Source: Williamsia serinedens (GTDB taxonomy: Bacteria; Actinomycetota; Actinomycetes; Mycobacteriales; Mycobacteriaceae). Taken from it: a stretch of 64,000 nucleotides of DNA. The translations under genes and the position numbers were made by a program. The first letter of the stretch is position 1. Every line of letters begins with the position of its first letter. Under the pieces are notes generated by a model. The model saw only the letters and a list, made by a program, of their open reading frames with translations. It searched no databases and was not told the origin of the DNA. The stretch covers positions 186,001 to 250,000 of the forward strand of contig NZ_JAMTCG010000002.1 in the NCBI RefSeq assembly GCF_024171725.1, read 5' to 3'. Below, one piece after another: positions 1 through 64,000 of the stretch.

Positions 1-1
1 C

Positions 2-580
2 CAACGGGCCGTGCTGATCCTGCGCGACGTGCTGCAGTGGCGCGCCGCCGAGGTCGCGTCGACGCTCGACCTGACAGTCGCCACCGTCAACAGCCTGCTC
101 CAACGCGCGCGCCAGCAGGTCAAAGACACGGCACCGCAGAGGGATTCCACGCGCGAGCCCGACGACACGATCCAGCGGGAGACGCTCGCGCGCTACGTCG
201 CCGCGTTCCAGGACTACGACGTCGACGCGATCGTCGAGATGTTCACGGCGAGGTCCATCTGGGAGATGCCCCCGTTCACCGGCTGGTACGAGGGCGGGGA
301 GGCCATCGGCACCCTCATCCGGAAGAACTGCCCCGCGGAGAAGGCCGGCGACCAGATCCTGCTGCCGACCGTCGCCAACGGCCAGCAGGCGTTCGGGCTC
401 TACATGCTCGACAAGGACTCCGGCGAACACCTGCCGTTCCAGCTGCAGGTCCTCGAGCTGTCCGCCGACGGCCGCACCGTCGACCACGCGGTGGTCTTCT
501 TCGACGACGACACCGAGGCACTGTTCGCGCGCTTCGGCCTGCCCGCACGGCCGCCGGCGTCGGCGACCATGCAGGCCTGA
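2..580 (+). CDS. ECF-type RNA polymerase sigma factor with C-terminal SnoaL-like domain (5' partial)
   Basis: The reading frame is already open at the window edge, so the N-terminal sigma domain (region 2) lies outside. What remains (192 residues) begins in sigma region 4, with a helix-turn-helix running through RAAEVASTLDLTVATVNSLL, which contacts the -35 element. After a short linker a SnoaL/NTF2-like fold of about 120 residues follows (YVAAFQDYDVDAIVEMFT to the end). Fusion of a region-4 domain to a SnoaL-like tail is known for ECF groups such as ECF41 and ECF56, where the tail tunes sigma activity in place of a separate anti-sigma factor. No anti-sigma gene is seen downstream; the next gene is convergent and only 4 bases away. 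Confidence 0.85.
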   Translation, partial: QRAVLILRDVLQWRAAEVASTLDLTVATVNSLLQRARQQVKDTAPQRDSTREPDDTIQRETLARYVAAFQDYDVDAIVEMFTARSIWEMPPFTGWYEGGEAIGTLIRKNCPAEKAGDQILLPTVANGQQAFGLYMLDKDSGEHLPFQLQVLELSADGRTVDHAVVFFDDDTEALFARFGLPARPPASATMQA

Positions 581-584
581 GGGG

Positions 585-995
585 TCACTGCCCCGGCATC
601 TGCGCCGGGTCCATCCAGACGACCTCCCAGGCGTGACCGTCGAGGTCGACGAAGCTGCGTCCGTACATGAACCCGTGGTCCTGGGGTTCGTCCCAGTGCG
701 ACCCGCCGGCCGCGAGTGCCGCGTCCACGAACGAGTCCGCCTCCTCGCGGGAATCGGCCGACAGTGCGAAGAGCGCCTCACGGCCGGTGGAGGTGTCGGC
801 GATCCCGCCCCGGGTGAGGAACGACCGGAAGCGCTCGGTCTGCAGCATCATCACCGTCGTCTGGTCGTTGATGACGACACTGATCGTGGTCTCGTCGGAG
901 AAGGTCTCGTTGATCTCGAACCCGAGTCCGGTGAAGAACGTCCGCGACGCGGTGACGTCGGCGACGGGGAGGTTGACGAACAGCATGCGGCACAT
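585..995 (-). CDS. VOC (glyoxalase/bleomycin-resistance) superfamily protein
   Basis: A 136-residue protein with the paired beta-alpha-beta-beta-beta modules of the vicinal oxygen chelate fold: MLFVNLPVADVTASRTFFTG at the start and FVDLDGHAWEVVWMDP at the end. It resembles the VOC/PhnB-like proteins annotated as lactoylglutathione-lyase relatives; substrate and metal use cannot be read from the sequence. The frame stays open far upstream on this strand, but the start at 995 is preceded by AAGGAG seven bases away, and the upstream extension only mirrors the histidine kinase gene. It is divergent from that kinase and convergent with the sigma factor gene. Confidence 0.85.
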   Translation of the reverse strand: MCRMLFVNLPVADVTASRTFFTGLGFEINETFSDETTISVVINDQTTVMMLQTERFRSFLTRGGIADTSTGREALFALSADSREEADSFVDAALAAGGSHWDEPQDHGFMYGRSFVDLDGHAWEVVWMDPAQMPGQ

Positions 996-1121
996 CGGGG
1001 TTCTCCTTGCGGTGAGTGGTGCGGTCGCCCGTACTGACACCCGCCGTGCCCGGAACTCATCGCGACCTCCGACTTCCGCCTGATGCGCGGGGCGGCCGGG
1101 ATGGGCGACGATGGCCGGGTC

Positions 1122-2378
1122 ATGACCCTGCCGCTGCCCTATCCGAGCACCCCGGCGCCGGACCCCGTCCGCGTGCGCCGTCCCTGGTTGCCGGGCGCCG
1201 TGCAGGCGGAACTCGACGGCGATCCGCGACCGCTGCACGGTCGTCGGACCGCCCGCGACATCCTCGTCGACGCACTCGTGGTCGTCCTCGCCGCGACGAT
1301 CGGTGTGCTCGCGGCGGTCCCCGGGGTGGGCGGCAGCACCCTCTCGCTGTGGCCCGACCTCGTCGTCGGGGCCCTGTCCTGCGCGGCCCTCGTGTGGCGG
1401 CGGCGGTGGCCCGTGCCCATCGCGGTCGTCACCAACCTCATCTGCATCCCCTTCACCGCCGTGGCCGGGGCTGCCTATCTCGCCTCGTTCTCGCTCGCCG
1501 TGCACCGCCCGCTCCGGTACGCGATCCCCGTCGGCGTGCTCGGGCTCGTCGCCGCACAGCTCAACCTGGTGCTCGTCGCCGACATCGACGGGACGCAGTT
1601 CTGGATCACGCTGGCGTTCAGCGTCCTCCTGACCGGCGGCGCTATCGGGTGGGGCACGTCGGTCCGCAGTCGTCGACAGCTGTTGATCTCGCTGGCGGAG
1701 AGGGCGAATCGCGCCGAGTCGGAGCAGCGGGAACGACTGGCCGCGGCGCGGGCCGCCGAGCGTGAGCGCCTCGCCCGCGAGATGCACGACGTCCTCGCGC
1801 ATCGGATGAGCCTGCTGTCGGTACACGCGGGCGCGCTGGAGTACCGGCCGGACGCACCCCCGGAGGACATCGCCCGGGCGGCGGGCGTGATCCGCGGTGG
1901 GGTCCATCAGATGCTGGAGGACCTCCGCGACGTGATCACGATGCTCCGGGAGACCGACGACCTGGTGGCGGAGCCGCAGTCCCTCGCCGACGTCGAGGAC
2001 CTTCTCGCCGAGTGCCGCGGTTCCGGCGCCACGATCACGCCGCACATCGAGATCGACGAGCCGGGCCGCATCCCGGGCGTCGTCGGCCGCGCCGCCTACC
2101 GCGTGGTCCAGGAGGGTCTGACCAACGCGCGCAAGCACGCCGGGCCGGTCCCCGTGTCCGTCGACGTCGTCGGCGGGCCCGGACGCGGCCTGCGCGTGAC
2201 CGTGAGCCAACCCCTCAACCGGTCCGCCGACCACCGACCGATCCCCGGGACGGGGACGGGACTGACCGGGCTCGAGGAACGGGTGACGCTCGCCGGCGGT
2301 GCGTTGACGCACGGTGTGGTCGAACACCGCTTCGTCCTCGACGCGCGGCTGCCGTGGCAGACCGGGGCCCTCTCGTGA
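1122..2378 (+). CDS. Sensor histidine kinase, NarL/DesK (HisKA_3) type
   Basis: A 418-residue membrane kinase. Residues 45-175 hold several hydrophobic helices forming a membrane sensor without a sizeable extracellular loop, followed by a charged coiled stretch and the dimerisation/phosphoacceptor motif REMHDVLAHRMSLLSVHAG, with His222 as the probable phosphorylated residue. The ATP-binding domain shows the N-box VVQEGLTNARKHAG and a glycine box TGTGLTGLEERVTLAGG, in the divergent form common in actinobacterial NarL-type kinases. The start is uncertain: ATG 1083 is also in frame, and neither has a strong Shine-Dalgarno. Its stop overlaps the GTG of the response regulator by 4 bases, so the two form a two-component system. 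The signal is unknown. Confidence 0.88.
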   Translation: MTLPLPYPSTPAPDPVRVRRPWLPGAVQAELDGDPRPLHGRRTARDILVDALVVVLAATIGVLAAVPGVGGSTLSLWPDLVVGALSCAALVWRRRWPVPIAVVTNLICIPFTAVAGAAYLASFSLAVHRPLRYAIPVGVLGLVAAQLNLVLVADIDGTQFWITLAFSVLLTGGAIGWGTSVRSRRQLLISLAERANRAESEQRERLAAARAAERERLAREMHDVLAHRMSLLSVHAGALEYRPDAPPEDIARAAGVIRGGVHQMLEDLRDVITMLRETDDLVAEPQSLADVEDLLAECRGSGATITPHIEIDEPGRIPGVVGRAAYRVVQEGLTNARKHAGPVPVSVDVVGGPGRGLRVTVSQPLNRSADHRPIPGTGTGLTGLEERVTLAGGALTHGVVEHRFVLDARLPWQTGALS

Positions 2379-3037
2379 TCCGTGTGCTCCTCGTCGACGA
2401 CGAGTGGTTGGTCCGCGCCGGGATCCGCACCATGCTCGGCGCCGAGCCGGACATCGAGGTGGTCGGAGAAGCCGCCGACGGATCAGGCGTCGTCGACCTC
2501 GTCGGGGAGACCCGCGCCGACGTCGTGCTCATGGACCTGCGGATGCCGCACGTGAACGGGATCGACGCGACCGCTGCGCTGCGTGCGGTCCCGGATGCAC
2601 CGCATGTCGTCGTCCTGACGACCTTCGACGCCGACGACCTCGTCGTGCGGGCGCTGCGCGCCGGTGCATCCGGCTTCCTGGTGAAGGACACGCCGCCCGC
2701 GGATCTGATCGCCGCGATCCGTGCGGTGCACGCAGGCGACCCCATCCTGTCCCCCACGGTCACCCGTCGCCTCATCGACCGGGTGACGGGCCCCGAGCGG
2801 GACGAGCGGGCGGCGACCGCGCGCGAGCAGCTCGCCGCGTTGACCGCCGGGGAGCTGCGCGTCGCGCGGGCGCTCGCTCAGGGACTGTCGAACGCGGACA
2901 TCGCCCGGGAACTGTTCGTCACCGTGGCGACGGTGAAGAGCCACATCTCGCACATCCTGGAGAAGCTGCAGCTCAGCAACCGGGTGCAGATCGCGCTGGT
3001 GGTCCACGACGCCGGCCGCGACGCGACCGACCGGTGA
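2375..3037 (+). CDS. Response regulator, NarL/FixJ family
   Basis: A 220-residue regulator with a receiver domain (residues 1-120) and a LuxR-type helix-turn-helix (about 150-215, GELRVARALAQGLSNADIAR). The phosphoacceptor is Asp54 in VVLMDLRMP; the conserved Thr and Lys (VVLTTF, LVKD) are present, so it should be phosphorylatable. GTG start overlaps the kinase stop by 4 bases, giving translational coupling. It ends directly against the convergent ClgR-like gene: the two stop codons abut to form TGATCA. Target genes cannot be read from the window; autoregulation is usual for this family. Confidence 0.92.
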   Translation: MIRVLLVDDEWLVRAGIRTMLGAEPDIEVVGEAADGSGVVDLVGETRADVVLMDLRMPHVNGIDATAALRAVPDAPHVVVLTTFDADDLVVRALRAGASGFLVKDTPPADLIAAIRAVHAGDPILSPTVTRRLIDRVTGPERDERAATAREQLAALTAGELRVARALAQGLSNADIARELFVTVATVKSHISHILEKLQLSNRVQIALVVHDAGRDATDR

Positions 3038-3370
3038 TCAGGCGACGGCGCGGATCGCCGTCGTGCGCGCCGGCGCGGCAGCGGGCGCGGGCCGGGCCAC
3101 GGCGCCGGCCATCTCCGTGAGCAGGTCGACCAGTTCGCCACCGAGGGCACGGGTGACGGCCCCGACGACCTCCGACGAGGCCTCCTTGCGACCGCGTTCG
3201 ACCTCGGAGAGGTAGGTCATCGACACACCCGCGCGGTCGGCGACGTCCTTGAGGGTGCGCTGCTGACGCTGTCGCGCCGCGCGGAGGGTGGCACCGAGGA
3301 GCTCGCGGAGCAGCGGGGCGGCGACCGGTGCGACGTCCTCGTCCGCGGGGACCACATGCAGGTCGGTCAT
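3038..3370 (-). CDS. XRE-family regulator, ClgR-like
   Basis: A 110-residue protein with one Cro/C1-type helix-turn-helix centred on TLKDVADRAGVSMTYLSEVE followed by RGRKEASSEVV, the signature stretch of the ClgR/Rv2745c group that activates clp protease genes in actinobacteria. The C-terminus ends in Ala-Val-Ala, similar to the nonpolar tails that make ClgR a ClpP substrate; whether this tail acts as a degron is inference. A very strong ribosome site (GGAGAAGGAGG) precedes the ATG. No clp gene lies in the window, so any link to proteolysis rests on family resemblance. Confidence 0.8.
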   Translation of the reverse strand: MTDLHVVPADEDVAPVAAPLLRELLGATLRAARQRQQRTLKDVADRAGVSMTYLSEVERGRKEASSEVVGAVTRALGGELVDLLTEMAGAVARPAPAAAPARTTAIRAVA

Positions 3371-3505
3371 CGGTGCCTCCTTCTCCCGTGCGCGTCCGTC
3401 CCGAGCAGGGACCTTCCCGCCACCGTAGTGGTGCGCACCCGGGCTGCGCCGCGCGCGACACCGCGTTTCGCTCACAGCGGAGCGCGACGGGCGACGGGCA
3501 CGACG

Positions 3506-3637
3506 TCAGGTCGACTGAGACCGCTCGTCCGCGGCGAGCCGGATGAAGGCGAAGGCCGTGCACCCGATGTACAGGCCGACCCATCCGGCGGACCACAGCG
3601 CCACCCGACTACGGGCCAACGACTTCACCCGTGACAT
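3506..3637 (-). CDS. 43-residue single-pass membrane protein
   Basis: A short open frame with a near-perfect ribosome site (AGAGGAGGAG) placed correctly before ATG 3637. The product has a basic N-terminus (MSRVKSLARSRV), one hydrophobic helix (residues about 13-31, ALWSAGWVGLYIGCTAFAFI) and a short polar tail, predicting N-in topology. No family is recognised. The frame can be read further upstream to 3736 but that extension has no ribosome site. It lies alone between the ClgR-like gene and a TetR gene, all on the same strand. Small proteins of this type often modulate a transporter or kinase; nothing here says which. Confidence 0.6.
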   Translation of the reverse strand: MSRVKSLARSRVALWSAGWVGLYIGCTAFAFIRLAADERSQST

Positions 3638-3752
3638 GACTCCTCCTCTGACAACGCTCCGGGCCGACATCCGAGAATCACGCCCGATTATCCCGGTGAT
3701 CCGGTTGCTCGACAACCGATTCGACGTAGCAGGCACCGCTCGGCCTGTGCGT

Positions 3753-4511
3753 TCACAGCGCCGCGGACTGCGCCGCCTCCACGCGGTGGGCGAGCCCGTC
3801 GAGCAGCACCGCGATCCCGTAGTCGAGCTCGTCGGTGTAGAAGTCCGACGCCTCGCCGCGGGCGATCTCGGCCGCCGCGGCGGCCAGCGCCGGGAGCCGT
3901 CCGGTGTCCCCCACGAGATCCAGGATCCCGCTCTCGTAGGACCGGTCGTCGGGCGCCGGGCCCCCGTCGGGCCGCAGAGCGCCGAGCTGCGTCGACTGAC
4001 GGACGTGGTTGCGCACGAATCCGTCGAGGACGAGCAGCGAGCTGAGCACCGACCGTGCGGGCAGACCCGTCCCGTCGAACGCGGCGACGCCCGCGTCGGT
4101 CCAGCCGAGCACGTTCGGGGTGGCGGGCGGAGAAGCCAGCGGTATGTCGACGATCCACGACCGTCGCGTGAGCGCCGCGGCGATCGCTCGTGTCCACGAC
4201 TCGACGCGCTCCCGCCACGTACCTCCGCGCACGGTGCCCGGCCGGCACGGGCCGTAGGCCTCGTCCAGCACGACGGCGAGCAACTCGTCCTTGCTGTCGA
4301 CGTACCGGTACAGCGACATGGTCGTCATCCCGAGTTCGGTCGCGACCGCCTTCATCGAGATGGCGTCCGCCCCGCCGCGGTCGGCGACCCGCACTCCGGC
4401 GCCGCCGATGTCGCGGATCCCGACTGCGGGTTTCGGGCCGCGACGCGTCCCGGACGGACGCTCCCACAGCGCGGCGAGATACCGGGGCATCGTCGCGTCG
4501 TCGCTGCTCAC
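3753..4511 (-). CDS. TetR/AcrR-family repressor with tetracycline-repressor-type C-terminal domain
   Basis: A 252-residue regulator. An N-terminal extension of about 45 residues (GTRRGPKPAVGIRDIGGAGV region) precedes the helix-turn-helix, whose recognition part reads MKAVATELGMTTMSLYRYV. The remainder is a helical ligand domain like that of tetracycline repressors (TetR_C_1). The GTG at 4511 is chosen because TACGCT sits six bases before it, a leaderless arrangement. The gene is divergent from an MFS drug exporter across an 95-base spacer containing inverted repeats, the standard repressor/efflux layout, so it most likely represses that exporter. Inducer unknown. Confidence 0.88.
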   Translation of the reverse strand: MSSDDATMPRYLAALWERPSGTRRGPKPAVGIRDIGGAGVRVADRGGADAISMKAVATELGMTTMSLYRYVDSKDELLAVVLDEAYGPCRPGTVRGGTWRERVESWTRAIAAALTRRSWIVDIPLASPPATPNVLGWTDAGVAAFDGTGLPARSVLSSLLVLDGFVRNHVRQSTQLGALRPDGGPAPDDRSYESGILDLVGDTGRLPALAAAAAEIARGEASDFYTDELDYGIAVLLDGLAHRVEAAQSAAL

Positions 4512-4517
4512 CGGGCC

Positions 4518-4523
4518 AGCGTA
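4518..4523 (-). promoter_or_regulatory. -10 element for leaderless tetR transcript
   Basis: Minus-strand TACGCT ends six bases before the GTG of the TetR gene, with no Shine-Dalgarno between. This matches the TANNNT rule for actinobacterial leaderless promoters, placing the transcription start at or next to the start codon. Inferred from sequence only. Confidence 0.45.
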
Positions 4524-4532
4524 ACAAACTGC

Positions 4533-4561
4533 TTGCGCGGTACGCAGTTCATCCCTAATGT
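4533..4561 (+). promoter_or_regulatory. Putative sigma-A-like promoter for the MFS exporter
   Basis: TTGCGC (4533-4538) and TAATGT (4556-4561) are separated by exactly 17 bases in the tetR/MFS spacer and point toward the transporter. The -10 region overlaps the right half of the inverted repeat, so a bound repressor would block it. Confidence 0.4.
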
Positions 4562-4567
4562 GCGTAC
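4540..4567. promoter_or_regulatory. Inverted repeat, candidate TetR operator
   Basis: GTACGCA (4540-4546) and its exact reverse complement TGCGTAC (4561-4567) flank 14 bases in the divergent spacer. A further TACGTA palindrome lies at 4584-4589. Position across the exporter promoter fits an operator for the adjacent TetR regulator. The pairing is visible; binding is inferred. Confidence 0.45.
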
Positions 4568-4606
4568 GGTATAAACAGTCTGCTACGTACACAGATGGGA
4601 CCACCG

Positions 4607-6103
4607 ATGCACACCACACGTTCCCCCTGGTGGGGTCTCCTGGTCCTGTGCCTGCCGATGCTGATCGTCTCGATGGACGTGTCGGTGCTCTTCTTCGCCG
4701 TCCCGGACATCGCGGCCGATCTCCACCCCTCGCCCGCCCAGCAACTCTGGATCTTCGACGTCTACGGCCTCGTCCTCGCCGGTCTGCTGCTGACGATGGG
4801 GGCGGTGGCCGATCGCGTCGGGCACAGGCGAGTGCTCCTGATCGGCGCGGCCACCTTCTCGGCCGCGTCGGTGCTGGCCGCGTTCTCGACGAGCGCCGAG
4901 ATGCTGATCGGCGCGCGGGCCGTGCTCGCGGTGGCGGGAGCGACCCTGATGCCGTCGACGCTCGCGCTCATCCGGCACATGTTCACCGACGATGCCGCGC
5001 GGGCGAAGGCGATCGGCGCCTGGTCGGCGGTGATGGCGGGCGGTGTCGCCGTCGGACCGATCGTGAGCGGGGCTCTGCTGGAGCACTTCTGGTGGGGATC
5101 GGTCTTCCTGATCAACGTCCCGGTGATGATCGCGCTCCTGGTCGCCGCACCTGCTCTACTCCCCGGCGGAACGGGTGACCGGACGCGACGGATAGACGTC
5201 GTCAGCGCCGCCCTGGCGTTGGGCGCGGTGTTGCCGACGGTCGGCGCCATCAAGGCGATGGGCACCGACGGCCTCACCCCCACAGCGCTGGCCGTCCTCA
5301 CCGCAGGCGTCGCCCTGGGCGTCGTGTTCGTCCAGCGGCAGGTGTCCCTGACCCATCCGCTGATGGATCTGCGCCTGTTCTCCGACAGCCGGCTCGCCGT
5401 GTCCGTCGCGGTGAACCTCGTCGCCATGGTCGGCATCGTCGGCAACGCGATCCTCGTCACGCAGTATCTGCAGTCGGTGCTCGGCTATGACCCATTGGCC
5501 GCAGCCCTGTGGAGTCTGGCACCGACGGTGGTCGTCGCCGCGGTCGCGCCGATGTCGACGACGCTCGCAGCCCGGTGGGGTGGCCCGGCGGTGATGGCGG
5601 CCGGACTCGTCGTCGCAGCAGGCGGTTTCGCGTCGACGTGGGCGGCCGGCGTGTCGTCACTGTGGCCGATGCTCGCCGCGAGCACCCTGATCGCCGGCGG
5701 CCTCGTCGCCGTCGCGACCGTCGTCGCCGACCATGTCGTCGGCGTGGCTCCGACCGGCCGTGCCGGTGCCGCCGCAGGAATGCTCGAGACCAGCAGCGAG
5801 CTCGGGGGCGGAATCGGGATCGCGGTGCTCGGCAGCGTTCTGACCGCGGTCTACCGCGCGTCCGTCGACACATCGGTGCCCGGCGTCTCCGGTCCCGCCG
5901 CCGTCGGGCTCGGCGGGGCGGTCGCGGCGGCGTCTCGACTCGGCGGCGACGCGGGGCGCGCGGTGCTCGACGCCGCACGCGTCGCCTACGTCGACGGACT
6001 GCACGTCGCGGCGACATGCGCGGCCGCACTGCTGCTCGTCACCGCACTCCTCACCCTTGCGGTCCGCGAGCGGACGTCGGAACCGGTGGACTCTCGGCCA
6101 TGA
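4607..6103 (+). CDS. MFS drug:proton antiporter, DHA2 (14-TMS, QacA/EmrB-like)
   Basis: A 498-residue integral membrane protein with about 14 hydrophobic helices. The DHA2 hallmarks are present: an acidic residue in helix 1 (IVSMDVSVLFFAVPDIA), the aromatic loop QQLWIFDVYGLVLAGLL and motif A between helices 2 and 3 (GAVADRVGHRRVLL). Motif C-like glycine spacing (GGVAVGPIVSGAL) supports antiport. Likely exports a hydrophobic or cationic toxicant. An in-frame ATG at 4595 is possible, but GGGA lies before 4607. Divergent from, and probably repressed by, the TetR gene. Family members usually run 480-520 residues, so it appears intact. Confidence 0.9.
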   Translation: MHTTRSPWWGLLVLCLPMLIVSMDVSVLFFAVPDIAADLHPSPAQQLWIFDVYGLVLAGLLLTMGAVADRVGHRRVLLIGAATFSAASVLAAFSTSAEMLIGARAVLAVAGATLMPSTLALIRHMFTDDAARAKAIGAWSAVMAGGVAVGPIVSGALLEHFWWGSVFLINVPVMIALLVAAPALLPGGTGDRTRRIDVVSAALALGAVLPTVGAIKAMGTDGLTPTALAVLTAGVALGVVFVQRQVSLTHPLMDLRLFSDSRLAVSVAVNLVAMVGIVGNAILVTQYLQSVLGYDPLAAALWSLAPTVVVAAVAPMSTTLAARWGGPAVMAAGLVVAAGGFASTWAAGVSSLWPMLAASTLIAGGLVAVATVVADHVVGVAPTGRAGAAAGMLETSSELGGGIGIAVLGSVLTAVYRASVDTSVPGVSGPAAVGLGGAVAAASRLGGDAGRAVLDAARVAYVDGLHVAATCAAALLLVTALLTLAVRERTSEPVDSRP

Positions 6104-6110
6104 TGGGCGC

Positions 6111-6785
6111 ATGGGAGTCGTCTACCTCGTCCGTCACGGACAGGCGCACGCGCAGGCCTACGGGTCGCTCGCCGAGGCACAGTCCGAGGCCGGCGGTCTG
6201 ACCGAGCTCGGACACGACCAGGCCCGCCGAGCCGGGATCGCGCTGGCGAGGCGAGCCGGTCGAATCGACCATGCCGTCGCGGGATCGCTGGCGCGTCAGC
6301 AGCAGACGCTGCGACACGTCCTCGACGCGGTCGACGGGGCGCCCGAGCCCGAGACCGACGCCCGATGGGACGAGTACGACCTGGGTGCGATCGCGACCGG
6401 GGGCGAGGCCGGGAAGAACGTCCACGGCGCAGGCTTCCAGGCGGAGCTCGACGACGACCTCCGGCGCTGGGTCGCCGGGACGTCGGTCGGCAGCGAGTCC
6501 TACCGCGATTACCGGGACCGGGCGGAATCGGCGGCGCGCGACCTCGCGGCCCGGGCCGGGTCGGGCCGGACCGTGGTGGCGGTGTCGTCGGCGGGCACCA
6601 TCGCCGCCGTCCTCGCGACGCTGTGGGGCCTGGACGACGAGCGATGGTTGACCGTCGCACGGACGATGATCAACACCTCCGTCACAAAGCTGATCGCCGG
6701 CCGCACCGGGTTGTCGGTCGTGTCGGTGAACGACCACGCCCACGTCGACCTCGTCGACGACCGGGACGTGATGACGTTCCGATGA
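6111..6785 (+). CDS. Histidine phosphatase superfamily protein (phosphoglycerate-mutase-like)
   Basis: A 224-residue enzyme beginning GVVYLVRHGQAH; the RHG triad at residues 8-10 holds the phosphorylated His9. A second conserved region with the C-terminal His is seen around VVAVSSAGTIAAV, although the usual His of the SHGG motif is replaced by Ser-Ala-Gly, so activity on typical substrates is uncertain. It starts seven bases after the MFS stop and overlaps the following thioesterase by 4 bases, forming a small operon. Substrate cannot be assigned. Confidence 0.82.
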   Translation: MGVVYLVRHGQAHAQAYGSLAEAQSEAGGLTELGHDQARRAGIALARRAGRIDHAVAGSLARQQQTLRHVLDAVDGAPEPETDARWDEYDLGAIATGGEAGKNVHGAGFQAELDDDLRRWVAGTSVGSESYRDYRDRAESAARDLAARAGSGRTVVAVSSAGTIAAVLATLWGLDDERWLTVARTMINTSVTKLIAGRTGLSVVSVNDHAHVDLVDDRDVMTFR

Positions 6786-7261
6786 GCGACACCACACTGC
6801 CGGTCCTCGAGTACCTGCGGCGGCACGTGGCGGGAACGCTCGGTCCCGACGACCGCACCTTCCTGCGCTACCCCACCGCGATCTCCCGACTCCTCGGGTT
6901 CGAGATCACCGAGGTCGACGCGGGGACCGCCACCCTGACCGTCGTCACCGACCCCGAGCTGCACAGCAATCAACAGGGCACCGTGCACGGCGGGTTCATC
7001 AGCGAACTCGCCGACGCGGCGATCGGGACCGCGCGGTCGACGACGATCGCGCAGGGCGAGTCGTTCACGAGCATCGACCTGCGCATCACGTTCCTCCGCC
7101 CGATGTGGGCCGGCACGCTGACGGCTCGGGCACACCCCACGCACATCGGGTCGACGGTGCAGCACTACGCCTGCGACATCACGCGCGACGACGGCAAGAC
7201 GGTCGCGACGGCGACCAGCACCGTCCTCACCCTGCGGGGCGAGAAGGCCGCCGGGCGATGA
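6782..7261 (+). CDS. PaaI-family hotdog-fold acyl-CoA thioesterase
   Basis: A 159-residue single hotdog domain. The family motif HGGFISELADAAIGTA supplies the helix and the conserved His-Gly-Gly and Asp residues around the active site; the beta strands SIDLRITFLRPMWAGTLTA follow as expected. Such enzymes hydrolyse aryl- or medium-chain acyl-CoA thioesters. ATGA overlap with the upstream phosphatase shows translational coupling. The length is slightly above the usual 140 residues because of an N-terminal helical extension. Confidence 0.85.
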   Translation: MSDTTLPVLEYLRRHVAGTLGPDDRTFLRYPTAISRLLGFEITEVDAGTATLTVVTDPELHSNQQGTVHGGFISELADAAIGTARSTTIAQGESFTSIDLRITFLRPMWAGTLTARAHPTHIGSTVQHYACDITRDDGKTVATATSTVLTLRGEKAAGR

Positions 7262-7321
7262 GTTCCGCGGCCGTCGACGGTCCGTATCTCCGACACCATC
7301 ACCGCGAACGGGAGTGACCTC

Positions 7322-7939
7322 ATGAGCAGGACGAACCTGTCGATGTCCATCTCGGCGGACGGCTACGTCGCCGGCCCCGACCAGAGCGCGGACAACCCGC
7401 TCGGGGTGGGCGGGCCGGCGCTGCACCGCTGGCACATCGGACCCGACGCCGACCACCCCGTGAACAGGCAGGTCATGTCGGACATGCTCGACGGGATGGG
7501 CGCGACCATCATGGGTCGCAACATGTTCGGCCCGGTCCGCGGCGACTGGGGCGACTCGGACTGGCGAGGGTGGTGGGGTGACGAGCCGCCGTACCACTGT
7601 CCCGTGTTCGTCCTGACCCACTTCGCGCACGACCCGATCGAGATGTCGGGCGGCACCACCTTCCACTTCGTCACCGACGGCATCGAGTCCGCGTACCGCC
7701 GGGCCGTCGACGCCGCCGACGGGCAGTCGATCTCCATCGCGGGCGGGGCGTCGTGTGCGCGGCAGGCCATCGCGGCCGGCATCGTCGACGAGATCGACCT
7801 GCAGGTGAGCGGCGAGATCCTCGGCGGCGGCGAGCGCCTGTTCGACGGCTTCGCCCCGGGCACACCGCGACTCGAGCTCACCCGGGTTCTCGAGGCACCA
7901 CCGAACACGGTCCATCTCCGCTACCGCGTAGTTCGCTGA
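7322..7939 (+). CDS. Dihydrofolate reductase family protein (RibD C-terminal domain)
   Basis: A 205-residue protein of the RibD_C/DHFR-like fold. It starts NLSMSISADGYVAGPDQS, includes GATIMGRNMFGPVRGDWG (the conserved MGRxT/M-like strand-turn) and SIAGGASCARQAIAAG (nucleotide-binding loop), and ends with the DEIDLQVSG strand. These proteins are NAD(P)H-dependent reductases of unknown substrate; it is not a true folA. A Shine-Dalgarno GGGAG lies ten bases before the ATG. Its stop codon lies at the first bases of a nine-unit 21-bp tandem array. Confidence 0.85.
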   Translation: MSRTNLSMSISADGYVAGPDQSADNPLGVGGPALHRWHIGPDADHPVNRQVMSDMLDGMGATIMGRNMFGPVRGDWGDSDWRGWWGDEPPYHCPVFVLTHFAHDPIEMSGGTTFHFVTDGIESAYRRAVDAADGQSISIAGGASCARQAIAAGIVDEIDLQVSGEILGGGERLFDGFAPGTPRLELTRVLEAPPNTVHLRYRVVR

Positions 7940-8126
7940 CCGTCGGTTGGGCGGTCGGGACCATCGGTTGGGCGGTTGGGACCGTCGGTTGGGCGGTTGG
8001 GACCGTCGGTTGGGCGGTTGGGACCATCGGTTGGGCGGTCGGGACCATCGGTTGGGCGGTCGGGACCATCGGTTGGGCGGTCGGGACCATCGGTTGGGCG
8101 GTTGGGACCATCGGTTGGGCGGTTGG
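7938..8126 (+). repeat. 21-bp G-rich tandem array, 9 units, sense to the DHFR-like gene
   Basis: Nine uninterrupted units of exactly 21 bases (GACC[A/G]TCGGTTGGGCGGT[C/T]GG), differing only at two positions, begin at the stop codon of the reductase gene. Each unit contains GG-TT-GGG-C-GG-T(C/T)-GGG-like spacing compatible with a two-tetrad G-quadruplex. An opposite-orientation array of related units follows at 8146-8208. The same family recurs at 17188-17346. There are no spacers, so this is not a CRISPR array. Confidence 0.95.
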
Positions 8127-8145
8127 GACGAATGTGGTGCCCCGG

Positions 8146-8208
8146 CTGCCCAACGAACGGTTCCTGCTGCCCAACGAACGGTTTCTGCTGCCCAACGAAC
8201 GGGTCTCG
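8146..8208 (-). repeat. 21-bp tandem array, 3 units, opposite orientation
   Basis: Three 21-base units, read on the minus strand with core CCGTTCGTTGGGCAG, sit 11 bases downstream of the stop of the minus-strand phosphotransferase gene. They share GTTGGGC(A/G)G with the facing array at 7938-8126. Transcription across both arrays from either side would place G-rich units next to their partial complements and could fold into long hairpins. Confidence 0.9.
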
Positions 8209-8219
8209 GGTCATTACAT

Positions 8220-9242
8220 CTAGCTCAGGGCGCGCAGGCCGGCGGCCATGAACTCCTGGGTCGCCTCGGCGGCCTTCTCCGCACCCTCACCCGACGACGA
8301 CCCCTGCAGCGCGCGGTAGGCGATGCCCTCACCGATCACGCCGAGCTTGAAGTTCGCGAGCGCGAGGTAGAAACCCCAGTGCGCCATCTCGACCCCGGCC
8401 GCGGTCGCGTAGCGCTGCGCGAGGTCGTCGGTGTCGGGGTAGCGGTCGCTGGTCCACGCGGCCGACAGGCCGAGCACCCGGTCGAAGATGGGCTGGCGGT
8501 AGACGCACATGAGGGCGACGTCGGTGATCGGGTCACCCAGGGTCGACATCTCCCAGTCCACCACGGCACGAACGACTCCCGGGTCGTCGGCGTCGAGGAT
8601 CGTGTTGTCCACGCGGAAGTCCCCGTGCACGATCGCGTTCGCGGAATCGGTCGGGATGTTGTCGGCCAGCAGACCAGCGAGCTTCTCCACGTCCGGCAGC
8701 TCGCGGGTCTTCACGATCCCCCACTGCCGCGTCCACGTCTTCACCTGGCGTGCGACGAATCCCTCCGGCCGACCGAACTCGCCGAGCCCGACCGCCTCGT
8801 GATCCACGGCGTGCAGATCGGCCAGGGTCCGGATCAACGCGTCGACGTTGCGGTCCACGGCGGCGTCGTCGAGGGCGTCGAGCTCCGACGCACTGCGGAT
8901 CACCGTGCCCTCGACGAACTCGACGACGGTGCACGGCGCACCGAGGACGGTGCCCTCGGCGTCGAACGCGACCGTCCGCGCCACCGGTACAGCTGTGCCC
9001 TGCAACGCCCGGGTCACCGTCCACTCCCGGTTCATGTCGTGCGCAGACGGCGTCAGACCCGACGTCGGCGGACGACGCACGACCCACTTCGTCGCGCCGT
9101 CGGTGACTCCGAACGTGAGGTTCGACCGGCCACCGGAGATGAGGTGGACGTCGAGATCACCCGCGACCTCGACGCCCGAATCCGCCAGGAACGACCGCAG
9201 CGCAACCGGATCCATGCCCGGCAGCGACGTCGTGGAGGTCAC
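8220..9242 (-). CDS. Aminoglycoside-phosphotransferase-like (APH) kinase, acyl-CoA-dehydrogenase associated
   Basis: A 340-residue protein-kinase-like fold. Visible motifs are the glycine-rich start LISGGRSNLTFGV, the lysine strand TKWVVRRPP, the catalytic loop HGDFRVDNTIL and the metal-binding VVDWEMSTLGDP. Members encoded beside acyl-CoA dehydrogenases, as here, and fused to one in animal ACAD10/11, phosphorylate hydroxyacyl-CoA intermediates before reductive removal; that role is inferred. GTG start overlaps the dehydrogenase stop by 4 bases. The frame stays open upstream, but that stretch mirrors the dehydrogenase. Confidence 0.88.
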   Translation of the reverse strand: MTSTTSLPGMDPVALRSFLADSGVEVAGDLDVHLISGGRSNLTFGVTDGATKWVVRRPPTSGLTPSAHDMNREWTVTRALQGTAVPVARTVAFDAEGTVLGAPCTVVEFVEGTVIRSASELDALDDAAVDRNVDALIRTLADLHAVDHEAVGLGEFGRPEGFVARQVKTWTRQWGIVKTRELPDVEKLAGLLADNIPTDSANAIVHGDFRVDNTILDADDPGVVRAVVDWEMSTLGDPITDVALMCVYRQPIFDRVLGLSAAWTSDRYPDTDDLAQRYATAAGVEMAHWGFYLALANFKLGVIGEGIAYRALQGSSSGEGAEKAAEATQEFMAAGLRALS

Positions 9243-10453
9243 TGCGCCGCCTGCGACTGCTGCTTCTTCGCCGCCCGCCCCACGGCACGCTTGGCGATCG
9301 CCCAGCGATGCACCTCGGAGGCGCCGTCGTAGATGCGGAACGGCCTGAGCTCGGCCTGCAGACGCGCGAGCGGCAGGTCGTCGGTGACGCCCGAACCACC
9401 GCACATCTGGATGGCGCGATCGACGACGCGCGAGTACGCCTCGGCGGCGAAAGTCTTCGCGATCGACGTCTCGTTGCTGGCGTGGCGGCCGAGATCCAGT
9501 TCGTGGCAGGCCTTCACGAGCAGTGCCCTCGATGCGGCGAGGTCGATCTCGTTGTCGGCCACCATCTGCTGGATCATGCCGAGATCGCCGAGCCGGCCGC
9601 CGAACGCCCGACGACGCGCGACGTAGTCGACGGCGACCTCGTGCGCGCGGACCGCGACACCCAACCACCGCATGACGTGCGTCATGCGCGCCGGTCCGAG
9701 CCGGACCTGCGCGTACCGGAAGCCCTCGTCGACCTCGCCCAGGACGTTCTCGTCGGGAACGAACAGCTCACGGAACCGGATCTCGCAGTGACCGCCCAGT
9801 CCCGCACGGTCGGTGGTCCCCATGTGCCGCACGATCTCGATGCCGTCGTCGGGCGCCGGCGCGAGGAACATCGTGGCTCCGCCGCTCTCACCGGGCGAGC
9901 CCGACGTGCGCGCCATGATGATGAAGAACCCCGCACCGTCCGCGCCGGTGATGAACCACTTGTGGCCCGTTATCGACCACCCACCGGGAACCCGCGTGGC
10001 CGCCGTCGTCAGGGCCGACGGATCCGATCCCGCACCGGGTTCCGGCTCGGTCATCGCGAACGCCGACCGCACGTCACCGTGCGCCAGCGGGGCCAGGAAC
10101 TGCTCCTTCTGCGCCGGCGACGCGATGTGGGCGAGCATGTGCACGTTGCCCTCGTCGGGCGCACCGATGTTCAGCGCGATCGGACCGAACACCGACCGTC
10201 CCCCGGCCTCGAAGACCGGCGCGCGATCGGACATGTTCAGTCCGAGGCCGCCGTACTCGACCGGGGCGTGCGGCGCGAACACGCCTGCGGCCTTGGCCTT
10301 CTCCTGCAGTTCGATCCGCAGGTGCTCCCCGCCGGCCTTCTCGAAGTCGCCCGCGAACTCGTCCTCCAGCGGCAGGACGACGTCGGCGACGAACGCCTCC
10401 GTCGCGGCGATCGTCTTCTGCACCTCGTCGTCGTAGCGCAAGTCCACTGCCAT
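9239..10453 (-). CDS. Acyl-CoA dehydrogenase, ACAD10/11-like
   Basis: A 404-residue flavoenzyme. Acyl-CoA dehydrogenase signatures include AFAMTEPEPGAGSDPS (flavin and substrate contact), WSITGHKWFITGADGAGF and the C-terminal MCGGSGVTDDLPLARL with the DGASEVHRWAIAKR tail. It lies between a TetR regulator and an APH-like kinase on one strand with 3-4 base junctions, so all three should be one transcript. By analogy with ACAD11 systems, kinase and dehydrogenase may act together on 4-hydroxyacyl-CoAs. Full family length; nothing missing. Confidence 0.92.
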   Translation of the reverse strand: MAVDLRYDDEVQKTIAATEAFVADVVLPLEDEFAGDFEKAGGEHLRIELQEKAKAAGVFAPHAPVEYGGLGLNMSDRAPVFEAGGRSVFGPIALNIGAPDEGNVHMLAHIASPAQKEQFLAPLAHGDVRSAFAMTEPEPGAGSDPSALTTAATRVPGGWSITGHKWFITGADGAGFFIIMARTSGSPGESGGATMFLAPAPDDGIEIVRHMGTTDRAGLGGHCEIRFRELFVPDENVLGEVDEGFRYAQVRLGPARMTHVMRWLGVAVRAHEVAVDYVARRRAFGGRLGDLGMIQQMVADNEIDLAASRALLVKACHELDLGRHASNETSIAKTFAAEAYSRVVDRAIQMCGGSGVTDDLPLARLQAELRPFRIYDGASEVHRWAIAKRAVGRAAKKQQSQAAQ

Positions 10454-10456
10454 GGG

Positions 10457-11113
10457 TCAGATCCCTTCGTCGGCGGGTGATGTGTCGGCGTCGCCGGTGT
10501 ATCCGACGGCCGCGCGGGCGATCCGTCCGAACCGGGCCACGATCTCGTCGGCGGAGAGCCGACCGTCCGGGCGGTACCAGGTCGACACGCCCACGCACAT
10601 CGTCGTGATCGCCCGGCCCGTGTCCTTCGGGTCACCGGTGTGGAACACCCCGGCACGGACGCCGTCGCGGATGAGGTCGTCGACGATGCCCTGCAACTTG
10701 CGTCGCTTCTGCGTGTAGACGGGCCGGTAGTCGGGCTCCAGGCTGCGGATCTCCGACGACCCGATGAACGCCTGCGCGCGACGGTGGATGTGGAACTGCA
10801 GCAGCACCTCGACGACGGCGTCGTAGCGGTCGACCGGATCGTCACCGGTCGCGGCGAGCGCGCTCTCGGTCCGCCAGGTGAGGTCGTTCATCGTCATCTC
10901 GAGCAGCCCCTGCAGGAGTGACTGCTTCGACGGGTAGTGGTGATAGAGCCCCGGCACCGACAGGCCCGCCCGACCGGCGATCTCCCGGACCGACGTCCCG
11001 TGATAGCCCTGCTCCTCGAAGGCGGCGAGCGCGGCGGTCAGTGGGGCCGACAACTCCGACCGCTCGTAGTCCCGCCACGGCTCCGTCACGGTCGTGCGCG
11101 GCTCGTCGGTCAT
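10457..11113 (-). CDS. TetR-family regulator of the adjacent acyl-CoA dehydrogenase operon
   Basis: A 218-residue repressor with helix-turn-helix TSVREIAGRAGLSVPGLYHH (residues about 43-62) and an all-helical ligand domain containing a positively charged C-terminal half, similar to KstR2/FadR-like acyl-CoA-responsive TetR proteins. It is the first gene of a three-gene unit with the dehydrogenase and kinase and likely autoregulates it. A TAGGTT hexamer lies six bases before the ATG, suggesting a leaderless mRNA. The ligand is inferred to be an acyl-CoA from context only. Confidence 0.87.
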   Translation of the reverse strand: MTDEPRTTVTEPWRDYERSELSAPLTAALAAFEEQGYHGTSVREIAGRAGLSVPGLYHHYPSKQSLLQGLLEMTMNDLTWRTESALAATGDDPVDRYDAVVEVLLQFHIHRRAQAFIGSSEIRSLEPDYRPVYTQKRRKLQGIVDDLIRDGVRAGVFHTGDPKDTGRAITTMCVGVSTWYRPDGRLSADEIVARFGRIARAAVGYTGDADTSPADEGI

Positions 11114-11119
11114 GGCTTC

Positions 11120-11125
11120 AACCTA
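11120..11125 (-). promoter_or_regulatory. -10 element for the TetR/acyl-CoA dehydrogenase operon
   Basis: Minus-strand TAGGTT ends six bases before the ATG and fits the TANNNT leaderless pattern. No competing Shine-Dalgarno is seen. Confidence 0.42.
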
Positions 11126-11203
11126 GCCCCGCACCGTTCCTTCACGATCATGCACCCTACCGAGCGTTCGGACGGGAGCGCGGTCACGCGCGTGACCTGC
11201 GCG

Positions 11204-12736
11204 TCAGGTTCCGCAGAAGGTCCGGAACCCGTCGGAGAAGCCGTCGGGCGCAGGGAGTGCGAACCGCGGGTCCGAGGGAGCGTCGAACGGGTGCGTCACC
11301 GCGGCGAACAGTGCATGGAAGGGGCCCATGTCACCCGCCTCGCCGGCGCGCAGCGCCTCGTCCACGAGGTGGTTGCGCGGGACGACGACCGGGTTCACGG
11401 CGTCCATCCCGTCCGCGGTCGCGGTGGTGGCGCGATCGCCCAGGACGGCGAACCAGCGCTCGAGCCATTCCCGGGTGCCGGGGTTCGGGGCGAGGGCCGC
11501 GGTCTCCGTCGGCTCGTGTCCGGAGGCGTGCGCCCACAGATCCACCGAGAGTGCGCGGAAGAACCCGGTGTGGTCGACCCGCTGCTCGCGCATCACCGTC
11601 TCGAGATCGGTGAGGAGGGACGACTCGTCGTCGTCGAGCGGCGAGGGATCGCCTGCGCCGCGCAGTCCGATCTTGCGCGCGGTCACCGCGGCCTGGTGAT
11701 GCTCGTACCGCGCCGCATAGGTCGACAGCGAGTCCGTCAAGCGGGCGATCGCCGCATCGGCGTCGACCTCCCCGTCGTCCCGAGCGCCGACGAGCGGGAT
11801 GAGCGCCTCCGCGAGACGGGCCAGGTTCCAGCCGATGACGGCCGGCTGGTTGCCGAACGCGTAGCGCCCGATGGTGTCGATGGAACTGAACACCGTCGTC
11901 GGGTCGTGGGCGTCGAGGAAGGCGCACGGCCCGTAGTCGATGCTCTCTCCGGAGATCGTGGTGTTGTCGGTGTTGAGCACGCCGTGGATGAATCCGACGC
12001 CCATGTACTGCGCGATCAGCGACGCCTGCGCGTCGAGGACGCGTTCGAAGAAGGCGACGACGCGATCGGGCACGTCGTCGATCTCCAGCAGGTCGGGGTG
12101 ATGGCGCGCGATGGCGTAGTGGGTCAGGTCGACGACGAGCGGGCCACGACGGACCGCGAACTCGAAGCTGCCGACCCGGAGATGGCTCGACGCGATGCGC
12201 GCGAGCACCGCGCCCGGCTCGGGCTGCTCGCGCTGCACCGACTGTCCCGTCGACGTCACGGCCAGCGATCGCGTCGTCGGGATCCCCAGCGCGTGCATCG
12301 CCTCGGACACCAGGTACTCGCGCAGCATCGGTCCGAGGACGGCCTTGCCGTCGCCACCGCGCGCGAACGGCGTACGCCCGGATCCCTTGAGATGCAGGTC
12401 GCGTCGGGTGCCGTCGGGGGCGACGAGCTCCCCGAGGAGCAGCGCCCGGCCGTCGCCGAGGAGCGGCGAAAAGTTGCCGAACTGGTGGCCCGAGTACGCC
12501 ATCGCGACGGTGGTGGTGTCGGCGGGAGGTGCCGATCCGGCCAGCAGGGCGGCTCCGTCGGCGCTGCGCAGCCGCTCGGGGTCGAGTCCGAGTTCCCGTG
12601 CGAGCGGCTCGTTGAGGACGACGATCTCGGGATCGGGGACGACGTCGCCGGACCACGGCACGTACATGCCCTCGAGGTCGCGCACGAAGCTCGTGTCGAG
12701 ATCGACGAGCCCGCGGAGGGCGGTGGGTGCACTCAC
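11204..12736 (-). CDS. selO: Protein adenylyltransferase SelO (YdiU/UPF0061 family)
   Basis: A 510-residue pseudokinase-fold enzyme that transfers AMP to Ser/Thr/Tyr of proteins under oxidative stress. Recognisable blocks: AYSGHQFGNFSPLLGDGRA, LHLKGSGRTPFARGGDGKA (nucleotide-binding lysine and flipped glycine loop), and HGVLNTDNTTI followed by IDYGPCAFLD, containing the metal-binding Asn and Asp. The C-terminus ends Phe-Cys-Gly-Thr; a near-terminal Cys (selenocysteine in animals) is typical. GTG 12736 is preferred over GTG 12757/12754 because TACCCT lies seven bases before it. It is divergent from the alcohol dehydrogenase gene. Confidence 0.93.
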   Translation of the reverse strand: MSAPTALRGLVDLDTSFVRDLEGMYVPWSGDVVPDPEIVVLNEPLARELGLDPERLRSADGAALLAGSAPPADTTTVAMAYSGHQFGNFSPLLGDGRALLLGELVAPDGTRRDLHLKGSGRTPFARGGDGKAVLGPMLREYLVSEAMHALGIPTTRSLAVTSTGQSVQREQPEPGAVLARIASSHLRVGSFEFAVRRGPLVVDLTHYAIARHHPDLLEIDDVPDRVVAFFERVLDAQASLIAQYMGVGFIHGVLNTDNTTISGESIDYGPCAFLDAHDPTTVFSSIDTIGRYAFGNQPAVIGWNLARLAEALIPLVGARDDGEVDADAAIARLTDSLSTYAARYEHHQAAVTARKIGLRGAGDPSPLDDDESSLLTDLETVMREQRVDHTGFFRALSVDLWAHASGHEPTETAALAPNPGTREWLERWFAVLGDRATTATADGMDAVNPVVVPRNHLVDEALRAGEAGDMGPFHALFAAVTHPFDAPSDPRFALPAPDGFSDGFRTFCGT

Positions 12737-12743
12737 CTTGACC

Positions 12744-12749
12744 AGGGTA
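12744..12749 (-). promoter_or_regulatory. -10 element supporting the selO start
   Basis: Minus-strand TACCCT ends seven bases before GTG 12736. It favours this start over two GTG codons further upstream, which would otherwise lie inside or before the -10 hexamer. Confidence 0.42.
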
Positions 12750-12857
12750 GCCACCACGACCTGCGACGAAACCGCACCGCTGCAACGCCGTGCAACGCTG
12801 TCGATCCCGTTCTCGCCGCGCCTACGGTCCGCTCACACCACCACCGCAGGAGGACTG

Positions 12858-13913
12858 ATGAGGGCAGCGCGTTTCCACGGCCGCAAGGACATCCGCATCG
12901 AGGACGTGGCCGAGCCCGAACTGCGTCCGGGCACGGTCGCGATCGACGTCGCGTGGTGCGGCATCTGCGGCACCGATCTGCACGAGTACCTCGAGGGCCC
13001 GATCTTCATCCCCGCCCACGGCCACCCGCATCCGCTGACCGGTGAGGACACCCCGGTCACGATGGGCCACGAGTTCTCGGGGACCGTGTCGGCGGTCGGC
13101 GAGGGTGTCGACGACCTCGCCGTCGGGGACGGCGTCGTGGTCGAGCCCTATGTCGTCTGCGACGAGTGCCCGCCGTGCCGCGAGGGCAACTACCACCTGT
13201 GCACCCGGATGGGGTTCATCGGTCTCGCCGGGGGCGGCGGTGGGCTGAGCGAGAAGGTCGTCGTGCCCCGGCGCTGGGTGCATCCCGTCGGCGACATGCC
13301 GCTCGACCAGGCGGCGCTCATCGAGCCGCTGTCGGTGGCGCACCACGCCGTCGAGCGCAGCGGCGCACGGTCCGGCCAGACGGCGATCGTGGGCGGGTCC
13401 GGCCCGATCGGCCTGCTCGTCGCGGCGGTGCTGCGCGGCATGGGGGTGACGGTGATCGTGTCCGAGGTCAGTTCGGCGCGGATCGAGCGCGCGCAGGCCG
13501 TCGCCGATCACGTCCTCAACCCGCGCGACGGGTCCATCGGTGACCGGGTGCGCGAGCTGACCGACGGCCTCGGCGCCGACCTGGGCTTCGAGTGCGCCGG
13601 CGTGAACGCGGTCCTCGACGACGTGCTCGACGCGGTCCGCCCGGCCGGAGTCGTCGTGAACGTGTCGATCTGGGGTGCACCGGCGACCGTCGACATGCAG
13701 AAGCTGGTGCTCAAGGAGATCGACCTGCGCGGGACGATCGCCTACGTGCGCGACCACGCGGCGGCGATCGCCCTCGTCCAGGACGGGACCGTCGACCTCG
13801 CGCCGTTCATCACCGGGCGCATCGCCCTCGACGATCTCGTCGACGAGGGTCTGCACACCCTCATCGACCACACCGACACCGCGGTGAAGATCCTCGTCAG
13901 CCCGTCGGCGTAG
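12858..13913 (+). CDS. Zinc-dependent alcohol dehydrogenase, 2,3-butanediol dehydrogenase type
   Basis: A 351-residue medium-chain dehydrogenase. The catalytic zinc ligands are in CGICGTDLHE and MGHEFSG; the structural zinc is held by the four-Cys lobe CDECPPCREGNYHLC. The Rossmann motif is GGSGPIGLLVAAVLRGMG, giving an NAD(H) preference. The wording of the motifs, including the HPHPLTGE insertion, matches (R,R)-butanediol dehydrogenases and related polyol dehydrogenases. A good ribosome site (GCAGGAGG) precedes the ATG. It stands alone, divergent from selO and convergent with the AcuI-like gene with three bases between. Confidence 0.9.
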   Translation: MRAARFHGRKDIRIEDVAEPELRPGTVAIDVAWCGICGTDLHEYLEGPIFIPAHGHPHPLTGEDTPVTMGHEFSGTVSAVGEGVDDLAVGDGVVVEPYVVCDECPPCREGNYHLCTRMGFIGLAGGGGGLSEKVVVPRRWVHPVGDMPLDQAALIEPLSVAHHAVERSGARSGQTAIVGGSGPIGLLVAAVLRGMGVTVIVSEVSSARIERAQAVADHVLNPRDGSIGDRVRELTDGLGADLGFECAGVNAVLDDVLDAVRPAGVVVNVSIWGAPATVDMQKLVLKEIDLRGTIAYVRDHAAAIALVQDGTVDLAPFITGRIALDDLVDEGLHTLIDHTDTAVKILVSPSA

Positions 13914-13916
13914 TCC

Positions 13917-14918
13917 TCATAAGCCGCCGGCGACACGCACGAGGGTGCGGCCGATGCGCTCGCCCCGCGTGATCTCCGCCAGCGCGGAGTCGACGTCGCC
14001 GACCGCCACCTCGGTGGTGATGCGATCGAGGTGGGGCGGGCGGAGGTCGTCGGCGAGCCGGGCCCACAGGGCGCGGCGGGTGTCGATGGGCGCCTGGACC
14101 GAGTCGATGCCGAGGAGCGCGACCCCGCGCAGGATGAACGGCATCACCGTCGTCGGCAGGCCTGCGCCGCCGGTGAGGCCACTGGCCGCGACGGCCCCGC
14201 CGTAGCGGATGGTCGACAGCACCCAGGCGAGCGTGGGTCCGCCGACGCAGTCGACGGCCGCCGCCCACGTCTCGCTGCCCAGGGGCTTGATCTTCGCGTC
14301 GGGGTCCTCCGGGACACGGCCGATCACCTCGGCGGCGCCGAGTTCGCTCAGCAGGTCGCGGGCGTGCTCCTTGCCGCTGGAGGCCACGACCTCGTAGCCG
14401 AGTCCCGCGAGGAGGTCGACCGCCACGATCCCGACGCCGCCGGACGCGCCGGTCACGAGGACCTTGCCGTCCTCCGGTCGCAGGCCGCGGTCGACGAGGG
14501 CGGCGACGCTCATCGCCGCGGTGAACCCGGCGGTGCCGATCGTCGCGGCCTCGGCGGGGCTCAGTCCGTCACCGAGCGGGACGATCTGGTCGGCGGGGCC
14601 GGCAGCCCGCTCGGCGTAGCCACCGTGCCGGGACACCCCGGTCTCGTATCCGTGCAGCAGGACCGGGTCGCCCGGCGAGAACGACGGGTCGTCGCTGGAC
14701 GCGACCGTGCCGGCGAGGTCGATGCCGGGGACGATCGGGTAGTTCCGCACGACACCGCCCTTCGGCGTGATCGCCAGGGCGTCCTTGTAGTTGACCGACG
14801 AGTGGGTCACGTCGATGCGGACCCCACCCTCGGGCAGGAAGTCGTCGTCGACGGTCTCGGTGTGCAGGGTGATGTCGCCGTCGGATTCGCGGGCCACGCG
14901 CGCGGAGAAGGTGCTCAC
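13917..14918 (-). CDS. Acrylyl-CoA reductase-like quinone oxidoreductase (AcuI/YhdH family)
   Basis: A 333-residue zinc-less medium-chain reductase. Family marks are HSSVNYKDALAI near the N-terminus, TIGTAGFTAAMSVAAL, and the nucleotide loop VLVTGASGGVGIVAVDLLAG; no zinc-binding cysteines are present. AcuI reduces acryloyl-CoA with NADPH and protects against this toxic intermediate. The GTG start is preceded by TACGCT eight bases away. It is divergent from the disrupted ZIP gene with a 34-base spacer. Confidence 0.88.
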   Translation of the reverse strand: MSTFSARVARESDGDITLHTETVDDDFLPEGGVRIDVTHSSVNYKDALAITPKGGVVRNYPIVPGIDLAGTVASSDDPSFSPGDPVLLHGYETGVSRHGGYAERAAGPADQIVPLGDGLSPAEAATIGTAGFTAAMSVAALVDRGLRPEDGKVLVTGASGGVGIVAVDLLAGLGYEVVASSGKEHARDLLSELGAAEVIGRVPEDPDAKIKPLGSETWAAAVDCVGGPTLAWVLSTIRYGGAVAASGLTGGAGLPTTVMPFILRGVALLGIDSVQAPIDTRRALWARLADDLRPPHLDRITTEVAVGDVDSALAEITRGERIGRTLVRVAGGL

Positions 14919-14926
14919 GGTTGCCG

Positions 14927-14932
14927 AGCGTA
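14927..14932 (-). promoter_or_regulatory. -10 element for the AcuI-like gene
   Basis: Minus-strand TACGCT ends eight bases before the GTG start; identical hexamer to that before the TetR gene at 4511. No Shine-Dalgarno intervenes. Confidence 0.42.
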
Positions 14933-14952
14933 ATCACGGGTACAGCGACGGT

Positions 14953-15638
14953 GTGATCACCGCGGTGCTCTACGGACTCGCGACCGCTCTGCCGTTGGCG
15001 GCCGGGGCGGCGATCGGGCTGCGCTGGACGCTTCCCCGGTGGTTGCTGGCCGGCCTCATGGCCTTCGGCGCCGGGACCATGATCGCCGCGGTGTCGTCGG
15101 AGTTGTTCGAACCCGCCTTCCGGCAGGCGGGTCCGACCATCGCCGGTGCCGCGTTGTTCGCGGGCGCCGCCCTCTACGTCGTCGCCAACCGTCTCATCGA
15201 GCAGCGCCTGGGCCCCGCCGCGATCGGTCCGGCGCTGATGCTGGGGTCGATCCTCGACGGGTACCCGAGAACACGGCGCTGGGTGTGTCCCTCACGACCG
15301 GTGGGGGTCTGGTCCTGGTCGTCGCGGTGGCGGTCGGCAACGTGCCCGAGGCCGTCAGCGGAGCCGCGCTGATGCGTACGGCCCACCGGTTCACCGCCGC
15401 GCGGGCCATGACCCTGTGGTCGGTGACGGCAGCCGTCCTCGTCGCGGTCACCGTCGCCGGCTACGCCCTGTCCGATGTCATCCCGCAGACCGGCATCAGC
15501 CTCGTGCAGGCGTTCGCCGGCGGCGCGACCCTCGCGGTGCTCGCCGACTCGCTGATGCCCGAGGCGTATCGCGACGGCGGCTGGTGGGTGGGCATCTGCA
15601 CGGCCGGGGGGTTCCTCGTCGCCTTCGTCCTGGGGTGA
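14953..15638 (+). pseudogene. ZIP-family metal transporter, disrupted by a one-base frameshift
   Basis: The first half (GTG 14953 to about 15260) encodes several hydrophobic helices ending LMLGSILDG, and the continuation appears in the next frame from about 15262 as PENTALGVSLTTGGG, then GNVPEAVSGAAL and two more helices to the stop at 15638. Adding one G to the GGG at 15259-15261 restores an uninterrupted protein of about 228 residues with the two ZIP metal-site helices (DGVPENTALG and NVPEAVSGA). This is either a real frameshift or an error in a G run. Divergent from the AcuI-like gene, followed 21 bases later by a flavoprotein gene. Confidence 0.85.
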
Positions 15639-15646
15639 GGGAGGGC

Positions 15647-15652
15647 TACCGT
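15647..15652 (+). promoter_or_regulatory. -10 element for the flavoprotein gene
   Basis: TACCGT ends six bases before GTG 15659, between the ZIP stop and the oxidoreductase, matching the leaderless TANNNT pattern. Confidence 0.4.
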
Positions 15653-15658
15653 CGCCTT

Positions 15659-17185
15659 GTGCGCAGCTACGACGACATCGTGATCGGCGCCGGCCACAAC
15701 GGGCTCACCGCGGCCGCCTACCTCGCGCGCGCCGGACGTCGCGTGGTGGTGCTCGAGCGGTCGGATCACGTCGGTGGCGCGGCGATCTCGGCCGACGTGT
15801 TCCCCGGTGTCGCAGCACGACTGTCGCGGTACTCCTACCTGGTGTCGCTGCTGCCGCGGCACGTCATCAGCGACCTCGACCTCGACCTCCGGCTGGTGCG
15901 ACGACGGTTCTCGTCCTACACGCCGGTGCCCGGCGCCCCGGAACGCGGGATCCTCGTCGACGGCGGGGACGAGGAAGCGACGCGCGCCGCGTTCCGATCG
16001 GTCACCGGCTCCGACGCCGATCACGATGCGTGGCAACGGTTCTACACCGCGATGGGCGAGGTGGCGCAGCGCCTGTTCCCGACGATGACGCAGCCCCTGC
16101 CGTCGCTGTCCACGGCACGCGACCTCGTCGGCGACGTCTGGGCCGACCTCGTCGAACGGCCACTCGGCGACTGGCTCCGGCGGGAGTTCGCCGACGACAC
16201 CGTGCGCGGGATCGTCGCGACCGACGCCCTGATCGGCACCTTCGCGGATCTCGACGACCCGTCGCTGCGGCAGAACATCTGCCTGCTCTACCACCTGATC
16301 GGCAACGGCACGGGCGACTGGGACGTGCCTGTCGGGGGCATGGGTGCGGTGACGGGGGCGATGGCCCGGGCGGCGCTCGACGCCGGGGCCGAGATCCTCA
16401 CCGGCGCCGAGGTCGTCGGCGTGGATCCCGCCGACGGCAGCGTGTCCTGGCGGACGACCGCCGGCGGTGACGAGGCGCGTGCGCCGTGCATCCACGCTGC
16501 CTGCGCGCCCGCGGTGCTGAACACGATGCTCGACGAACCCGTTGCCACGGAACCGGATCCGCGGGGTGCGCAGCTCAAGGTGAACCTGGTGCTGACGCGA
16601 CTCCCCCGCCTCGCCGACCCCACCGTCGACCCGGTCGCCGCATTCTCCGGCACCTTCCACGTCAACGAGGGTTTCGACCAGCTCCACACCGCGTGGACGC
16701 GGGCGTCGCAGGGGCGTGTCCCCGACGTGCCTCCGTGCGAGATCTACTGCCACACCCTGTCCGACCGCAGCATCCTCGGTCCGGGCACGGACGGGATGCA
16801 GACGCTCACGCTCTTCGGGCTGCACATGCCGCCCGAACTGTTCGACCGGACAGACGCGAGGGACGAGGCCCTCGCCGCGACGCTGCGATCACTCGACTCC
16901 GTGCTCGCCGAGCCGGTGATGGAGGTCGTCGCGCGCGACGGTGCCGGCAACCCGTGCATCGAGGTGCGCACCCCGCGGGACCTCGAGCAGTCGCCGGGCC
17001 TGCCGGGCGGCCACATCTTCCACCGCTCGCTGCAGTGGCCGTGGGCCGAGTCCGACGACGAGATCGGGACATGGGGCGTCGAGACACGTCATCCGCGGGT
17101 GAGCATCGCCGGGGCGGGCGCCCGCCGTGGCGGAGGGGTCAGCGGCATCCCCGGCCACAACTCCGCCCGCTGGGCCCTGCAGTGA
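15659..17185 (+). CDS. Phytoene-desaturase-like FAD-dependent oxidoreductase (PYROXD2-type)
   Basis: A 508-residue flavoprotein with the dinucleotide-binding start DIVIGAGHNGLTAAAYLA followed by VVVLERSDHVGGAA, the classical GxGxxG plus acidic-residue and GG-doublet motif. The C-terminal FAD-closing motif is VSIAGAGARRGGGVSGIPGH. The family comprises carotenoid desaturases and many uncharacterised PYROXD2-like oxidoreductases; lacking neighbouring carotenoid genes, substrate is open. A second protein of this broad family is at 51011. Its stop is followed within two bases by a five-unit 21-bp array. Confidence 0.85.
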   Translation: MRSYDDIVIGAGHNGLTAAAYLARAGRRVVVLERSDHVGGAAISADVFPGVAARLSRYSYLVSLLPRHVISDLDLDLRLVRRRFSSYTPVPGAPERGILVDGGDEEATRAAFRSVTGSDADHDAWQRFYTAMGEVAQRLFPTMTQPLPSLSTARDLVGDVWADLVERPLGDWLRREFADDTVRGIVATDALIGTFADLDDPSLRQNICLLYHLIGNGTGDWDVPVGGMGAVTGAMARAALDAGAEILTGAEVVGVDPADGSVSWRTTAGGDEARAPCIHAACAPAVLNTMLDEPVATEPDPRGAQLKVNLVLTRLPRLADPTVDPVAAFSGTFHVNEGFDQLHTAWTRASQGRVPDVPPCEIYCHTLSDRSILGPGTDGMQTLTLFGLHMPPELFDRTDARDEALAATLRSLDSVLAEPVMEVVARDGAGNPCIEVRTPRDLEQSPGLPGGHIFHRSLQWPWAESDDEIGTWGVETRHPRVSIAGAGARRGGGVSGIPGHNSARWALQ

Positions 17186-17187
17186 CC

Positions 17188-17292
17188 CCGTTCGTCGGGC
17201 AGTTTGAGCCGTTCGTTGGGCGGTAGGAGCCGTTCGTTGGGCAGCCGGAGCCGTTCGTTGGGCGGTAGGAGCCGTTCGTTGGGCGGTTGGGA
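17188..17292 (+). repeat. 21-bp G-rich tandem array, 5 units, sense to the flavoprotein gene
   Basis: Five 21-base units with consensus CCGTTCGTTGGGCRGYNGGAG start two bases after the stop codon. They share the core GTTGGGC(A/G)G with the arrays at 7938-8208. The 10-base palindrome CCTCGCGAGG (17293-17302) follows immediately, marking the centre between this and the facing array. Confidence 0.93.
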
Positions 17293-17311
17293 CCTCGCGA
17301 GGTGCGCCGGA

Positions 17312-17346
17312 CGCCCACCAGACGGTTCCAACCGCCCAACAGACGG
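17312..17346 (-). repeat. 21-bp repeat, one full and one partial unit, sense to the NUDIX gene
   Basis: Read on the minus strand, one complete unit (core CCGTCTGTTGGGCGG, 17326-17346) and a 14-base partial unit follow five bases after the NUDIX stop codon. Orientation is again sense to the gene it follows and opposite to the array at 17188-17292. Confidence 0.85.
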
Positions 17347-17351
17347 TCGGG

Positions 17352-17780
17352 TCAGGAAGAGCCGCCGGTGTGGCGCCGCAGGACCGGTAGGACGTGGTCG
17401 ACGAAGAGCGGCGCGAGGTCGTCGCGGTCGTCGTCGGTGACGTCGTGCCAGCGCAGTTCGTCGATCTCCGCGGCGACCCTGACGTGTGATCCGTCCCCGT
17501 CCACCGTCCCGCAGTCGAAGACGTCGGCCAGCAGCACGGTGTCGGCCTCGTTGGCCGCGGCCGTCTCGATGCGACCCCACGGGGTCAGCGACCCGGGGTC
17601 CAGCACGATCCCGACCTCTTCGTCGATCTCGCGGACCACGGTGTCGAGCGGGGTCTCACCGGACTCGGGCTTGCCGCCCGGCATCATGTACCGGCTGGTC
17701 CCCCGCTTGCGGACGAGCAGGATCCGTCCCGTCGCGTCGCGGATGATCGCGGCGCTGACGACGATGGGATCAGTGGCCAC
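17352..17780 (-). CDS. NUDIX hydrolase
   Basis: A 142-residue protein with a canonical Nudix box: GKPESGETPLDTVVREIDEE then VG, providing the magnesium-binding glutamates (Gx5Ex7REUxEExGU). It should hydrolyse a nucleoside diphosphate linked to another group; no substrate-specific motif is clear. The GTG start overlaps the upstream SDR stop by 11 bases, so the two are translated from one mRNA. Fold length is minimal but complete. Confidence 0.92.
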   Translation of the reverse strand: MATDPIVVSAAIIRDATGRILLVRKRGTSRYMMPGGKPESGETPLDTVVREIDEEVGIVLDPGSLTPWGRIETAAANEADTVLLADVFDCGTVDGDGSHVRVAAEIDELRWHDVTDDDRDDLAPLFVDHVLPVLRRHTGGSS

Positions 17781-18570
17781 CGGCGAGGTTTTTGTTCACC
17801 AGGCGGGTCAGGAAGATCGGCGAGAACCGCGACCCGGCCTGCAGGACGCGGGTCTGCGTGCCCACCGTGTAGTGCACCTGGTGGATCAGCTTGCTGAAGA
17901 GGTTGGGCTCGGCCGCCTCGAGGATGCGGTCGGCCACGTCCTGGGGTCCGAGCTTGATGCCCAGGCGGTCGGTGGTGCCGGTCTTGATGTTGGCGGTCAT
18001 CGCGGTCTGCACGTACAGCGGCCAGATGGCGACGACACGGATGCCGTGGCCACCCCACTCGATGTCCAGTGCCTCGGTGATCGACCGGACGAAGTGCTTG
18101 GTCGAGCTGTAGTTCGCGAGCTCGGCCTGGCCGTAGATCGCCGACGCCGACGCGAGGTTGATCGCGACCGAGTTCTTCGTCGCCTTCAGGTACGGGAACG
18201 CCGCGTGCAGGCCGTTCACCACGCCCTTGCAGTTGATGTCGATCTCCTTGTGGAGGGTCGACACCTTGATCTCCTCGAACTTGCCGGCGATGAGGATGCC
18301 CGCGTTGTTGAGCATCACGTCGAGCCGACCACCGGTGGTGTCGGTGAACTCCTTCAGGCGCTCGGAGAACTCGTCGAAGTCGGTGACATCGAGGTGACCG
18401 ACGACCGCGGTCGCACCGAGGTCCTCGATCTCGTCCTTGAGCGACTTCAGACCCACCTCGTCGATGTCGTAGCCGCCGACGGTGTAGCCCTTCTTCGCGA
18501 AGGAGAGGGCCGTCTTACGGCCGATACCCGCCGCCGCACCGGTGATGAACACGCTCTTCGTCGAGGCCAT
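17770..18570 (-). CDS. Short-chain dehydrogenase/reductase
   Basis: A 266-residue SDR with [18 protein letters not shown] (cofactor loop), NNAGIL (strand 4) and the catalytic Ser...YSSTK. The tail holds [20 protein letters not shown], a region also seen in acyl/fatty-alcohol-active SDRs of actinobacteria. Substrate unknown. The ATG at 18570 is preferred to 18579; a GAGA lies upstream. It is divergent from dprE1 with a 64-base spacer containing ACACG/CGTGT inverted arms at 18584-18597, and is cotranscribed with the NUDIX gene. Confidence 0.88.
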
Positions 18571-18620
18571 GCGCCGCATTCTCACACGAGCGCGTGTCAG
18601 ATGCCAAGGTGTGCGCGCGT

Positions 18621-18626
18621 TAGGCT
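18621..18626 (+). promoter_or_regulatory. -10 element for leaderless dprE1 transcript
   Basis: TAGGCT ends eight bases before the dprE1 ATG with no Shine-Dalgarno in between. The geometry equals that before embC and embA (TANNNT, eight bases, start). Confidence 0.45.
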
Positions 18627-18634
18627 GTGCGGCG

Positions 18635-20056
18635 ATGTCCACCACCGATCTGCCCATCGAGAGCCGTCGACTCGTCGGCTGGAGCCGGACCACCCCCATC
18701 CTGGGTGACGTCCTCTCCACCCCCGACGTCGAGGTGGTCGCGCAAGCGGTCGCGCGCGTCGCCGACGACCAGGCCGACAAGCCCTCCTACCTGCGGCGCG
18801 GCGTCATCGCGCGCGGGCTGGGCCGGTCCTACAACGAGTCGGGCCAGAACTCGGGTGGCCTCACCGTCGACATGACCCGGATCCGCAGGATCCACTCGAT
18901 CGACGAGGCGACGGGCATCGTCGACGTGGACGCGGGCGTCAGCCTCGACGCGCTGATGCAGGTCGCGCTGCCGTTCGGACTGTGGGTCCCCGTGCTGCCG
19001 GGTACCCGTCAGGTCACCATCGGCGGGGCGATCGCCCACGACATCCACGGCAAGAACCACCACAGCCAGGGCAGTTTCGGCAACCACGTGGTCGAGATGA
19101 CCCTGCTCGTCGCCGACGGCCGCGTCCTCACGCTGACGCCCACCGGCACGCCCGACGACCCCGACGGCTCGATCTTCTGGGCCACCGTCGCGGGCATCGG
19201 CCTCACCGGCATCATCCTGCGGGCCAAGATCCAGATGAAGCGGACCGAGAGCGCCTACTTCATCGCCGACACCGCGCGGACCAACTCCCTGCAGGAGACC
19301 ATCGACCTGCACCTCGCCGACGGCTTCGAGGACGGGTACGAGTACGCGTCGGGCTGGTTCGACTCCATCAGCGCACCGCCGAAGCTCGGCCGCGGCACCT
19401 TCTCGCGCGGCAACCTCGCCCGCGTCGACGAGCTGCCGGAGAAGCTGCAGAAGGACCCGCTGTCGTTCAACAACAAGCCGCTGGTCCGGTTCCCCGACAT
19501 CTTCCCGCGCGGCCTGGCCAACAAGGCGAGCTTCTCGCTTGTCGGTGAGGCGTACTACCGCATCGGTCCGCCCAGCGAGGGCAAGGTCAAGAACCTCGCC
19601 GGCTTCTATCACATGCTCGACGTGTTCGGTGACTGGAACAACGCCTACGGACGCGGCGGCGGGTTCTGCCAGTACCAGTTCATCGTCCCGACCGGGAACG
19701 AGGCGGAGTTCACCCGGACGATCGAATTCGTCCAGGCGTCGGGGCACGTCAGCTTCCTCAACGTCATCAAGCTGTTCGGTGAGGGCAACCAGGCGCCACT
19801 CTCGTTCCCCTTCAAGGGCTGGAACGTCTGCCTCGACTTCCCCGTCAAACGTGGTCTCGCCGAGTTCCTCGACGACCTCGACCGTCGGGTGATGGCCATG
19901 GGTGGGCGTCTATACACCGCCAAGGACTCCCGCACCAGCGCGGAGTCGTTCCACTCGATGTACCCGAAGATCGACGAGTGGATCGCCGTCCGCCGTCGGA
20001 TCGACCCCGACGGCGTCTTCATGTCGGACATGGCGCGCCGCCTCGAACTCGGCTGA
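18635..20056 (+). CDS. dprE1: Decaprenylphosphoryl-beta-D-ribose oxidase DprE1
   Basis: A 473-residue FAD enzyme of the vanillyl-alcohol-oxidase fold that oxidises decaprenylphosphoryl ribose to the 2-keto intermediate, acting in the periplasm-facing arabinan precursor pathway. The FAD domain shows [20 protein letters not shown] and [19 protein letters not shown]. Substrate-side [12 protein letters not shown] and [14 protein letters not shown] contain Cys399, equivalent by distance from the C-terminus (74 residues) to Cys387 of M. tuberculosis DprE1, the residue captured by benzothiazinones; so the target Cys is conserved. Followed by dprE2 47 bases downstream. Length matches the family (461 in M. 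tuberculosis) with a slightly longer N-terminus. Confidence 0.97.
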
Positions 20057-20103
20057 GCCGCACCGACGCTCGCCACACACCACCGCTCCCGGGAGAGGAC
20101 CCC

Positions 20104-20865
20104 ATGATCAACGCCGTCGGCGTCCCGCAATCGCTGCTGCTGCTCGGTGGCTCGTCGGAGATCGGTCTCGCCATCTGCGAGGAGTACCTCCGCAAGGGAC
20201 CGATGCACGTCGTGCTCGCCACCGTGCCCGGCGACCCGGCAGGCGACGCGGCCATCGAGAAGATGACGGCCGCCGGTGCCGCGTCGGTGCGGCGCATCGA
20301 CTTCGACGCCCTGAAGCCCGAGACCCACGCCGCGGTGATCGACGACGCGTTCTCGGAGCGCGACATCGACGTCGCAATCGTCGCGTTCGGCGTGCAGGGT
20401 GTCGACGAGGAGCTGTGGCAGGACCAGCGCAAGGCCGTCTTCACCGCCCAGATCAACTACACCGCAGCGGTGTCCGTCGGCGTCCTCGTCGGCGAGAAGC
20501 TCCGGGAACAACGGCACGGCCAGATCATCGCGATGAGCTCGGTCGCCGGCGAGCGCGTCCGCCGGTCGAACTTCGTCTACGGCTCCACCAAGGCCGGTCT
20601 CGACGGCTTCTACCTCGGACTCGGGGAGGCGTTGCGCGAGTACGGGGTCCGCGTTCTCGTCATCCGCCCCGGACAGGTCCGCACCCGGCTCTCGGCGCAC
20701 GTCGAGGAGGCCCCGCTGACGGTGAACAAGGAGGACGTGGCCCAGCTCGCCGTCCGCGCCGCCGACGCCGGCAAGGAGATCGTCTGGGCGCCGCCGCCGT
20801 TCCGGTTCATCATGATGGCGCTGCGGCACGTCCCGCGGCCGATCTTCCGCCGCCTCCCCATCTGA
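20104..20865 (+). CDS. dprE2: Decaprenylphosphoryl-2-keto-ribose reductase DprE2
   Basis: A 253-residue SDR (M. tuberculosis DprE2 is 254) that reduces the keto intermediate made by DprE1 to decaprenylphosphoryl-arabinose, using NADH. Cofactor loop [18 protein letters not shown], catalytic [20 protein letters not shown] with Tyr and Lys of YxxxK. A ribosome site (GGGAGAGGA) precedes the ATG. It lies between dprE1 and aftA, the conserved order, and is surely cotranscribed with both: aftA starts nine bases after its stop. Confidence 0.96.
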
Positions 20866-20873
20866 GTCGCGCC

Positions 20874-22814
20874 GTGACCGTCGCGGACACCCGTCGCCCC
20901 ACCGTCGTGCCGGGCGGACCGCGCCGTCCTCGGGCTGCGCATCTGCGTGGTGCCGCTGCGATCGCCGGTGCCGCAGTCACCGCGGCCGTCGTCGCGTCCG
21001 TCGCCCTGGTCGCGATCGGACAGGTCCAGTGGCCGGCCTTCAACTCCTCCAACGTCACCGGCGCGCTGACCACGCTGGGCCAGACGGTCGCCGTCGTGCT
21101 GCTTCTGGTGGCGGCGCTGCTGTGGCGGGCGGGGCGGGCCGGTCGCCTCGTGCCGTTGCTGGGGTGGGTCGGGATCTCGGGGTTCGCGACGGTGACGCTC
21201 GCGATGCCGCTCGGGGCGACGAAGTTGTACCTGTTCGGGATCTCCGTCGACCAGCAGTTCCGCACCGAGTACCTCACCCGGCTGACCGACACCCATGGGT
21301 TGGCGGACATGACCTACCGGGGCCTGGCGCCCTACTACCCCGCCGGATGGTTCTGGCTGGGTGGCCGCTACGCCAACGCCGTCGGGCAGCCCGCGTGGGA
21401 GGCCTTCAAGCCCTGGTCGATCCTGACGATCGCGGTCGCCGCGGCGATCGCCCTCGCCCTGTGGTCGCGGATGATCCGTACCGACCTCGCGATCGCCGTC
21501 ACCCTCGCGACGACCGCTCTCACGATCTACTACGCGGGCCCGGAACCCTATGCGGCCGTACTCATCCTGGTCGGCGCACCGATGCTCGTCGTGATCCTGC
21601 ACGCGCTGCGGTCGGGCAGCGTCCCCGCGCTCGTGGCGGGTGGACTGTTCCTCGGCGTCAGCGCGACGTTCTACACGCTCTTCACCGGATTGTTCGCCCT
21701 CGCAGCCGTTCTGATGGCGGCCTGGCTGATCCTGGACGCGCTGCGATCGTCGTCGAACGCGGCCGTCGCACCGACGGAGATCCGCCGCGACCGCGTCCGC
21801 ACGACGCTCGCTGTCGTGGCGCGTCTGGTCGGCATGGGGGTGTTGTCCGGACTGGTCGCCCTGCTCGTGTGGGCGCCGTATCTGCTGGCGCGTCTGCGAT
21901 CCGAGCCGGCCAGCGGTGGCACCGCCGAGCACTATCTGCCCAGTGGCGGCGCGACGCTGCCCGCGCCGATGCTGCAGCTGAACCTCATCGGACTGCTGTG
22001 CGCCGTCGGCCTGGTGTGGATGGTCCTCCGGGTCCGTACCCGCAGCGTCGCTCTGGCGCTGGGGATCACCACCGTCGCCATCTATCTGTTCTGCCTGCTG
22101 TCGATGGCGGTCACCGCGATCGGGACGACGCTGCTCGCGTTCCGTCTCGAGCCGGTGCTCGCGGTGATCCTGGGTGCCGCAGGCGTGTTCGGCGTGATCG
22201 AACTCGCCCACCTCGTGGTCGACCGCCTCGGCGACGTGCGCCTCGGGATCGCCGTCCTCGGGGCCGTCGGCGCGATCGGGCTCGCGCAGGGGATCCCGTC
22301 GCACCTGTCGAACGAGATCACCACCGCCTACACCGACACCGACGGGTACGGGGTCCGCGCCGACAAGCGGCCACCGGGCGCGGAGTCGTACTTCCCCCGT
22401 ATCGACGAGCTGGTCCGGCAGCAGACCGGGCGCCCGCGGGACGACACCGTCGTCCTCACCGCCGACTACGGCTTCCTGTCGATCTATCCCTACTGGGGAT
22501 TCCAGGGCCTGACCTCGCACTACGCGAACCCCCTGGCGGAGTTCGACAAGCGTGCGCAGACCATCGAACGGTGGTCGAAGATCTCGACGCCGCAGGAGAT
22601 GATCGCGGCACTCGACGCCTCCCCGTGGGACCCGCCCACGGTGTTCCTGTTCCGCTACAGCGCCGACGGTTACGCACTGCGTCTCGCCGCGGACGTCTAC
22701 CCCAACGACCCGAACGTGAAGCGGTACACCGTCACGTTCGCGGCCGCCGCATTCGCCGACCCCCGGTTCACCGTGACCGAGGTCGGCCCGTTCGTCCTGG
22801 TGGTGCGACGATGA
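20874..22814 (+). CDS. aftA: Galactan 5-O-arabinofuranosyltransferase AftA (GT85)
   Basis: A 646-residue membrane glycosyltransferase of the GT-C type that attaches the first arabinofuranose from decaprenylphosphoryl-arabinose to the galactan chain. About eleven hydrophobic segments fill residues 20-460, after which a soluble extracytoplasmic domain of about 180 residues follows. Conserved stretches include MTYRGLAPYYPAGWFWLGGR and TADYGFLSIYPYWGFQGL. Length agrees with Rv3792 (643). GTG start is in the correct frame nine bases after dprE2; the frame stays open farther upstream but only as a mirror of dprE2. Its stop overlaps the MBL hydrolase ATG by 4 bases. Confidence 0.95.
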   Translation: MTVADTRRPTVVPGGPRRPRAAHLRGAAAIAGAAVTAAVVASVALVAIGQVQWPAFNSSNVTGALTTLGQTVAVVLLLVAALLWRAGRAGRLVPLLGWVGISGFATVTLAMPLGATKLYLFGISVDQQFRTEYLTRLTDTHGLADMTYRGLAPYYPAGWFWLGGRYANAVGQPAWEAFKPWSILTIAVAAAIALALWSRMIRTDLAIAVTLATTALTIYYAGPEPYAAVLILVGAPMLVVILHALRSGSVPALVAGGLFLGVSATFYTLFTGLFALAAVLMAAWLILDALRSSSNAAVAPTEIRRDRVRTTLAVVARLVGMGVLSGLVALLVWAPYLLARLRSEPASGGTAEHYLPSGGATLPAPMLQLNLIGLLCAVGLVWMVLRVRTRSVALALGITTVAIYLFCLLSMAVTAIGTTLLAFRLEPVLAVILGAAGVFGVIELAHLVVDRLGDVRLGIAVLGAVGAIGLAQGIPSHLSNEITTAYTDTDGYGVRADKRPPGAESYFPRIDELVRQQTGRPRDDTVVLTADYGFLSIYPYWGFQGLTSHYANPLAEFDKRAQTIERWSKISTPQEMIAALDASPWDPPTVFLFRYSADGYALRLAADVYPNDPNVKRYTVTFAAAAFADPRFTVTEVGPFVLVVRR

Positions 22815-23563
22815 CCGGTTCCACGATCGAGACCCTCGACGACGGACGGGGCGGCCACGTCCACTTCGTCCACACCGACCACGTGAACTGGGTCGTGCTG
22901 CAGGACCATTCGGGCGTCACGCTGATCGACGGCGGCTATCCGAAACAGGTCGACGCGGTGGAGGCCTCGCTTCGGGAGGTCGGCGCGTCGCCGGCGGACA
23001 TCCGCGGCGCCCTGGTCACCCACGCCCACGTCGACCACATCGGGGGCCTCCGGGTGCTCGCCGAGCGCCACGGGTTCCCCGTCTACGCCGATCCCGTGGA
23101 GGTCCACCACGTCCGACGTGAGTACCTCGAACAGGCGGGTCCCGCCGACCTCGCGCCGCTCGCATGGCGCCCACGCGTCGCGCTGTGGCTTCTCGAGGTC
23201 TCCCGGTTGGGCGTACTCGACCGCAGCGGGATCGATGACGCACAGGCGTTCCCGACCGCGGGAGAATTGCCCTTGCCGGGACGCCCGCGACCGGTGGCGT
23301 GTCCCGGCCACACCAGTGGCCACAGCACCTATCTGGTCGGCGACGGGCACGTGCTGGTGTCCGGCGACGCGCTCATCACGGCTCACGGCACCACTGCCCT
23401 GCACGGACCGCAGTGCCTGCACAAGGCCTTCCACCACGACCTGGCCACGAACCGTGCCTCGGTGCAGGCCCTCGCCGCACTCGACGTCGATGTGATCCTG
23501 CCCGGACACGGACCCGCCTTCCACGGGCCGATCGCGGACGCGGTGGCGACGGCCCTCGCGTAG
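22811..23563 (+). CDS. MBL-fold metallo-hydrolase
   Basis: A 250-residue metallo-beta-lactamase fold protein. Metal ligands are visible: His71, His73, Asp75, His76 in THAHVDHIGG, then His in CPGHTSGHSTY, Asp in LVSGDAL and His in LPGHGP. This set fits a two-zinc hydrolase of the glyoxalase II/YcbL-like type. ATGA overlap with aftA makes it the fourth gene of the dprE1-dprE2-aftA unit; a role in envelope metabolism would be a guess. The 94-base spacer after it holds one TTGTCCACA and a promoter for the next gene. Confidence 0.88.
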   Translation: MTGSTIETLDDGRGGHVHFVHTDHVNWVVLQDHSGVTLIDGGYPKQVDAVEASLREVGASPADIRGALVTHAHVDHIGGLRVLAERHGFPVYADPVEVHHVRREYLEQAGPADLAPLAWRPRVALWLLEVSRLGVLDRSGIDDAQAFPTAGELPLPGRPRPVACPGHTSGHSTYLVGDGHVLVSGDALITAHGTTALHGPQCLHKAFHHDLATNRASVQALAALDVDVILPGHGPAFHGPIADAVATALA

Positions 23564-23644
23564 GGGTTGTCCACAGATCTCGCCGGTTCCACAAGTTGCG
23601 GGGGTCCCTGCCTGACCGCGGCTGCGGCTGTCGGGCAGCGCCGA

Positions 23645-23650
23645 TAACAT
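23645..23650 (+). promoter_or_regulatory. -10 element for the DUF222 gene
   Basis: TAACAT ends seven bases before the ATG, consistent with a leaderless transcript; no Shine-Dalgarno is present. A single DnaA-box-like TTGTCCACA sits upstream at 23567-23575. Confidence 0.42.
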
Positions 23651-23657
23651 CGCACAC

Positions 23658-24944
23658 ATGTTCGAGAAGGTTGTCGAGGCGGCTGATCGTCTCGCCGATG
23701 CCGTCCGCGAGTGCGAACCGCCCGCGGACGATGACGCGCTGCTGGCAGGGCTACGGGCCGCGGTCGCTGCCCGGAACGCTGCGGACGGGTTGCTGGCCCG
23801 GGTGACCGGGGAGATCGAGTGCCACGGGACGGCGAAGCGGGTGGGGATGTCAGTGCGGGAGCTGTTGCGCCGACACGGATGTGTGCCTGCGGTGGCATCC
23901 CGGGCGATCCGGCTCGGGCGTGCGGTCGCGCACCTGCCGGCGCTGGCAAGGCATCTGCGGGATGGGTCGATGTCGGGCGAGTACGCCGACGCCGTCGCCC
24001 GCGGAGTCCGCCACGTACGCACGCGCACCAGGTCACCGCTCGGGTCGGAACTCGCGACCGAGACCGAAACGGTGCTGATTGGGCACGCCCTGGCCGGGCG
24101 GTCGCCGGTGGAGATCGACGACCGGGCGCGGGCAATCGCGCTTCAGCGCCAACCCGAGGTGCACGACGAGGAGGCGGCGACTCCGATTGCTGAAGACACC
24201 GCTCTGAACGAGGTGTCGTGGGCGCAGCGCGACGACGGTCGGCTGGCGGGGTCGTTCGACCTCGACGTCGTCGCCGGCGAACGACTGATCTCCTGCATCG
24301 ACACCGCGTCACGGCCGCGGCCGCTACCGGACGGGACACCCGATCCGCGGTCGGCGAATCAGCGGCGGGCGGATGCGTTCGTGCAAGTTGTCGAGGCGGC
24401 GTCCCGCGCCCTCGGGGTCGATGGGCTGGTCGGGTCGGCGAAGACCGAGATCCTGCTGACCGTGCCCGCCACCCACGACGAGTGCTGCGGGGTCACCCCG
24501 GCGGGTCCGGCGCATCTGCAGTGGATGGGCAGCGTCTCCGACGAGGCGGTGTCGTTGCTGTCGTGCGATGCCTCGGTCACCCGCATCGCTGTGGATGTCG
24601 ACGCCGCGCCGATCGACATCTCCCCGAAGGCCAGGTTGTTCACCGGGCGCACCCGCAAAGCCATCGTCGCCCGTGACCAGTCGTGCGTGATGTGCGGCAA
24701 CCCCGCCTCGTGGACCGATGTCCACCACATTCTGCCGTTCTCGCAGGGCGGGGCGACGACCTGTGACAACGGGTGCCTGCTGTGCCGCACCTGCCACGTC
24801 GCGGTCCACCAGCACGGCTGGGAGATCGTCATGGGACCCGACCGCCACCCCTGGATCCGGCCACCAGCCACCGTCGACCCCCGACGCGAACTGCAACCCG
24901 CCTACAGTCGGCGAACACTGCGCCTCGACACCATGGCCGCCTGA
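23658..24944 (+). CDS. DUF222 / HNH endonuclease domain protein (13E12 repeat family)
   Basis: A 428-residue member of the actinobacterial 13E12/REP family. An N-terminal helical DUF222 domain (residues about 1-310) precedes a zinc-stabilised HNH nuclease domain: Cys pair in SCVMCGNPASW, HHILPFSQGGATTCDNG carrying the HNH histidines, then CLLCRTCHVAVHQHGW. These genes occur in many copies in mycobacteria and relatives and are often variable between strains; cellular function is unknown and mobility has not been shown for this copy. No flanking terminal repeats are seen. It separates the aftA unit from the convergent membrane-protein pair. Confidence 0.9.
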   Translation: MFEKVVEAADRLADAVRECEPPADDDALLAGLRAAVAARNAADGLLARVTGEIECHGTAKRVGMSVRELLRRHGCVPAVASRAIRLGRAVAHLPALARHLRDGSMSGEYADAVARGVRHVRTRTRSPLGSELATETETVLIGHALAGRSPVEIDDRARAIALQRQPEVHDEEAATPIAEDTALNEVSWAQRDDGRLAGSFDLDVVAGERLISCIDTASRPRPLPDGTPDPRSANQRRADAFVQVVEAASRALGVDGLVGSAKTEILLTVPATHDECCGVTPAGPAHLQWMGSVSDEAVSLLSCDASVTRIAVDVDAAPIDISPKARLFTGRTRKAIVARDQSCVMCGNPASWTDVHHILPFSQGGATTCDNGCLLCRTCHVAVHQHGWEIVMGPDRHPWIRPPATVDPRRELQPAYSRRTLRLDTMAA

Positions 24945-24974
24945 CAACGACTCAGCGACACTACATTTTCCGCA

Positions 24975-24991
24975 CCTGACCGAACGTCAGG
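24975..24991. terminator. Short hairpin between convergent genes
   Basis: CCTGAC (24975-24980) and GTCAGG (24986-24991) are perfect complements around a five-base loop in the 91-base spacer between the DUF222 gene and the convergent membrane-protein gene. No U-tract follows, as is common in this GC range. Termination is inferred. Confidence 0.35.
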
Positions 24992-25035
24992 ACCGCATCA
25001 GTACTTTGACAACTCCACAGAGTGGACCGCCGCGG

Positions 25036-26661
25036 TCACGAGGTACAGCTGGGGGACAGTTCGGCGAGCACGCCCCGGACGGACAGCGCTCCCTGCAGGG
25101 TGTAGCGACCGGGCTCGGACGCACGGATGGTCACCCACTCGTCCGACGTCGACGCCAGACACGCTGTGCGCGTGGGGTCCTCGACGCTACGGGCCACCAG
25201 GTAGCGATTGGGCCGGATCTGGATGGGATGCGTCCCGGTGTCGGGCACGTCGACCACCATCTCCGAGGGGGTCTCGGTGATCAGGCGCAACGGGGCCGGC
25301 ACCACCGACGCCGCGTTCGCCACGCGGTAGAGCGTCCAGCCGTCGCCCCTCCAGGTCTCCGACAGGTAGGGCAGACCACGGCGGACCAGCGCCGCTTCCT
25401 TCTCGGCCTGCCGTAATGGCTTGTCGGACACCGCGACCCACGACACCGCGTTCTCCGTCAACCACTGTCGGTACGACAGCGGGGTCAACGCACCCTCGGC
25501 GTAGAAAATGGGGTTGAAGCGGGCGTCGCTCTGGTTCTCCCATCCGCGTGCCAGTTTCACCAGGGACCCGAGCTCGTGAGAACCGGCGTGGGTGCCGGCG
25601 TCGATCAGCTCGACCCGGTGGTTGATGAGGCCGGGTCGCTGAAGCAGCGCGAGCCGCAGCGGGGCGTAGTCGCTCTCGGAGTCGCCCGAGTCGGCGACGG
25701 CGACCTGATCGGCGACGGCGACGAAACCCGCGTACGACACCGCCGGCACGAGCGCCACGAGGACGATCACCAGCGATCGTCGCGAGAAGAACAAGACCAG
25801 GCAGGGCAGCACGAGACAGAAGAACCGACTGAGGTTGGAGCCGACGCCGTTCGGGATCGCGAACACGACGACCGCCACGGCGATCGCGATGGGCGCGATG
25901 TAGCGGTGCGGCGTCGCGGTGAGGGCGATGCCGCTGCCGACACCGATCAGCACGACCCAGAACAGCGTCGTCCACGGGAAACCCTGGGCGCCGGGCGCGC
26001 CGAAGAGCGCGAACGGCACCAGCACACCGAGGCCCGCGCCGACGAGCAGTGACCACAGGTCGCGGGACCGGCGGTCGGGGCCGAGGAGGAACGCCACCGC
26101 TGCGAGCCCGACGAACGCGGGCGCGAGCGGACTCGCCAGGCCTGCCACCACCAGCAGGACCGCGGCGAGCAGGCTCCGGCCGTGCCCGTACGCGAGCACC
26201 GCGGCCAGCGCGATCGCGGCGCCCACCGAGAAGGCCACGCGACCCGACATCATGTTGAGGATCGCGGCGACCACGATGGCCCACGTCGTCATCGTCGGGC
26301 GGGCGGACAGGGCCGCGGAGGTCGCACCGGGTCGGAGGTGGGCGATCGGGTGCGCGAGCAGGGCGATCACCAGCGTCGCGATGGCCAACAGGGCCAGTGA
26401 TCCCACCAGCGCCGACAGGGCGGGGACGATCAGCGAATAGCTACCGGGGCTGACGCCGCCGTACCAGCCGAACCAGTAGCCGAGGCCGACACCGGAACGC
26501 GCCGCCTCCTCACGCGCGATCGCGGCCTGCAGGTCGCCGAGGGTCGGTCGCACCACGACGAGAGCGACGGCCGCGACGACGGCCACGAGGAACGGCAGCG
26601 CGCGCGTCCAGGCCGGGGGGTCGGACAGCGTTCGACGGGGGATCGTGCCCCCGGTCGTCAT
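25036..26661 (-). CDS. Polytopic membrane protein of unknown function (GT-C-like architecture)
   Basis: A 541-residue protein: one hydrophobic helix near the N-terminus (LPFLVAVVAAVALVVV), a polar loop containing SGVGLGYWFGWYGGVSPGSY, then about nine to ten further helices to around residue 350, and a soluble C-terminal domain of about 190 residues. A large first loop, many helices and a C-terminal soluble part resemble GT-C glycosyltransferases or the AftB/AftD-type organisation, but no catalytic DD/DE motif is certain, so no function is claimed. ATG 26661 overlaps the PAP2 stop by 4 bases; the two are cotranscribed. Located between aftA and embC, which hints at envelope glycan work. Confidence 0.75.
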   Translation of the reverse strand: MTTGGTIPRRTLSDPPAWTRALPFLVAVVAAVALVVVRPTLGDLQAAIAREEAARSGVGLGYWFGWYGGVSPGSYSLIVPALSALVGSLALLAIATLVIALLAHPIAHLRPGATSAALSARPTMTTWAIVVAAILNMMSGRVAFSVGAAIALAAVLAYGHGRSLLAAVLLVVAGLASPLAPAFVGLAAVAFLLGPDRRSRDLWSLLVGAGLGVLVPFALFGAPGAQGFPWTTLFWVVLIGVGSGIALTATPHRYIAPIAIAVAVVVFAIPNGVGSNLSRFFCLVLPCLVLFFSRRSLVIVLVALVPAVSYAGFVAVADQVAVADSGDSESDYAPLRLALLQRPGLINHRVELIDAGTHAGSHELGSLVKLARGWENQSDARFNPIFYAEGALTPLSYRQWLTENAVSWVAVSDKPLRQAEKEAALVRRGLPYLSETWRGDGWTLYRVANAASVVPAPLRLITETPSEMVVDVPDTGTHPIQIRPNRYLVARSVEDPTRTACLASTSDEWVTIRASEPGRYTLQGALSVRGVLAELSPSCTS

Positions 26662-27683
26662 CCGAGCTGCGTCGGCGGGACCGTCGGGGTCGCCGGCACC
26701 GGGCGGGGTGTTCCGTCGAGTCGATCCGACGGGTCCTGCGGGGCGCACGCGTCGAGGGTATCGGTGCCGGTGGTCTCGACGGGGGCGGGTTCGGTCGGCA
26801 GACCGGCCTCCTCCCGCAGCGCGGCGAGTCGACCGCTGACCCGCGCCGCCCACAGACGGCGCACGCCGAACACGATCCCGGCCGCGATCGCCAGCGTGCC
26901 GAGGCCCGCGAGAACGTCGAGGACGAAGTGGTTCCCCGACCCCATCACGACGAAGAACGTCGTGAACGGGTAGATGCCGCCGAGCACCTTCACCCAGCGA
27001 CGACGGGCGAGGAAGACGAGCGCGAGCCCACACCAGGCAGCCCACGCGCAGTGCAGCGACGGCATGGCCGCGAACTGGTTGGAGATCGCGTCGGACCCGG
27101 GAGCACCCGACTCAGGCCACCACCCCCACGACGACGTCTGACTCATGACGTCGACGAAGCCCTCGTGACGCAGCAGCCGCGGCGGCGCAGTCGGATACCA
27201 GTAGAAGCCGATCAGGGCCAGGCAGGTGGTGAGGATCAGAACCGCACTGACGCGCCGGTAGTACGCCGAGCGCCGGAAGAACAGCCAGACCAGCACCGCG
27301 GGCGTGACGATGAAGTGCAGGGAGGCGTACTGCAGTGCGACGACGTCGGCCACGACCGGGGTCTTGTGGACCCAGTCGTTGAGCGGCCGCTCGATCGCGG
27401 CGTGCCACCGGTCCTCGAAGGCGAGGATGGAGCCGGCGTTGCGATAGGCCGTGGCAGCGACCTCGCCCACGCTGTTCCGGATCGCTGAGTAGATGGCGTA
27501 CAGCGCGCCGATGACGGCGATCTCCACCCACCACCGCGGGCGGGAGAAGTAGGTCAGGAGCGCGGAGAGGACGCGGAACCGGGAACGGGTCAACGACGCC
27601 TCGACATCGTGCAGGCGGTCGTCGACGGGCTCCGCAACATCACGCGTGCTGCGCTTGTCGCGGGAGGGACGTGCACCCGACAT
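26658..27683 (-). CDS. PAP2-superfamily membrane protein, AUR1/inositol-phosphotransferase-like
   Basis: A 341-residue membrane protein with six helices. The PAP2 catalytic blocks are in the AUR1-like form: YPTAPPRLLRHEGF, AAMPSLHCAWAAW (PSLH) and GSGNHFVLDVLAG (second His and Asp). Such proteins are lipid phosphatases or phosphoinositol/phosphoglycan transferases on the outer membrane face. The N-terminal 60 and C-terminal 70 residues are polar and low in conservation. ATG 27683 has a strong ribosome site (GGAGGGACGCC). It heads a two-gene unit with the polytopic protein. Confidence 0.87.
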   Translation of the reverse strand: MSGARPSRDKRSTRDVAEPVDDRLHDVEASLTRSRFRVLSALLTYFSRPRWWVEIAVIGALYAIYSAIRNSVGEVAATAYRNAGSILAFEDRWHAAIERPLNDWVHKTPVVADVVALQYASLHFIVTPAVLVWLFFRRSAYYRRVSAVLILTTCLALIGFYWYPTAPPRLLRHEGFVDVMSQTSSWGWWPESGAPGSDAISNQFAAMPSLHCAWAAWCGLALVFLARRRWVKVLGGIYPFTTFFVVMGSGNHFVLDVLAGLGTLAIAAGIVFGVRRLWAARVSGRLAALREEAGLPTEPAPVETTGTDTLDACAPQDPSDRLDGTPRPVPATPTVPPTQLG

Positions 27684-27845
27684 GGCGTCCCTCCGTCGCG
27701 ACCCTGTGAACATTGCGAGGAATACTAACGGAGGCGCAGGGGCGTCCCATCCCCCACGCGCAGGGGTACAGCGGGTGAACGAGAGCGGCACGGCTGCGCG
27801 AACACAGGTCAGGCCAGCCGCGACGGCGACGACCTGTGATCTACG

Positions 27846-28292
27846 TCACCGGTTCGAAAGGCGCTCGGCCAGAGTCCGGATCGCGAAGTCGTACCCGAGG
27901 ATCCCGCATCCGGCGATGACCGCGGTGGCGATGGGCGACACGTACGAGTGGTGCCGGAACGGCTCGCGCGCGGCGACGTTCGACAGGTGGACCTCGACGA
28001 CGGGCACCTCCGGGATCACCAGGGCGTCGGCGAGCGCCACCGAGGTGTGGGTCCACCCGCCCGGGTTCACCACGATCCCCGCGACCGTCCCCCGGGCCTC
28101 GTGGACCCAGTCGATCATCTGGCCCTCGTGGTTGGTCTGGCGTGCGGTGAGCTCCACACCGACGTCGCGGGCGGCGCGCTCGGCGACGGCCACCGCGTCC
28201 GCCAGCGTCGCGGTGCCGTAGACCTCCGGTTGACGCGTGCCGAGCATGTTGAGGTTCGGCCCGTTCAGCAGCAGGACGGTCGGTGCGGACAT
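27846..28292 (-). CDS. aroQ: Type II 3-dehydroquinate dehydratase AroQ
   Basis: A 148-residue enzyme of the shikimate pathway converting 3-dehydroquinate to 3-dehydroshikimate. Active-site motifs are intact: LLLNGPNLNMLGTRQPEVYG (lid with Arg and Tyr), QTNHEGQMIDWVHEA, NPGGWTHTSVALADAL and EVHLSNVAAREPFRHHSY with catalytic His. Length equals the family norm; the protein normally forms a dodecamer. No other aro gene is adjacent, so it is isolated from the shikimate cluster here. Its promoter faces that of embC in a 43-base spacer. Confidence 0.96.
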   Translation of the reverse strand: MSAPTVLLLNGPNLNMLGTRQPEVYGTATLADAVAVAERAARDVGVELTARQTNHEGQMIDWVHEARGTVAGIVVNPGGWTHTSVALADALVIPEVPVVEVHLSNVAAREPFRHHSYVSPIATAVIAGCGILGYDFAIRTLAERLSNR

Positions 28293-28298
28293 GGCACA

Positions 28299-28327
28299 AC
28301 TGTAGGGCCCCGCCGTCTGGTTACGAT
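28299..28327. promoter_or_regulatory. Face-to-face leaderless promoters of aroQ (-) and embC (+)
   Basis: Minus-strand TACAGT (28299-28304) lies six bases before the aroQ ATG and plus-strand TACGAT (28322-28327) lies eight bases before the embC GTG. The two -10-like hexamers are exactly 17 bases apart, so each occupies the -35 position of the other. Both genes then share one 29-base promoter core and polymerase could engage only one direction at a time. Inference from spacing. Confidence 0.45.
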
Positions 28328-28335
28328 CACCTCTT

Positions 28336-31300
28336 GTGCCTGATGACCGCCCATCTCGACGACCGACGGGCGACCGCGTGAGGATCGCCAAGGTCGTCGC
28401 CGTGGTCGCCGGGCTGCTCGGTTTCGTACTCGCGCTCGCCACCCCGCTGCTCCCGGTCCGACAGACGACCGCGCAGATCGACTGGCCGCAGACCTCACAG
28501 TCGTCGCAGTCCGCGGCGACCGCCGCGAACGACCCGGTTCGGTCGGTCGTCGCACCGTTGGTCAGCTACGTGCCCGTCGACATCGAGATATCGGTGCCGT
28601 GCTCGGCCGCGACCCTCCTCGGCGCACAGGGACAGTCCGTCCTGGTCTCGACGACACCCAAGGCGGCGGACAAAGCCGTGGAACGCGGCCTCTTCGTACG
28701 GCTCTCGGGCCGCAGCAGCGACGCGCTCGACTCCCGCACGGTCGAGGTCGTCGTCCGCAACAACCCGCTGGTGAGCGCGACGATCGCCCAGATGCGCGAG
28801 CAGGGCTGCCGGTCGATCGAGGTCCGCGCGACGTCCGACGAGGTGACCGCCCAGTTCGTCGGCATGACCGGCAGCGACGGACAACCGTTGGAGGGCAGCA
28901 CTTCCGACGGGGACCAACGCCCCCAGTTGACCGGCGTCTACACCGATCTCACCGCACCCCGCTCTCAGCTCGACGGCCTGACGGTCCACGCCACCATCGA
29001 CTCCCGCTACTCGACGGCGTCGACCGCGCTGAAGTGGACCGCGATCGGTGTCGGCGTCGTCATGACGCTGGTGTCGCTCGTCGCGCTCGCCGTGCTCGAC
29101 GGCACCGACGGCCGCCGGCACCGCCGCATCTTCCCCGCCCGCTGGTGGCGGTTGAACCCGCGCGACGGGGTTGTCATCGCAGGACTCCTGGTGTGGCACG
29201 TGGTCGGCGCGAACACCTCCGACGACGGCTACCTCCTGACCATGTCGCGGGTGGCCGAACATGCGCACTACACCGCCAACTACTACCGGTGGTTCGGGGC
29301 GCCCGAGGCGCCGTTCGGTTGGTACTACAGCGTCTTCGGCTGGCTGGCGCACATCAGCACGGCCAGTCCCCTGGTGCGTCTGCCCGCGCTGGTCTGCGGG
29401 ATCGCTGTGTGGCTCATCGTGTCCCACGAGATCCTGCCCCGCCTCGGCCGCGCCGCCATCACCAACCGCGTCGTCCCGTGGACCGCGGCGGTGGTGTTCC
29501 TGGCCTCGTGGTTCCCGTTCGACAACGGCCTCCGACCGGAACCGATCATCTGCCTGGGCGCCCTGCTCACGTGGTGCTCGGTGGAACGCGCCATCGCCAC
29601 CGGCCGCACACTCCCCGCCGCGGTCGCCTGCACCCTGGGCGCGTTCAGCCTCGCCGCCGGACCCACCGGTCTGCTGGCCGTCGCCGCGCTCGTGGCCGGC
29701 GGTCGGCCGATGATCATGTCGATCCTGAAGCGGTCGCGGGTGATCCGCGGCGACGGACGGCGCTCGGTCGCGCTGCTGGCGATGGTGGCACCGATCCTCG
29801 CCGCAGGGACGTTCGTCATCTACGTCGTCTTCTCCAATCTGACGCTGACCGCGTTCCTGCAGTCGTCGAAGATGAAGACCGCACTGGGGCCGTCGCTGCA
29901 CTGGTACAACGAGATCAACCGCTACTCGTCGCTGTTCGCGTTCTCCGCCGACGGTTCGATCGGCCGCCGCTTCGCGGTGCTGCTCATGCTCGTCGGGCTA
30001 GTGGTGTCCGGGGCGATGTTGTTCCGCAAGAGCAGGATCCCCGGCACCGCGATGGGACCGACACGACGCATCGTCGGGATCACGTTCGCCTCGTTGGTGT
30101 TCCTCATGTTCACGCCGACCAAGTGGACGCACCACTTCGGCGTCTTCGCCGGGCTCGCTGCGGCGTTGGCCGCCATCGCGGCGATCGCGGTGACCGGGAG
30201 GGCGATGCGCTCGCCGCGCAACCGCATGCTCGTCACCGCTCTGGTGCTCTTCGTGACCGGCCTGTCCTTCACCGGCCCCAACGCCTACTACTACATCTCC
30301 AACTGGGGGATGCCGTACGGCACGCACACGGTGAAGGTCGTCCTCGACCTCGGCAACCTCCTCCTCTACCTCAGTTTCGCCGCCCTGGCGGTCGCCGGCT
30401 GGTTCCACCTGCGGGCACCCTGTTCCGCGACCGCGCAACCGGATGCAGATGCAGATGCGGATGCGCCCACGTCGACGCGCAAGCCCCGCACGGTGATTCG
30501 CGTGGGTACCACCGCGGCCCGCCGTGCGGGGGGTGCGCCGATCCTCGTGATCGCCACCGCGATCGTCACGTTCGAACTCGTCACCGCGGTGCTGTCCGGC
30601 GTCAACCAGAGCGGCTCGTTCTCGGTGCCGTCGTCGAACGTCGACGCGCTGCTCGGCAAGCCGTGTGCGATGGCTGACAAGGTGATGGTCGAGCCCGACC
30701 CGAGCGCGAACCTGCTGACGCCGGTCGACCCGACACTGCGCAACCCCCTGGCCGGTTCGGGGACCGTCACCGGCGGGTCCGGCACCGACGAGGAGGACGG
30801 CTCGGACAAGCCCCAGCCGTCGGTGACGACGAACTTCACGCCCAACGGACTCCCCATGTCCCTGGACTCCGAGGCCAGCGAGCAGTCGCTGGGTGTGCTC
30901 GCCACCAACGTGACGGCGTCGTCGGACGTCCTCACCAGCAGCTCCGGCGGCACCGGCGGCGGCGAGATGGAGAAGCCCGGCGTCAACGGCTCGTTCGCCA
31001 AGCTGCCCTTCGGGCTCGACCCCGACCGCACCCCGGTGCTCGGCAGCTACAGCCAGAACGACCAGGCTCCGGCCTCGCTGACGTCGGCCTGGTACCGACT
31101 GCCCGCGAAGAGCCCCGACCGGCCGTTCATCGCGATGGCCGTCGCCGGGTCGTTCGACATCACGAAGATGGAACTGCAGTACACGCGCAGCACCGGCAGC
31201 CGCGACGGCGACCTCGTCGCCGCTGGATCGGTCGGCATGATCGACCCCGGGCCCAGCCCGTCGTGGCGCAACCTGCGCATCTACCGCAGCTCGCTGCCCG

Positions 31301-31770
31301 CCGACGCGACCGCGATCCGCATCGTGGCCGTCGACGACAACCTCGCCAGCGACAGCTTCATGGTGTTCAGCCCGCCCCGGGCGCCGCGTGTGCAGACCCT
31401 GCAGTCCTACGTCGGCAGCCGCGACCCGGTCCAGATCGACTGGACCTCGGGCCTGGCGTTCCCGTGCCAGCGTCCGTTCGACCACCGCGACGGTGTCGCC
31501 GAGGTCCCGAAGTGGCGCATCATGCCCGGTTCCGACCTCTCCGCGGCGGTCTCGGCATGGATGGACGCCTCCGGCGGCGGCCCGCTCGGGTGGATCGAGG
31601 TCACCCTCGACTCGACGACCGTCCCGTCCTACCTGCAGGACGACATCGGCCGGGACTGGGGAGCGCTCATCCGCTACACGCCGTACGACGAATCGGTCGA
31701 ACCGGCTCGGCTGGAACTGGGTACCGCGACACGGAGCGGGCTGTGGAGCCCTGCACCCATCCGGTACTGA
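28336..31770 (+). CDS. embC: Arabinosyltransferase EmbC (GT53)
   Basis: A 1144-residue membrane arabinosyltransferase using decaprenylphosphoryl-arabinose; in mycobacteria EmbC builds the arabinan of lipoarabinomannan. N-terminal helix (IAKVVAVVAGLLGFVLALAT), an extracytoplasmic jelly-roll domain, GT-C core with NTSDDGYLLTMSRV (Asp296/Asp297 correspond to the catalytic pair), many helices to residue 700, then a long C-terminal carbohydrate-binding part ending WSPAPIRY. GANTSDDGYLLTM and PEAPFGWYYS identify it as EmbC rather than EmbA/B. Met303 sits at the ethambutol-associated position. An unusual Asp-Ala repeat lies in a cytosolic linker. GTG start with TACGAT upstream. Confidence 0.95.
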   Translation: MPDDRPSRRPTGDRVRIAKVVAVVAGLLGFVLALATPLLPVRQTTAQIDWPQTSQSSQSAATAANDPVRSVVAPLVSYVPVDIEISVPCSAATLLGAQGQSVLVSTTPKAADKAVERGLFVRLSGRSSDALDSRTVEVVVRNNPLVSATIAQMREQGCRSIEVRATSDEVTAQFVGMTGSDGQPLEGSTSDGDQRPQLTGVYTDLTAPRSQLDGLTVHATIDSRYSTASTALKWTAIGVGVVMTLVSLVALAVLDGTDGRRHRRIFPARWWRLNPRDGVVIAGLLVWHVVGANTSDDGYLLTMSRVAEHAHYTANYYRWFGAPEAPFGWYYSVFGWLAHISTASPLVRLPALVCGIAVWLIVSHEILPRLGRAAITNRVVPWTAAVVFLASWFPFDNGLRPEPIICLGALLTWCSVERAIATGRTLPAAVACTLGAFSLAAGPTGLLAVAALVAGGRPMIMSILKRSRVIRGDGRRSVALLAMVAPILAAGTFVIYVVFSNLTLTAFLQSSKMKTALGPSLHWYNEINRYSSLFAFSADGSIGRRFAVLLMLVGLVVSGAMLFRKSRIPGTAMGPTRRIVGITFASLVFLMFTPTKWTHHFGVFAGLAAALAAIAAIAVTGRAMRSPRNRMLVTALVLFVTGLSFTGPNAYYYISNWGMPYGTHTVKVVLDLGNLLLYLSFAALAVAGWFHLRAPCSATAQPDADADADAPTSTRKPRTVIRVGTTAARRAGGAPILVIATAIVTFELVTAVLSGVNQSGSFSVPSSNVDALLGKPCAMADKVMVEPDPSANLLTPVDPTLRNPLAGSGTVTGGSGTDEEDGSDKPQPSVTTNFTPNGLPMSLDSEASEQSLGVLATNVTASSDVLTSSSGGTGGGEMEKPGVNGSFAKLPFGLDPDRTPVLGSYSQNDQAPASLTSAWYRLPAKSPDRPFIAMAVAGSFDITKMELQYTRSTGSRDGDLVAAGSVGMIDPGPSPSWRNLRIYRSSLPADATAIRIVAVDDNLASDSFMVFSPPRAPRVQTLQSYVGSRDPVQIDWTSGLAFPCQRPFDHRDGVAEVPKWRIMPGSDLSAAVSAWMDASGGGPLGWIEVTLDSTTVPSYLQDDIGRDWGALIRYTPYDESVEPARLELGTATRSGLWSPAPIRY
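30442..30465 (+). repeat. Hexanucleotide repeat in embC encoding (Asp-Ala)4
   Basis: Four units of GATGC(A/G) in a row encode Asp-Ala-Asp-Ala in the polar linker between the membrane core and the last helix of EmbC. The repeat is in frame, so slippage would change linker length by two residues per unit without breaking the gene. Confidence 0.9.
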
Positions 31771-31783
31771 GAACCCTGTCGCC

Positions 31784-31789
31784 TACCAT
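31784..31789 (+). promoter_or_regulatory. -10 element before embA
   Basis: TACCAT lies eight bases before the embA GTG inside the 27-base embC-embA gap. The geometry and the bases after the start codon repeat those at embC, suggesting embA can also be transcribed from its own leaderless promoter. Confidence 0.42.
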
Positions 31790-31797
31790 CGGTCCTC

Positions 31798-34700
31798 GTG
31801 CCGATGACCGCCCGACCGTCCGACGACGGGTCCCCCAGCACGGGCGGGATCCGTTCCGCGCGCACCGCACGCCTGGTGGCGGTGGTTGCCGGACTCGTCG
31901 GCATCGTCGCCTGCGCACTGACGCCGCTGCTGCCGGTCACCACGACCACCTCGTCGATCTCGTGGCCGCAGGGTCAGCAGCTCGCCGCCGACACCCCGTC
32001 GGTCGTCGCACCGCTCACCGCACAGACCCCGCAGACACTCACCGCGACCATCCCGTGCTCGCTGTTCTCGTCCCTGGGCTCGTCGGGCACGCTGCTGGCC
32101 ACCATGCCGACGGGCGCGGACGGCGCGGCGCAGAAGTCGCTCGTCGTGTCGGCGACCGCGCAGACGGCGACGGTCTCCTTCCGCGGTGAGGTCGCCGCGT
32201 CGGCGTCCCGCGCCGCGATCGCGAGCCCGCAGTGCCGATCGCTGCAGATTGTCGTGTCCCCCACCCGTACCGGCGCACAGTTCGTCGGGCTGGGGCCGGC
32301 GACCACCGTCACCCCGGACAAGCGTCCGCAGGTCTCGGGCATCTACTCCACGCTGAGCACGCCCCGCGTGCAGGCCGCCGTCGCCCAGGGTCTCCGCGTC
32401 GACGTCGGCGTCGACAGCCGCTTCGCGAGCACGCCGACGGTCCTCAAGCTCCTGGTGATGATCGTCGGGATCGTCGCGGTCGCCCTGGCGTCGATCGCGC
32501 TCGCCCGCCTCGACTGGCTCGGCGGCCACCACCGACGCGTCGGTCTACGGTCCTGGCGGCGGGTGCTCGCGCCGCGCGCCAGCGACATGGCCGTCACCGC
32601 CGTCATGATCGTGTGGCTGTTCCTCGGGGCCGGGACGCCCGACGACGGCTACATCCTGACGATGGGCCGCACCGCGGGCGCCGCCGGCTACCTCGGCGAC
32701 TACTACCGCTGGTTCGACATCCCCGAGGCGCCGTTCGACTGGTACTACAGCTTCCTCGGTCACTGGTCGTCGGTCTCGACCGCCGGGCTGTGGATGCACC
32801 TGCCGCAGTTGATCGCCGCGCTCGTGTCGTGGTTCGTGCTCAGCCGGGTGCTGCTCCCGCGCATGGGAGCCGCGGTCCGCCGCAGCGGCTGGGCCATCTG
32901 GGCCGCCGCGGCGCTGTTCGTCGCGTTCTGGCTGCCCTTCGACAGCGGCCTGCGCAGCGAACCGATCATCGTGACGGGCTCCCTGCTGACCTGGTGGGGC
33001 GTGGAGCAGGCCATCGGCACCCGACGGCTGCTGCCCGCCGCGCTGGCGACCTTCGCCGCGGGACTCACACTCGCGCTCGCCCCGCACGGCGTGATCGCGG
33101 TCGCCGTCCTGATCGTCGGCGCGCGACCCATGGTGTCGGTGGTGCTGCGCCGCCGGCGCGAGGTCGGCTGGGCCGCACTGGTCTTCCCGATCGTGGCCGC
33201 CGGCCTGCTCACCCTCGTCGTCGTGTTCCGCGACCAGACCCTGGCCACCGTGTACGACGCCGTGCGCATCCGGTTCACCGTCGGACCGTCGCTGAGCTGG
33301 CACGAGGAGTACTTCCGCTACTTCTTCCTCACGGTGAGCACCGACGACGGGGCGCTGACCCGCCGCGTCCCCGTCCTGCTGCTGCTGGCCTCGCTGTTCA
33401 TCGTCCTGGCGGTCATGTTGCGCCGCAGGCGGATCCGTGGGATCGACCCGGGCCCGGTGTGGCGCGGCATCGGCGCCGTCGGGGTGACGCTGATCCTCTG
33501 GGTGTTCACGCCGACGAAGTGGACCATCCAGTTCGGCATCTTCGCCGGGATCGCCGCGGCGCTGGCCGCCGTCGCGACCGTCGCGATCGCCCAGTCGGCT
33601 GCGCGGTCGTCGCGCAACCTGATGGCGCTGGTCGCCGGTCTCCTCTTCGCGCTGGCCGCGTCGATGGCGGGCAAGAACGCATGGCCGTGGGCGTACGACT
33701 TCGGGATCTCCTGGTTCGACCGCGCACCCGTCCTCGCCGGCATCCAGGTCTCGAGCATCCTGCTGGTGCTCGCCGTGGTCGCATCGGCCGTGGCCGTCTA
33801 CCTGCACCTCCGGCTCGACTTCACCACGCATCGCGGCATGGTCCACGACTCCTCGTCCACGGTGGACGCCCCGGTCGACACCGCCTCGCGCGCCGACCGC
33901 CGTCGTCTGGTCCTCGCGTCGTCGCCCATCGCCGTGATCGCGATCGTCATGGTCGTCGCCGAGCTCGCCGTCTTCGCGAAGGCCGCTGTCGCCCGGCCGT
34001 CCTTCACCGTCGTCTCCGCCAACCTCGACGCGCTGCGCGGCAACACCTGCGCGATGGCCGACGACGTGCTCGTCGAGCCCGACGCGAACGCCGGCACCCT
34101 CGTGCCCGCCGACGGCCGGTCGGCGTCGCAGGCACTCGCCGGCACCGACCCGGTCGGCTTCACCCCGAACGGGGTCGCCTCCGACCTCTCGCCCGAGGGA
34201 TCGCAGTCGCGGCCGGGACAGATGAACGTCGCGGGCATCGTGCAGAACCCTTACACGGTGCTCGGCGGATCGCCGGGGACGCTCGGCGGCAACGGTCCGC
34301 GCACGGTGAACGGGTCGACGGCCGCGCTCCCGTTCGGTCTCGACCCGGCGCGCACACCCGTGCTCGGCAGCTTCGGCTTCGACTCGGGCAAGGCCTCGCT
34401 CACCACCGACTGGTACCGACTGCCCGCCCGCGGCAGCACGCCGCTCATCGTCGTGACCGCGGCCGGCGCCATCGCGTCTGTCGACGTCGACGGCGTCGGC
34501 GAGTTCGGCCGGTCGCTGCAGGTCCAGTTCGGCACCACCGGACCCGACGGGCAGTTCACGCAGGTGGGCGCCCCGTTCATGCCGATCGACCCCGGACCCG
34601 AACCGCCGAATCGCCCCTGGCGCAACCTGCGCGTGCCCACCGCGGTCATCCCGCCCCGGGCCGACGTGATGCGACTGGTCGCCGTCGACGACAACCTCAC

Positions 34701-35145
34701 CTCGGACCAGTGGCTGGCGATCACCCCGCCGCGTGCCGCCCAGCTGCGGACGCTGCAGGACGTGGTGGGCAGCAACACCCCGACTCTCGTCGACTTCACC
34801 GTCGCCCAGCAGTTCCCGTGCCAGCGGCCGATCGAGTCACGGCACGGCATCACCCAGGTGCCGCGCTGGCGCATCCTGCCGGACCGCATCACCGCGCTCT
34901 CCCAGTCGAAGACGTGGATGTCGTCCGACGACGGTGGCGTGCTGGGCATCTCGGAGGGGACCACCACCCCGACGACGGTGCCGACCTACCTGCGGGACGA
35001 CTGGTACCGCGACTGGGGGTCGCTGGAACGACTCACCCCGCTCGCACCCGACGCCCCGACCGCCGTGCCCACCCTCGGTGAGCAGAACCGGTGGGGCTGG
35101 ACGCGCGAGGGATCGCTGCGTGTCGTGAGGTCCGACGACTCATGA
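31798..35145 (+). CDS. embA: Arabinosyltransferase EmbA (GT53)
   Basis: A 1115-residue paralogue of the flanking Emb proteins. In mycobacteria EmbA pairs with EmbB to form the terminal branched arabinan of arabinogalactan. The EmbA-type sequence GAGTPDDGYILTMGRT (Asp282/Asp283) and PEAPFDWYYSFLG, where EmbB and EmbC have GWYY/GWHY, supports the assignment. N-terminal helix, soluble domain, about 14 further helices and C-terminal lectin-like domain are all present. GTG start is 27 bases after embC; the end overlaps embB by 4 bases (ATGA), so embA-embB are translationally coupled as expected for heterodimer partners. Confidence 0.94.
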   Translation: MPMTARPSDDGSPSTGGIRSARTARLVAVVAGLVGIVACALTPLLPVTTTTSSISWPQGQQLAADTPSVVAPLTAQTPQTLTATIPCSLFSSLGSSGTLLATMPTGADGAAQKSLVVSATAQTATVSFRGEVAASASRAAIASPQCRSLQIVVSPTRTGAQFVGLGPATTVTPDKRPQVSGIYSTLSTPRVQAAVAQGLRVDVGVDSRFASTPTVLKLLVMIVGIVAVALASIALARLDWLGGHHRRVGLRSWRRVLAPRASDMAVTAVMIVWLFLGAGTPDDGYILTMGRTAGAAGYLGDYYRWFDIPEAPFDWYYSFLGHWSSVSTAGLWMHLPQLIAALVSWFVLSRVLLPRMGAAVRRSGWAIWAAAALFVAFWLPFDSGLRSEPIIVTGSLLTWWGVEQAIGTRRLLPAALATFAAGLTLALAPHGVIAVAVLIVGARPMVSVVLRRRREVGWAALVFPIVAAGLLTLVVVFRDQTLATVYDAVRIRFTVGPSLSWHEEYFRYFFLTVSTDDGALTRRVPVLLLLASLFIVLAVMLRRRRIRGIDPGPVWRGIGAVGVTLILWVFTPTKWTIQFGIFAGIAAALAAVATVAIAQSAARSSRNLMALVAGLLFALAASMAGKNAWPWAYDFGISWFDRAPVLAGIQVSSILLVLAVVASAVAVYLHLRLDFTTHRGMVHDSSSTVDAPVDTASRADRRRLVLASSPIAVIAIVMVVAELAVFAKAAVARPSFTVVSANLDALRGNTCAMADDVLVEPDANAGTLVPADGRSASQALAGTDPVGFTPNGVASDLSPEGSQSRPGQMNVAGIVQNPYTVLGGSPGTLGGNGPRTVNGSTAALPFGLDPARTPVLGSFGFDSGKASLTTDWYRLPARGSTPLIVVTAAGAIASVDVDGVGEFGRSLQVQFGTTGPDGQFTQVGAPFMPIDPGPEPPNRPWRNLRVPTAVIPPRADVMRLVAVDDNLTSDQWLAITPPRAAQLRTLQDVVGSNTPTLVDFTVAQQFPCQRPIESRHGITQVPRWRILPDRITALSQSKTWMSSDDGGVLGISEGTTTPTTVPTYLRDDWYRDWGSLERLTPLAPDAPTAVPTLGEQNRWGWTREGSLRVVRSDDS

Positions 35146-38100
35146 GCACCCCCGAGCCCGACGGCGACGCCGCGACCACCCCTGAGAACACCGAGGGACG
35201 CACTGTGACCACCACCGAGAGACCGCCGGCGCCGCCGACGTCCGCGCGACGTCTGCGCATCGTGCGTCTCGTCGCGGTGGTGACGGGTCTGCTCGGGGCG
35301 TTGCTCGCGATCGCGACACCGCTGTTGCCGGTCAACCAGACCACCGCCCAGCTCACCTGGCCGCAGCAGGGCGTGAACGCCGTCGCCGCACCGCTGGTGT
35401 CGTTCGTGCCCATAGACGCCGAGGTGGCGGTCCCCTGCTCGACGGCATCGCGTCTGCCGTCGTACGGCGGCAACCTGCTGTCGACCATCCCGCCGGCCGG
35501 CTCCGACGCCTACGCCCGCGGCCTGTTCGTGTCCGTGACCTCCGACCAGATACAGGTCACCGACCGCAACGTCGTGCTGGTCAACACGCCGCGCGCCGCC
35601 GCGCAGTCGAACCCGGACTGCCGGATCGAGATGCAGCTGACGGGCACCGGCACCCGCGCGCAGATCGTCGGTCTCCCCGACTCGGCGCAGGGGCAGCTGA
35701 CCTTCTCCGTCGGCGACCCGAACCTGCGCCCGCAGATCGTCGGCATCTACACCGACCTGCCCCAGTCGACCCCGACGACCGGACTGTCGGTGCGCGCCAC
35801 CATCGACACGCGATTCGTCACGACGCCGACCACGCTGAAGTTCACCGCGATCGTGCTCGGCATCGCCATGACGCTGGTGTCGCTGATCTCGCTGGGCATC
35901 CTCGACGCCGGCGACGGACGCCGGCACCGCCGCTTCCTGCCCGCCGGGTGGTGGACGCTGCGACCCGTCGACGGTGTCGTCGTGGTGACGCTGGCCCTGT
36001 GGTGGTTCCTCGGCGGCAACACCTCCGACGACGGCTACAACTTCACCGTCGGCCGCGTCGCGGACGAGGCCGGCTACCCGATCAACTACTACCGCTACTT
36101 CGGCGTGCCGCAGGACCCGTTCGGCTGGCACTATCAGGTGATCCGGGCCATGACTCACGTCAGCCTGGCCGCGCCGTGGATGCGACTGCCCGCCTTCCTC
36201 CTCGGCCTCCTCGGCTGGTGGCTGCTCAGCCGCGAGGTCATCCCCCGCCTGGGTCGGACCGTGCGGCACTCGACGCCGGCGGTGTGGACCTGCGCCGCGG
36301 TGTTCCTGGCCATCTGGCTGCCGTTCAACAACGGTCTCCGTCCCGAACCCGCGCTGGCCGTCGGCGCCCTGCTCACCTGGTGCGCGGTGGACCGGGCGAT
36401 CGCGACCGGACGCTTCCTGCCGCTGGCCACCGCGACGGTCATCGCCGCGTTCACCCTCGCCATCGCGCCCGGTGGTCTCATGGCCGTCGCGGCACTGGTC
36501 GCCGGCATCCGACCGCTGGTGAAACGGCTCGCCCGCCGACGCCGCCGCGACGGCCTGCTGCCCATCCTCGCGCCGATCCTTGCCGCCGGGACGGCGGTCC
36601 TGTTCGAGATATTCGCCGACAACACGCTGTCGGGCGTCATCACGAGCTCGAAGGTCGCGAGCGCGGTCGGCCCGACCCTCGAGTGGTGGCAGGAACCGGT
36701 CCGCTACTACTACCTGCTGCTGCCCAACCAGGTCGACGCCTCACTCGCCCGCCGGTTCGGCATCCTGACGATGTTCCTGCTGCTGGTGTTCGTGATGCTG
36801 ATGATGCTGCGTCGGCGGTCGCCGAAGGGCATCGCGCGAGGACCCGTATGGCGCCTCATCGCGGTCATCCTCGGCACCGTCTTCATCATCTCGTTCACCC
36901 CCACGAAATGGACCCACCACCTCGGCGTCTACGCCGGCATCGCGGCCGGCCTGGCCGCCGCGGCGGGCGCGATGGCCGCCCCCGCGGTCCTGCGACGCCG
37001 TCGCAACCGGGCGTTCCTCGTCGCGGGGTTGTTCTTCGTCATGGGCATCGCGTTCGCCGGGATCAACGGCTGGTGGTTCGTCGGCACCTACGGGGTGCCG
37101 TGGCGTGACCGCCCACCGGCCATCGCGGGCATCCGCCTCTACTGGGTCCTGCTCGCGCTCTCGGTGGTGGCCGCGCTCGTCGGCCTCTGGCGACACCTGC
37201 GCGACGACCACGTCGCCGACGCCGTCCGCACAGGCGACGCCGGCTCGACGACGCGGACCCGCCTCGCGGGCGCGGTAATCCCCACGCTCATCGGGCTCGT
37301 CGTGATCTTCGAGGTGCTGACGATGGTGAAGGGCGCCGTCGCGCAACGGGACAGCTTCTCCTGGGCCAGCTCCAACGCCCGCGCGCTGACCGGTGACATC
37401 TGCGGCATGGCCGACGACGTCCTCGTCGAGACCGACCCGAACGCCGGGTTGTTGTCCCCGGCACGCGTCGCCGGCCAGTCACCGACGACGTCCCCCGGCG
37501 ACGCGCTCGCCGGGTCCGGCGCGTCGGGGTTCACCCCGAACGGCGTGCCGAACGACCTGTCGGTCGACACCACCCAGAGCAGCGACAGCACCGGCTCGAC
37601 GACGAGCAGCTCCACGAACACCACCGCGGGCTCGGCCGGGTCGTCGGACTCCGGTGCCGACGAGTCCAGCGAGGCGGGAACCGGTGGCGGCCAGGGCGCC
37701 CGCGGCGTGAACGGGTCGACGGTGCGGTTGCCGTTCGGGTTGTCGCCCGACCGCACGCCCGTCTTGGGCAGCTACGGCGGACCGGGCGGGTCGTTCTCCA
37801 CCGACTGGTACCAGATGCCGCCGCGCACCTCCGACGCCCCGCTGCTGACGGTGTCGGTCGCCGGATCGGTCCAGGCGGTCAACGGGCTCGGCATCACCTC
37901 GGCGGGGCAGACGGTCCGCGTCCAGTACGGGCGCGTCGACGCCGACGGCACCGTCGTCCCGATCGGGCAGCGCACCCCGATCGACGTCGGCGAGGCCCCG
38001 ACATGGCGGAACCTGCGGTTCCCGCTGTCTGACGCACCGGCCGGCGCCTCGGTGGCGCGCCTCGTCGTCGCCGACGCCGGGGGCGGCACCGACCAGTGGG

Positions 38101-38519
38101 TCGCGGTCACCCCGCCCCGGATCAGCACGCTGACGACGCTGGAGAAGGTCGTCGGACGCACCGACCCCGTCCTCATCGACTGGGTCCCGGCGTTCGTCTT
38201 CCCGTGCCAGAAGCCGATGGGGGTCCACGACGGTGTCGCGCAGGTACCGCTGTGGCGCATCCTCCCCGACGCCGGGGCCACGCGGCAGAACAGCCAGACG
38301 TGGATGTCGGGCAAGGCCGGCGGTCCTCTCGGCCTGACCGAGGCGATGCTGCGTCCGCAGCTGCTCGCGACCTACCTCCGCAACAACTGGGGCAACGACT
38401 GGGGCTCGTTGCAGCGCTTCTCGCAGATCGAGCCGGCGTCGACGGCCCGGCTCGACCTGGGGACGGCCACACGGTCCGGTCTGTGGGACCCCGCCCCCAT
38501 GCGATCGATCGGATATTGA
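35142..38519 (+). CDS. embB: Arabinosyltransferase EmbB (GT53)
   Basis: A 1125-residue arabinosyltransferase, partner of EmbA and the main ethambutol target in mycobacteria. GGNTSDDGYNFTVGRV carries catalytic Asp296/Asp297; the residue aligned with Met306 of M. tuberculosis EmbB is Val303. VPQDPFGWHYQVIRAMTHVS and MRLPAFLLGLLGWWLLSREV match the EmbB pattern. The C-terminal domain contains a Ser/Thr-rich insertion near residue 800 (SSDSTGSTTSSSTNTTAGSA) not typical of the family core. ATG 35142 overlaps the embA stop; the frame's earlier ATG at 35091 lies inside embA. Confidence 0.94.
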   Translation: MSTPEPDGDAATTPENTEGRTVTTTERPPAPPTSARRLRIVRLVAVVTGLLGALLAIATPLLPVNQTTAQLTWPQQGVNAVAAPLVSFVPIDAEVAVPCSTASRLPSYGGNLLSTIPPAGSDAYARGLFVSVTSDQIQVTDRNVVLVNTPRAAAQSNPDCRIEMQLTGTGTRAQIVGLPDSAQGQLTFSVGDPNLRPQIVGIYTDLPQSTPTTGLSVRATIDTRFVTTPTTLKFTAIVLGIAMTLVSLISLGILDAGDGRRHRRFLPAGWWTLRPVDGVVVVTLALWWFLGGNTSDDGYNFTVGRVADEAGYPINYYRYFGVPQDPFGWHYQVIRAMTHVSLAAPWMRLPAFLLGLLGWWLLSREVIPRLGRTVRHSTPAVWTCAAVFLAIWLPFNNGLRPEPALAVGALLTWCAVDRAIATGRFLPLATATVIAAFTLAIAPGGLMAVAALVAGIRPLVKRLARRRRRDGLLPILAPILAAGTAVLFEIFADNTLSGVITSSKVASAVGPTLEWWQEPVRYYYLLLPNQVDASLARRFGILTMFLLLVFVMLMMLRRRSPKGIARGPVWRLIAVILGTVFIISFTPTKWTHHLGVYAGIAAGLAAAAGAMAAPAVLRRRRNRAFLVAGLFFVMGIAFAGINGWWFVGTYGVPWRDRPPAIAGIRLYWVLLALSVVAALVGLWRHLRDDHVADAVRTGDAGSTTRTRLAGAVIPTLIGLVVIFEVLTMVKGAVAQRDSFSWASSNARALTGDICGMADDVLVETDPNAGLLSPARVAGQSPTTSPGDALAGSGASGFTPNGVPNDLSVDTTQSSDSTGSTTSSSTNTTAGSAGSSDSGADESSEAGTGGGQGARGVNGSTVRLPFGLSPDRTPVLGSYGGPGGSFSTDWYQMPPRTSDAPLLTVSVAGSVQAVNGLGITSAGQTVRVQYGRVDADGTVVPIGQRTPIDVGEAPTWRNLRFPLSDAPAGASVARLVVADAGGGTDQWVAVTPPRISTLTTLEKVVGRTDPVLIDWVPAFVFPCQKPMGVHDGVAQVPLWRILPDAGATRQNSQTWMSGKAGGPLGLTEAMLRPQLLATYLRNNWGNDWGSLQRFSQIEPASTARLDLGTATRSGLWDPAPMRSIGY

Positions 38520-38625
38520 CGCACGCACCACCTGTGACCTGCGGTAATGACCACCACTCACGATCAGCTGTCTGCTATCTTCCGTGATCGAATCGAGACA
38601 TCGGTTCGTCGGAAGTGAGGTGGAG

Positions 38626-39336
38626 ATGGCGGACGACTGGGATTTCGAGACCGCCCGCGCGGCACTGCGGGAGCAGGTGGCCCGCCGCTCGACCACCCCG
38701 CGGACGCCCGCAGGCGCGGTTCTGCTGCGTCACCGTGTCGCGACCACCGCGGCGCTCGCGGCCGTAGCGAGCGCTGTCGTCGTCGGCTCCTGGTGGGCGG
38801 CGGCGGGCGGTTCGGTGCGATCGACCGCCATCACGTCGGATGCGCGATCTGTCAGCGGGCCTGCAGCCCCCAGGCCGGGTTCACTCCCGGCACTGGCCAC
38901 CGTGGGGCCGATACAGCTGGTGACGGTGCCGGCGCCCGGCGGCGGATGGGTGCAGGTCGTGGTCGGCCCGGTGAGCACGACAACCGTCGGCGGCAGCGTC
39001 GTCGTCGACACACCGACCGCCCGGGGTGGACCCGAGACGTGGCAGACCGTGGCTCCGGCCGAGAACGTCAGCCCGGCACCGGTGGTTGCGGCGCCGGCAC
39101 CGGCGCGGTCCGGCGGTGGTCCGGCCGCCACCCCACCCCCACCACGGACGACGACGCCGGCATCGACCCCGCCGCCGGTGCCCGTCCCCACGACCGACCC
39201 GGCCGTCCCGACACCGGTCGAGCCGTCGCCGACCACCCCCACCCCGCCGGTCACCCCGGACACCCCGCCCGCGGTCGACCAGACCGGTTCCGGCGCAGCG
39301 CAATCCGGCGAAACGGGCGGATCAGACACACCCTGA
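38626..39336 (+). CDS. Membrane-anchored Pro/Thr-rich exported protein
   Basis: A 236-residue protein with a short cytosolic N-terminus (MADDWDFETARAALREQVAR), one membrane helix at about residues 36-57 and an outer part. The outer part has a compact beta-like stretch (LPALATVGPIQLVTVPAPGG to PTARGGPETW) and then an extended Pro/Thr/Ala-rich tail (PPPRTTTPASTPPPVPVPTT), like cell-wall-spanning stalks. No catalytic motif or known family was recognised. The ATG at 38626 has a strong AGGTGGAG site. It follows embB and precedes a ctaG-like gene on the same strand, 22 bases away. Confidence 0.75.
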   Translation: MADDWDFETARAALREQVARRSTTPRTPAGAVLLRHRVATTAALAAVASAVVVGSWWAAAGGSVRSTAITSDARSVSGPAAPRPGSLPALATVGPIQLVTVPAPGGGWVQVVVGPVSTTTVGGSVVVDTPTARGGPETWQTVAPAENVSPAPVVAAPAPARSGGGPAATPPPPRTTTPASTPPPVPVPTTDPAVPTPVEPSPTTPTPPVTPDTPPAVDQTGSGAAQSGETGGSDTP

Positions 39337-39358
39337 GCGGGCGCATACTGGGAGCGTG

Positions 39359-40318
39359 ATGTCGATGCAGCGCCCCGACCTCCTCACGGACTGGACCGTC
39401 ACCTGGGTGTGGTGGGCCGTCATCGCGGTCGCCGTGGTCGGGTACGCCGTCGGAGTCGTCCGGGTGCGCCGCTGGCCGGTCGGGCGCATCGCAGCGCTCG
39501 CGGCCGCGGTCGTCCTGCTGGTGGTCGTGCTGAACTCGCCCGTCGCGGCGTTCGCCCACCACCTGTTCTCGGTCCACATGATCGTGCACCTGCTGCTGAT
39601 CATGGTGATCCCGCTGCTGTTGGTGCTCGCGCAGCCCATCCGACTCGCGGTGGAGGCCTCGTCGGAGGCCGGTGCCCGTCGGATTCGCGCCGTCCTGGGC
39701 TTCCCGGTGACCCGGTTCCTCACCTCCCCGGCGTTCACCGTCCCGCTGTACGCCGCGGTCCTCGTCGGCACCCACCTCACCGGCTTCCAGCAGCTGATGA
39801 GCGAGAACATGGCCGTCCACGAGGCGGAGACGGTCCTCTACCTGGTGTCCGGGTACCTGTTCCTCCTGCCCTGCATCGGCACCGAGATCAGCGGCCACGA
39901 GCTGTCGCACCCGGTCCGCTTCGTCACCCTGCTGATCGCGATGGGTCCCGACACGCTCGTCGGCGTGGTGCTGATGCTGACCGGCACCGAGATCGCCCCC
40001 GCGTACGCCGCGTCGCGGATGGGCTGGGGTCCTGATCCGCTCGCCGACCAGTCGCTGGCCGGCGCCATCATGTGGTTCGGCGGCGACGGTCTGATGATGT
40101 GTCTGCTCCTCGTCGTCGCGGCCCAGTGGATCCGCAGCGACCGCACGCGGGACCCGTCGGAGCCACGACGCACCTCGTGGCTCGACAGCGCCCGGCGCGA
40201 GGCCACGATCGGTGACGGTTCCGGCGGTCCGGACTCCGATCTCGACGACGACGAGGCCGCGCTCGCCGCGTACAACGCCCGTCTGCGCGAACTGCACGGT
40301 CTCGACCGTCGAGGCTGA
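39359..40318 (+). CDS. Cytochrome c oxidase assembly protein, CtaG/caa3 type
   Basis: A 319-residue membrane protein with seven or eight helices: TVTWVWWAVIAVAVVGYAVG, VLNSPVAAFAHHLFSVHMIV, HLLLIMVIPLLLVLAQPIRL and others, then a charged cytosolic tail of 70 residues. Histidine-rich helix ends (AHHLFSVHMIVH) and the acidic HEAETVLYLVSGY are typical of CtaG_Caa3 proteins that help insert copper into cytochrome oxidase; related proteins fused to CopD take part in copper handling. No oxidase or copper gene is adjacent, so the role comes from family resemblance. Confidence 0.85.
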   Translation: MSMQRPDLLTDWTVTWVWWAVIAVAVVGYAVGVVRVRRWPVGRIAALAAAVVLLVVVLNSPVAAFAHHLFSVHMIVHLLLIMVIPLLLVLAQPIRLAVEASSEAGARRIRAVLGFPVTRFLTSPAFTVPLYAAVLVGTHLTGFQQLMSENMAVHEAETVLYLVSGYLFLLPCIGTEISGHELSHPVRFVTLLIAMGPDTLVGVVLMLTGTEIAPAYAASRMGWGPDPLADQSLAGAIMWFGGDGLMMCLLLVVAAQWIRSDRTRDPSEPRRTSWLDSARREATIGDGSGGPDSDLDDDEAALAAYNARLRELHGLDRRG

Positions 40319-40386
40319 CCGCGACCGATCGTGGCCCACGCCACGCACCGAGCCGCTGCCCACGGCGTCTGGAACACTGTCGAGTC

Positions 40387-42261
40387 ATGGGCAGGGGAAC
40401 CACGGGAAAGGCTGCGGCACCGGACTCCGACGAGCCCCGCACGCGCCTGCTCTGGGAACTCATCCGGCCCCGCCTCCCGCTGTTCGCACTGGCGACGCTG
40501 GCCGGACTGATCGCCACCGGGGCCCGCCTCGGCACCCCGCTCGCCACCAAGCACATCCTCGACTCGGTCAACGGCAAGGCGACCATGACCGGACCGCTGA
40601 GCATCCTCGTCGCACTGGTCGCGGTCGGTGCCGTCGCGCAGTGGTGGCAGATGGTGACGCTCGGCCGTCTCTCCGAAGGCGTCGTCTACGACGCCCGCCG
40701 CCGGATGAACCTGCGGTTCCTCTACGCGCGGCTCACCCCGCTGCAGAAGAGCCCCGTCGGCGAGCTCGTCACCCGCGTCACCTCCGATTCGCTGCTGCTC
40801 CGCGACGCCGCCTCGTCGAGCATCGTCGGCGGCGTGAACGGGATCGTGATGCTGTTCGGCGCACTGGTGATGATGGCGATCCTCGACCTGACGCTGGTCG
40901 CGGTCACCATCGGTGCGGTCATCGTGGTGGTCATCCTGTTCGGCCTGCTGCTCCCGGCGATCGCGCAGTCGCAGGAGCAGGCCCAGGCCGCGGTCGGTGA
41001 GCTCGGCGCCGAGCTCGACGGCAGCCTGCGTGCCATCAAGTCCATCAAGGCCGCGACCGCCGAGGAGCGCGTGCGGTCGCGTCTCGACGAGATCGCCGAG
41101 CGGTCCAGGGATCTCAACATGAAGGCGGTCCGTCGCCAGGCTCTCGCCATCACGACCTCGTGGACGGGGGTGCAGGCCGCAGTTCTGGTGATCCTCGCCG
41201 TCGGCGCCGTCCGCGTGGCCGACGGCGCGATGACGGTCTCGACGCTCGTCGCCTTCCTGCTCTACGCCTTCCAGATCGGCGACCCCATCGGACAGCTCAG
41301 CACCAGCCTGACCGGCCTGCAGGCCGGTCTCGCCGCGGCCCGGCGGATCCGCCAGATCGACGCGATCCCCTCGGAGTCGGAGCGACCCACCGCGCTCGGT
41401 CCGCAGGTCCCGTCGATGAACGATGCGGACCATCCGGTCGGGGACGGCTCCGGGATGCTGCTGCGGGGCGTGCACGCCGCGTACCCGGGCGGCGACCCGG
41501 TCCTCAACGGGATCGACCTGCGCATGCCCAACCGGGGGCACGTCGCCCTCATCGGCCCGTCGGGCGCGGGCAAGACGACGCTGCTGTCGCTGCTGCTGCG
41601 CTTCCTCGACCCGGACAGCGGTGAGCTGCGGCTGGGGACGACCGCGTACCACGAGGTCCCCGCGTCCAGCACCAGGAACCACTTCGCCTACGTGGAGCAG
41701 GAATCACCCCTGATCCCCGGCACGCTGCGGGAGAACCTGCGGCTCATCAACACCGAGGCGACGGACGCCGAGATGTACGAGGTGCTCGACCGTCTCTCGT
41801 TGAGCGGCATGGTCCGAGACCTCCCCGGCGGCCTGGACGCCGAGATCTCCTCGACGTCGCTGTCGGGGGGACAGCGTCAGCGCGTCGCGGTGGCCCGCGC
41901 CCTGCTCGCGCACCGCCCGGTCCTGCTCCTCGACGAGGCCACGGCCCAGGTGGATGCGTTGACCGAGAACGCGATCCACGACGCCATCGTCGACCACGCC
42001 CGCACCGGGCTCGTCATCACGATCGCCCACCGACTGTCGACCGTGGTGGACGCCGACATGATCGTCGTCCTGCAGGACGGCCACCTGATCGCCCAGGGCA
42101 CCCACGACGAACTGCTCGACTCCAGCCCGCTGTACCGGGATCTGTTGTCGGCGTTGCGGATCCCGACGGAGTCCGGCGACGGGTCCGTCGCCCGGCTGAC
42201 GCCGGTCGATGTCCCCCACCGGCTGGGACGGCACCGACGCGTCGCCCACGGGGAGAACTGA
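40387..42261 (+). CDS. ABC exporter, fused permease and ATPase
   Basis: A 624-residue half-transporter: six-helix permease (residues about 35-325) followed by a nucleotide-binding domain with Walker A GPSGAGKTTLL (about 393-401), Q-loop YVEQESPL, signature SLSGGQRQRVAVARALL (about 492), Walker B VLLLDEATAQ and switch His (ITIAHRLS). All ATPase motifs are intact, so the protein should act as a homodimeric exporter. Placed next to two glycosyltransferases, it might export a glycolipid, but that is contextual only. Its stop codon shares a 14-base palindrome with the stop of the convergent gene. Confidence 0.92.
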   Translation: MGRGTTGKAAAPDSDEPRTRLLWELIRPRLPLFALATLAGLIATGARLGTPLATKHILDSVNGKATMTGPLSILVALVAVGAVAQWWQMVTLGRLSEGVVYDARRRMNLRFLYARLTPLQKSPVGELVTRVTSDSLLLRDAASSSIVGGVNGIVMLFGALVMMAILDLTLVAVTIGAVIVVVILFGLLLPAIAQSQEQAQAAVGELGAELDGSLRAIKSIKAATAEERVRSRLDEIAERSRDLNMKAVRRQALAITTSWTGVQAAVLVILAVGAVRVADGAMTVSTLVAFLLYAFQIGDPIGQLSTSLTGLQAGLAAARRIRQIDAIPSESERPTALGPQVPSMNDADHPVGDGSGMLLRGVHAAYPGGDPVLNGIDLRMPNRGHVALIGPSGAGKTTLLSLLLRFLDPDSGELRLGTTAYHEVPASSTRNHFAYVEQESPLIPGTLRENLRLINTEATDAEMYEVLDRLSLSGMVRDLPGGLDAEISSTSLSGGQRQRVAVARALLAHRPVLLLDEATAQVDALTENAIHDAIVDHARTGLVITIAHRLSTVVDADMIVVLQDGHLIAQGTHDELLDSSPLYRDLLSALRIPTESGDGSVARLTPVDVPHRLGRHRRVAHGEN

Positions 42262-42271
42262 CCCGGGTCAG
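42258..42271. other. Perfect 14-bp palindrome spanning both stops of a convergent pair
   Basis: CTGACCCGGGTCAG reads the same on both strands and contains the TGA of the ABC exporter and the TGA of the convergent glycosyltransferase, with only six bases between the stops. The last codon of each gene also contributes. It could fold only as a minimal hairpin, so its main effect may simply be compact packing of two gene ends. Confidence 0.7.
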
Positions 42272-43044
42272 CCGTGTTGGTCGGGGGTCCGCACCAACGT
42301 GTCGACGACGCGGTGCGTGCCGAGCTCGCGCCGCTCGATGACCGGGGGGAAGGCTCGTGACCGCCAGTTGCGGCCGTAGAGCGTCTTCATCGCCCGGGTC
42401 ATCGACTTCATCGCCCGCCGAACGTATCTCCCGTCCATCTCGCGGACCGTCCGACGGCCGAGATGGTTGATGAAGCTCGTCTCGGTGCCGTACACCCCGT
42501 ATCCCGCGTCCTGGGCGCGCAGGCACAGGTCCAGGTTCGCGCCCCACGCATAGGACCCGAAGCTCCGCTCGTCGAGCTCCCCGACGTCCCGCCACGCGTC
42601 GCGGCTGATGGCCATCGCCGTGCCGTCGACGATCGGCGTCACGCGGTACACGTCGCGGGGCGTGTACTCCTCCGCCGGGCCGGCGTAGTCGCTGAGCACG
42701 GCGAGGTGGGCGCGGTCGTCGTAGACAGGGGCGACGACACCGGCGTCGTCCGGGAGTCCCTCGGGCAGCACCCCGTCGACGAATCCCCGGGACAGGCGGA
42801 CGTCGTTGTTCAGGGTCATCGCCCAGTCGTAGCCCTCCGCGAACGCCAGGCGCAGAGCGAGATTGGAACCGCCCGCCCACCCCAGGTTCCGGGGCGGCGT
42901 GACCACCTTCTCGTCACCGACCGGTTCGTAGTCGCCGCGGTTGTCGACGATGACGAAGTCCATCCGCTCGCGCGTCAGGTCGTGGACGACGTCGTGGGTG
43001 AGCTCCTGCTGCCCGTAGACGGGTACTCCGACCAGCATGGACAT
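42268..43044 (-). CDS. Glycosyltransferase family 2
   Basis: A 258-residue cytosolic GT-A enzyme. It shows the start LVGVPVYGQQELTHDVV, a nucleotide-sugar-binding VTPPRNLGWAGGSNLALR and the metal-binding MTLNNDVRLSRGF (DxD-like Asn-Asp-Val). PPRNLGWAGGSN and WGANLDLCLRAQDAGY are typical of rhamnosyl/galactofuranosyl-type GT2 proteins. Specificity is not readable. Starts one base after the stop of the larger glycosyltransferase upstream, so both are expressed together. An alternative ATG lies two codons in. Confidence 0.87.
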   Translation of the reverse strand: MSMLVGVPVYGQQELTHDVVHDLTRERMDFVIVDNRGDYEPVGDEKVVTPPRNLGWAGGSNLALRLAFAEGYDWAMTLNNDVRLSRGFVDGVLPEGLPDDAGVVAPVYDDRAHLAVLSDYAGPAEEYTPRDVYRVTPIVDGTAMAISRDAWRDVGELDERSFGSYAWGANLDLCLRAQDAGYGVYGTETSFINHLGRRTVREMDGRYVRRAMKSMTRAMKTLYGRNWRSRAFPPVIERRELGTHRVVDTLVRTPDQHG

Positions 43045-43045
43045 G

Positions 43046-45439
43046 TCAGCGACCTCCGGTACGGGTGATGCGCTTGGTGCGCTCGATCTCGGTGAACGGC
43101 AGCGCCACCACGTCGAGCAGCCGGGACCAGCGCGATGTGCCCCGGACGGCGCGGCCGACGGTCGGCGGCTGGGCGAGGAGGAGCCACGCCGCGGCGTGAC
43201 GACGAGCCCGCGTGGTCACGCGCGGGTCGACCGCCAGGCCCCACATCAGACGCGTGTGGTCCAGCCATCCGCGCCCGGACCTCTCATTGTGCGCCGAGAG
43301 CGTGTTGCCGTCGTCGTGGCGTACACAGACCTCGCGGTCGACGAACGCCACGCGCCGCCCGACGCTGAGCCGCAGCCACAGGTCGAGGTCGAAGGTCTGC
43401 GCCAGTTCGGGCCGGAACCCACCCACGTCGCGAGCATCCGACAGCCGGATCATCACGTTCGACGGCTCGCCGAACCAGTTGCGCATCACGCCGCGGAACA
43501 CCATGTCCTCGACGAGGTCGTCGCCGGCGTTCTCCGCGGACAGGGCACGGAAACCGGTGTGCACGTCGGCGCCGTCGACCGCCTCGCCGCTGGCGTCGAC
43601 CACCCGACGACGGGCGAACACCATGCCGGTGTCGTCGTCGAAGGCGGAGACGAGGTCGGTGAGCGCGCCGGGGAGGAGCTCGTCGTCCCCGTGGACGAAC
43701 TGGACGAACTCGCCCCGTGCCAGGTCGAGGCAGCGGTTGTGGTTCCCGGCGGCGCCCAGACGAACGGGGTTCACCACGACCCGGTCACCGGGCCGCAGCA
43801 TGGCCTGCGCGCGGGACGCCCCCTCGTCGTCCGACGCGTCGTCCACGACGACGACCTCCGCGTCGTCGAGGTCCTGGTCGAGGATGCTCCGCAGACAGCG
43901 CTCGACGGTCGAGGCGTTGCGGTAGAGGGGGACACAGACCGAGAGTCGCGGCCGGTCTTCGCGGTCGCGGGCGGTCACGGTCACCGGCGACCACACCACG
44001 TCGTACCCGGTCGCCGTCTCGCTCCGCCGACCGACCGTCGACACGGTCACGGCACCGGACAGCGCGTCGACATCCCTGATCCAGGCGGCGCTGCCGTGGT
44101 CGGCGTAGGCGTCGGTGCGAGCGCCCTCGAACAGCCGGTGTCGCCGCCCCTCGGCGTCCTCGACGACGCCCATGTCCTCCACACGCCCGCTCGCGCCGAC
44201 GATCTTCGGTGCCACCGCGCGGACGTCCTCCATCTGGGCCGCCCCGGCGAGCACCTGCAGCCACGACGGGTCGTCGGGGACGACGTCGCGACGGACCACG
44301 GCGACGACGTCGTACGGGTCCAGTCCGCTCACGTGAGCGTCGATCTCGTCGTCCGCACCGACCCCGACCGGCGTGACCGTCCGGAACGGCGAGGTGTCGG
44401 TGGCGCGAAGCAGCGCCGTCGCCCTCTCGTCGGCCCGGTCGCCGACCACGACGAGGAGCGCGGTGGTCGCGGTCCGCAGGCCCGGCGTGACGTCGTACCA
44501 ACCGGGCATCCCCTCGATCGGCCGGACCTGGCCGACCATGCCCCGCTCGTCGAGGGCGCGCTCGAGGGCGCGCCGCCCCGCCTCCCGGACGTACGGCTTG
44601 TCCTCGAACACCGCCGCGGTCGACCCGGCGGCGGTCCGCCAGTGATAGAGCACCTTCGGGATGTGGGCCACGACCCGTTCACCCGGCGACGAGTGGAGAC
44701 GCAGGATCAGCTCGTAGTCCTGCGCGCCGTCGCATTCCGGGTCGAGGCCGCCGACGGCGGCCAGCAGATCGCGCCGGACGATCGACAGGTGGCTGGTGTA
44801 GTTGCAACACAGGTAGTGGTGCGGCGACCAGCGCGGCTTGCGGTGCGGGCTGTGCCGCCACCGTCCGTCGTCGGTGATCTTGTCCTCGTCGGTGTAGACG
44901 ATCTCGGTGTCGGGATGCGCGAGGAGGTGATGCGCGACCTCGTTCAGCGCCTGCGGCGCCAGGGTGTCGTCGTGGTCGACGAAGGCCACGAACGATCCGG
45001 TCGCCGCGGTGATGCCCACGTTCGTGTTCCGGGAGATCCCCCCGTTGTCGTCGAGACGGACGTACCGGATGCGGGGGTCGCGATCGGCTGCGGTGGCGAC
45101 TCGCTGCGCCGCGTCGGGATCGGTCGACGCATCCGCGAGGACCAGCTCGAGATCGTGAAACGTCTGTGCCAGAACCGAATCGACCAGCGGATTCAGGTAT
45201 CGCTGCGGCGTGTCGAACGTCGGCACCACGATGCTGAACATCGGGCCGTCGCCGAATGGGTTGGCAACCGGTCCGATCGGCGCGAGGAAGGTGGTCGGCT
45301 CGACCTCCCGCATCCAGGTCTCATAGGCGGCGTCGTAGGGGTAGGGGCGAAACTGTGGGTAGCGGTCGCGGACCGCCGTCAGCGGGTCGAGGTCCGAGAT
45401 GGACCCCAGGACAGTGTCTTTCAGCAGCCGACGCACCAT
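43046..45439 (-). CDS. Large glycosyltransferase with two GT2 domains
   Basis: A 797-residue protein carrying two GT-A modules. The first begins near residue 68 (FSIVVPTFDTPQRYLNPLVD), with metal motif AFVDHDDTLAP and FDRQ-like region KPRWSPHHYL; the second begins near residue 498 (LSVCVPLYRNASTVERCLRS), with FVHGDDELLPG. A linker of about 170 residues joins them. Dual-domain GT2 proteins make alternating linkages or polymerise surface glycans; the sugars are unknown. Start is uncertain: ATG 45439 lacks a clear ribosome site and GTG codons occur upstream in frame. With the small GT2 and ABC exporter it may form a surface-glycan module. Confidence 0.85.
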   Translation of the reverse strand: MVRRLLKDTVLGSISDLDPLTAVRDRYPQFRPYPYDAAYETWMREVEPTTFLAPIGPVANPFGDGPMFSIVVPTFDTPQRYLNPLVDSVLAQTFHDLELVLADASTDPDAAQRVATAADRDPRIRYVRLDDNGGISRNTNVGITAATGSFVAFVDHDDTLAPQALNEVAHHLLAHPDTEIVYTDEDKITDDGRWRHSPHRKPRWSPHHYLCCNYTSHLSIVRRDLLAAVGGLDPECDGAQDYELILRLHSSPGERVVAHIPKVLYHWRTAAGSTAAVFEDKPYVREAGRRALERALDERGMVGQVRPIEGMPGWYDVTPGLRTATTALLVVVGDRADERATALLRATDTSPFRTVTPVGVGADDEIDAHVSGLDPYDVVAVVRRDVVPDDPSWLQVLAGAAQMEDVRAVAPKIVGASGRVEDMGVVEDAEGRRHRLFEGARTDAYADHGSAAWIRDVDALSGAVTVSTVGRRSETATGYDVVWSPVTVTARDREDRPRLSVCVPLYRNASTVERCLRSILDQDLDDAEVVVVDDASDDEGASRAQAMLRPGDRVVVNPVRLGAAGNHNRCLDLARGEFVQFVHGDDELLPGALTDLVSAFDDDTGMVFARRRVVDASGEAVDGADVHTGFRALSAENAGDDLVEDMVFRGVMRNWFGEPSNVMIRLSDARDVGGFRPELAQTFDLDLWLRLSVGRRVAFVDREVCVRHDDGNTLSAHNERSGRGWLDHTRLMWGLAVDPRVTTRARRHAAAWLLLAQPPTVGRAVRGTSRWSRLLDVVALPFTEIERTKRITRTGGR

Positions 45440-45575
45440 GCGATACCCGACGCGACTCCGTTCCCCGTGTGACCGGTCGCCGACCGTCGGCGACGTCACG
45501 GACGTTGCGAACGCTACCGAACCATCGTGTCCGTCACCAGTCAGATGAACGGATGACCGTCGGCCTCCTACGGAG

Positions 45576-45764
45576 TCACGACAGCCGGAAGGGCTTTCCC
45601 CGGCGGAAGTCGAAGAGCGACTGGTGCGTCTCCCCGATCGACGGCGGGTTGTACGAGAACGCCTGGAGTACGGAACCGAGGTAGGCGACGTCGGGATCGG
45701 TGATGAACGCGATACCGCCGAGCGCGGCGATCGCACGTTCGGCGAGGCCGAGCGAAGATAGCGC
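45576..45764 (-). pseudogene. Possible 3' remnant of a truncated gene
   Basis: A minus-strand stretch of 62 codons with strong G/C third positions encodes ALSSLGLAERAIAALGGIAF through to DFRRGKPFRLS and a stop, looking like the C-terminal end of a real protein, but there is no ATG, GTG or TTG start in it. Upstream the sequence turns abruptly AT-rich (TTTTTTACGTACGTAA) and becomes the control region of the divergent AraC gene. The frame can be extended to an ATG at 45857, inside the AraC coding sequence, which is unlikely. Family not recognised. Confidence 0.4.
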
Positions 45765-45847
45765 ATTTTTTACGTACGTAACGCAAGCGTCATGAACGTT
45801 CCGTATGATGAGATGCACGTCACATGTAGTCGACTTCAGGACACGCC
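45765..45847 (+). promoter_or_regulatory. AT-rich control region of the AraC gene
   Basis: This is the most AT-rich patch of the 45440-45847 gap. It holds TACGTACGTA (a palindromic run) and TATGAT at 45804-45809, a good -10 match 38 bases before the ATG; AGGAC nine bases before the ATG serves as ribosome site. No convincing -35 was found. The rest of the gap, 45440-45575, has no recognisable feature. Confidence 0.4.
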
Positions 45848-46819
45848 ATGCCTGCACTGCTCTCCCGCCACAACCTGGTCCGCACGCGGGACCTCGACGA
45901 GGCCCGCAGCCGCATCGCCGACGTCTTCTGCCCGCACCAGCTCGCGGTGACGCGACGAGGGGCGCGACTCGACACCGTCCACAACGGCCGCAAGCGCGGG
46001 GCGGTCGGCCTGAACTACCTGCGCTACGGGACCGAGGTGCGGATCACCCCGGGCACCATGGACACCTTCTACCTGGTGCAGATCCCTCTCGCCGGCACCG
46101 CGACCGTGCAGGTCGGGCGCGACGAGGTCGCGTCGACGGTCGCCACTGCCTCGGTCACCTCCCCGACGCTCGCCACCGACATGATCTGGTCCGACCACTG
46201 CGAACAACTGCTCGTCTACCTGTCGCGCGACGCCGTCGGCGACTACGCGCGCGACGTCCTCGGGGACACATCCGGGCGGGCCGTGCGCTTCGCGCCCCAC
46301 CTCGACCTCACCGATCCGGCCGTGAAGAGCTGGCTGCGGCTGGTCAACTGGCTGCGCGACGACATCGACGACGGCGCGGACATCTCCGGGTCGCCCATCA
46401 TCTCCTCCCAGCTCGAGACGATGGTCATAGGCGGTCTGTTCGACATCCAGGCCAACACCGTCGCGTTGCCGCGGCGCCGGGAGCGGACGCCGTCGACGCG
46501 GTGTGTCGACGTGGCCCGCCAGGCGATGGAAGCCGACCCCGGCCACCCGTGGACCGCTCCCGAGCTTGCCCGCGTCGCGCACGTCAGCGTGCGGTCGCTG
46601 CAGGAGGCGTTCGCGCGGGACCTGCAGAGCACACCCATGGCCGTGCTGCGATCCATCCGCCTCGACGCGGCCCACCGCGCGCTCTCGATGTCCGATCCCG
46701 GCGAGACGACGGTCTCCGAGACCGCACTGCAGTGGGGGTTCAGCCACTTCGGCCGGTTCTCCGCGCTCTACCGGGCGACCTACGGCGAGAGTCCGTCGCA
46801 GACCCTGGCCCGCTGCTGA
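45848..46819 (+). CDS. AraC-family regulator (XylS-like AraC_binding_2 type)
   Basis: A 323-residue activator. An N-terminal sensing domain (residues 20-190, including VFCPHQLAVTRRGARLD and LRYGTEVRITPGTMDTFYLV) precedes two helix-turn-helix motifs: WTAPELARVAHVSVRSLQEA and VSETALQWGFSHFGRFSALY. The same layout and CPHxL/YG.V motifs occur in the regulator at 61091, so the two are paralogues. Proteins of this type control aromatic-compound genes. It probably regulates the SDR gene 119 bases downstream. Confidence 0.88.
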   Translation: MPALLSRHNLVRTRDLDEARSRIADVFCPHQLAVTRRGARLDTVHNGRKRGAVGLNYLRYGTEVRITPGTMDTFYLVQIPLAGTATVQVGRDEVASTVATASVTSPTLATDMIWSDHCEQLLVYLSRDAVGDYARDVLGDTSGRAVRFAPHLDLTDPAVKSWLRLVNWLRDDIDDGADISGSPIISSQLETMVIGGLFDIQANTVALPRRRERTPSTRCVDVARQAMEADPGHPWTAPELARVAHVSVRSLQEAFARDLQSTPMAVLRSIRLDAAHRALSMSDPGETTVSETALQWGFSHFGRFSALYRATYGESPSQTLARC

Positions 46820-46938
46820 TCCACCGAATCCGCGTTCGGCGGACAGCCTCCGCGTCGACCGGATAGCGCGCCGCGCGGCGTCGGCGTTGCATCTCCGGTG
46901 AGGGCGGCCGTGGGTGCCGCGGACGAGGAGACGCAGCC

Positions 46939-47718
46939 GTGTTCAGTGAGAAGACCGTCATCGTCACCGGCGGCGCGACCATCATCGGTGAGGCCGTCGC
47001 GCAGCTGTTCGCCGACCGAGGGGCGCACGTCGTCGTCGCCGACATCGACGACGCGGGCGGGACGCGTGTCGCCGAATCGCTGGGCGGGAGAGGCACGTTC
47101 ACCCACACCGACATCCGCGACGACGCGTCGATCGCAGCGCTGATCGACGGTGTGGTCGCCGCGACCGGGCGCATCGACGTCGTCGTGAACCTCGCGTGCA
47201 GCTACGTCGACGACGGAGCGGATTCGACCCGGGCGCAGTGGACGGAGGCGTTCGACGTCAACGTCGTCGGCGCCGTGATGGTCGCCCAGGCGGCGCGCCC
47301 GCACCTCGCGGCGACCTCAGGGGCGATCGTCAACTTCGGCAGCATCTCGTCGAAGGTCGCGCAGACCGGCCGGTGGCTCTACCCCGCAGGCAAGGCAGCC
47401 GTCGTCCAGGTCACGCGCTCCATGGCGATGGACTACGCCGCCGACGGCATCCGGGTGAACTCGGTGTCGCCGGGCTGGACCTGGTCGGCGATCATGGACC
47501 GCCTCTCCGGCGGCGACCGGGCGAAGACGGACGCCGTCGCCGCAGACTTCCACTTCCCCGGCCGCGTCGGCGATCCCGGTGAGGTCGCCGAGGTGGTCGC
47601 GTTCCTCGCCTCTCCTGCGGCGTCGTTCGTCACCGGCGCCGACTACGCCGTCGACGGCGGCTACTCGGCCATGGGGCCCGAGCAGGCGGTGCCGGCCATC
47701 CCGCGTCTCGCCGAGTGA
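46939..47718 (+). CDS. Short-chain dehydrogenase/reductase
   Basis: A 259-residue classical SDR: cofactor loop VIVTGGATIIGEAVAQLFAD, acidic VVVADIDDAGG (NAD preference), a replaced NNAG motif (VVNLACSYVDDG) and catalytic Ser...YPAGKAAVVQ. The C-terminal tail FVTGADYAVDGGYSAMGPEQ is standard. Loss of the NNAG asparagine is unusual because this residue normally completes the catalytic tetrad; an aromatic ketone/diol substrate is conceivable from the AraC context. GTG start with GAGGAG upstream. Confidence 0.87.
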   Translation: MFSEKTVIVTGGATIIGEAVAQLFADRGAHVVVADIDDAGGTRVAESLGGRGTFTHTDIRDDASIAALIDGVVAATGRIDVVVNLACSYVDDGADSTRAQWTEAFDVNVVGAVMVAQAARPHLAATSGAIVNFGSISSKVAQTGRWLYPAGKAAVVQVTRSMAMDYAADGIRVNSVSPGWTWSAIMDRLSGGDRAKTDAVAADFHFPGRVGDPGEVAEVVAFLASPAASFVTGADYAVDGGYSAMGPEQAVPAIPRLAE

Positions 47719-47830
47719 ATGTCGTGCGTTCGCCCGACATGTCCTGAGTGTCCGTAACAAACGTCCGACAGTCCTCGATAGCGTTCGTACGAGCCGGTGG
47801 ACGGCACCGAACGAACGACAGGACCTCACG

Positions 47831-48409
47831 ATGCGCATCAAGGAACGTCTGACAGCAGCGGTCGTCGCGGCGATGGCGGTGGCCGTCGTCGGTGCCGGCC
47901 AGACGGCGGTGGCCTCCGCCGACGAGACCTACGGCGAATTCACCGTCGGCGGCCGTATCCTGGACGCCTACAAGGCGACCGGCGGCCAGGAGAAGTGGGG
48001 CGCACCGACGTCGAATGAGCGCCCGGCCGCCGCCTACGGCCGGTTCCAGACGTTCGAGAAGGACACCGCGTTCTACTGGAAGGCGAGCGTGTCCGGCGGT
48101 GTGGCCCACCAGATCGGCGGGGCGATCCGGGTGAAGTGGGGGACGAGGAATTGGGAGCGTGGCCCCCTCGGCTGGCCCACCACCGATGAGCTCGACGCCA
48201 ACGGCAAGGGCCGCAAGCAGTTTTTCCAGGGCGGCAACATCTACTACGGCGCCACCACGGGCACCCACGTCGTCTGGGGCGAGATCCTCAACCGGTGGGT
48301 GGTCCGCGGAGGACCGGGCGGCCCTCTCGGCCTGCCCACCGGTGACGAGTTTCGCATCGGCAACCGGTTCGGCCAGAACTTCCGGGGCGGTCAGGTCTTC
48401 TGGCCCTGA
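47831..48409 (+). CDS. Secreted LGFP-repeat protein
   Basis: A 192-residue protein with a Sec signal peptide (MRIKERLTAAVVAAMAVAVV, cleavage likely after AVASA) followed by a chain of LGFP repeats: EKWGAPTSNERPA, GPLGWPTTDELDA and GPLGLPTGDEFRI are the clearest, each a roughly 50-residue unit with a conserved Gly-x-Pro-Thr-x-x-Glu core. LGFP repeats occur in mycolata, notably at the C-terminus of corynebacterial mycolyltransferase PS1, and are thought to anchor proteins to the cell wall. No enzyme domain is attached here. Preceded by its own 112-base upstream region. Confidence 0.9.
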   Translation: MRIKERLTAAVVAAMAVAVVGAGQTAVASADETYGEFTVGGRILDAYKATGGQEKWGAPTSNERPAAAYGRFQTFEKDTAFYWKASVSGGVAHQIGGAIRVKWGTRNWERGPLGWPTTDELDANGKGRKQFFQGGNIYYGATTGTHVVWGEILNRWVVRGGPGGPLGLPTGDEFRIGNRFGQNFRGGQVFWP

Positions 48410-48411
48410 CG

Positions 48412-49195
48412 GTGACCGGCGAGACGCCCCGCGACCACGGGCTCGTCAACGTCGGCGGCGGCCACCGCGTCTACTGGGAGGAATGGGGCGATCCGTCCGG
48501 GGTTCCGGTCGTGTACCTCCACGGCGGGCCGGGTGGCGGCCTCGGATCCGGCGCGTACCGGCATCATGTCGACCTGAGTCGCGCGCGGATGATCGGTCTC
48601 GACCAGCCGCGTGCTCGGGATCGTCTGTGTCGCCGTCACGGCGACACGACGGTGGGAGGTCGACTGGATCACCGAAGGTGTCGGTGCGCTGTACCCGGAG
48701 GAGTGGGACCGGTTCGCGGGTCACGCCGAGCGTGCCGGCCTCGGGTACGTCAAGGGCCGCGACCGACTCGTCACGGTGTACTCGGCGTTGATGGAGTCGG
48801 ACGACGCCGCAATCCGCGATGCGGCGTCGTGGGCATGGGCACGCTGGGAGGACACCCACGTCGCGATCGGCCGTTCACCCCACCAGCGGCCGTCGGGCTG
48901 GGACGACGACCGGTTCCGACACGCGTTCGTCCGCCTGACGTCGTACATCTGGTCTCACGACGGCTTCTGCTACCCGCCGCTGATCGAGCGCGCCGGCGAG
49001 CTGGCTGAGATCCCCGGTGTCCTGATCCACGGGCGACACGACGTGTCCGGCCCGGTCGTCACGCCCTGGTTGTTGCACCGGGCGTGGCCGGGTTCAGAAC
49101 TTGTGGTCAGTGAGACGTCGGGGCACGGGAGTGTCGACATGGGTCGTTCCTGGGACGACGCCAACGAGAGGGTTTTCCAGCGCTTCTCGGCCTGA
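48412..49195 (+). pseudogene. Proline iminopeptidase with internal deletion and frameshift
   Basis: The N-terminal part (GTG 48412) reads VYWEEWGDPSGVPVVYLHGG and RARMIGLDQ, the standard alpha/beta-hydrolase beginning with the oxyanion HGGPG. Immediately after Asp-Gln (48601-48606) homology jumps into another frame at VLGIVCVAVTATRRWEVDWI and continues to the normal C-terminus with GVLIHGRHDVSGPV and the catalytic His (SGHGS). The missing middle, roughly 70-80 residues, should contain RGCGRS and the nucleophile elbow GGSWG. Without the catalytic Ser the product cannot work. Total length would otherwise be about 320-330 residues. Confidence 0.85.
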
Positions 49196-49207
49196 GGTCG
49201 GCGCGAG

Positions 49208-49280
49208 CGCTCCCGCGACTGGAATCGACTCCCGCGACCGTGATCACAGTCGCGGGAGTCGAGGTAGGTCGCGGGAGGCG
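49208..49280. terminator. Nested inverted repeats between convergent genes
   Basis: Inner arms TCGACTCCCGCGAC (49225-49238) and GTCGCGGGAGTCGA (49249-49262) are perfect 14-base complements around a 10-base loop that itself contains TGATCA. Outer arms TCCCGCGAC (49211-49219) and GTCGCGGGA (49268-49276) pair around them, so TCCCGCGAC occurs four times, two per strand. The structure fills the spacer between the iminopeptidase remnant and the monooxygenase stop, consistent with a bidirectional terminator. Confidence 0.6.
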
Positions 49281-49283
49281 TTG

Positions 49284-50801
49284 TCAGCCGGCCAGCTTCA
49301 GGCCTCGCGCGTCGGCACCGGCGGGCGTGGTCCCCAGCCGCTTGCGCAGCTTGGCGGTGACCGACTTGTAGGAGCCCGGCTTCACCGGTGCGAGCCACTG
49401 CATCATCTTCGTGCCTCTGCCGACATCGAGTCCGAGGTCGGCAAGCACCTCGTCGATGTTGTGCATGGAGAACGGGATGATGTTGGTGCCGCGAGCGTGT
49501 TTGCCGTTGGTCCTCTCCTCCATCCACGCCAGCCGACGGTCGATGTGCGCACGCATCTCGTCGACGGACGGCAGGTCGAGCGCGCCGTGCAGGTGCGCCG
49601 CGATCCACACCGCCGACATCTCCGCCGAGAGCGGGGAGAAGAACGACGAGTTGTAGCCGGCGAACGTCAGGTCCGGCACGGTGAGAGGCAAGATCTGACG
49701 GTACAGCTGGAAGTTGCCGCGGTCGTCGGTCAGGGCGTCGTTGATCTCGGCGGAGAAGAACGGCACCTCCTGGTGGAAGCCGGTCGCCGCGACGATCACG
49801 TCGGCGGGGATGCGATCGCCGGTGGTGAGCTCGGCCCAGCGGCCGGCGTCGTCGACGACGAGGCGGGCGACCTCGGCGTCCCGCCGCACGTCGATCTTCC
49901 CGTCGACGACCTGCTCGTAGAAGCGCTCGGTCGCGAGGCTGACGGTGCTGCGGGCGATGTCCTCGAACGTGCCGTTCGGGACGAGGCCCATCTCCCTGAG
50001 CTTGAGCTGCCGGGTGATCACCGACTGCACCGAGCCGATCATCGACTTGCGGACGGGATTGCCCGGACCGTGCAGGAAGCGCTCGAAGCCGACGGGTTCG
50101 ATGTACCGGAACAGTCCCTCCCCCATGCGGGTGAGCATGAGGAACTTGTAGTTGAGCAGGCCACCGAGCTTGCGCGGCATCTTCCACAGGAGCTGACGCG
50201 CGACGACCGTCGTCGTGCCGGCGACGTCGCTGATCGGGACCGCGACGTCGCACGCCGACTTGCCGTACCCGAGGACGATCACGTTCTCGCCGCGGGCGTC
50301 GTCGAGGTCGTGGAAGTCGCTGGCGGCCATGGCCTGTCCACCGGCCGCGCGGAACTCGTCGAGACCGGGGATCTCCGGCAGGCGCGGGCGGGAGAAGATG
50401 CCGTTCGCGACGACGAGATGGTCGAAGCTCTCCGTCGACGTGGACCCGTCGTGGGCGGTGGTGAGGTCCCACCCGCCCTCGGGGCGCGGCTCCGCGGAGA
50501 TCACCTCGGTCGACAGCCGGAGCGCACCGCCCAGGTCGAACTTGTCGACGTAGTCCTGCAGGTAGCTCTGCACCTGCTCGCCGGTCGGCCACTGCGGGAA
50601 CGACTTCGGCATCGGGTGGTCGGAGAGGGCGTAGGTGCCCTTGTTGTTCTGTGTGCGCAGGCCCGGATAGCGGCGCGTCTCGCTCCACACCCCACCGACG
50701 TCGGGTGTGCGGTCGAAGACGGTGACGTCGATGCCACACTCCCGCAGCACCTTCGCACTGCTCAGACCGGCGAAGCCGGCCCCGATGATCGCGGTCCTCA
50801 T
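49284..50801 (-). CDS. Flavin-containing monooxygenase-like protein
   Basis: A 505-residue flavoprotein with two Rossmann motifs: TAIIGAGFAGLSSAKVL (FAD) and NVIVLGYGKSACDVAVPI (NADPH), and SDFHDLDD between them, resembling the FMO fingerprint. The last third contains DVIVAATGFHQEVPFFSAEI, typical of class B monooxygenases that insert oxygen at N, S or carbonyl carbons. Start at 50801 has an AGGAGG site nine bases away; upstream in-frame sequence lacks one. It is divergent from the flavoprotein operon at 51011 with a 209-base control region, so it may serve the same pathway. Confidence 0.88.
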   Translation of the reverse strand: MRTAIIGAGFAGLSSAKVLRECGIDVTVFDRTPDVGGVWSETRRYPGLRTQNNKGTYALSDHPMPKSFPQWPTGEQVQSYLQDYVDKFDLGGALRLSTEVISAEPRPEGGWDLTTAHDGSTSTESFDHLVVANGIFSRPRLPEIPGLDEFRAAGGQAMAASDFHDLDDARGENVIVLGYGKSACDVAVPISDVAGTTTVVARQLLWKMPRKLGGLLNYKFLMLTRMGEGLFRYIEPVGFERFLHGPGNPVRKSMIGSVQSVITRQLKLREMGLVPNGTFEDIARSTVSLATERFYEQVVDGKIDVRRDAEVARLVVDDAGRWAELTTGDRIPADVIVAATGFHQEVPFFSAEINDALTDDRGNFQLYRQILPLTVPDLTFAGYNSSFFSPLSAEMSAVWIAAHLHGALDLPSVDEMRAHIDRRLAWMEERTNGKHARGTNIIPFSMHNIDEVLADLGLDVGRGTKMMQWLAPVKPGSYKSVTAKLRKRLGTTPAGADARGLKLAG

Positions 50802-51010
50802 TGTTCGCTGCCTCCTGGTCGGGTGGTCGTCGCGCCGGCGCGGCGCTGGCGTGTCGGCGACGTTAGCCATGCCTCTGAGCTGGGACTATCCCGTTTGCGC
50901 GGGCGTTGTCCACGCCGCGCACGGTTGCTTGCACGGGGGTGCACGCGAGGCGTCGAATGAGGATGGACGCACGCATGGGCCGGCCCGGTCGGGCCGGGGA
51001 AGGAGGGGCG

Positions 51011-52630
51011 ATGGGTGACACCACCGACGCCGTCGTCGTCGGGTCGGGCATCAACGGCCTCGTCGCGGCCGCGCTGCTCGCGGACGCCGGCTGGAGTGTG
51101 CGACTCGTCGAACGGTCCGAGTCGATCGGCGGGTTCATCGACAGCGGCGAACGCACCGTCCCCGGCTACGTCCACGACACCTACTCGTCCTGGCATCCGC
51201 TGTTCGTCACCGGCGGCGCCTACGCGGAGCTCGGCGACGACCTGCACCGGCACGGGCTGGAGTACCGCAACACCGACGACCTCGTCACGGCGTCGGTCGC
51301 CGCGGACGGTCGCGCAACCGTCGCACACCGCGACCCGTCGCGCACCGAGTTCGCCGACCCCGCCGACCAGAGGCGGTACCTCGAGGCGCTGGACGCGTTC
51401 GGTGCCGACGTGGATCTCATCGGCGGCATCCTCGGGAGCGAGTTCCGCAGTGGTGCAACCGTGTCCGCGGTGACCGGCCTGCTACGACGGAACAGGGTCG
51501 ACGGCGTCGAGGCCCTGGTGCGGGACGCCGTCAGCAGCGGACGGGGCTGGTGCCGACGCGAGTTCGTCGGCACCGAGGTCGACCGCCTCTGGGTGCCGTG
51601 GCTCCTGCACTCGGGCCTCGCCCCCGACAGCGCGTCCGGCGGCCTGATGATCCCGATCTTCGCCGCGACGATGCACGGCGCGGGCCTGCCGATCGTCGCC
51701 GGGGGCGCAGCACGATTCGTCGACGCGTTCCGGTCCCTGCTCGTCGAGCGTGGTGTCGTCATCGAGACCGGCGCCGACGTGGAGGCGATCGAGGTGAGCG
51801 GTGGTCGCGCTGTCGGTGTCAGGTTCGCCGACGGTCGACGCTTCCGGGCGTCGCGCGCGGTGATCGCCTCGGTCTCGCCGGGTGCGCTCTACGGGCAATT
51901 GCTGCCGTCCGAGGTGGCCGGCGGCGCTGCCACCGTCGCCCGACGGTTTCGACCCGGGCGCGCGGCCATGCAGATCCATGTCGCGCTCGATCGCGCACCA
52001 CGATGGCGGGACAGCCGATTGGACGCGACTCCCCTGGTGCACCTGTCCGACGGCTCGGCGACGACGGCCGTCGCCTGCGCCCAGGCCGAGGCCGGGCTGC
52101 TGCCCGGTACCCCGACGGTCGTCGTCGGTCAGCAGTTCGTGATCGATCCGTCCCGGGTACCGGACGGCGCGGGGTCGTTGTGGATCCAGTTGCAGGAGGT
52201 CCCTTTCGCACCCATCGGTGACGCTGCCGGGACGATTCACGCCGACGGTCGGTGGACACCGGACGTGACCCGCGCCTACGTCGACCGCGTCCTCGACCGG
52301 ATCGAGCAGCAGGCCCCCGGTCTGCAGGCGTCGATCGTCGGGATCGACACCATCACCCCGCCGGACCTGCAGGCGCACAACGTCAACGCCGAGAACGGCG
52401 ATCCGTACGGCGGCAGCGCCGAACTCGACCAGAACTTCCTGTGGCGGCCGGCCGTCGGCCGTGGATCACACAGGACCGCCGTGCCAGGTCTGTGGCACAT
52501 CGGCGCATCGACTCACCCCGGGCCGGGACTCGGGGGAGGATCCGGGGTGATCGTCGCCCAGTCGCTCACGACCCCGCCCGTCACCACCCGCGTGCGTGAC
52601 CGCCTGCGCGGCATGCTCACCCACCGATGA
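51011..52630 (+). CDS. Phytoene-desaturase-like FAD oxidoreductase
   Basis: A 539-residue flavoprotein: AVVVGSGINGLVAAALLADA then VRLVERSESIGG at the N-terminus, and the C-terminal FAD motif IGASTHPGPGLGGGSGVI. It belongs to the same broad family as the protein at 15659 but the two differ clearly. As first gene of an operon with a cyclase-family hydrolase and a ThDP enzyme (overlapping or 11-base junctions), it may oxidise the pathway substrate. A very strong ribosome site GGAAGGAGGGG precedes ATG 51011. Exact reaction unknown. Confidence 0.85.
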   Translation: MGDTTDAVVVGSGINGLVAAALLADAGWSVRLVERSESIGGFIDSGERTVPGYVHDTYSSWHPLFVTGGAYAELGDDLHRHGLEYRNTDDLVTASVAADGRATVAHRDPSRTEFADPADQRRYLEALDAFGADVDLIGGILGSEFRSGATVSAVTGLLRRNRVDGVEALVRDAVSSGRGWCRREFVGTEVDRLWVPWLLHSGLAPDSASGGLMIPIFAATMHGAGLPIVAGGAARFVDAFRSLLVERGVVIETGADVEAIEVSGGRAVGVRFADGRRFRASRAVIASVSPGALYGQLLPSEVAGGAATVARRFRPGRAAMQIHVALDRAPRWRDSRLDATPLVHLSDGSATTAVACAQAEAGLLPGTPTVVVGQQFVIDPSRVPDGAGSLWIQLQEVPFAPIGDAAGTIHADGRWTPDVTRAYVDRVLDRIEQQAPGLQASIVGIDTITPPDLQAHNVNAENGDPYGGSAELDQNFLWRPAVGRGSHRTAVPGLWHIGASTHPGPGLGGGSGVIVAQSLTTPPVTTRVRDRLRGMLTHR

Positions 52631-52641
52631 GAGGACACACC

Positions 52642-53415
52642 ATGACCCAGCTCTCCGAGCTCGTCGCCGCCGTCGCCGACGGGAGCATCGAGGTCATCGA
52701 CCTCACCGCACCCCTGCAGGCGTCGACGCCGATCCTGCACCTCCCCGAACCGTTCGCGAACACGATCCCCTTCTCCCTGGAACAGATCAGCGCCTACGAC
52801 GACTCCGGCCCCGGCTGGTACTGGAACAACATCCACACCGGTGAGCACGTCGGCACCCACGTCGACGCCCCCAACCACTGGGCGACCGGCAAGGACAAGG
52901 GCGACATCACCTCAGCCCCTGTCTCCCGCCTCATCGGGCCGGCCGTTGTCCTCGACGTCTCCGACCGTGTCGCCGACAACCCCGACTTTCTCCTCGAGAA
53001 GGACGACGTCCTCGCATGGCAGGACCAGCACGGCCCCCTGCCCGAGAACGGGTGGCTGCTGTTCCGCACCGGCTGGGACGAGCGCTCCGCCGACTCCGAC
53101 CGATTCCTGAACGTCGACGACACCGGCTCTCACACCCCGGGCGTGTCCGTCGAGTGCGCGCAGTGGCTGGCCCACGAGACATCGCTGTTCGGCTTCGGCG
53201 TCGAGACCGTCGGCACCGACGCCGGCGTCGCCGCCGGCTTCGACCCCATGTTCCCCTGCCACCACTTCTTCCTCGGCGCAGGCAAGTTCGGCCTCACCCA
53301 GCTGCAGAACCTCGCCCAACTCCCCCCGACCGGCGCCGTCGTCGTCGTGGCTCCCCTCCCCATCGTCGGTGGCTCCGGCAGCCCCGCCCGAGTGCTCGCG
53401 ATGGTCCAGCGATGA
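52642..53415 (+). CDS. Cyclase-family metal-dependent amidohydrolase (kynurenine formamidase/isatin hydrolase-like)
   Basis: A 257-residue protein of the cyclase superfamily. The metal-binding signature HxGTHxDxPxH appears as GEHVGTHVDAPNHW near residue 72, with downstream acidic and His residues (GFGVETVGTDAGVAAGFDPM, CHHFFL). Known members hydrolyse N-formylkynurenine, isatin or N-acyl anthranilates, all yielding anthranilate-type products. Here it sits directly before a ThDP decarboxylase-like gene (ATGA overlap) and near anthraniloyl/salicylyl-CoA genes, so an anthranilate-releasing role is an attractive inference. ATG 52642 has GAGAGGA upstream; ATG 52627 also possible. Confidence 0.85.
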   Translation: MTQLSELVAAVADGSIEVIDLTAPLQASTPILHLPEPFANTIPFSLEQISAYDDSGPGWYWNNIHTGEHVGTHVDAPNHWATGKDKGDITSAPVSRLIGPAVVLDVSDRVADNPDFLLEKDDVLAWQDQHGPLPENGWLLFRTGWDERSADSDRFLNVDDTGSHTPGVSVECAQWLAHETSLFGFGVETVGTDAGVAAGFDPMFPCHHFFLGAGKFGLTQLQNLAQLPPTGAVVVVAPLPIVGGSGSPARVLAMVQR

Positions 53416-55088
53416 CCTCCACGCTCAACTCGTCCGCGGTGACGACGAGTTCGACCGCTGATGTGGTCGCCGACGTCCTCGTCACGCTCGGGGTCGACCG
53501 GGCTTTCGGGGTCGTCGGCAGCGGCAACTTCGACGTGACCACGGCGCTCGTGGCGCGGGGGATCCCCTACGCCGCAGCACGTCACGAAGGTGGTGCGGCG
53601 ACGATGGCCGACGCGTACGCGCGGATGAGTGGCCGGGTCGGGGTCGTGACCCTGCACCAGGGGTGCGGGTTCACGAACGCGCTCACCGGGATCGGGGAGG
53701 CGGCGAAGAGTCGGACCCCGCTTCTGGTGTTGGCCGCCGACACGCCCGCGTCGTCGTTGCACTCCAACTTCCGTATCGACCAGGACGCGATCACCACCGC
53801 AGTCGGCGCGATCTCGATGCGCCTGACGTCGGCCGCCACCGCGGTCGCCGAGACCGCCCGTGCCTACCGGACAGCCCTCGACGAGCGTCGGACCGTCGTC
53901 CTGCACATGCCCCTCGACGTCCAGGCCGCACCGGCCGTCGTCGCACCGATCCCGCCGGCCGCGCCCGTCGCTCCCGTGCGGCCGAACTCCGACGCCGTCG
54001 CCCGGCTCGTCGAGATCATCGGATCCGCGCAGCGCCCCGTGTTCGTGTGCGGGCGAGGCTCCCGGGCGCACGCCGAGCCGCTGAGACGGCTCGGTGAGGC
54101 CGCAGGTGCTCTGCTCGCGACGTCAGCGGTGGCCAACGGCCTGTTCCACGACGACCCGTGGTCGCTGGGCATCTCCGGCGGCTTCTCGTCCCCGACGACC
54201 GCCGAGCTGATAGCCGACGCCGACCTCATCGTCGCGTGGGGCTGTGCCCTCAACATGTGGACGATGCGCCACGGTCGCCTGATCGGCGAGGAGACCGTCG
54301 TGGTGCAGGTCGACGACGACCGCACCGCGCTCGGCAAGCACCGTCCGGTGCAGCTGGCCGTGCACGGGGACGTCGGACTCACCGCCGAGGACGTGCTGGC
54401 CCGCCTCACCCCCGGCGCTCAGCGCTATCGGACCACCGAAGTCGGTGACCGCATCGCGGCGTCGTCGCGGTGGCGGGACGTTCCCGTCGACGACATCTCG
54501 ACGGACACGCACATCGACCCGCGGGTGCTGTCGATCGCGCTCGACGACATCCTGCCGGCCGACAAGATCCTGTCGATCGACTCGGGCAACTTCATGGGGT
54601 ATCCGAGCACCCACATCTCGGTGCCGGATCAGAACGGCTTCTGCTTCACGCAGGCGTTCCAGTCGATCGGACTCGGGCTCGCGACAGGGATCGGCGCGGC
54701 GCTCGCGCAGCCCGACCGGTTGCCCGTCGTCGCAGCCGGTGACGGTGGGCTCCTCATGAGCGCCGCCGAGCTGGAGACCGTTGCGCGACTGCGTCTCCCG
54801 ATGGTCGTCGTCTGCTACAACGACAGCGCCTACGGCGCCGAGGTTCACCACTTCGGTGGCGACGAGTACCCGGACACCGACCTGTCGACGGTGACGTTCC
54901 CCGACACCGACGTCGCGGCCCTCGCCCGCGGTGTCGGGTTCGAGGCCCACACCGTCCGCACCGTCGACGACCTGGAACCGTTGCGCGCCTGGGTCGCCGG
55001 GCCCCGCGACCGACCGATACTCCTCGACGCCAAGGTCGCCCCCGACGGCGGCGCCTGGTGGCTCCACGAGGCCTTCGCGAGTCACTGA
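53412..55088 (+). CDS. Thiamine-diphosphate-dependent decarboxylase/carboligase (acetolactate-synthase-like)
   Basis: A 558-residue ThDP enzyme with three standard domains. The N-terminal PYR domain holds the activating Glu in AARHEGGAATMADAYAR; the central domain carries VFVCGRGSRAHAEPLRRLG; the C-terminal PP domain has the cofactor motif AAGDGGLLMS followed by VVCYNDSAYGAEVHHF. Members include acetolactate synthase, benzoylformate and 2-oxo acid decarboxylases. Its link by ATGA overlap to a cyclase-family amidohydrolase suggests decarboxylation of an alpha-keto acid formed upstream, such as isatinate; this is inference. Confidence 0.87.
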   Translation: MTSTLNSSAVTTSSTADVVADVLVTLGVDRAFGVVGSGNFDVTTALVARGIPYAAARHEGGAATMADAYARMSGRVGVVTLHQGCGFTNALTGIGEAAKSRTPLLVLAADTPASSLHSNFRIDQDAITTAVGAISMRLTSAATAVAETARAYRTALDERRTVVLHMPLDVQAAPAVVAPIPPAAPVAPVRPNSDAVARLVEIIGSAQRPVFVCGRGSRAHAEPLRRLGEAAGALLATSAVANGLFHDDPWSLGISGGFSSPTTAELIADADLIVAWGCALNMWTMRHGRLIGEETVVVQVDDDRTALGKHRPVQLAVHGDVGLTAEDVLARLTPGAQRYRTTEVGDRIAASSRWRDVPVDDISTDTHIDPRVLSIALDDILPADKILSIDSGNFMGYPSTHISVPDQNGFCFTQAFQSIGLGLATGIGAALAQPDRLPVVAAGDGGLLMSAAELETVARLRLPMVVVCYNDSAYGAEVHHFGGDEYPDTDLSTVTFPDTDVAALARGVGFEAHTVRTVDDLEPLRAWVAGPRDRPILLDAKVAPDGGAWWLHEAFASH

Positions 55089-55095
55089 TACGACG

Positions 55096-55142
55096 AATCC
55101 GTAGTGATTGTTCCCGCTGAGCGGGAAGGATCGCTACGGATT
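55096..55142. terminator. Long hairpin after the ThDP gene
   Basis: AATCCGTAG (55096-55104) pairs with CTACGGATT (55134-55142) and TTCCCGC (55111-55117) with GCGGGAA (55121-55127); the six bases between pair through two G-U wobbles with one mismatch, giving a nearly continuous 22-base-pair RNA stem with a three-base loop. It begins eight bases after the ThDP stop, a good terminator position. Confidence 0.6.
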
Positions 55143-55171
55143 TCTCGTACCCGGAATCGTGCAGACACAGA

Positions 55172-55210
55172 CGTAGCAGTTCGTGTCGCCCAGCGACACG
55201 AACTGCTACG
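55172..55210. terminator. Perfect 18-bp hairpin before the convergent hydroxylase stop
   Basis: CGTAGCAGTTCGTGTCGC (55172-55189) and its exact complement (55193-55210) enclose a CCA loop. It precedes the stop of the minus-strand hydroxylase gene by 15 bases and would act on that transcript. The bases just after it, CTACGGATTCG (55206-55216), are complementary to the first arm of the neighbouring hairpin (55094-55104), allowing an alternative fold. Confidence 0.6.
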
Positions 55211-55224
55211 GATTCGCGGACGAG

Positions 55225-57585
55225 TCAGGCGTTCGGGATCCAGCGCCGGCGACGGTCGGCCTGGCCCTGGGATCGGACGAGTTCCAGGCGCGGGGGCGGG
55301 CCGTCGGTGCGGCCGCTCGGCGGCTTGCGGTTGCCGGCCTTGTACGGGTTCGGCCAGTCAGCGCCGGGACCGCTGTACTCCTGCTCGACCGCGGCGTGGA
55401 GCGTCCACTGCGGGTCGTACAGGTGCGCGCGACCGATGGCGACGAGGTCCGCGCGACCGGCGAGGAGCACCGAGTTCACGTCGTCGTACGACGAGATCGC
55501 CCCGACGGCGATGATGCCGGTGCCGTACTCGCGACCGACCTCGTTGCGGATCCGATCCGCGAAGGGTGTCTGGTAACTCCGCCCGAAGGCCGGCTTCTCG
55601 TGCTTGACCACCTGACCCGACGAGACATTGATGAGATCCACACCGTGGCGGGCGAACTTGCGGGCGATCTGCACCGCGTCGTCGATGGTGATGCCACCCT
55701 CGGCCCAGTCGGTGGCCGAGATGCGCACCGAGATCGGCTTGTCCTCGCCCCATGCAGCACGCACCGCGTCGAAGACGCGCAGCGGAAAACGCATCCGGTT
55801 CTCCAGCGACCCGCCGTACTCGTCGGTGCGGGTGTTCGCCAGCGGCGACAGGAACGACGACAGCAGATAGCCGTGCGCACAGTGCAGTTCGAGCAGGTCG
55901 AAACCGATGTCGGCGGCGGCGCGGGCGGCGTCGACGAACTGCTGACACAGGCCGTCGAGCTCGTCGGCACCCAGCTCGCGGGGTGTGGCGCTGTCGGGAC
56001 CGTACGGCAACGGCGAGGGCCCGACGACCTCCCAGCCGTCCTCCAGCGGGTCGTCGATGCCCTCCCACATCAGCTTCGTCGAGCCTTTGCGACCCGAGTG
56101 GCCGATCTGGATCGCGATCTTCGCGGTCGTCGTGTCGTGGACGAAGTCGACGATCTCGCGCCACGACTCGCGCTGCGCCTGCGTGTAGATGCCGGTGCAG
56201 CCCGGTGTGATGCGGCCGGTCTCGGACACACAGACCATCTCGGTCATCACCAGGCCGGCACCGCCGAGCGCCTTGCTGCCCAGGTGCACGAGGTGGAACT
56301 TCCCGGGGACCCCGTCGACGGCGGAGTACATGTCCATCGGGGCCACCATGACCCGGTTCTTCAGCTCGAGACCCTTCACCCGGTAGGGATAGAACATGGG
56401 CGGTCGCGACTCGCTGATCGACGGGTCCTGCGCGAGGTACCAGCCGTCGATCGCGTCGACGAACTCGTCGTCACGCAGACGCAGGTTGTCGTAGGTGATC
56501 CGCCGACTGCGGGTCAGCAGGTTGAAGGCGAACTGCTCGGGGTCCTGATCGGTGTAGTCGGCGATGGACTCGAACCACTCCAGGCTGGCTTGGGCGGCGC
56601 GCTGCACGGATTCCACGACCGGGCGACGCTCGGCCTCGTAGGCCGCGAGCGCGTCGGGCAGGGTGTCGTTCTCGTGGATGCAGGCGGCCAGGGCGAGTGC
56701 GTCCTCCATGGCCAACTTGGTCCCCGAGCCGATGGAGAAGTGCGCGGTGTGCGCGGCGTCGCCGATGAGGACGAGGTTGTCGTGCACCCAGTTCCGGTTG
56801 CGCACGGTGGTGAACGAGATCCACTTCGAGTTGTTGACGAACACCTCGTGGCCGTCGAGGATGTCGCGGAAGATGTCGCGCACCAGGGCGATCGATTTCT
56901 CGTCGCTCTCACCCGGCGCGAACTGCTGATCGGCGAAGTCGCCGAACCCGGCCTTCTCCCAGACCTTCTCGTGCATCTCGACGATGAAGGTGCTGCGACT
57001 GTCGCTGAACGGGTAGGCGTGGATCTGCATCACGCCGTATGGGGTCTCACAGATGAAGAACTCGAACGCCTCGAAGACGCGGTCGGTGCCGAGCCACATG
57101 TACTTGTTGTGCCGGGCGTCGAGGCTCGGGCCGAACTCGTCGGCGAAGCGTGCGCGGATGGCGGAATTGACGCCGTCGGAGGCCAGGACCAGGTCGTACC
57201 CGGCGCGGAGCTCGTCGACGTCGGGGGCGAGGGTGCTGTAGTGCACGGTGACTCCGAGATCGGCGCAGCGACGCTGCAACACGCGCAGGAGCTCCTTGCG
57301 GCTCATGGCCGCGAAACCCTGGCCCCCGGAGGTGAGCATCGTCCCCTTGTAGGTGATGTCGATGTCCTCCCAGCGGGCGAACTGCGCGGACATCGCCGCG
57401 AACACCTCGGGGTCGGCGTGCTCGATGCCGCCGAGGGTCTCGTCGCTGAAGACGACGCCGAATCCGAAGGTGTCGTCGGGGGCGTTGCGCTCCCACACGG
57501 TGATGTCGTGGGTCGGGTCGAGCTGCTTGGTCAGCGCGGCGAAGTACAGGCCGGCGGGTCCACCGCCGACGATGGCGATCTTCAT
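55225..57585 (-). CDS. Bifunctional aryl-CoA flavin hydroxylase / Old-Yellow-Enzyme reductase (salicylyl-CoA 5-hydroxylase or 2-aminobenzoyl-CoA monooxygenase/reductase)
   Basis: A 786-residue fusion. Residues 1-375 are a single-component flavin monooxygenase: KIAIVGGGPAGLYFAALTKQ, LVLASDGVNSAIR, NLVLIGDAAHTAHFSIGSG. Residues 395-770 are an Old-Yellow-Enzyme barrel: KNRVMVAPMDMYSAVDGVPG, IQIGHSGRKG, ELHCAHGYLLSSFLSPLANT and DEYGGSLENR. The fusion is known in SdgC of Streptomyces (salicylyl-CoA to gentisyl-CoA) and in Azoarcus 2-aminobenzoyl-CoA monooxygenase/reductase. Which substrate applies cannot be read. Good ribosome site (GAGGAG); 29 bases downstream of the CoA ligase, forming an operon. 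Confidence 0.92.
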   Translation of the reverse strand: MKIAIVGGGPAGLYFAALTKQLDPTHDITVWERNAPDDTFGFGVVFSDETLGGIEHADPEVFAAMSAQFARWEDIDITYKGTMLTSGGQGFAAMSRKELLRVLQRRCADLGVTVHYSTLAPDVDELRAGYDLVLASDGVNSAIRARFADEFGPSLDARHNKYMWLGTDRVFEAFEFFICETPYGVMQIHAYPFSDSRSTFIVEMHEKVWEKAGFGDFADQQFAPGESDEKSIALVRDIFRDILDGHEVFVNNSKWISFTTVRNRNWVHDNLVLIGDAAHTAHFSIGSGTKLAMEDALALAACIHENDTLPDALAAYEAERRPVVESVQRAAQASLEWFESIADYTDQDPEQFAFNLLTRSRRITYDNLRLRDDEFVDAIDGWYLAQDPSISESRPPMFYPYRVKGLELKNRVMVAPMDMYSAVDGVPGKFHLVHLGSKALGGAGLVMTEMVCVSETGRITPGCTGIYTQAQRESWREIVDFVHDTTTAKIAIQIGHSGRKGSTKLMWEGIDDPLEDGWEVVGPSPLPYGPDSATPRELGADELDGLCQQFVDAARAAADIGFDLLELHCAHGYLLSSFLSPLANTRTDEYGGSLENRMRFPLRVFDAVRAAWGEDKPISVRISATDWAEGGITIDDAVQIARKFARHGVDLINVSSGQVVKHEKPAFGRSYQTPFADRIRNEVGREYGTGIIAVGAISSYDDVNSVLLAGRADLVAIGRAHLYDPQWTLHAAVEQEYSGPGADWPNPYKAGNRKPPSGRTDGPPPRLELVRSQGQADRRRRWIPNA

Positions 57586-57614
57586 GATGTCTCCTCGTCG
57601 AGAGTTCGGGGTGG

Positions 57615-59249
57615 TCAGTTCTGCCGCAGCTTGAACCGCTGGAGCTTGCCGCTCTCGGTCCGCGGGAGGGCATCGACGAAGGCGATGCTGCGGGGGTACT
57701 TGTACGGAGCGGCAGTGGCTTTGACGAAGTCCTGCAGGGCGCGGATCGTCGTCTCGTCCTGAGCCACACCGGGCTTCACGACGACGGTCGCGTGGACGAT
57801 CATCCCGCGCTCGTCGTCGGGGAGGCCGATCACCGCGGACTCGACGACGTCGGGGTGCTGGTCGAGCACCGACTCGACCTCGGGCGCGGCGATGTTGTAG
57901 CCGGACGACACGATCATGTCGTCACTGCGGGCGTGGTACCAGAAGTACCCGTCGGCGTCGCGGGTGTAGGTGTCGCCGGTCAGGTTCCAGCCGTTCTTGA
58001 CGTAGTCGCGCTGGCGTTCGTCGGCCAGGTACCGGCATCCCGTCGGGCCCTGGACCGCGAGCAGACCGGGTTGCCCGTCGGGGACGTCCTCGCCCAGGGC
58101 GTCGACGATCTTCGCGGTGAAGCCCGGCACGGCACGTCCGGTCGACCCGGGCCGGATGTCGTCGTCGGCGGCGGAGATGTAGATGTGCAGCATCTCGGTG
58201 CCGCCGATTCCGTTGATGATGCGGACGCCGGTGCGCTCGTGGAACTGCTGCCACACGGCGGCCGGCAGGTGTTCCCCCGCGGACACGCACCGCCGCAGCG
58301 ACCGCAACGCCTCGGGCCGGTCGGTCCTGAGCATCGCGCGATATGCCGTCGGGGCGGTGAACAGCACCGTCACCCCGAACCGCTCGATCGCGTCGGCCAA
58401 CTGACCCGGCGCGGGCTTCTCCAGCAACAGCGTCGCGGCGCCGGCCCACAGCGGGAAGACGACGAGCCCGCCCAGTCCGAAGGTGAACGCCAGCGGCGGG
58501 GTCCCGGTGAACAGGTCGTCGGGGGTCGGCCGGACGATGTGCCGCGCGAACGTGTCCGCGTTGGCCAGGACGTCGCGGTGGAAGTGCATGGTGGCCTTGG
58601 GGACACCCGTGGTGCCCGATGTCGGCGCCAACATCACGACGTCGTCGGCGGCGGTGTCGACGTCGTCGAACTCGACCGACTTCGATGCCGCCAGCGCGAT
58701 GAGGTCGCCCACACCGCTGGCGCCGAACGCTGTCGTCGTGACGTCGACGGGGAGCAGTTCGTCGAGGAACCGGTGGTCGCACAGGGCGATCGACGGACGG
58801 CACAGGTCCACGAGCTTGGTCAGTTCCGGGGTCCGCAGCAGCGGCATCGTGGTGACCACGACGCCGCCGGCCTTGATGACCGCGAGCCAGCACGCCACGA
58901 TCCACGGCGTGTTCGGGCCGCGCAGCAGGACACGGTTGCCCGGGACGAGCCCCAGATCGTCGACGAGCACGTGCGCGATCTGGTTCGCGCGGTCGAGGAG
59001 GTCGCCGTACGACCAGGTCGCGGCCGGGGTGACGATGCACCGCCGGTCACGCCCGAAGCGCGCGACGGCCCCGTCGAGAAGCGCCGTCGCACAGTTCAGT
59101 CGCTCCGGGTACTGCAGTTCCGGGAGCTCGAACCGCAGTTCCGGCCACAGGTCGGCGGGCGGCAGGTTGTCTCGACAGAAGGTGTCGACATGTGCGGAGC
59201 CGGTCAGCGGACCGGGTGTGTCCGTCGCGGCCGATGTCGGTGCGCTCAC
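57615..59249 (-). CDS. Aryl-CoA ligase, benzoate-CoA ligase family
   Basis: A 544-residue adenylate-forming enzyme that converts an aromatic acid to its CoA thioester with ATP. Core motifs: APTSGTTGVPKATMHFHRD (P-loop), NGIGGTEMLHIYIS (A5), LTGDTYTRDADGYFWYHARS with DDMIVSSGYNIAAPEVESVL (hinge) and the catalytic lysine near ALPRTESGKLQRFKLRQ. NGIGGTEMLHIYIS is characteristic of benzoate/2-aminobenzoate-CoA ligases. GTG start with GGAGGG upstream. It feeds the hydroxylase encoded next on the same transcript and is divergent from the PaaX-type regulator. Confidence 0.92.
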   Translation of the reverse strand: MSAPTSAATDTPGPLTGSAHVDTFCRDNLPPADLWPELRFELPELQYPERLNCATALLDGAVARFGRDRRCIVTPAATWSYGDLLDRANQIAHVLVDDLGLVPGNRVLLRGPNTPWIVACWLAVIKAGGVVVTTMPLLRTPELTKLVDLCRPSIALCDHRFLDELLPVDVTTTAFGASGVGDLIALAASKSVEFDDVDTAADDVVMLAPTSGTTGVPKATMHFHRDVLANADTFARHIVRPTPDDLFTGTPPLAFTFGLGGLVVFPLWAGAATLLLEKPAPGQLADAIERFGVTVLFTAPTAYRAMLRTDRPEALRSLRRCVSAGEHLPAAVWQQFHERTGVRIINGIGGTEMLHIYISAADDDIRPGSTGRAVPGFTAKIVDALGEDVPDGQPGLLAVQGPTGCRYLADERQRDYVKNGWNLTGDTYTRDADGYFWYHARSDDMIVSSGYNIAAPEVESVLDQHPDVVESAVIGLPDDERGMIVHATVVVKPGVAQDETTIRALQDFVKATAAPYKYPRSIAFVDALPRTESGKLQRFKLRQN

Positions 59250-59303
59250 GGATCTGCCCTCCAGGGTCTCAGGTCTCGTCGGTGCGCTCAGTATGCACGA
59301 ATC

Positions 59304-59331
59304 TTGACGGTCGCGATAGACACGACATAAA
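59304..59331 (+). promoter_or_regulatory. Putative promoter in the ligase/PaaX spacer
   Basis: TTGACG (59304-59309) and CATAAA (59326-59331) with a 16-base spacer point toward the PaaX-type gene. The region is the only AT-enriched part of the 132-base divergent spacer, so the ligase promoter probably overlaps it on the other strand. Confidence 0.35.
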
Positions 59332-59369
59332 CATGTAACACCGAGCGTCGGCCAGGGGCGCCCCGGACT

Positions 59370-59375
59370 TAAGGT
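59370..59375 (+). promoter_or_regulatory. TAAGGT before the PaaX-type start
   Basis: TAAGGT ends six bases before the ATG. It can be read as a leaderless -10 element or, as AAGGTGG, as a ribosome site five bases from the start; the two readings cannot be separated here. Confidence 0.3.
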
Positions 59376-59381
59376 GGTCCC

Positions 59382-60230
59382 ATGTCGGTGACGAACACCG
59401 TCGCGCCCGCCCCGGCCGACATCGCGCCCCGCGATCTCATCGTCACGCTCTACGGGCTCTACGCACGCAGCGAGGACAACTGGCTACCGGTGTCCGGGCT
59501 GATCCGACTGATGCAGGAACTCGGTGTCGACGGGCAGTCGGTGCGGTCGTCGGTGTCGCGACTCAAGCGCCGCGACATCCTGCACGGTCTTCGGCACGGC
59601 GGTGTCGCCGGCTACGAACTGTCGTCGTCCACACTCGACGCGCTCGCCGAGGGCGACGTCCGCATCTTCGACCGACGTCGCGCCCGCCTCGAGGACGGCT
59701 GGCTTCTGCTCGTGTTCTCGATCCCGGAGAACGAGCGCGACAAACGGCACACGTTGCGGACGTCGTTGAGCAGTCTGGGTTTCGGGACCGTGTCGCCCGG
59801 CACGTGGATCGCGCCGTCGCAGCTGGCGGACGAGACGCTGTCGATGCTGCGGCGCAAGGGTCTCGCCGACTACGTCGAACTCTTCCGCGCCGACCATCTC
59901 GGCGTGAAGGAACTCCGCACCCGCGTCCCGCGCTGGTGGGACCTCGACGCCGTCGCCGCCGCGTACGCCGACTTCATCCGCCGCCACCGGCCGCTCGTCG
60001 ACGCGACGATCACCGACCCCACCGAGGCGTTCGTGGCCTACGTCCCGATGCTGACGGCATGGCGTCGCCTCCCCTACCTCGACCCCGGCCTGCCGCTCGA
60101 GGTGCTGCCGCGGGGGTGGAACGGCGAGGTGGCCGAGCAGATGTTCGCCGACCTCAACGCGCGGCTCGGCGGGCCCGCACGGGAGTTCGCCATGGACGTC
60201 CTGCACGCCGGGGCCGTCGGCCGACGCTGA
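59382..60230 (+). CDS. PaaX-family transcriptional repressor
   Basis: A 282-residue regulator with the PaaX layout: N-terminal winged helix (DLIVTLYGLYARSEDNWLPV and VRSSVSRLKRRDIL), a central Cas2-like domain (GWLLLVFSIPENERDKRHTL then GFGTVSPGTWIAP) and a C-terminal helical domain with RVPRWWDLDAVAAAYADFI. PaaX proteins bind aryl-CoA thioesters such as phenylacetyl-CoA and release DNA. Divergent from the aryl-CoA ligase, it most likely represses the ligase-hydroxylase operon, induced by the CoA thioester it makes. Confidence 0.92.
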   Translation: MSVTNTVAPAPADIAPRDLIVTLYGLYARSEDNWLPVSGLIRLMQELGVDGQSVRSSVSRLKRRDILHGLRHGGVAGYELSSSTLDALAEGDVRIFDRRRARLEDGWLLLVFSIPENERDKRHTLRTSLSSLGFGTVSPGTWIAPSQLADETLSMLRRKGLADYVELFRADHLGVKELRTRVPRWWDLDAVAAAYADFIRRHRPLVDATITDPTEAFVAYVPMLTAWRRLPYLDPGLPLEVLPRGWNGEVAEQMFADLNARLGGPAREFAMDVLHAGAVGRR

Positions 60231-60243
60231 CGGCCCCGTCCGG

Positions 60244-60969
60244 TCAGGGCCGCCCGGCCTCGACGATCTTCGCCGCCAGCAGCGCCGGGTTCGTGAACAT
60301 AACCTCGTGGCTCCCGGGCAACTGGACCAGCCGGAACGCACCCAGACGGCCGGACATACGCGGGTGCCAGCCCCACTCGCCCTGCGGGAGCGCGGTGTCC
60401 TCGGTCGCGTTGATGTAGCTCTTGGGGATGTCGAGAGCGTAGAAGCGTTGGAGGTCCAGCTTGTCGGTGAACGGCGTGAAGGGTTCGGTCGACAGCTGTG
60501 CGTGCGTCGACTGCGCGAGCTCCAGGTCGGCGTCTTGGATGAACGCGTCCCGCCACACCGGGAACGGCATCGGCACCGTGTTGTCCTCCGACGCCGCGGC
60601 GAGACCGGCGAACATCTCGCGGTAGTGCGGCGGCACCTCGTCCATCAGGCTGTTGCCGGGCTGCGGGACGAAGGCGTTCCAGAAGATCAGTCGCTCGATG
60701 CGCTCGGGGATCTCCTCGGCGACGCGGGCGATGACCGTCCCGCCGAAGCTGTGGCCGAGCAGGACGAATCCCGAGAGGTCGTGCTCGACGACGAAGTCGA
60801 CGATCGACGCGACGCAGTCGTCGTGGTCGACGTCCTTCGGCACGCCGTTGCCGTGGCCGGCGATCGTCGGGGTGTGGACCTCGTGACCGGCGGCGCGCAG
60901 CTGCTCGGCCACCGGACCCCAGAGCGGACCGTCGTGCCACGAGCCGTGGACCAGGACATACATCGCCAT
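60244..60969 (-). CDS. Alpha/beta-fold hydrolase, methylesterase-like
   Basis: A 241-residue compact alpha/beta hydrolase. The nucleophile is Ser74 in LLGHSFGGTV; the oxyanion region is MYVLVHGSWHDGPLWGPV; the catalytic His is about His221 in LPGSHEVMF. The pattern VLVHGSWH with AGHEVHTPTIAGHG is that of the plant methylesterase/hydroxynitrile-lyase-like group, which includes salicylate methylesterase. In this island it could release an aromatic acid from an ester; that is inference. ATG 60969 has GAGGAGAGG upstream. It is divergent from the AraC gene at 61091. Confidence 0.87.
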   Translation of the reverse strand: MAMYVLVHGSWHDGPLWGPVAEQLRAAGHEVHTPTIAGHGNGVPKDVDHDDCVASIVDFVVEHDLSGFVLLGHSFGGTVIARVAEEIPERIERLIFWNAFVPQPGNSLMDEVPPHYREMFAGLAAASEDNTVPMPFPVWRDAFIQDADLELAQSTHAQLSTEPFTPFTDKLDLQRFYALDIPKSYINATEDTALPQGEWGWHPRMSGRLGAFRLVQLPGSHEVMFTNPALLAAKIVEAGRP

Positions 60970-61090
60970 CGTGATTCCTCTCCTCGGTACGCATCTGTTG
61001 CGCATCGGTGACGAGGAACGTAGAACCGCACCACAGGACCGTTCCAGCCGCTGCGCGACGCCGATGGCCGGGATGCGCACAGGAGGCCGT

Positions 61091-62056
61091 ATGACGCAGA
61101 CGAGGAGCCCACGGGTCACGGTGGACACCCGCGATCCGGACCGTGCCGCGGGGATGGTCGGTTCCGCCTACTGCCCACACCGCCTGAACCTGGGCCGCGG
61201 ACGCGAGCGGTTCCGGGCCGTGCAGACCGAGACCACGGTCGGCGACGTCGCGGTGCACCACCTGTCCTACGGCGCCGACGTCGGAGTCGAGCCCGGCCCG
61301 CTGGGTCGCTGGGTCCTCGCCTCCACCCCGGTACGCGGCGCGCTCACCGTGCGGTCGGGTCGCGCCGCACGCACCGTGACCCCCGGCGAGACGGTCGTTT
61401 TCGACGCGCTGCGCGAGTTCACCCTCGAGTGGCACGACTCCTGCGAGTTGCGCACCGTCCGACTCCCGGCGGCCGTCGTCGACGACAGCATCCGTGACCG
61501 GGGCGTCGACCCCGTTCGACACGCCCGCTTCTCCCTGGAGGCCGCCGTCTCCGTCCAGGCCGCACGGTCGTGGCTCGGCGCGGTCGACATGGCCGAGCGA
61601 GAGGCGCGACGGGGCGGACCCTTCGTCGAATCCGGGCTCCTCGCAGCACAGTTCACCCGGATGATGGCCGGACTGCTCGTCGAGACGCACCCCGCGATCG
61701 ACGGCGACGGGATCGTCGGTGCAGGTGTGGCGCCACGCCACCTCCGTGCCGCGGTCGAGTTCATCGAACGCAACGCGGCACAGGACGTCACGCTCTCGTC
61801 CATCGCGAGGGCATCGGGAGTCGGTGTCCGCGCCCTGCAGGTCGGGTTCCGACAGCACCTGGACACCACCCCGACGGCCTACCTGCGCGACCACCGGCTG
61901 CAGCGCGCCCACGAGGTCCTCGTGCAGGCACACCTCGGCGACGGCACCACGGTTGCCGACGTCGCCCACACCTGGGGGTTCGGCAACCTCGGACGGTTCG
62001 CCCGGGCGTACCGCGAGAGGTTCGGCTGCACGCCGATGGAGACGCTGCGTCGCTGA
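61091..62056 (+). CDS. AraC-family regulator of the aromatic island
   Basis: A 321-residue XylS-like activator with an N-terminal sensing domain (AYCPHRLNLGRGRERF, LSYGADVGVEPGPLGRWVLA) and C-terminal double helix-turn-helix (VTLSSIARASGVGVRALQVG and VADVAHTWGFGNLGRFARAY). ATG 61091 is selected for its AGGAGG seven bases upstream. It shares motif order with the regulator at 45848. Divergent from the esterase and close to the Rid/FAH/cupin genes, so it may activate either side. Confidence 0.9.
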   Translation: MTQTRSPRVTVDTRDPDRAAGMVGSAYCPHRLNLGRGRERFRAVQTETTVGDVAVHHLSYGADVGVEPGPLGRWVLASTPVRGALTVRSGRAARTVTPGETVVFDALREFTLEWHDSCELRTVRLPAAVVDDSIRDRGVDPVRHARFSLEAAVSVQAARSWLGAVDMAEREARRGGPFVESGLLAAQFTRMMAGLLVETHPAIDGDGIVGAGVAPRHLRAAVEFIERNAAQDVTLSSIARASGVGVRALQVGFRQHLDTTPTAYLRDHRLQRAHEVLVQAHLGDGTTVADVAHTWGFGNLGRFARAYRERFGCTPMETLRR

Positions 62057-62067
62057 GACGAGGTGAC

Positions 62068-62463
62068 TCAGGCGCCGACGGCGGCGACCCCGGCGATCTC
62101 GATCATCGCCTCCTTCTGCCAGAGCTCGGTGATGCCGATCCCGGCCATCGCCGGGTAGTCGGTGCCGGCGAGCTCACGCCAGATCCGCCCGATCTCCCTG
62201 CCGTTGGCCTGGTAGTCGGGGATGTCGGTGAGGTAGATCGTCACCGAGAGCAGGTCCGACGGTGTGCCGCCGGCCGCCTCGAGCGCGGTGAGCAGGTTGG
62301 TGAACGCCTGGCGGAACTGCTCGACGATCCCGCCGGGCACGATCGCGCCGTCGGCGGTCATCGCCGTCTGTCCGGCGAGGTGCACGATCCCGTTCGCCTT
62401 GGTCGCGTGGGCGAAGCCCGACGGCTTCGCGAGGGTCGCGGGATTGATGTGCTCGACGGTCAT
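62068..62463 (-). CDS. Rid (YjgF/YER057c/UK114) family protein lacking the RidA arginine
   Basis: A 131-residue Rid-fold protein: GIVHLAGQTAMTADGAIVPG, AFTNLLTALEAAGGTPSDLL, VTIYLTDIPDYQANGREIGR. At the place where RidA enamine/imine deaminases have Arg (usually ..PARxxV) this protein reads YPAMAGIGIT, so the arginine that holds the substrate carboxylate is missing. It therefore belongs with the non-RidA subgroups (Rid4-7), frequently encoded in catabolic clusters, where a ring-cleavage product or amino-muconate type compound is the likely target. Own promoter at 62519-62547. Confidence 0.88.
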   Translation of the reverse strand: MTVEHINPATLAKPSGFAHATKANGIVHLAGQTAMTADGAIVPGGIVEQFRQAFTNLLTALEAAGGTPSDLLSVTIYLTDIPDYQANGREIGRIWRELAGTDYPAMAGIGITELWQKEAMIEIAGVAAVGA

Positions 62464-62518
62464 CGCGGTCTCCTGCCGGGGTGTGGGGCGGGCGTACTCA
62501 GCACCCGTTGCCAGACGG

Positions 62519-62547
62519 ACTATATCGTGTCATTCTGTCGGTCGTAA
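62519..62547 (-). promoter_or_regulatory. Putative promoter of the Rid gene
   Basis: On the minus strand TTACGA (62542-62547) and TATAGT (62519-62524) are separated by exactly 17 bases, directed to the Rid gene 56 bases away. The surrounding 60 bases are AT-enriched and probably also hold the promoter of the FAH operon on the other strand. Confidence 0.5.
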
Positions 62548-62583
62548 CGTTCAAAGCATATTCGACGGCGAGAGGACGAGCCC

Positions 62584-63288
62584 GTGGTCGGCACGCCCCT
62601 GACGGTGACCCCCGCGACGAAGGTCATCTGCTGCGGTCACAACTACCGCGCCCACATCGAGGAGATGGGGCACGGCCTCCCGCGCTTCCCGACGCTGTTC
62701 GCCAAGTTCGCGGACACGCTGACCGGCCCCCGCGACGACGTCGTCGTCCCCGCGTTCGCCGCCGACACCGTCGACTGGGAGGCCGAGCTGGCCGTCGTCG
62801 TCGGATCACCTCTCCGCCACGCCGACCGTGCCGCCGCACGAGACGCGATAGCCGGGTACACCGTCGCCAACGACATCTCGGTCCGCGCATGGCAGCGCCA
62901 GACCGGACAGTGGCTGCCGGGCAAGGCCTTCGAGGCCACGACACCGATCGGGGACCGGGTCGTCGAGGTCGACCCGGCCGCGGGACTGCGGATCGAGTGT
63001 CGCGTGAACGGCGAGACGGTGCAGTCGGCGACGACCGACGACCTCCTCTTCGACGCCGCCGATCTGCTCGTCCACATCACGGCGTTCACGCCGCTGCGCC
63101 CCGGCGACATCGTGCTGACCGGCACTCCCTCGGGTGTCGGGGCCGCGCGTGACCCGCAGCGGTTCCTCGCCGACGGAGACGTCGTCGAGACCGAGATCGA
63201 GTCCATCGGACTGCTGCGCAACACGATTCGCATCGACACCACCGACCACCCGCAGCTCGCGGGCCAGCACCGAGAGGAAGCACGATGA
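62584..63288 (+). CDS. Fumarylacetoacetate hydrolase (FAH) family protein
   Basis: A 234-residue FAH-fold hydrolase. Conserved elements are ICCGHNYRAHIEEMG, the metal-binding TVDWEAELAVVVG, YTVANDISVRAWQ and LTGTPSGVGAARDP. The length and motif set fit small FAH proteins such as fumarylpyruvate hydrolase of the gentisate route or 2-hydroxyhepta-diene-dioate isomerases. If fumarylpyruvate is the substrate, it would complete gentisate degradation, but a gentisate dioxygenase is not in the window. GTG start with GAGAGGA upstream; overlaps the cupin gene by 4 bases. Confidence 0.9.
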   Translation: MVGTPLTVTPATKVICCGHNYRAHIEEMGHGLPRFPTLFAKFADTLTGPRDDVVVPAFAADTVDWEAELAVVVGSPLRHADRAAARDAIAGYTVANDISVRAWQRQTGQWLPGKAFEATTPIGDRVVEVDPAAGLRIECRVNGETVQSATTDDLLFDAADLLVHITAFTPLRPGDIVLTGTPSGVGAARDPQRFLADGDVVETEIESIGLLRNTIRIDTTDHPQLAGQHREEAR

Positions 63289-63722
63289 CCAGCACGCACA
63301 CCGACAAGGTCGTCCCCGTCGTGACCCGCGCCGGGCAGGAGCACACCGAGACCGGGCAGTCCGGCGGCGCCGTGCGCGTGTCCGGTGTGAGCCCGCAGCA
63401 CACCCCGGCCACGAGGATCTGGTTCGGGCGCGTCTCGAACGAGCCCGGCTATCGTTCCCTCCCCCACCACCACGGTGAGGCCGAGACGGGCGGGTACGTG
63501 CTGACCGGCAGCGCCCGGATCTACTTCGGCGAGGACTACACCGAGTACGTCGACATGGGCCCCGGCGACTTCGTCTTCGTCCCGCCGTACATGCCGCACG
63601 TCGAGGCGAACATGAGCACCACCGAGGAGCTCGTGTGGCTCACCTGTCGCACCCCGGACAACATCGTGGTCAACCTCGACGACGTCGAGGACTCCTCCCT
63701 GGCGGGATACCGTCGCGCATGA
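63285..63722 (+). CDS. Small cupin-domain protein
   Basis: A 145-residue single cupin. Motif 1 is SLPHHHGEAETGGYVLTGSA (three His and Glu as metal ligands) and motif 2 is GPGDFVFVPPYMPHVEANMS (last His). It is too small for a gentisate dioxygenase, which has two cupin domains and about 340 residues or more; a single-cupin dioxygenase or isomerase is possible. Overlaps both neighbours by 4 bases, so FAH, cupin and thioesterase are one transcript. Confidence 0.9.
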   Translation: MTSTHTDKVVPVVTRAGQEHTETGQSGGAVRVSGVSPQHTPATRIWFGRVSNEPGYRSLPHHHGEAETGGYVLTGSARIYFGEDYTEYVDMGPGDFVFVPPYMPHVEANMSTTEELVWLTCRTPDNIVVNLDDVEDSSLAGYRRA

Positions 63723-64000
63723 GCACCACCGAGTCCTCCACCACCGCAGCGGCTCCCGGAATCCCGTACAGCAGCGCGGGCATGCTCCGGGCACTGGATC
63801 TCACCGACCTCGGTGACGACCGGTTCGGCGCCGTGCACCAGGTGATCCCGTCGGGACGCGCCTACGGCGGCGAGACCCTCGCCCAGGCCGTCGCAGCCGC
63901 CACGCGCACCGTCGACGACGACCGGCGCATCCACTCGTTCCACGGGTACTTCCTCCGCGGCGCCGACGTGCAGGTCGAGAGCACGTACGCCGTCGACCGC
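63719..64000 (+). CDS. Acyl-CoA thioesterase II (TesB-like), 3' partial
   Basis: The first 94 residues of a double-hotdog thioesterase: MLRALDLTDLGDDRFGAVHQ, IPSGRAYGGETLAQAVAAAT and IHSFHGYFLRGADVQVESTY match the N-terminal domain of TesB. It would hydrolyse an acyl- or aryl-CoA, possibly the CoA product of the hydroxylase. The ATG overlaps the cupin stop by 4 bases; the rest lies beyond the window. Confidence 0.9.
   Translation, partial: MSTTESSTTAAAPGIPYSSAGMLRALDLTDLGDDRFGAVHQVIPSGRAYGGETLAQAVAAATRTVDDDRRIHSFHGYFLRGADVQVESTYAVDR

Follow-up and report, generated by a model that had tools for sequence, protein, structure and literature searches.

REP sequences lie downstream of genes, in convergent or codirectional spacers, and in a REPtron the RAYT gene is flanked by two inverted REPs, with enzyme and repeat co-evolving and the abundance of the repeat tied to the enzyme, as set out in the cited parts of two reports (PMC2817692, PMC3733652). 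EDxHD is the name given, in the cited part of a further report, to a family of homing endonucleases that includes I-Bth0305I (PMC6083498). Here we compare with these systems a family of opposed tandem arrays in a window of 64,000 nucleotides, the whole stretch of DNA analysed, from Williamsia serinedens (contig NZ_JAMTCG010000002.1, positions 186,001 to 250,000), 94% of which is called coding. On balance, we favour the reading that the arrays in the window are 'empty' members of a repeat family, which a cognate endonuclease with its gene elsewhere in the genome keeps and spreads.

The first window site lies between a RibD_C/DHFR-like gene and an APH-family gene that converge on it (Table 1). 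TRF found 9.1 copies of a 21-bp unit in the plus-strand array, with 96% matches and no indels. In the array that reads in reverse orientation and ends 17 bp from the stop of the minus-strand APH-family gene, it found 2.8 copies. The plus-strand array begins at the stop codon of the RibD_C/DHFR-like gene (TGA, 7937-7939), and its variants are confined to two positions, GACC[A/G]TCGG..GGT[T/C]GG. The preliminary description had reported nine units of constant length running from this stop codon, with changes at two positions, and three opposite-strand units near the stop of the phosphotransferase gene, all of which was borne out. Across the window, CGTTGGGCRGNNGG with at most one mismatch was matched 20 times, against 2.05 expected and a maximum of 9 in 100 shuffles. 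The right-hand array (CCGTTCGTTGGGCAGCAGGAA) is of the unit type found beside a nuclease locus of the same genome (L360, C7:381373-382167). A search of Rfam with positions 7300-8800 returned three matches at E ≤ 1, every one of them under the gathering score. The length of 340 aa for the APH-family protein is that of the coding caller; the ORF listing has a longer ORF, to 9668.

Table 1. Features of the two opposed array sites in the window
Feature	Position	Strand	Basis
Left convergent gene, first site, RibD_C/DHFR-like, 205 aa	7322..7939	+	ORF; Pfam PF01872 E=7e-16
Nine 21-bp units, core GTTGGGC; first core 7946-7952, last core 8114-8120	7938..8129	+	
Distance of 27 bp between innermost opposed cores, one of the phase-locked lengths	8121..8147	.	
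Three 21-bp units, sense CCGTTCGTTGGGCAGCAGGAA	8145..8202	-	
Right convergent gene, first site, APH phosphotransferase family, 340 aa	8220..9242	-	Pfam PF01636 E=8e-47
Left gene, second site, FAD-dependent oxidoreductase family	15659..17185	+	
Second site, five 21-bp units; cores 17194-17284, one being GTCGGGC	17188..17290	+	
Second site, opposed pair of units; one core degenerate (GCCCACC, at 17313), the other exact (17334-17340)	17313..17340	-	
Right gene, second site, NUDIX	17352..17780	-	

The preliminary description mentions neither the 27-bp distance between the innermost opposed cores nor a second opposed site (17188-17341), which fills the spacer (17186-17351) of another convergent gene pair. 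Spacers orthologous to that of the first site carry opposed 21-bp arrays in G005, an uncultured Williamsia, where the unit type is the same as in the window, and in W. deligens DSM 44902 (G006), where it is CGTCGAGTGGGC; in W. maris and a Williamsia MAG a codirectional gene follows the ortholog of the left gene, and no array was seen there. At the second site, the orthologous spacer holds arrays in 3 of 8 genomes, while in four the stop of the next gene is 6-19 bp off, and in G002, with a spacer of 457 bp, no array was seen.

The exact pattern GTTGGGC-N14-GTTGGGC occurs 99 times in the W. serinedens genome and the reversed pattern does not occur. Exact GTTGGGC pairs at 21 bp number 24-132 per genome in eight Williamsia and 0-2 in 53 other genomes, and among 251 genomes of the family GAGTGGGC pairs are frequent only in Williamsia, in a single g17 genome and in three genomes of the genus g9 (7, 7 and 17 pairs), a few other genomes holding one pair. 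Units with the core GAGTGGGC or CGAGCGTGC are found in the same kind of place, at times within one array. In convergent spacers of Williamsia, a tandem test that is independent of the core gave lags that were mostly 19-22 bp; in 41 convergent spacers of other genera it gave no lag of this type.

Opposed 21-bp arrays recur at dozens of sites, mostly in convergent spacers. On the grids of G001, G006 and W. maris DSM 44693 (G007), with one G006 grid point shifted, arrays were present in 8 of 43 convergent spacers of at least 40 bp and in 5 of 337 other spacers (Fisher p=1e-5); the G000 grid, placed away from known GTTGGGC sites, was left out of this pooled test. In stretches of the W. serinedens genome chosen for having arrays, 20 of 39 convergent spacers held them, against 13 of 187 others. 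The enrichment at the 3' ends of convergent genes that the preliminary description had anticipated was therefore observed, with exceptions: three arrays in divergent spacers of the own-genome stretches (on regular grids, 1 divergent spacer in 118) and two inside coding sequences. Codirectional spacers hold arrays too, with one orientation only in 15 of 20, and in convergent array spacers a single orientation was seen in 19 of 40; these single-orientation arrays of convergent spacers are sense to the nearer gene in 7 cases and antisense in 12, so that no polarity is apparent. Where a convergent spacer holds both orientations, the cores point inward ('+-') in 18 cases and outward in 3 (p=0.0015). 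In G023, of another genus, the dispersed opposed arrays stand mostly in reverse order (8 of 10 convergent sites), in contrast to the order at its own nuclease.

Several neighbouring observations were made along the way. Seven in-frame units at L156:5919-6051 form a stretch rich in Ala, Pro and Gln that separates two portions of a single ORF, TerD- and AIM24-like by eye, and three in-frame units at L163:5978-6026 lie within an ORF of 4000 codons, NRPS-like by eye. A protein-coding reading of the 21-bp (7-codon) unit was rejected, since the window copies lie after a stop codon and the inner distances are not multiples of 3. Another tandem family, of 19-20 bp and GCTCCACATACAGGGTTCCC type, occupies convergent spacers at L189:11028-11223, L197:18061-18248 and L215:12453-12580, with a central inverted repeat around GGACGCTCCGG, and a 25-bp tandem repeat, TGATCTCCGCTCGGCGGAGGCGGCC, lies in a codirectional spacer of W. 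deligens (L217:9028-9216). On repeat layout alone, CRISPR was also rejected, since it needs 24-48-bp repeats with unique spacers and the units here are contiguous, opposed, 21 bp long and present at dozens of sites.

Consecutive same-strand cores no more than 40 bp apart are spaced by 21 bp in 344 of 349 cases, the remainder being at 20 bp (two), 22 bp (two) and 8 bp (one), and this spacing is fixed despite a mean of 2.8 differences per 14 spacer bases between neighbouring units. For 55 '+-' pairs from six genomes, with distances of up to 75 bp, the inner distances fall at 7-8, 17-19, 27-29, 38-39, 47-50, 58-60 and 69-70 bp; the best period in the scanned range of 6-25 bp is 10.4 bp, and the values fit 7+10.4k bp. 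When similar loops and second pairs of a locus were removed (n=48), R was 0.92, with a bootstrap period of 10.30-10.52, and the maximum R in 20,000 uniform simulations was 0.55; without the loci picked by distance-limited searches (n=33), R was 0.89 and the period was still 10.4. Taken modulo 21, 35 of the 48 distances lie at 5-8 and the remaining 13 all lie at 16-18, half a unit off; we regard the position of these 13 as the stronger point because a common unit lattice alone could give the 5-8 class. In eight whole genomes, GTTGGGC-N15..45-GCCCAAC tallied 41 distinct places, 36 of them on the comb (17-19, 27-29, 38-39), the five off-comb places (20, 24, 32, 35, 36) showing no tandem repeat and four of them lying in called coding sequence; since the reversed control gave 21 matches, some of the matches are due to chance. 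Opposed pairs more than 75 bp apart showed no phase (n=17), the '-+' pairs were few (n=7, R=0.81), and the loop sequences between opposed arrays mostly look unrelated. These results show that unit spacing and, up to 75 bp, inner distance are locked to the helical repeat of DNA. This points to protein on DNA, since proteins on one face of the helix need such steps and an RNA hairpin does not.

We considered 59 opposed pairs in which each array has two or more exact cores. In 13 of these pairs a called gene lies in the gap, which measures 422-1398 bp, and six of the 13 enclosed genes encode related AbiEi-like proteins with a nuclease domain, while seven do not. In the five proteins scanned, the N-terminal part matches the AbiEi model (E 2.5e-11 to 3e-16); in the C-terminal part of four scanned, Pfam returned MTES_1575 (PF18741) under the cut-off, and DUF559 (PF04480) in two, one of them above it. 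Eight Williamsia genomes gave 41 matches to this nuclease at E ≤ 1e-10, 30 of them with loci, and, with a cut between close (bits >240) and distant members that was set after the scores were seen, all 19 close members adjoin arrays; by exact cores, no array adjoins any of the 11 distant ones. In W. serinedens, L360 has a paralogue, L374, and W. deligens DSM 44902 has three close paralogues. A search of 42 genomes of other genera with A1, the alignment of the 19, yielded 38 matches at E ≤ 1e-40, and 30 of these have loci. Nineteen distant matches without a locus (11 in Williamsia, 8 in other genera) were left out of the flank counts. In a uniform flank test of the 60 loci (tandem lag 20-22 within 450 bp), arrays were found on at least one side, at a score ≥16, in 33 of 33 close members from four genera and in 1 of 27 others (L416, a partial gene). 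Both sides carried arrays in 23 of the 33 at a score ≥16, in 28 at ≥12 and in 30 when exact cores were counted, against 0 of 27 others; shuffled flanks gave 0 of 360, and the left flank of L363 consists of N. Units to the left and right are alike once the right flank is reverse-complemented, so the arrays that flank the nuclease are opposed. In a tree of 58 homologues, from which L406 and L416 were left out, the 33 array-linked members form one clade (SH-aLRT 97), with one label change against a mean of 19 when labels were shuffled.

A sequence search of the PDB with the nuclease returned nothing at E ≤ 0.1. AlphaFold2 run on A1 gave a model (pLDDT 83, pTM 0.79) whose top Foldseek match is Rv2827c (E 1e-3, 211 columns, TM 0.37); the catalytic domain of I-Bth0305I (3r3p) was matched over about 100 columns with probability 1.00, a TM by target of 0.69-0.72 and E 0.02-0.05, and the Pfam range suggests that the I-Bth0305I-like part is the C-terminal domain. 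All 33 clade members have E161, D194, D207 and H212, the last of which is present in 2 of 25 homologues outside the clade, and D225 of the putative active site is kept in 27 of 33 and replaced in six. The order of these residues, E-D-x-H-D, recalls that of the EDxHD family, and they may be the catalytic residues.

Other genes also stand between widely spaced opposed arrays (L173, L312, L301, L176, L344, L311 and L157), comprising an FAD oxidoreductase, a flavin reductase, DUF308, DUF4190, small proteins and an HNH-domain fragment; these non-nuclease genes may be passengers. Beside one distant homologue (L409) there are tandem repeats of other lags, 18 and 26, and in several distant homologues of other genera (flanks of L402-L419) the gene stands between the arms of a single inverted repeat of 13-24 bases, such as ACGCCGAGCGTGCAGGTT, perhaps an ancestral form of the system.

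The unit sequence follows the phylogeny of the nuclease. Units of CCGTTCGTTGGGCAGCAGGAA type adjoin one subclade in G000, G005 and G006, and CGTCGAGTGGGCGG is found in G005 and G006, GTGTTGGGCCCTCGTT in G001, G004 and G007, and CAGTTGGGCACGTAA in G003 and G004 and in G001 and G007; further flanking units are 21- or 22-bp CCGACCGTGC types and, in other genera, even CCGCCGACAGCAAC or CGCCGACAGAACCC. Protein and unit distances are correlated, with a Mantel r of 0.53 over 33 members and 0.71 over the 19 of Williamsia (0 of 5000 permutations each), and the mean unit distance is 0.49 between paralogues of one genome (n=17) against 0.23 between close homologues across genomes (n=27). Three Williamsia with a nuclease flanked by GAGTGGGC units hold 44-50 GAGTGGGC pairs, against 0-27 in five without one. 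The W. serinedens genome itself has 27 such pairs and, at E ≤ 1e-10, no nuclease with a matching flank; G002 holds 50 GTTGGGC pairs, yet at the same threshold it too has no nuclease with a matching flank.

Some loci carry the nuclease gene in one species and lack it in another. At L164, a site of W. serinedens with opposed arrays at an inner distance of 39 bp and no nuclease, both flanks match nuclease loci of six genomes (L373 in G001, L366 in G003, L370 in G004, L369 in G005, L368 in G006 and L372 in G007). The flank matches are separated by 213 bp in L164 against 1205-1310 bp where the locus is occupied in G001, G003 and G007, or, with the shorter flank query of L368, by 606 bp against 1613-1721 bp when occupied; with G002, only one flank of L164 matches. 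A second such pair is L378 of G005, which is occupied, and L297 of G003, which is empty (226 bp).

Taking these results together, the best explanation is a REPtron-like or homing-like system that relies on a different nuclease; the arrays would be its recognition sites, at which the nuclease would bind, cut and move, and its non-autonomous copies. Several copies of the nuclease would bind units on one face of the helix, probably through the AbiEi-like N-terminal part, and two opposed sets of units would bring the catalytic domains together over the gap, which would then be cut. Repair would copy into the break either an array or the nuclease gene with its arrays, and the inserted gene, of about 1 kb, would break the phased geometry and so shield the copy that holds it, in the manner of intronless homing. 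Convergent 3' ends would be the least harmful places for such insertions, and repeated rounds of breakage and repair could make the arrays grow in tandem. A secondary use of the arrays as bidirectional terminators is possible. Nuclease-linked arrays comprise four or more unit types within one genus, and we propose, as a tentative view that may well prove wrong, that they belong to a new class of selfish element in which an AbiEi-EDxHD endonuclease reads phased opposed arrays and spreads them as non-autonomous elements while its own gene homes into them, nuclease-unit pairs arising repeatedly; an unrelated nuclease would then have arrived independently at the REPtron principle. A literature search, with most subscription journals outside its scope, returned no description of a partnership of this kind between a nuclease and short repeats.

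An alternative is that the opposed arrays are bidirectional terminators or stabilisers of 3' ends, selected as RNA, in which each transcript pairs its own units with the antisense units of its partner into a long hairpin. The window transcript does fold stably (-163 kcal/mol, z=-6.9; none of 200 shuffles as stable), several G023 sites form near-perfect multi-unit hairpins with tight loops, and short-loop hairpins of at least 10 pairs were found in 39 of 80 array-less convergent spacers against 18 of 82 that bear arrays (p=5e-4), as if the arrays had replaced terminators. In the W. serinedens genome, pairing is better between the arms of one site than between swapped arms (n=22, p=0.002), but the same swap in G023 shows nothing (p=0.55), and left and right unit spacers match only slightly better within than between sites (p from 0.007 to 0.87 by genome). 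Moreover, an RNA stem has no need of loop lengths that change in steps of 10.4 bp; 19 of the 40 convergent and 15 of the 20 codirectional array spacers have a single orientation; no U-tract terminator was found in window positions 7000-9500; and L164 has, by eye, a hairpin of its own beside its arrays. We consider this reading unlikely. The preliminary description had placed the effect in the transcript, which would run through sense and then antisense units; this is possible, but the strongest evidence, that is, the helical phase and the linked nuclease clade, favours a system acting on DNA.

If the AbiEi-like protein were a regulator, the arrays would control the nuclease gene as operators or titrate the protein as decoys, and the nuclease domain would be incidental or defensive; this would suit the N-terminal AbiEi model match, the Rv2827c fold match and the arrays that adjoin the gene in all 33 members, but it leaves unexplained the dozens of copies that lie far from the gene in convergent spacers, the rarity of arrays in divergent spacers on regular grids and the existence of empty and occupied alleles, and we judge it improbable. 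The helical phase and the convergent location would also fit a host nucleoid or topology protein, such as gyrase, with a need for phased sites at places where positive supercoils accumulate under convergent transcription. Against it, unit sequence varies among genomes and tracks the nuclease clade, and few genera of the family have the GAGTGGGC type in frequent copies; we consider this reading very improbable. Readings as a polar roadblock or a gyrase wrap fell back once the nuclease clade was found. Least probable to us is that the arrays are neutral satellites, which slippage and gene conversion have produced in the only stretches that a compact genome can do without. Convergent spacers are indeed under little constraint, units are somewhat homogenised within a site and single-orientation arrays lack polarity; against this stand the few 1-bp changes in spacing despite many substitutions, the comb of inner distances, the inward polarity of opposed pairs and the clade-wide link to a nuclease.

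In the reports cited, the enzyme tied to such dispersed bacterial repeats is the RAYT of REP systems. If the nuclease-driven reading is true, a second and unrelated enzyme clade would have repeats of its own. The natural pairs of a nuclease and a 20-22-bp unit would make the recognition code directly testable, the 10.4-bp comb would be a geometric rule that predicts how the protein sits on DNA, and the empty and occupied alleles offer material for mobility tests. The repeat family accounts for part of the content of convergent spacers in Williamsia and some relatives.

Compared with known systems, the arrays resemble the bidirectional intrinsic terminators of convergent genes in location and inverted layout, and differ from them in that no U tract was found, the units are phased and in tandem, and a nuclease clade is linked to them. 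With the BIME-2 arrays of E. coli, which bind gyrase, they share repeated inverted units at 3' ends, but the sequences and the enzyme are others. The free-standing homing endonuclease genes of the EDxHD type, such as that of I-Bth0305I, have in common with the present system a predicted nuclease fold and a locus that is empty in a relative; the known targets of homing endonucleases are single conserved sites, whereas the putative target here is a dispersed and co-evolving opposed array. REPtrons (RAYT/TnpA-REP/BIME), as presented in the cited parts of three reports, share an enzyme gene flanked by inverted repeats, dispersed and often opposed repeats, and co-evolution (PMC2817692, PMC3733652, PMC8266576). 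Their enzyme, however, is a Y1 HUH tyrosine transposase and that of the arrays is of the AbiEi-DUF559/MTES_1575 type, predicted to be EDxHD/PD-(D/E)XK-like; Pfam scans of four nucleases returned MTES_1575/DUF559 and no Y1 transposase. The repeats differ likewise, REPs being palindromes tagged with GTAG or CGTC and the repeats here helically phased tandem arrays of 20-22-bp units which, in those examined by eye, are not GTAG-tagged palindromes, some containing CGTC. Since the enzyme does not match, we do not class the system as a REPtron; it would nevertheless work like one, or like intronless homing.
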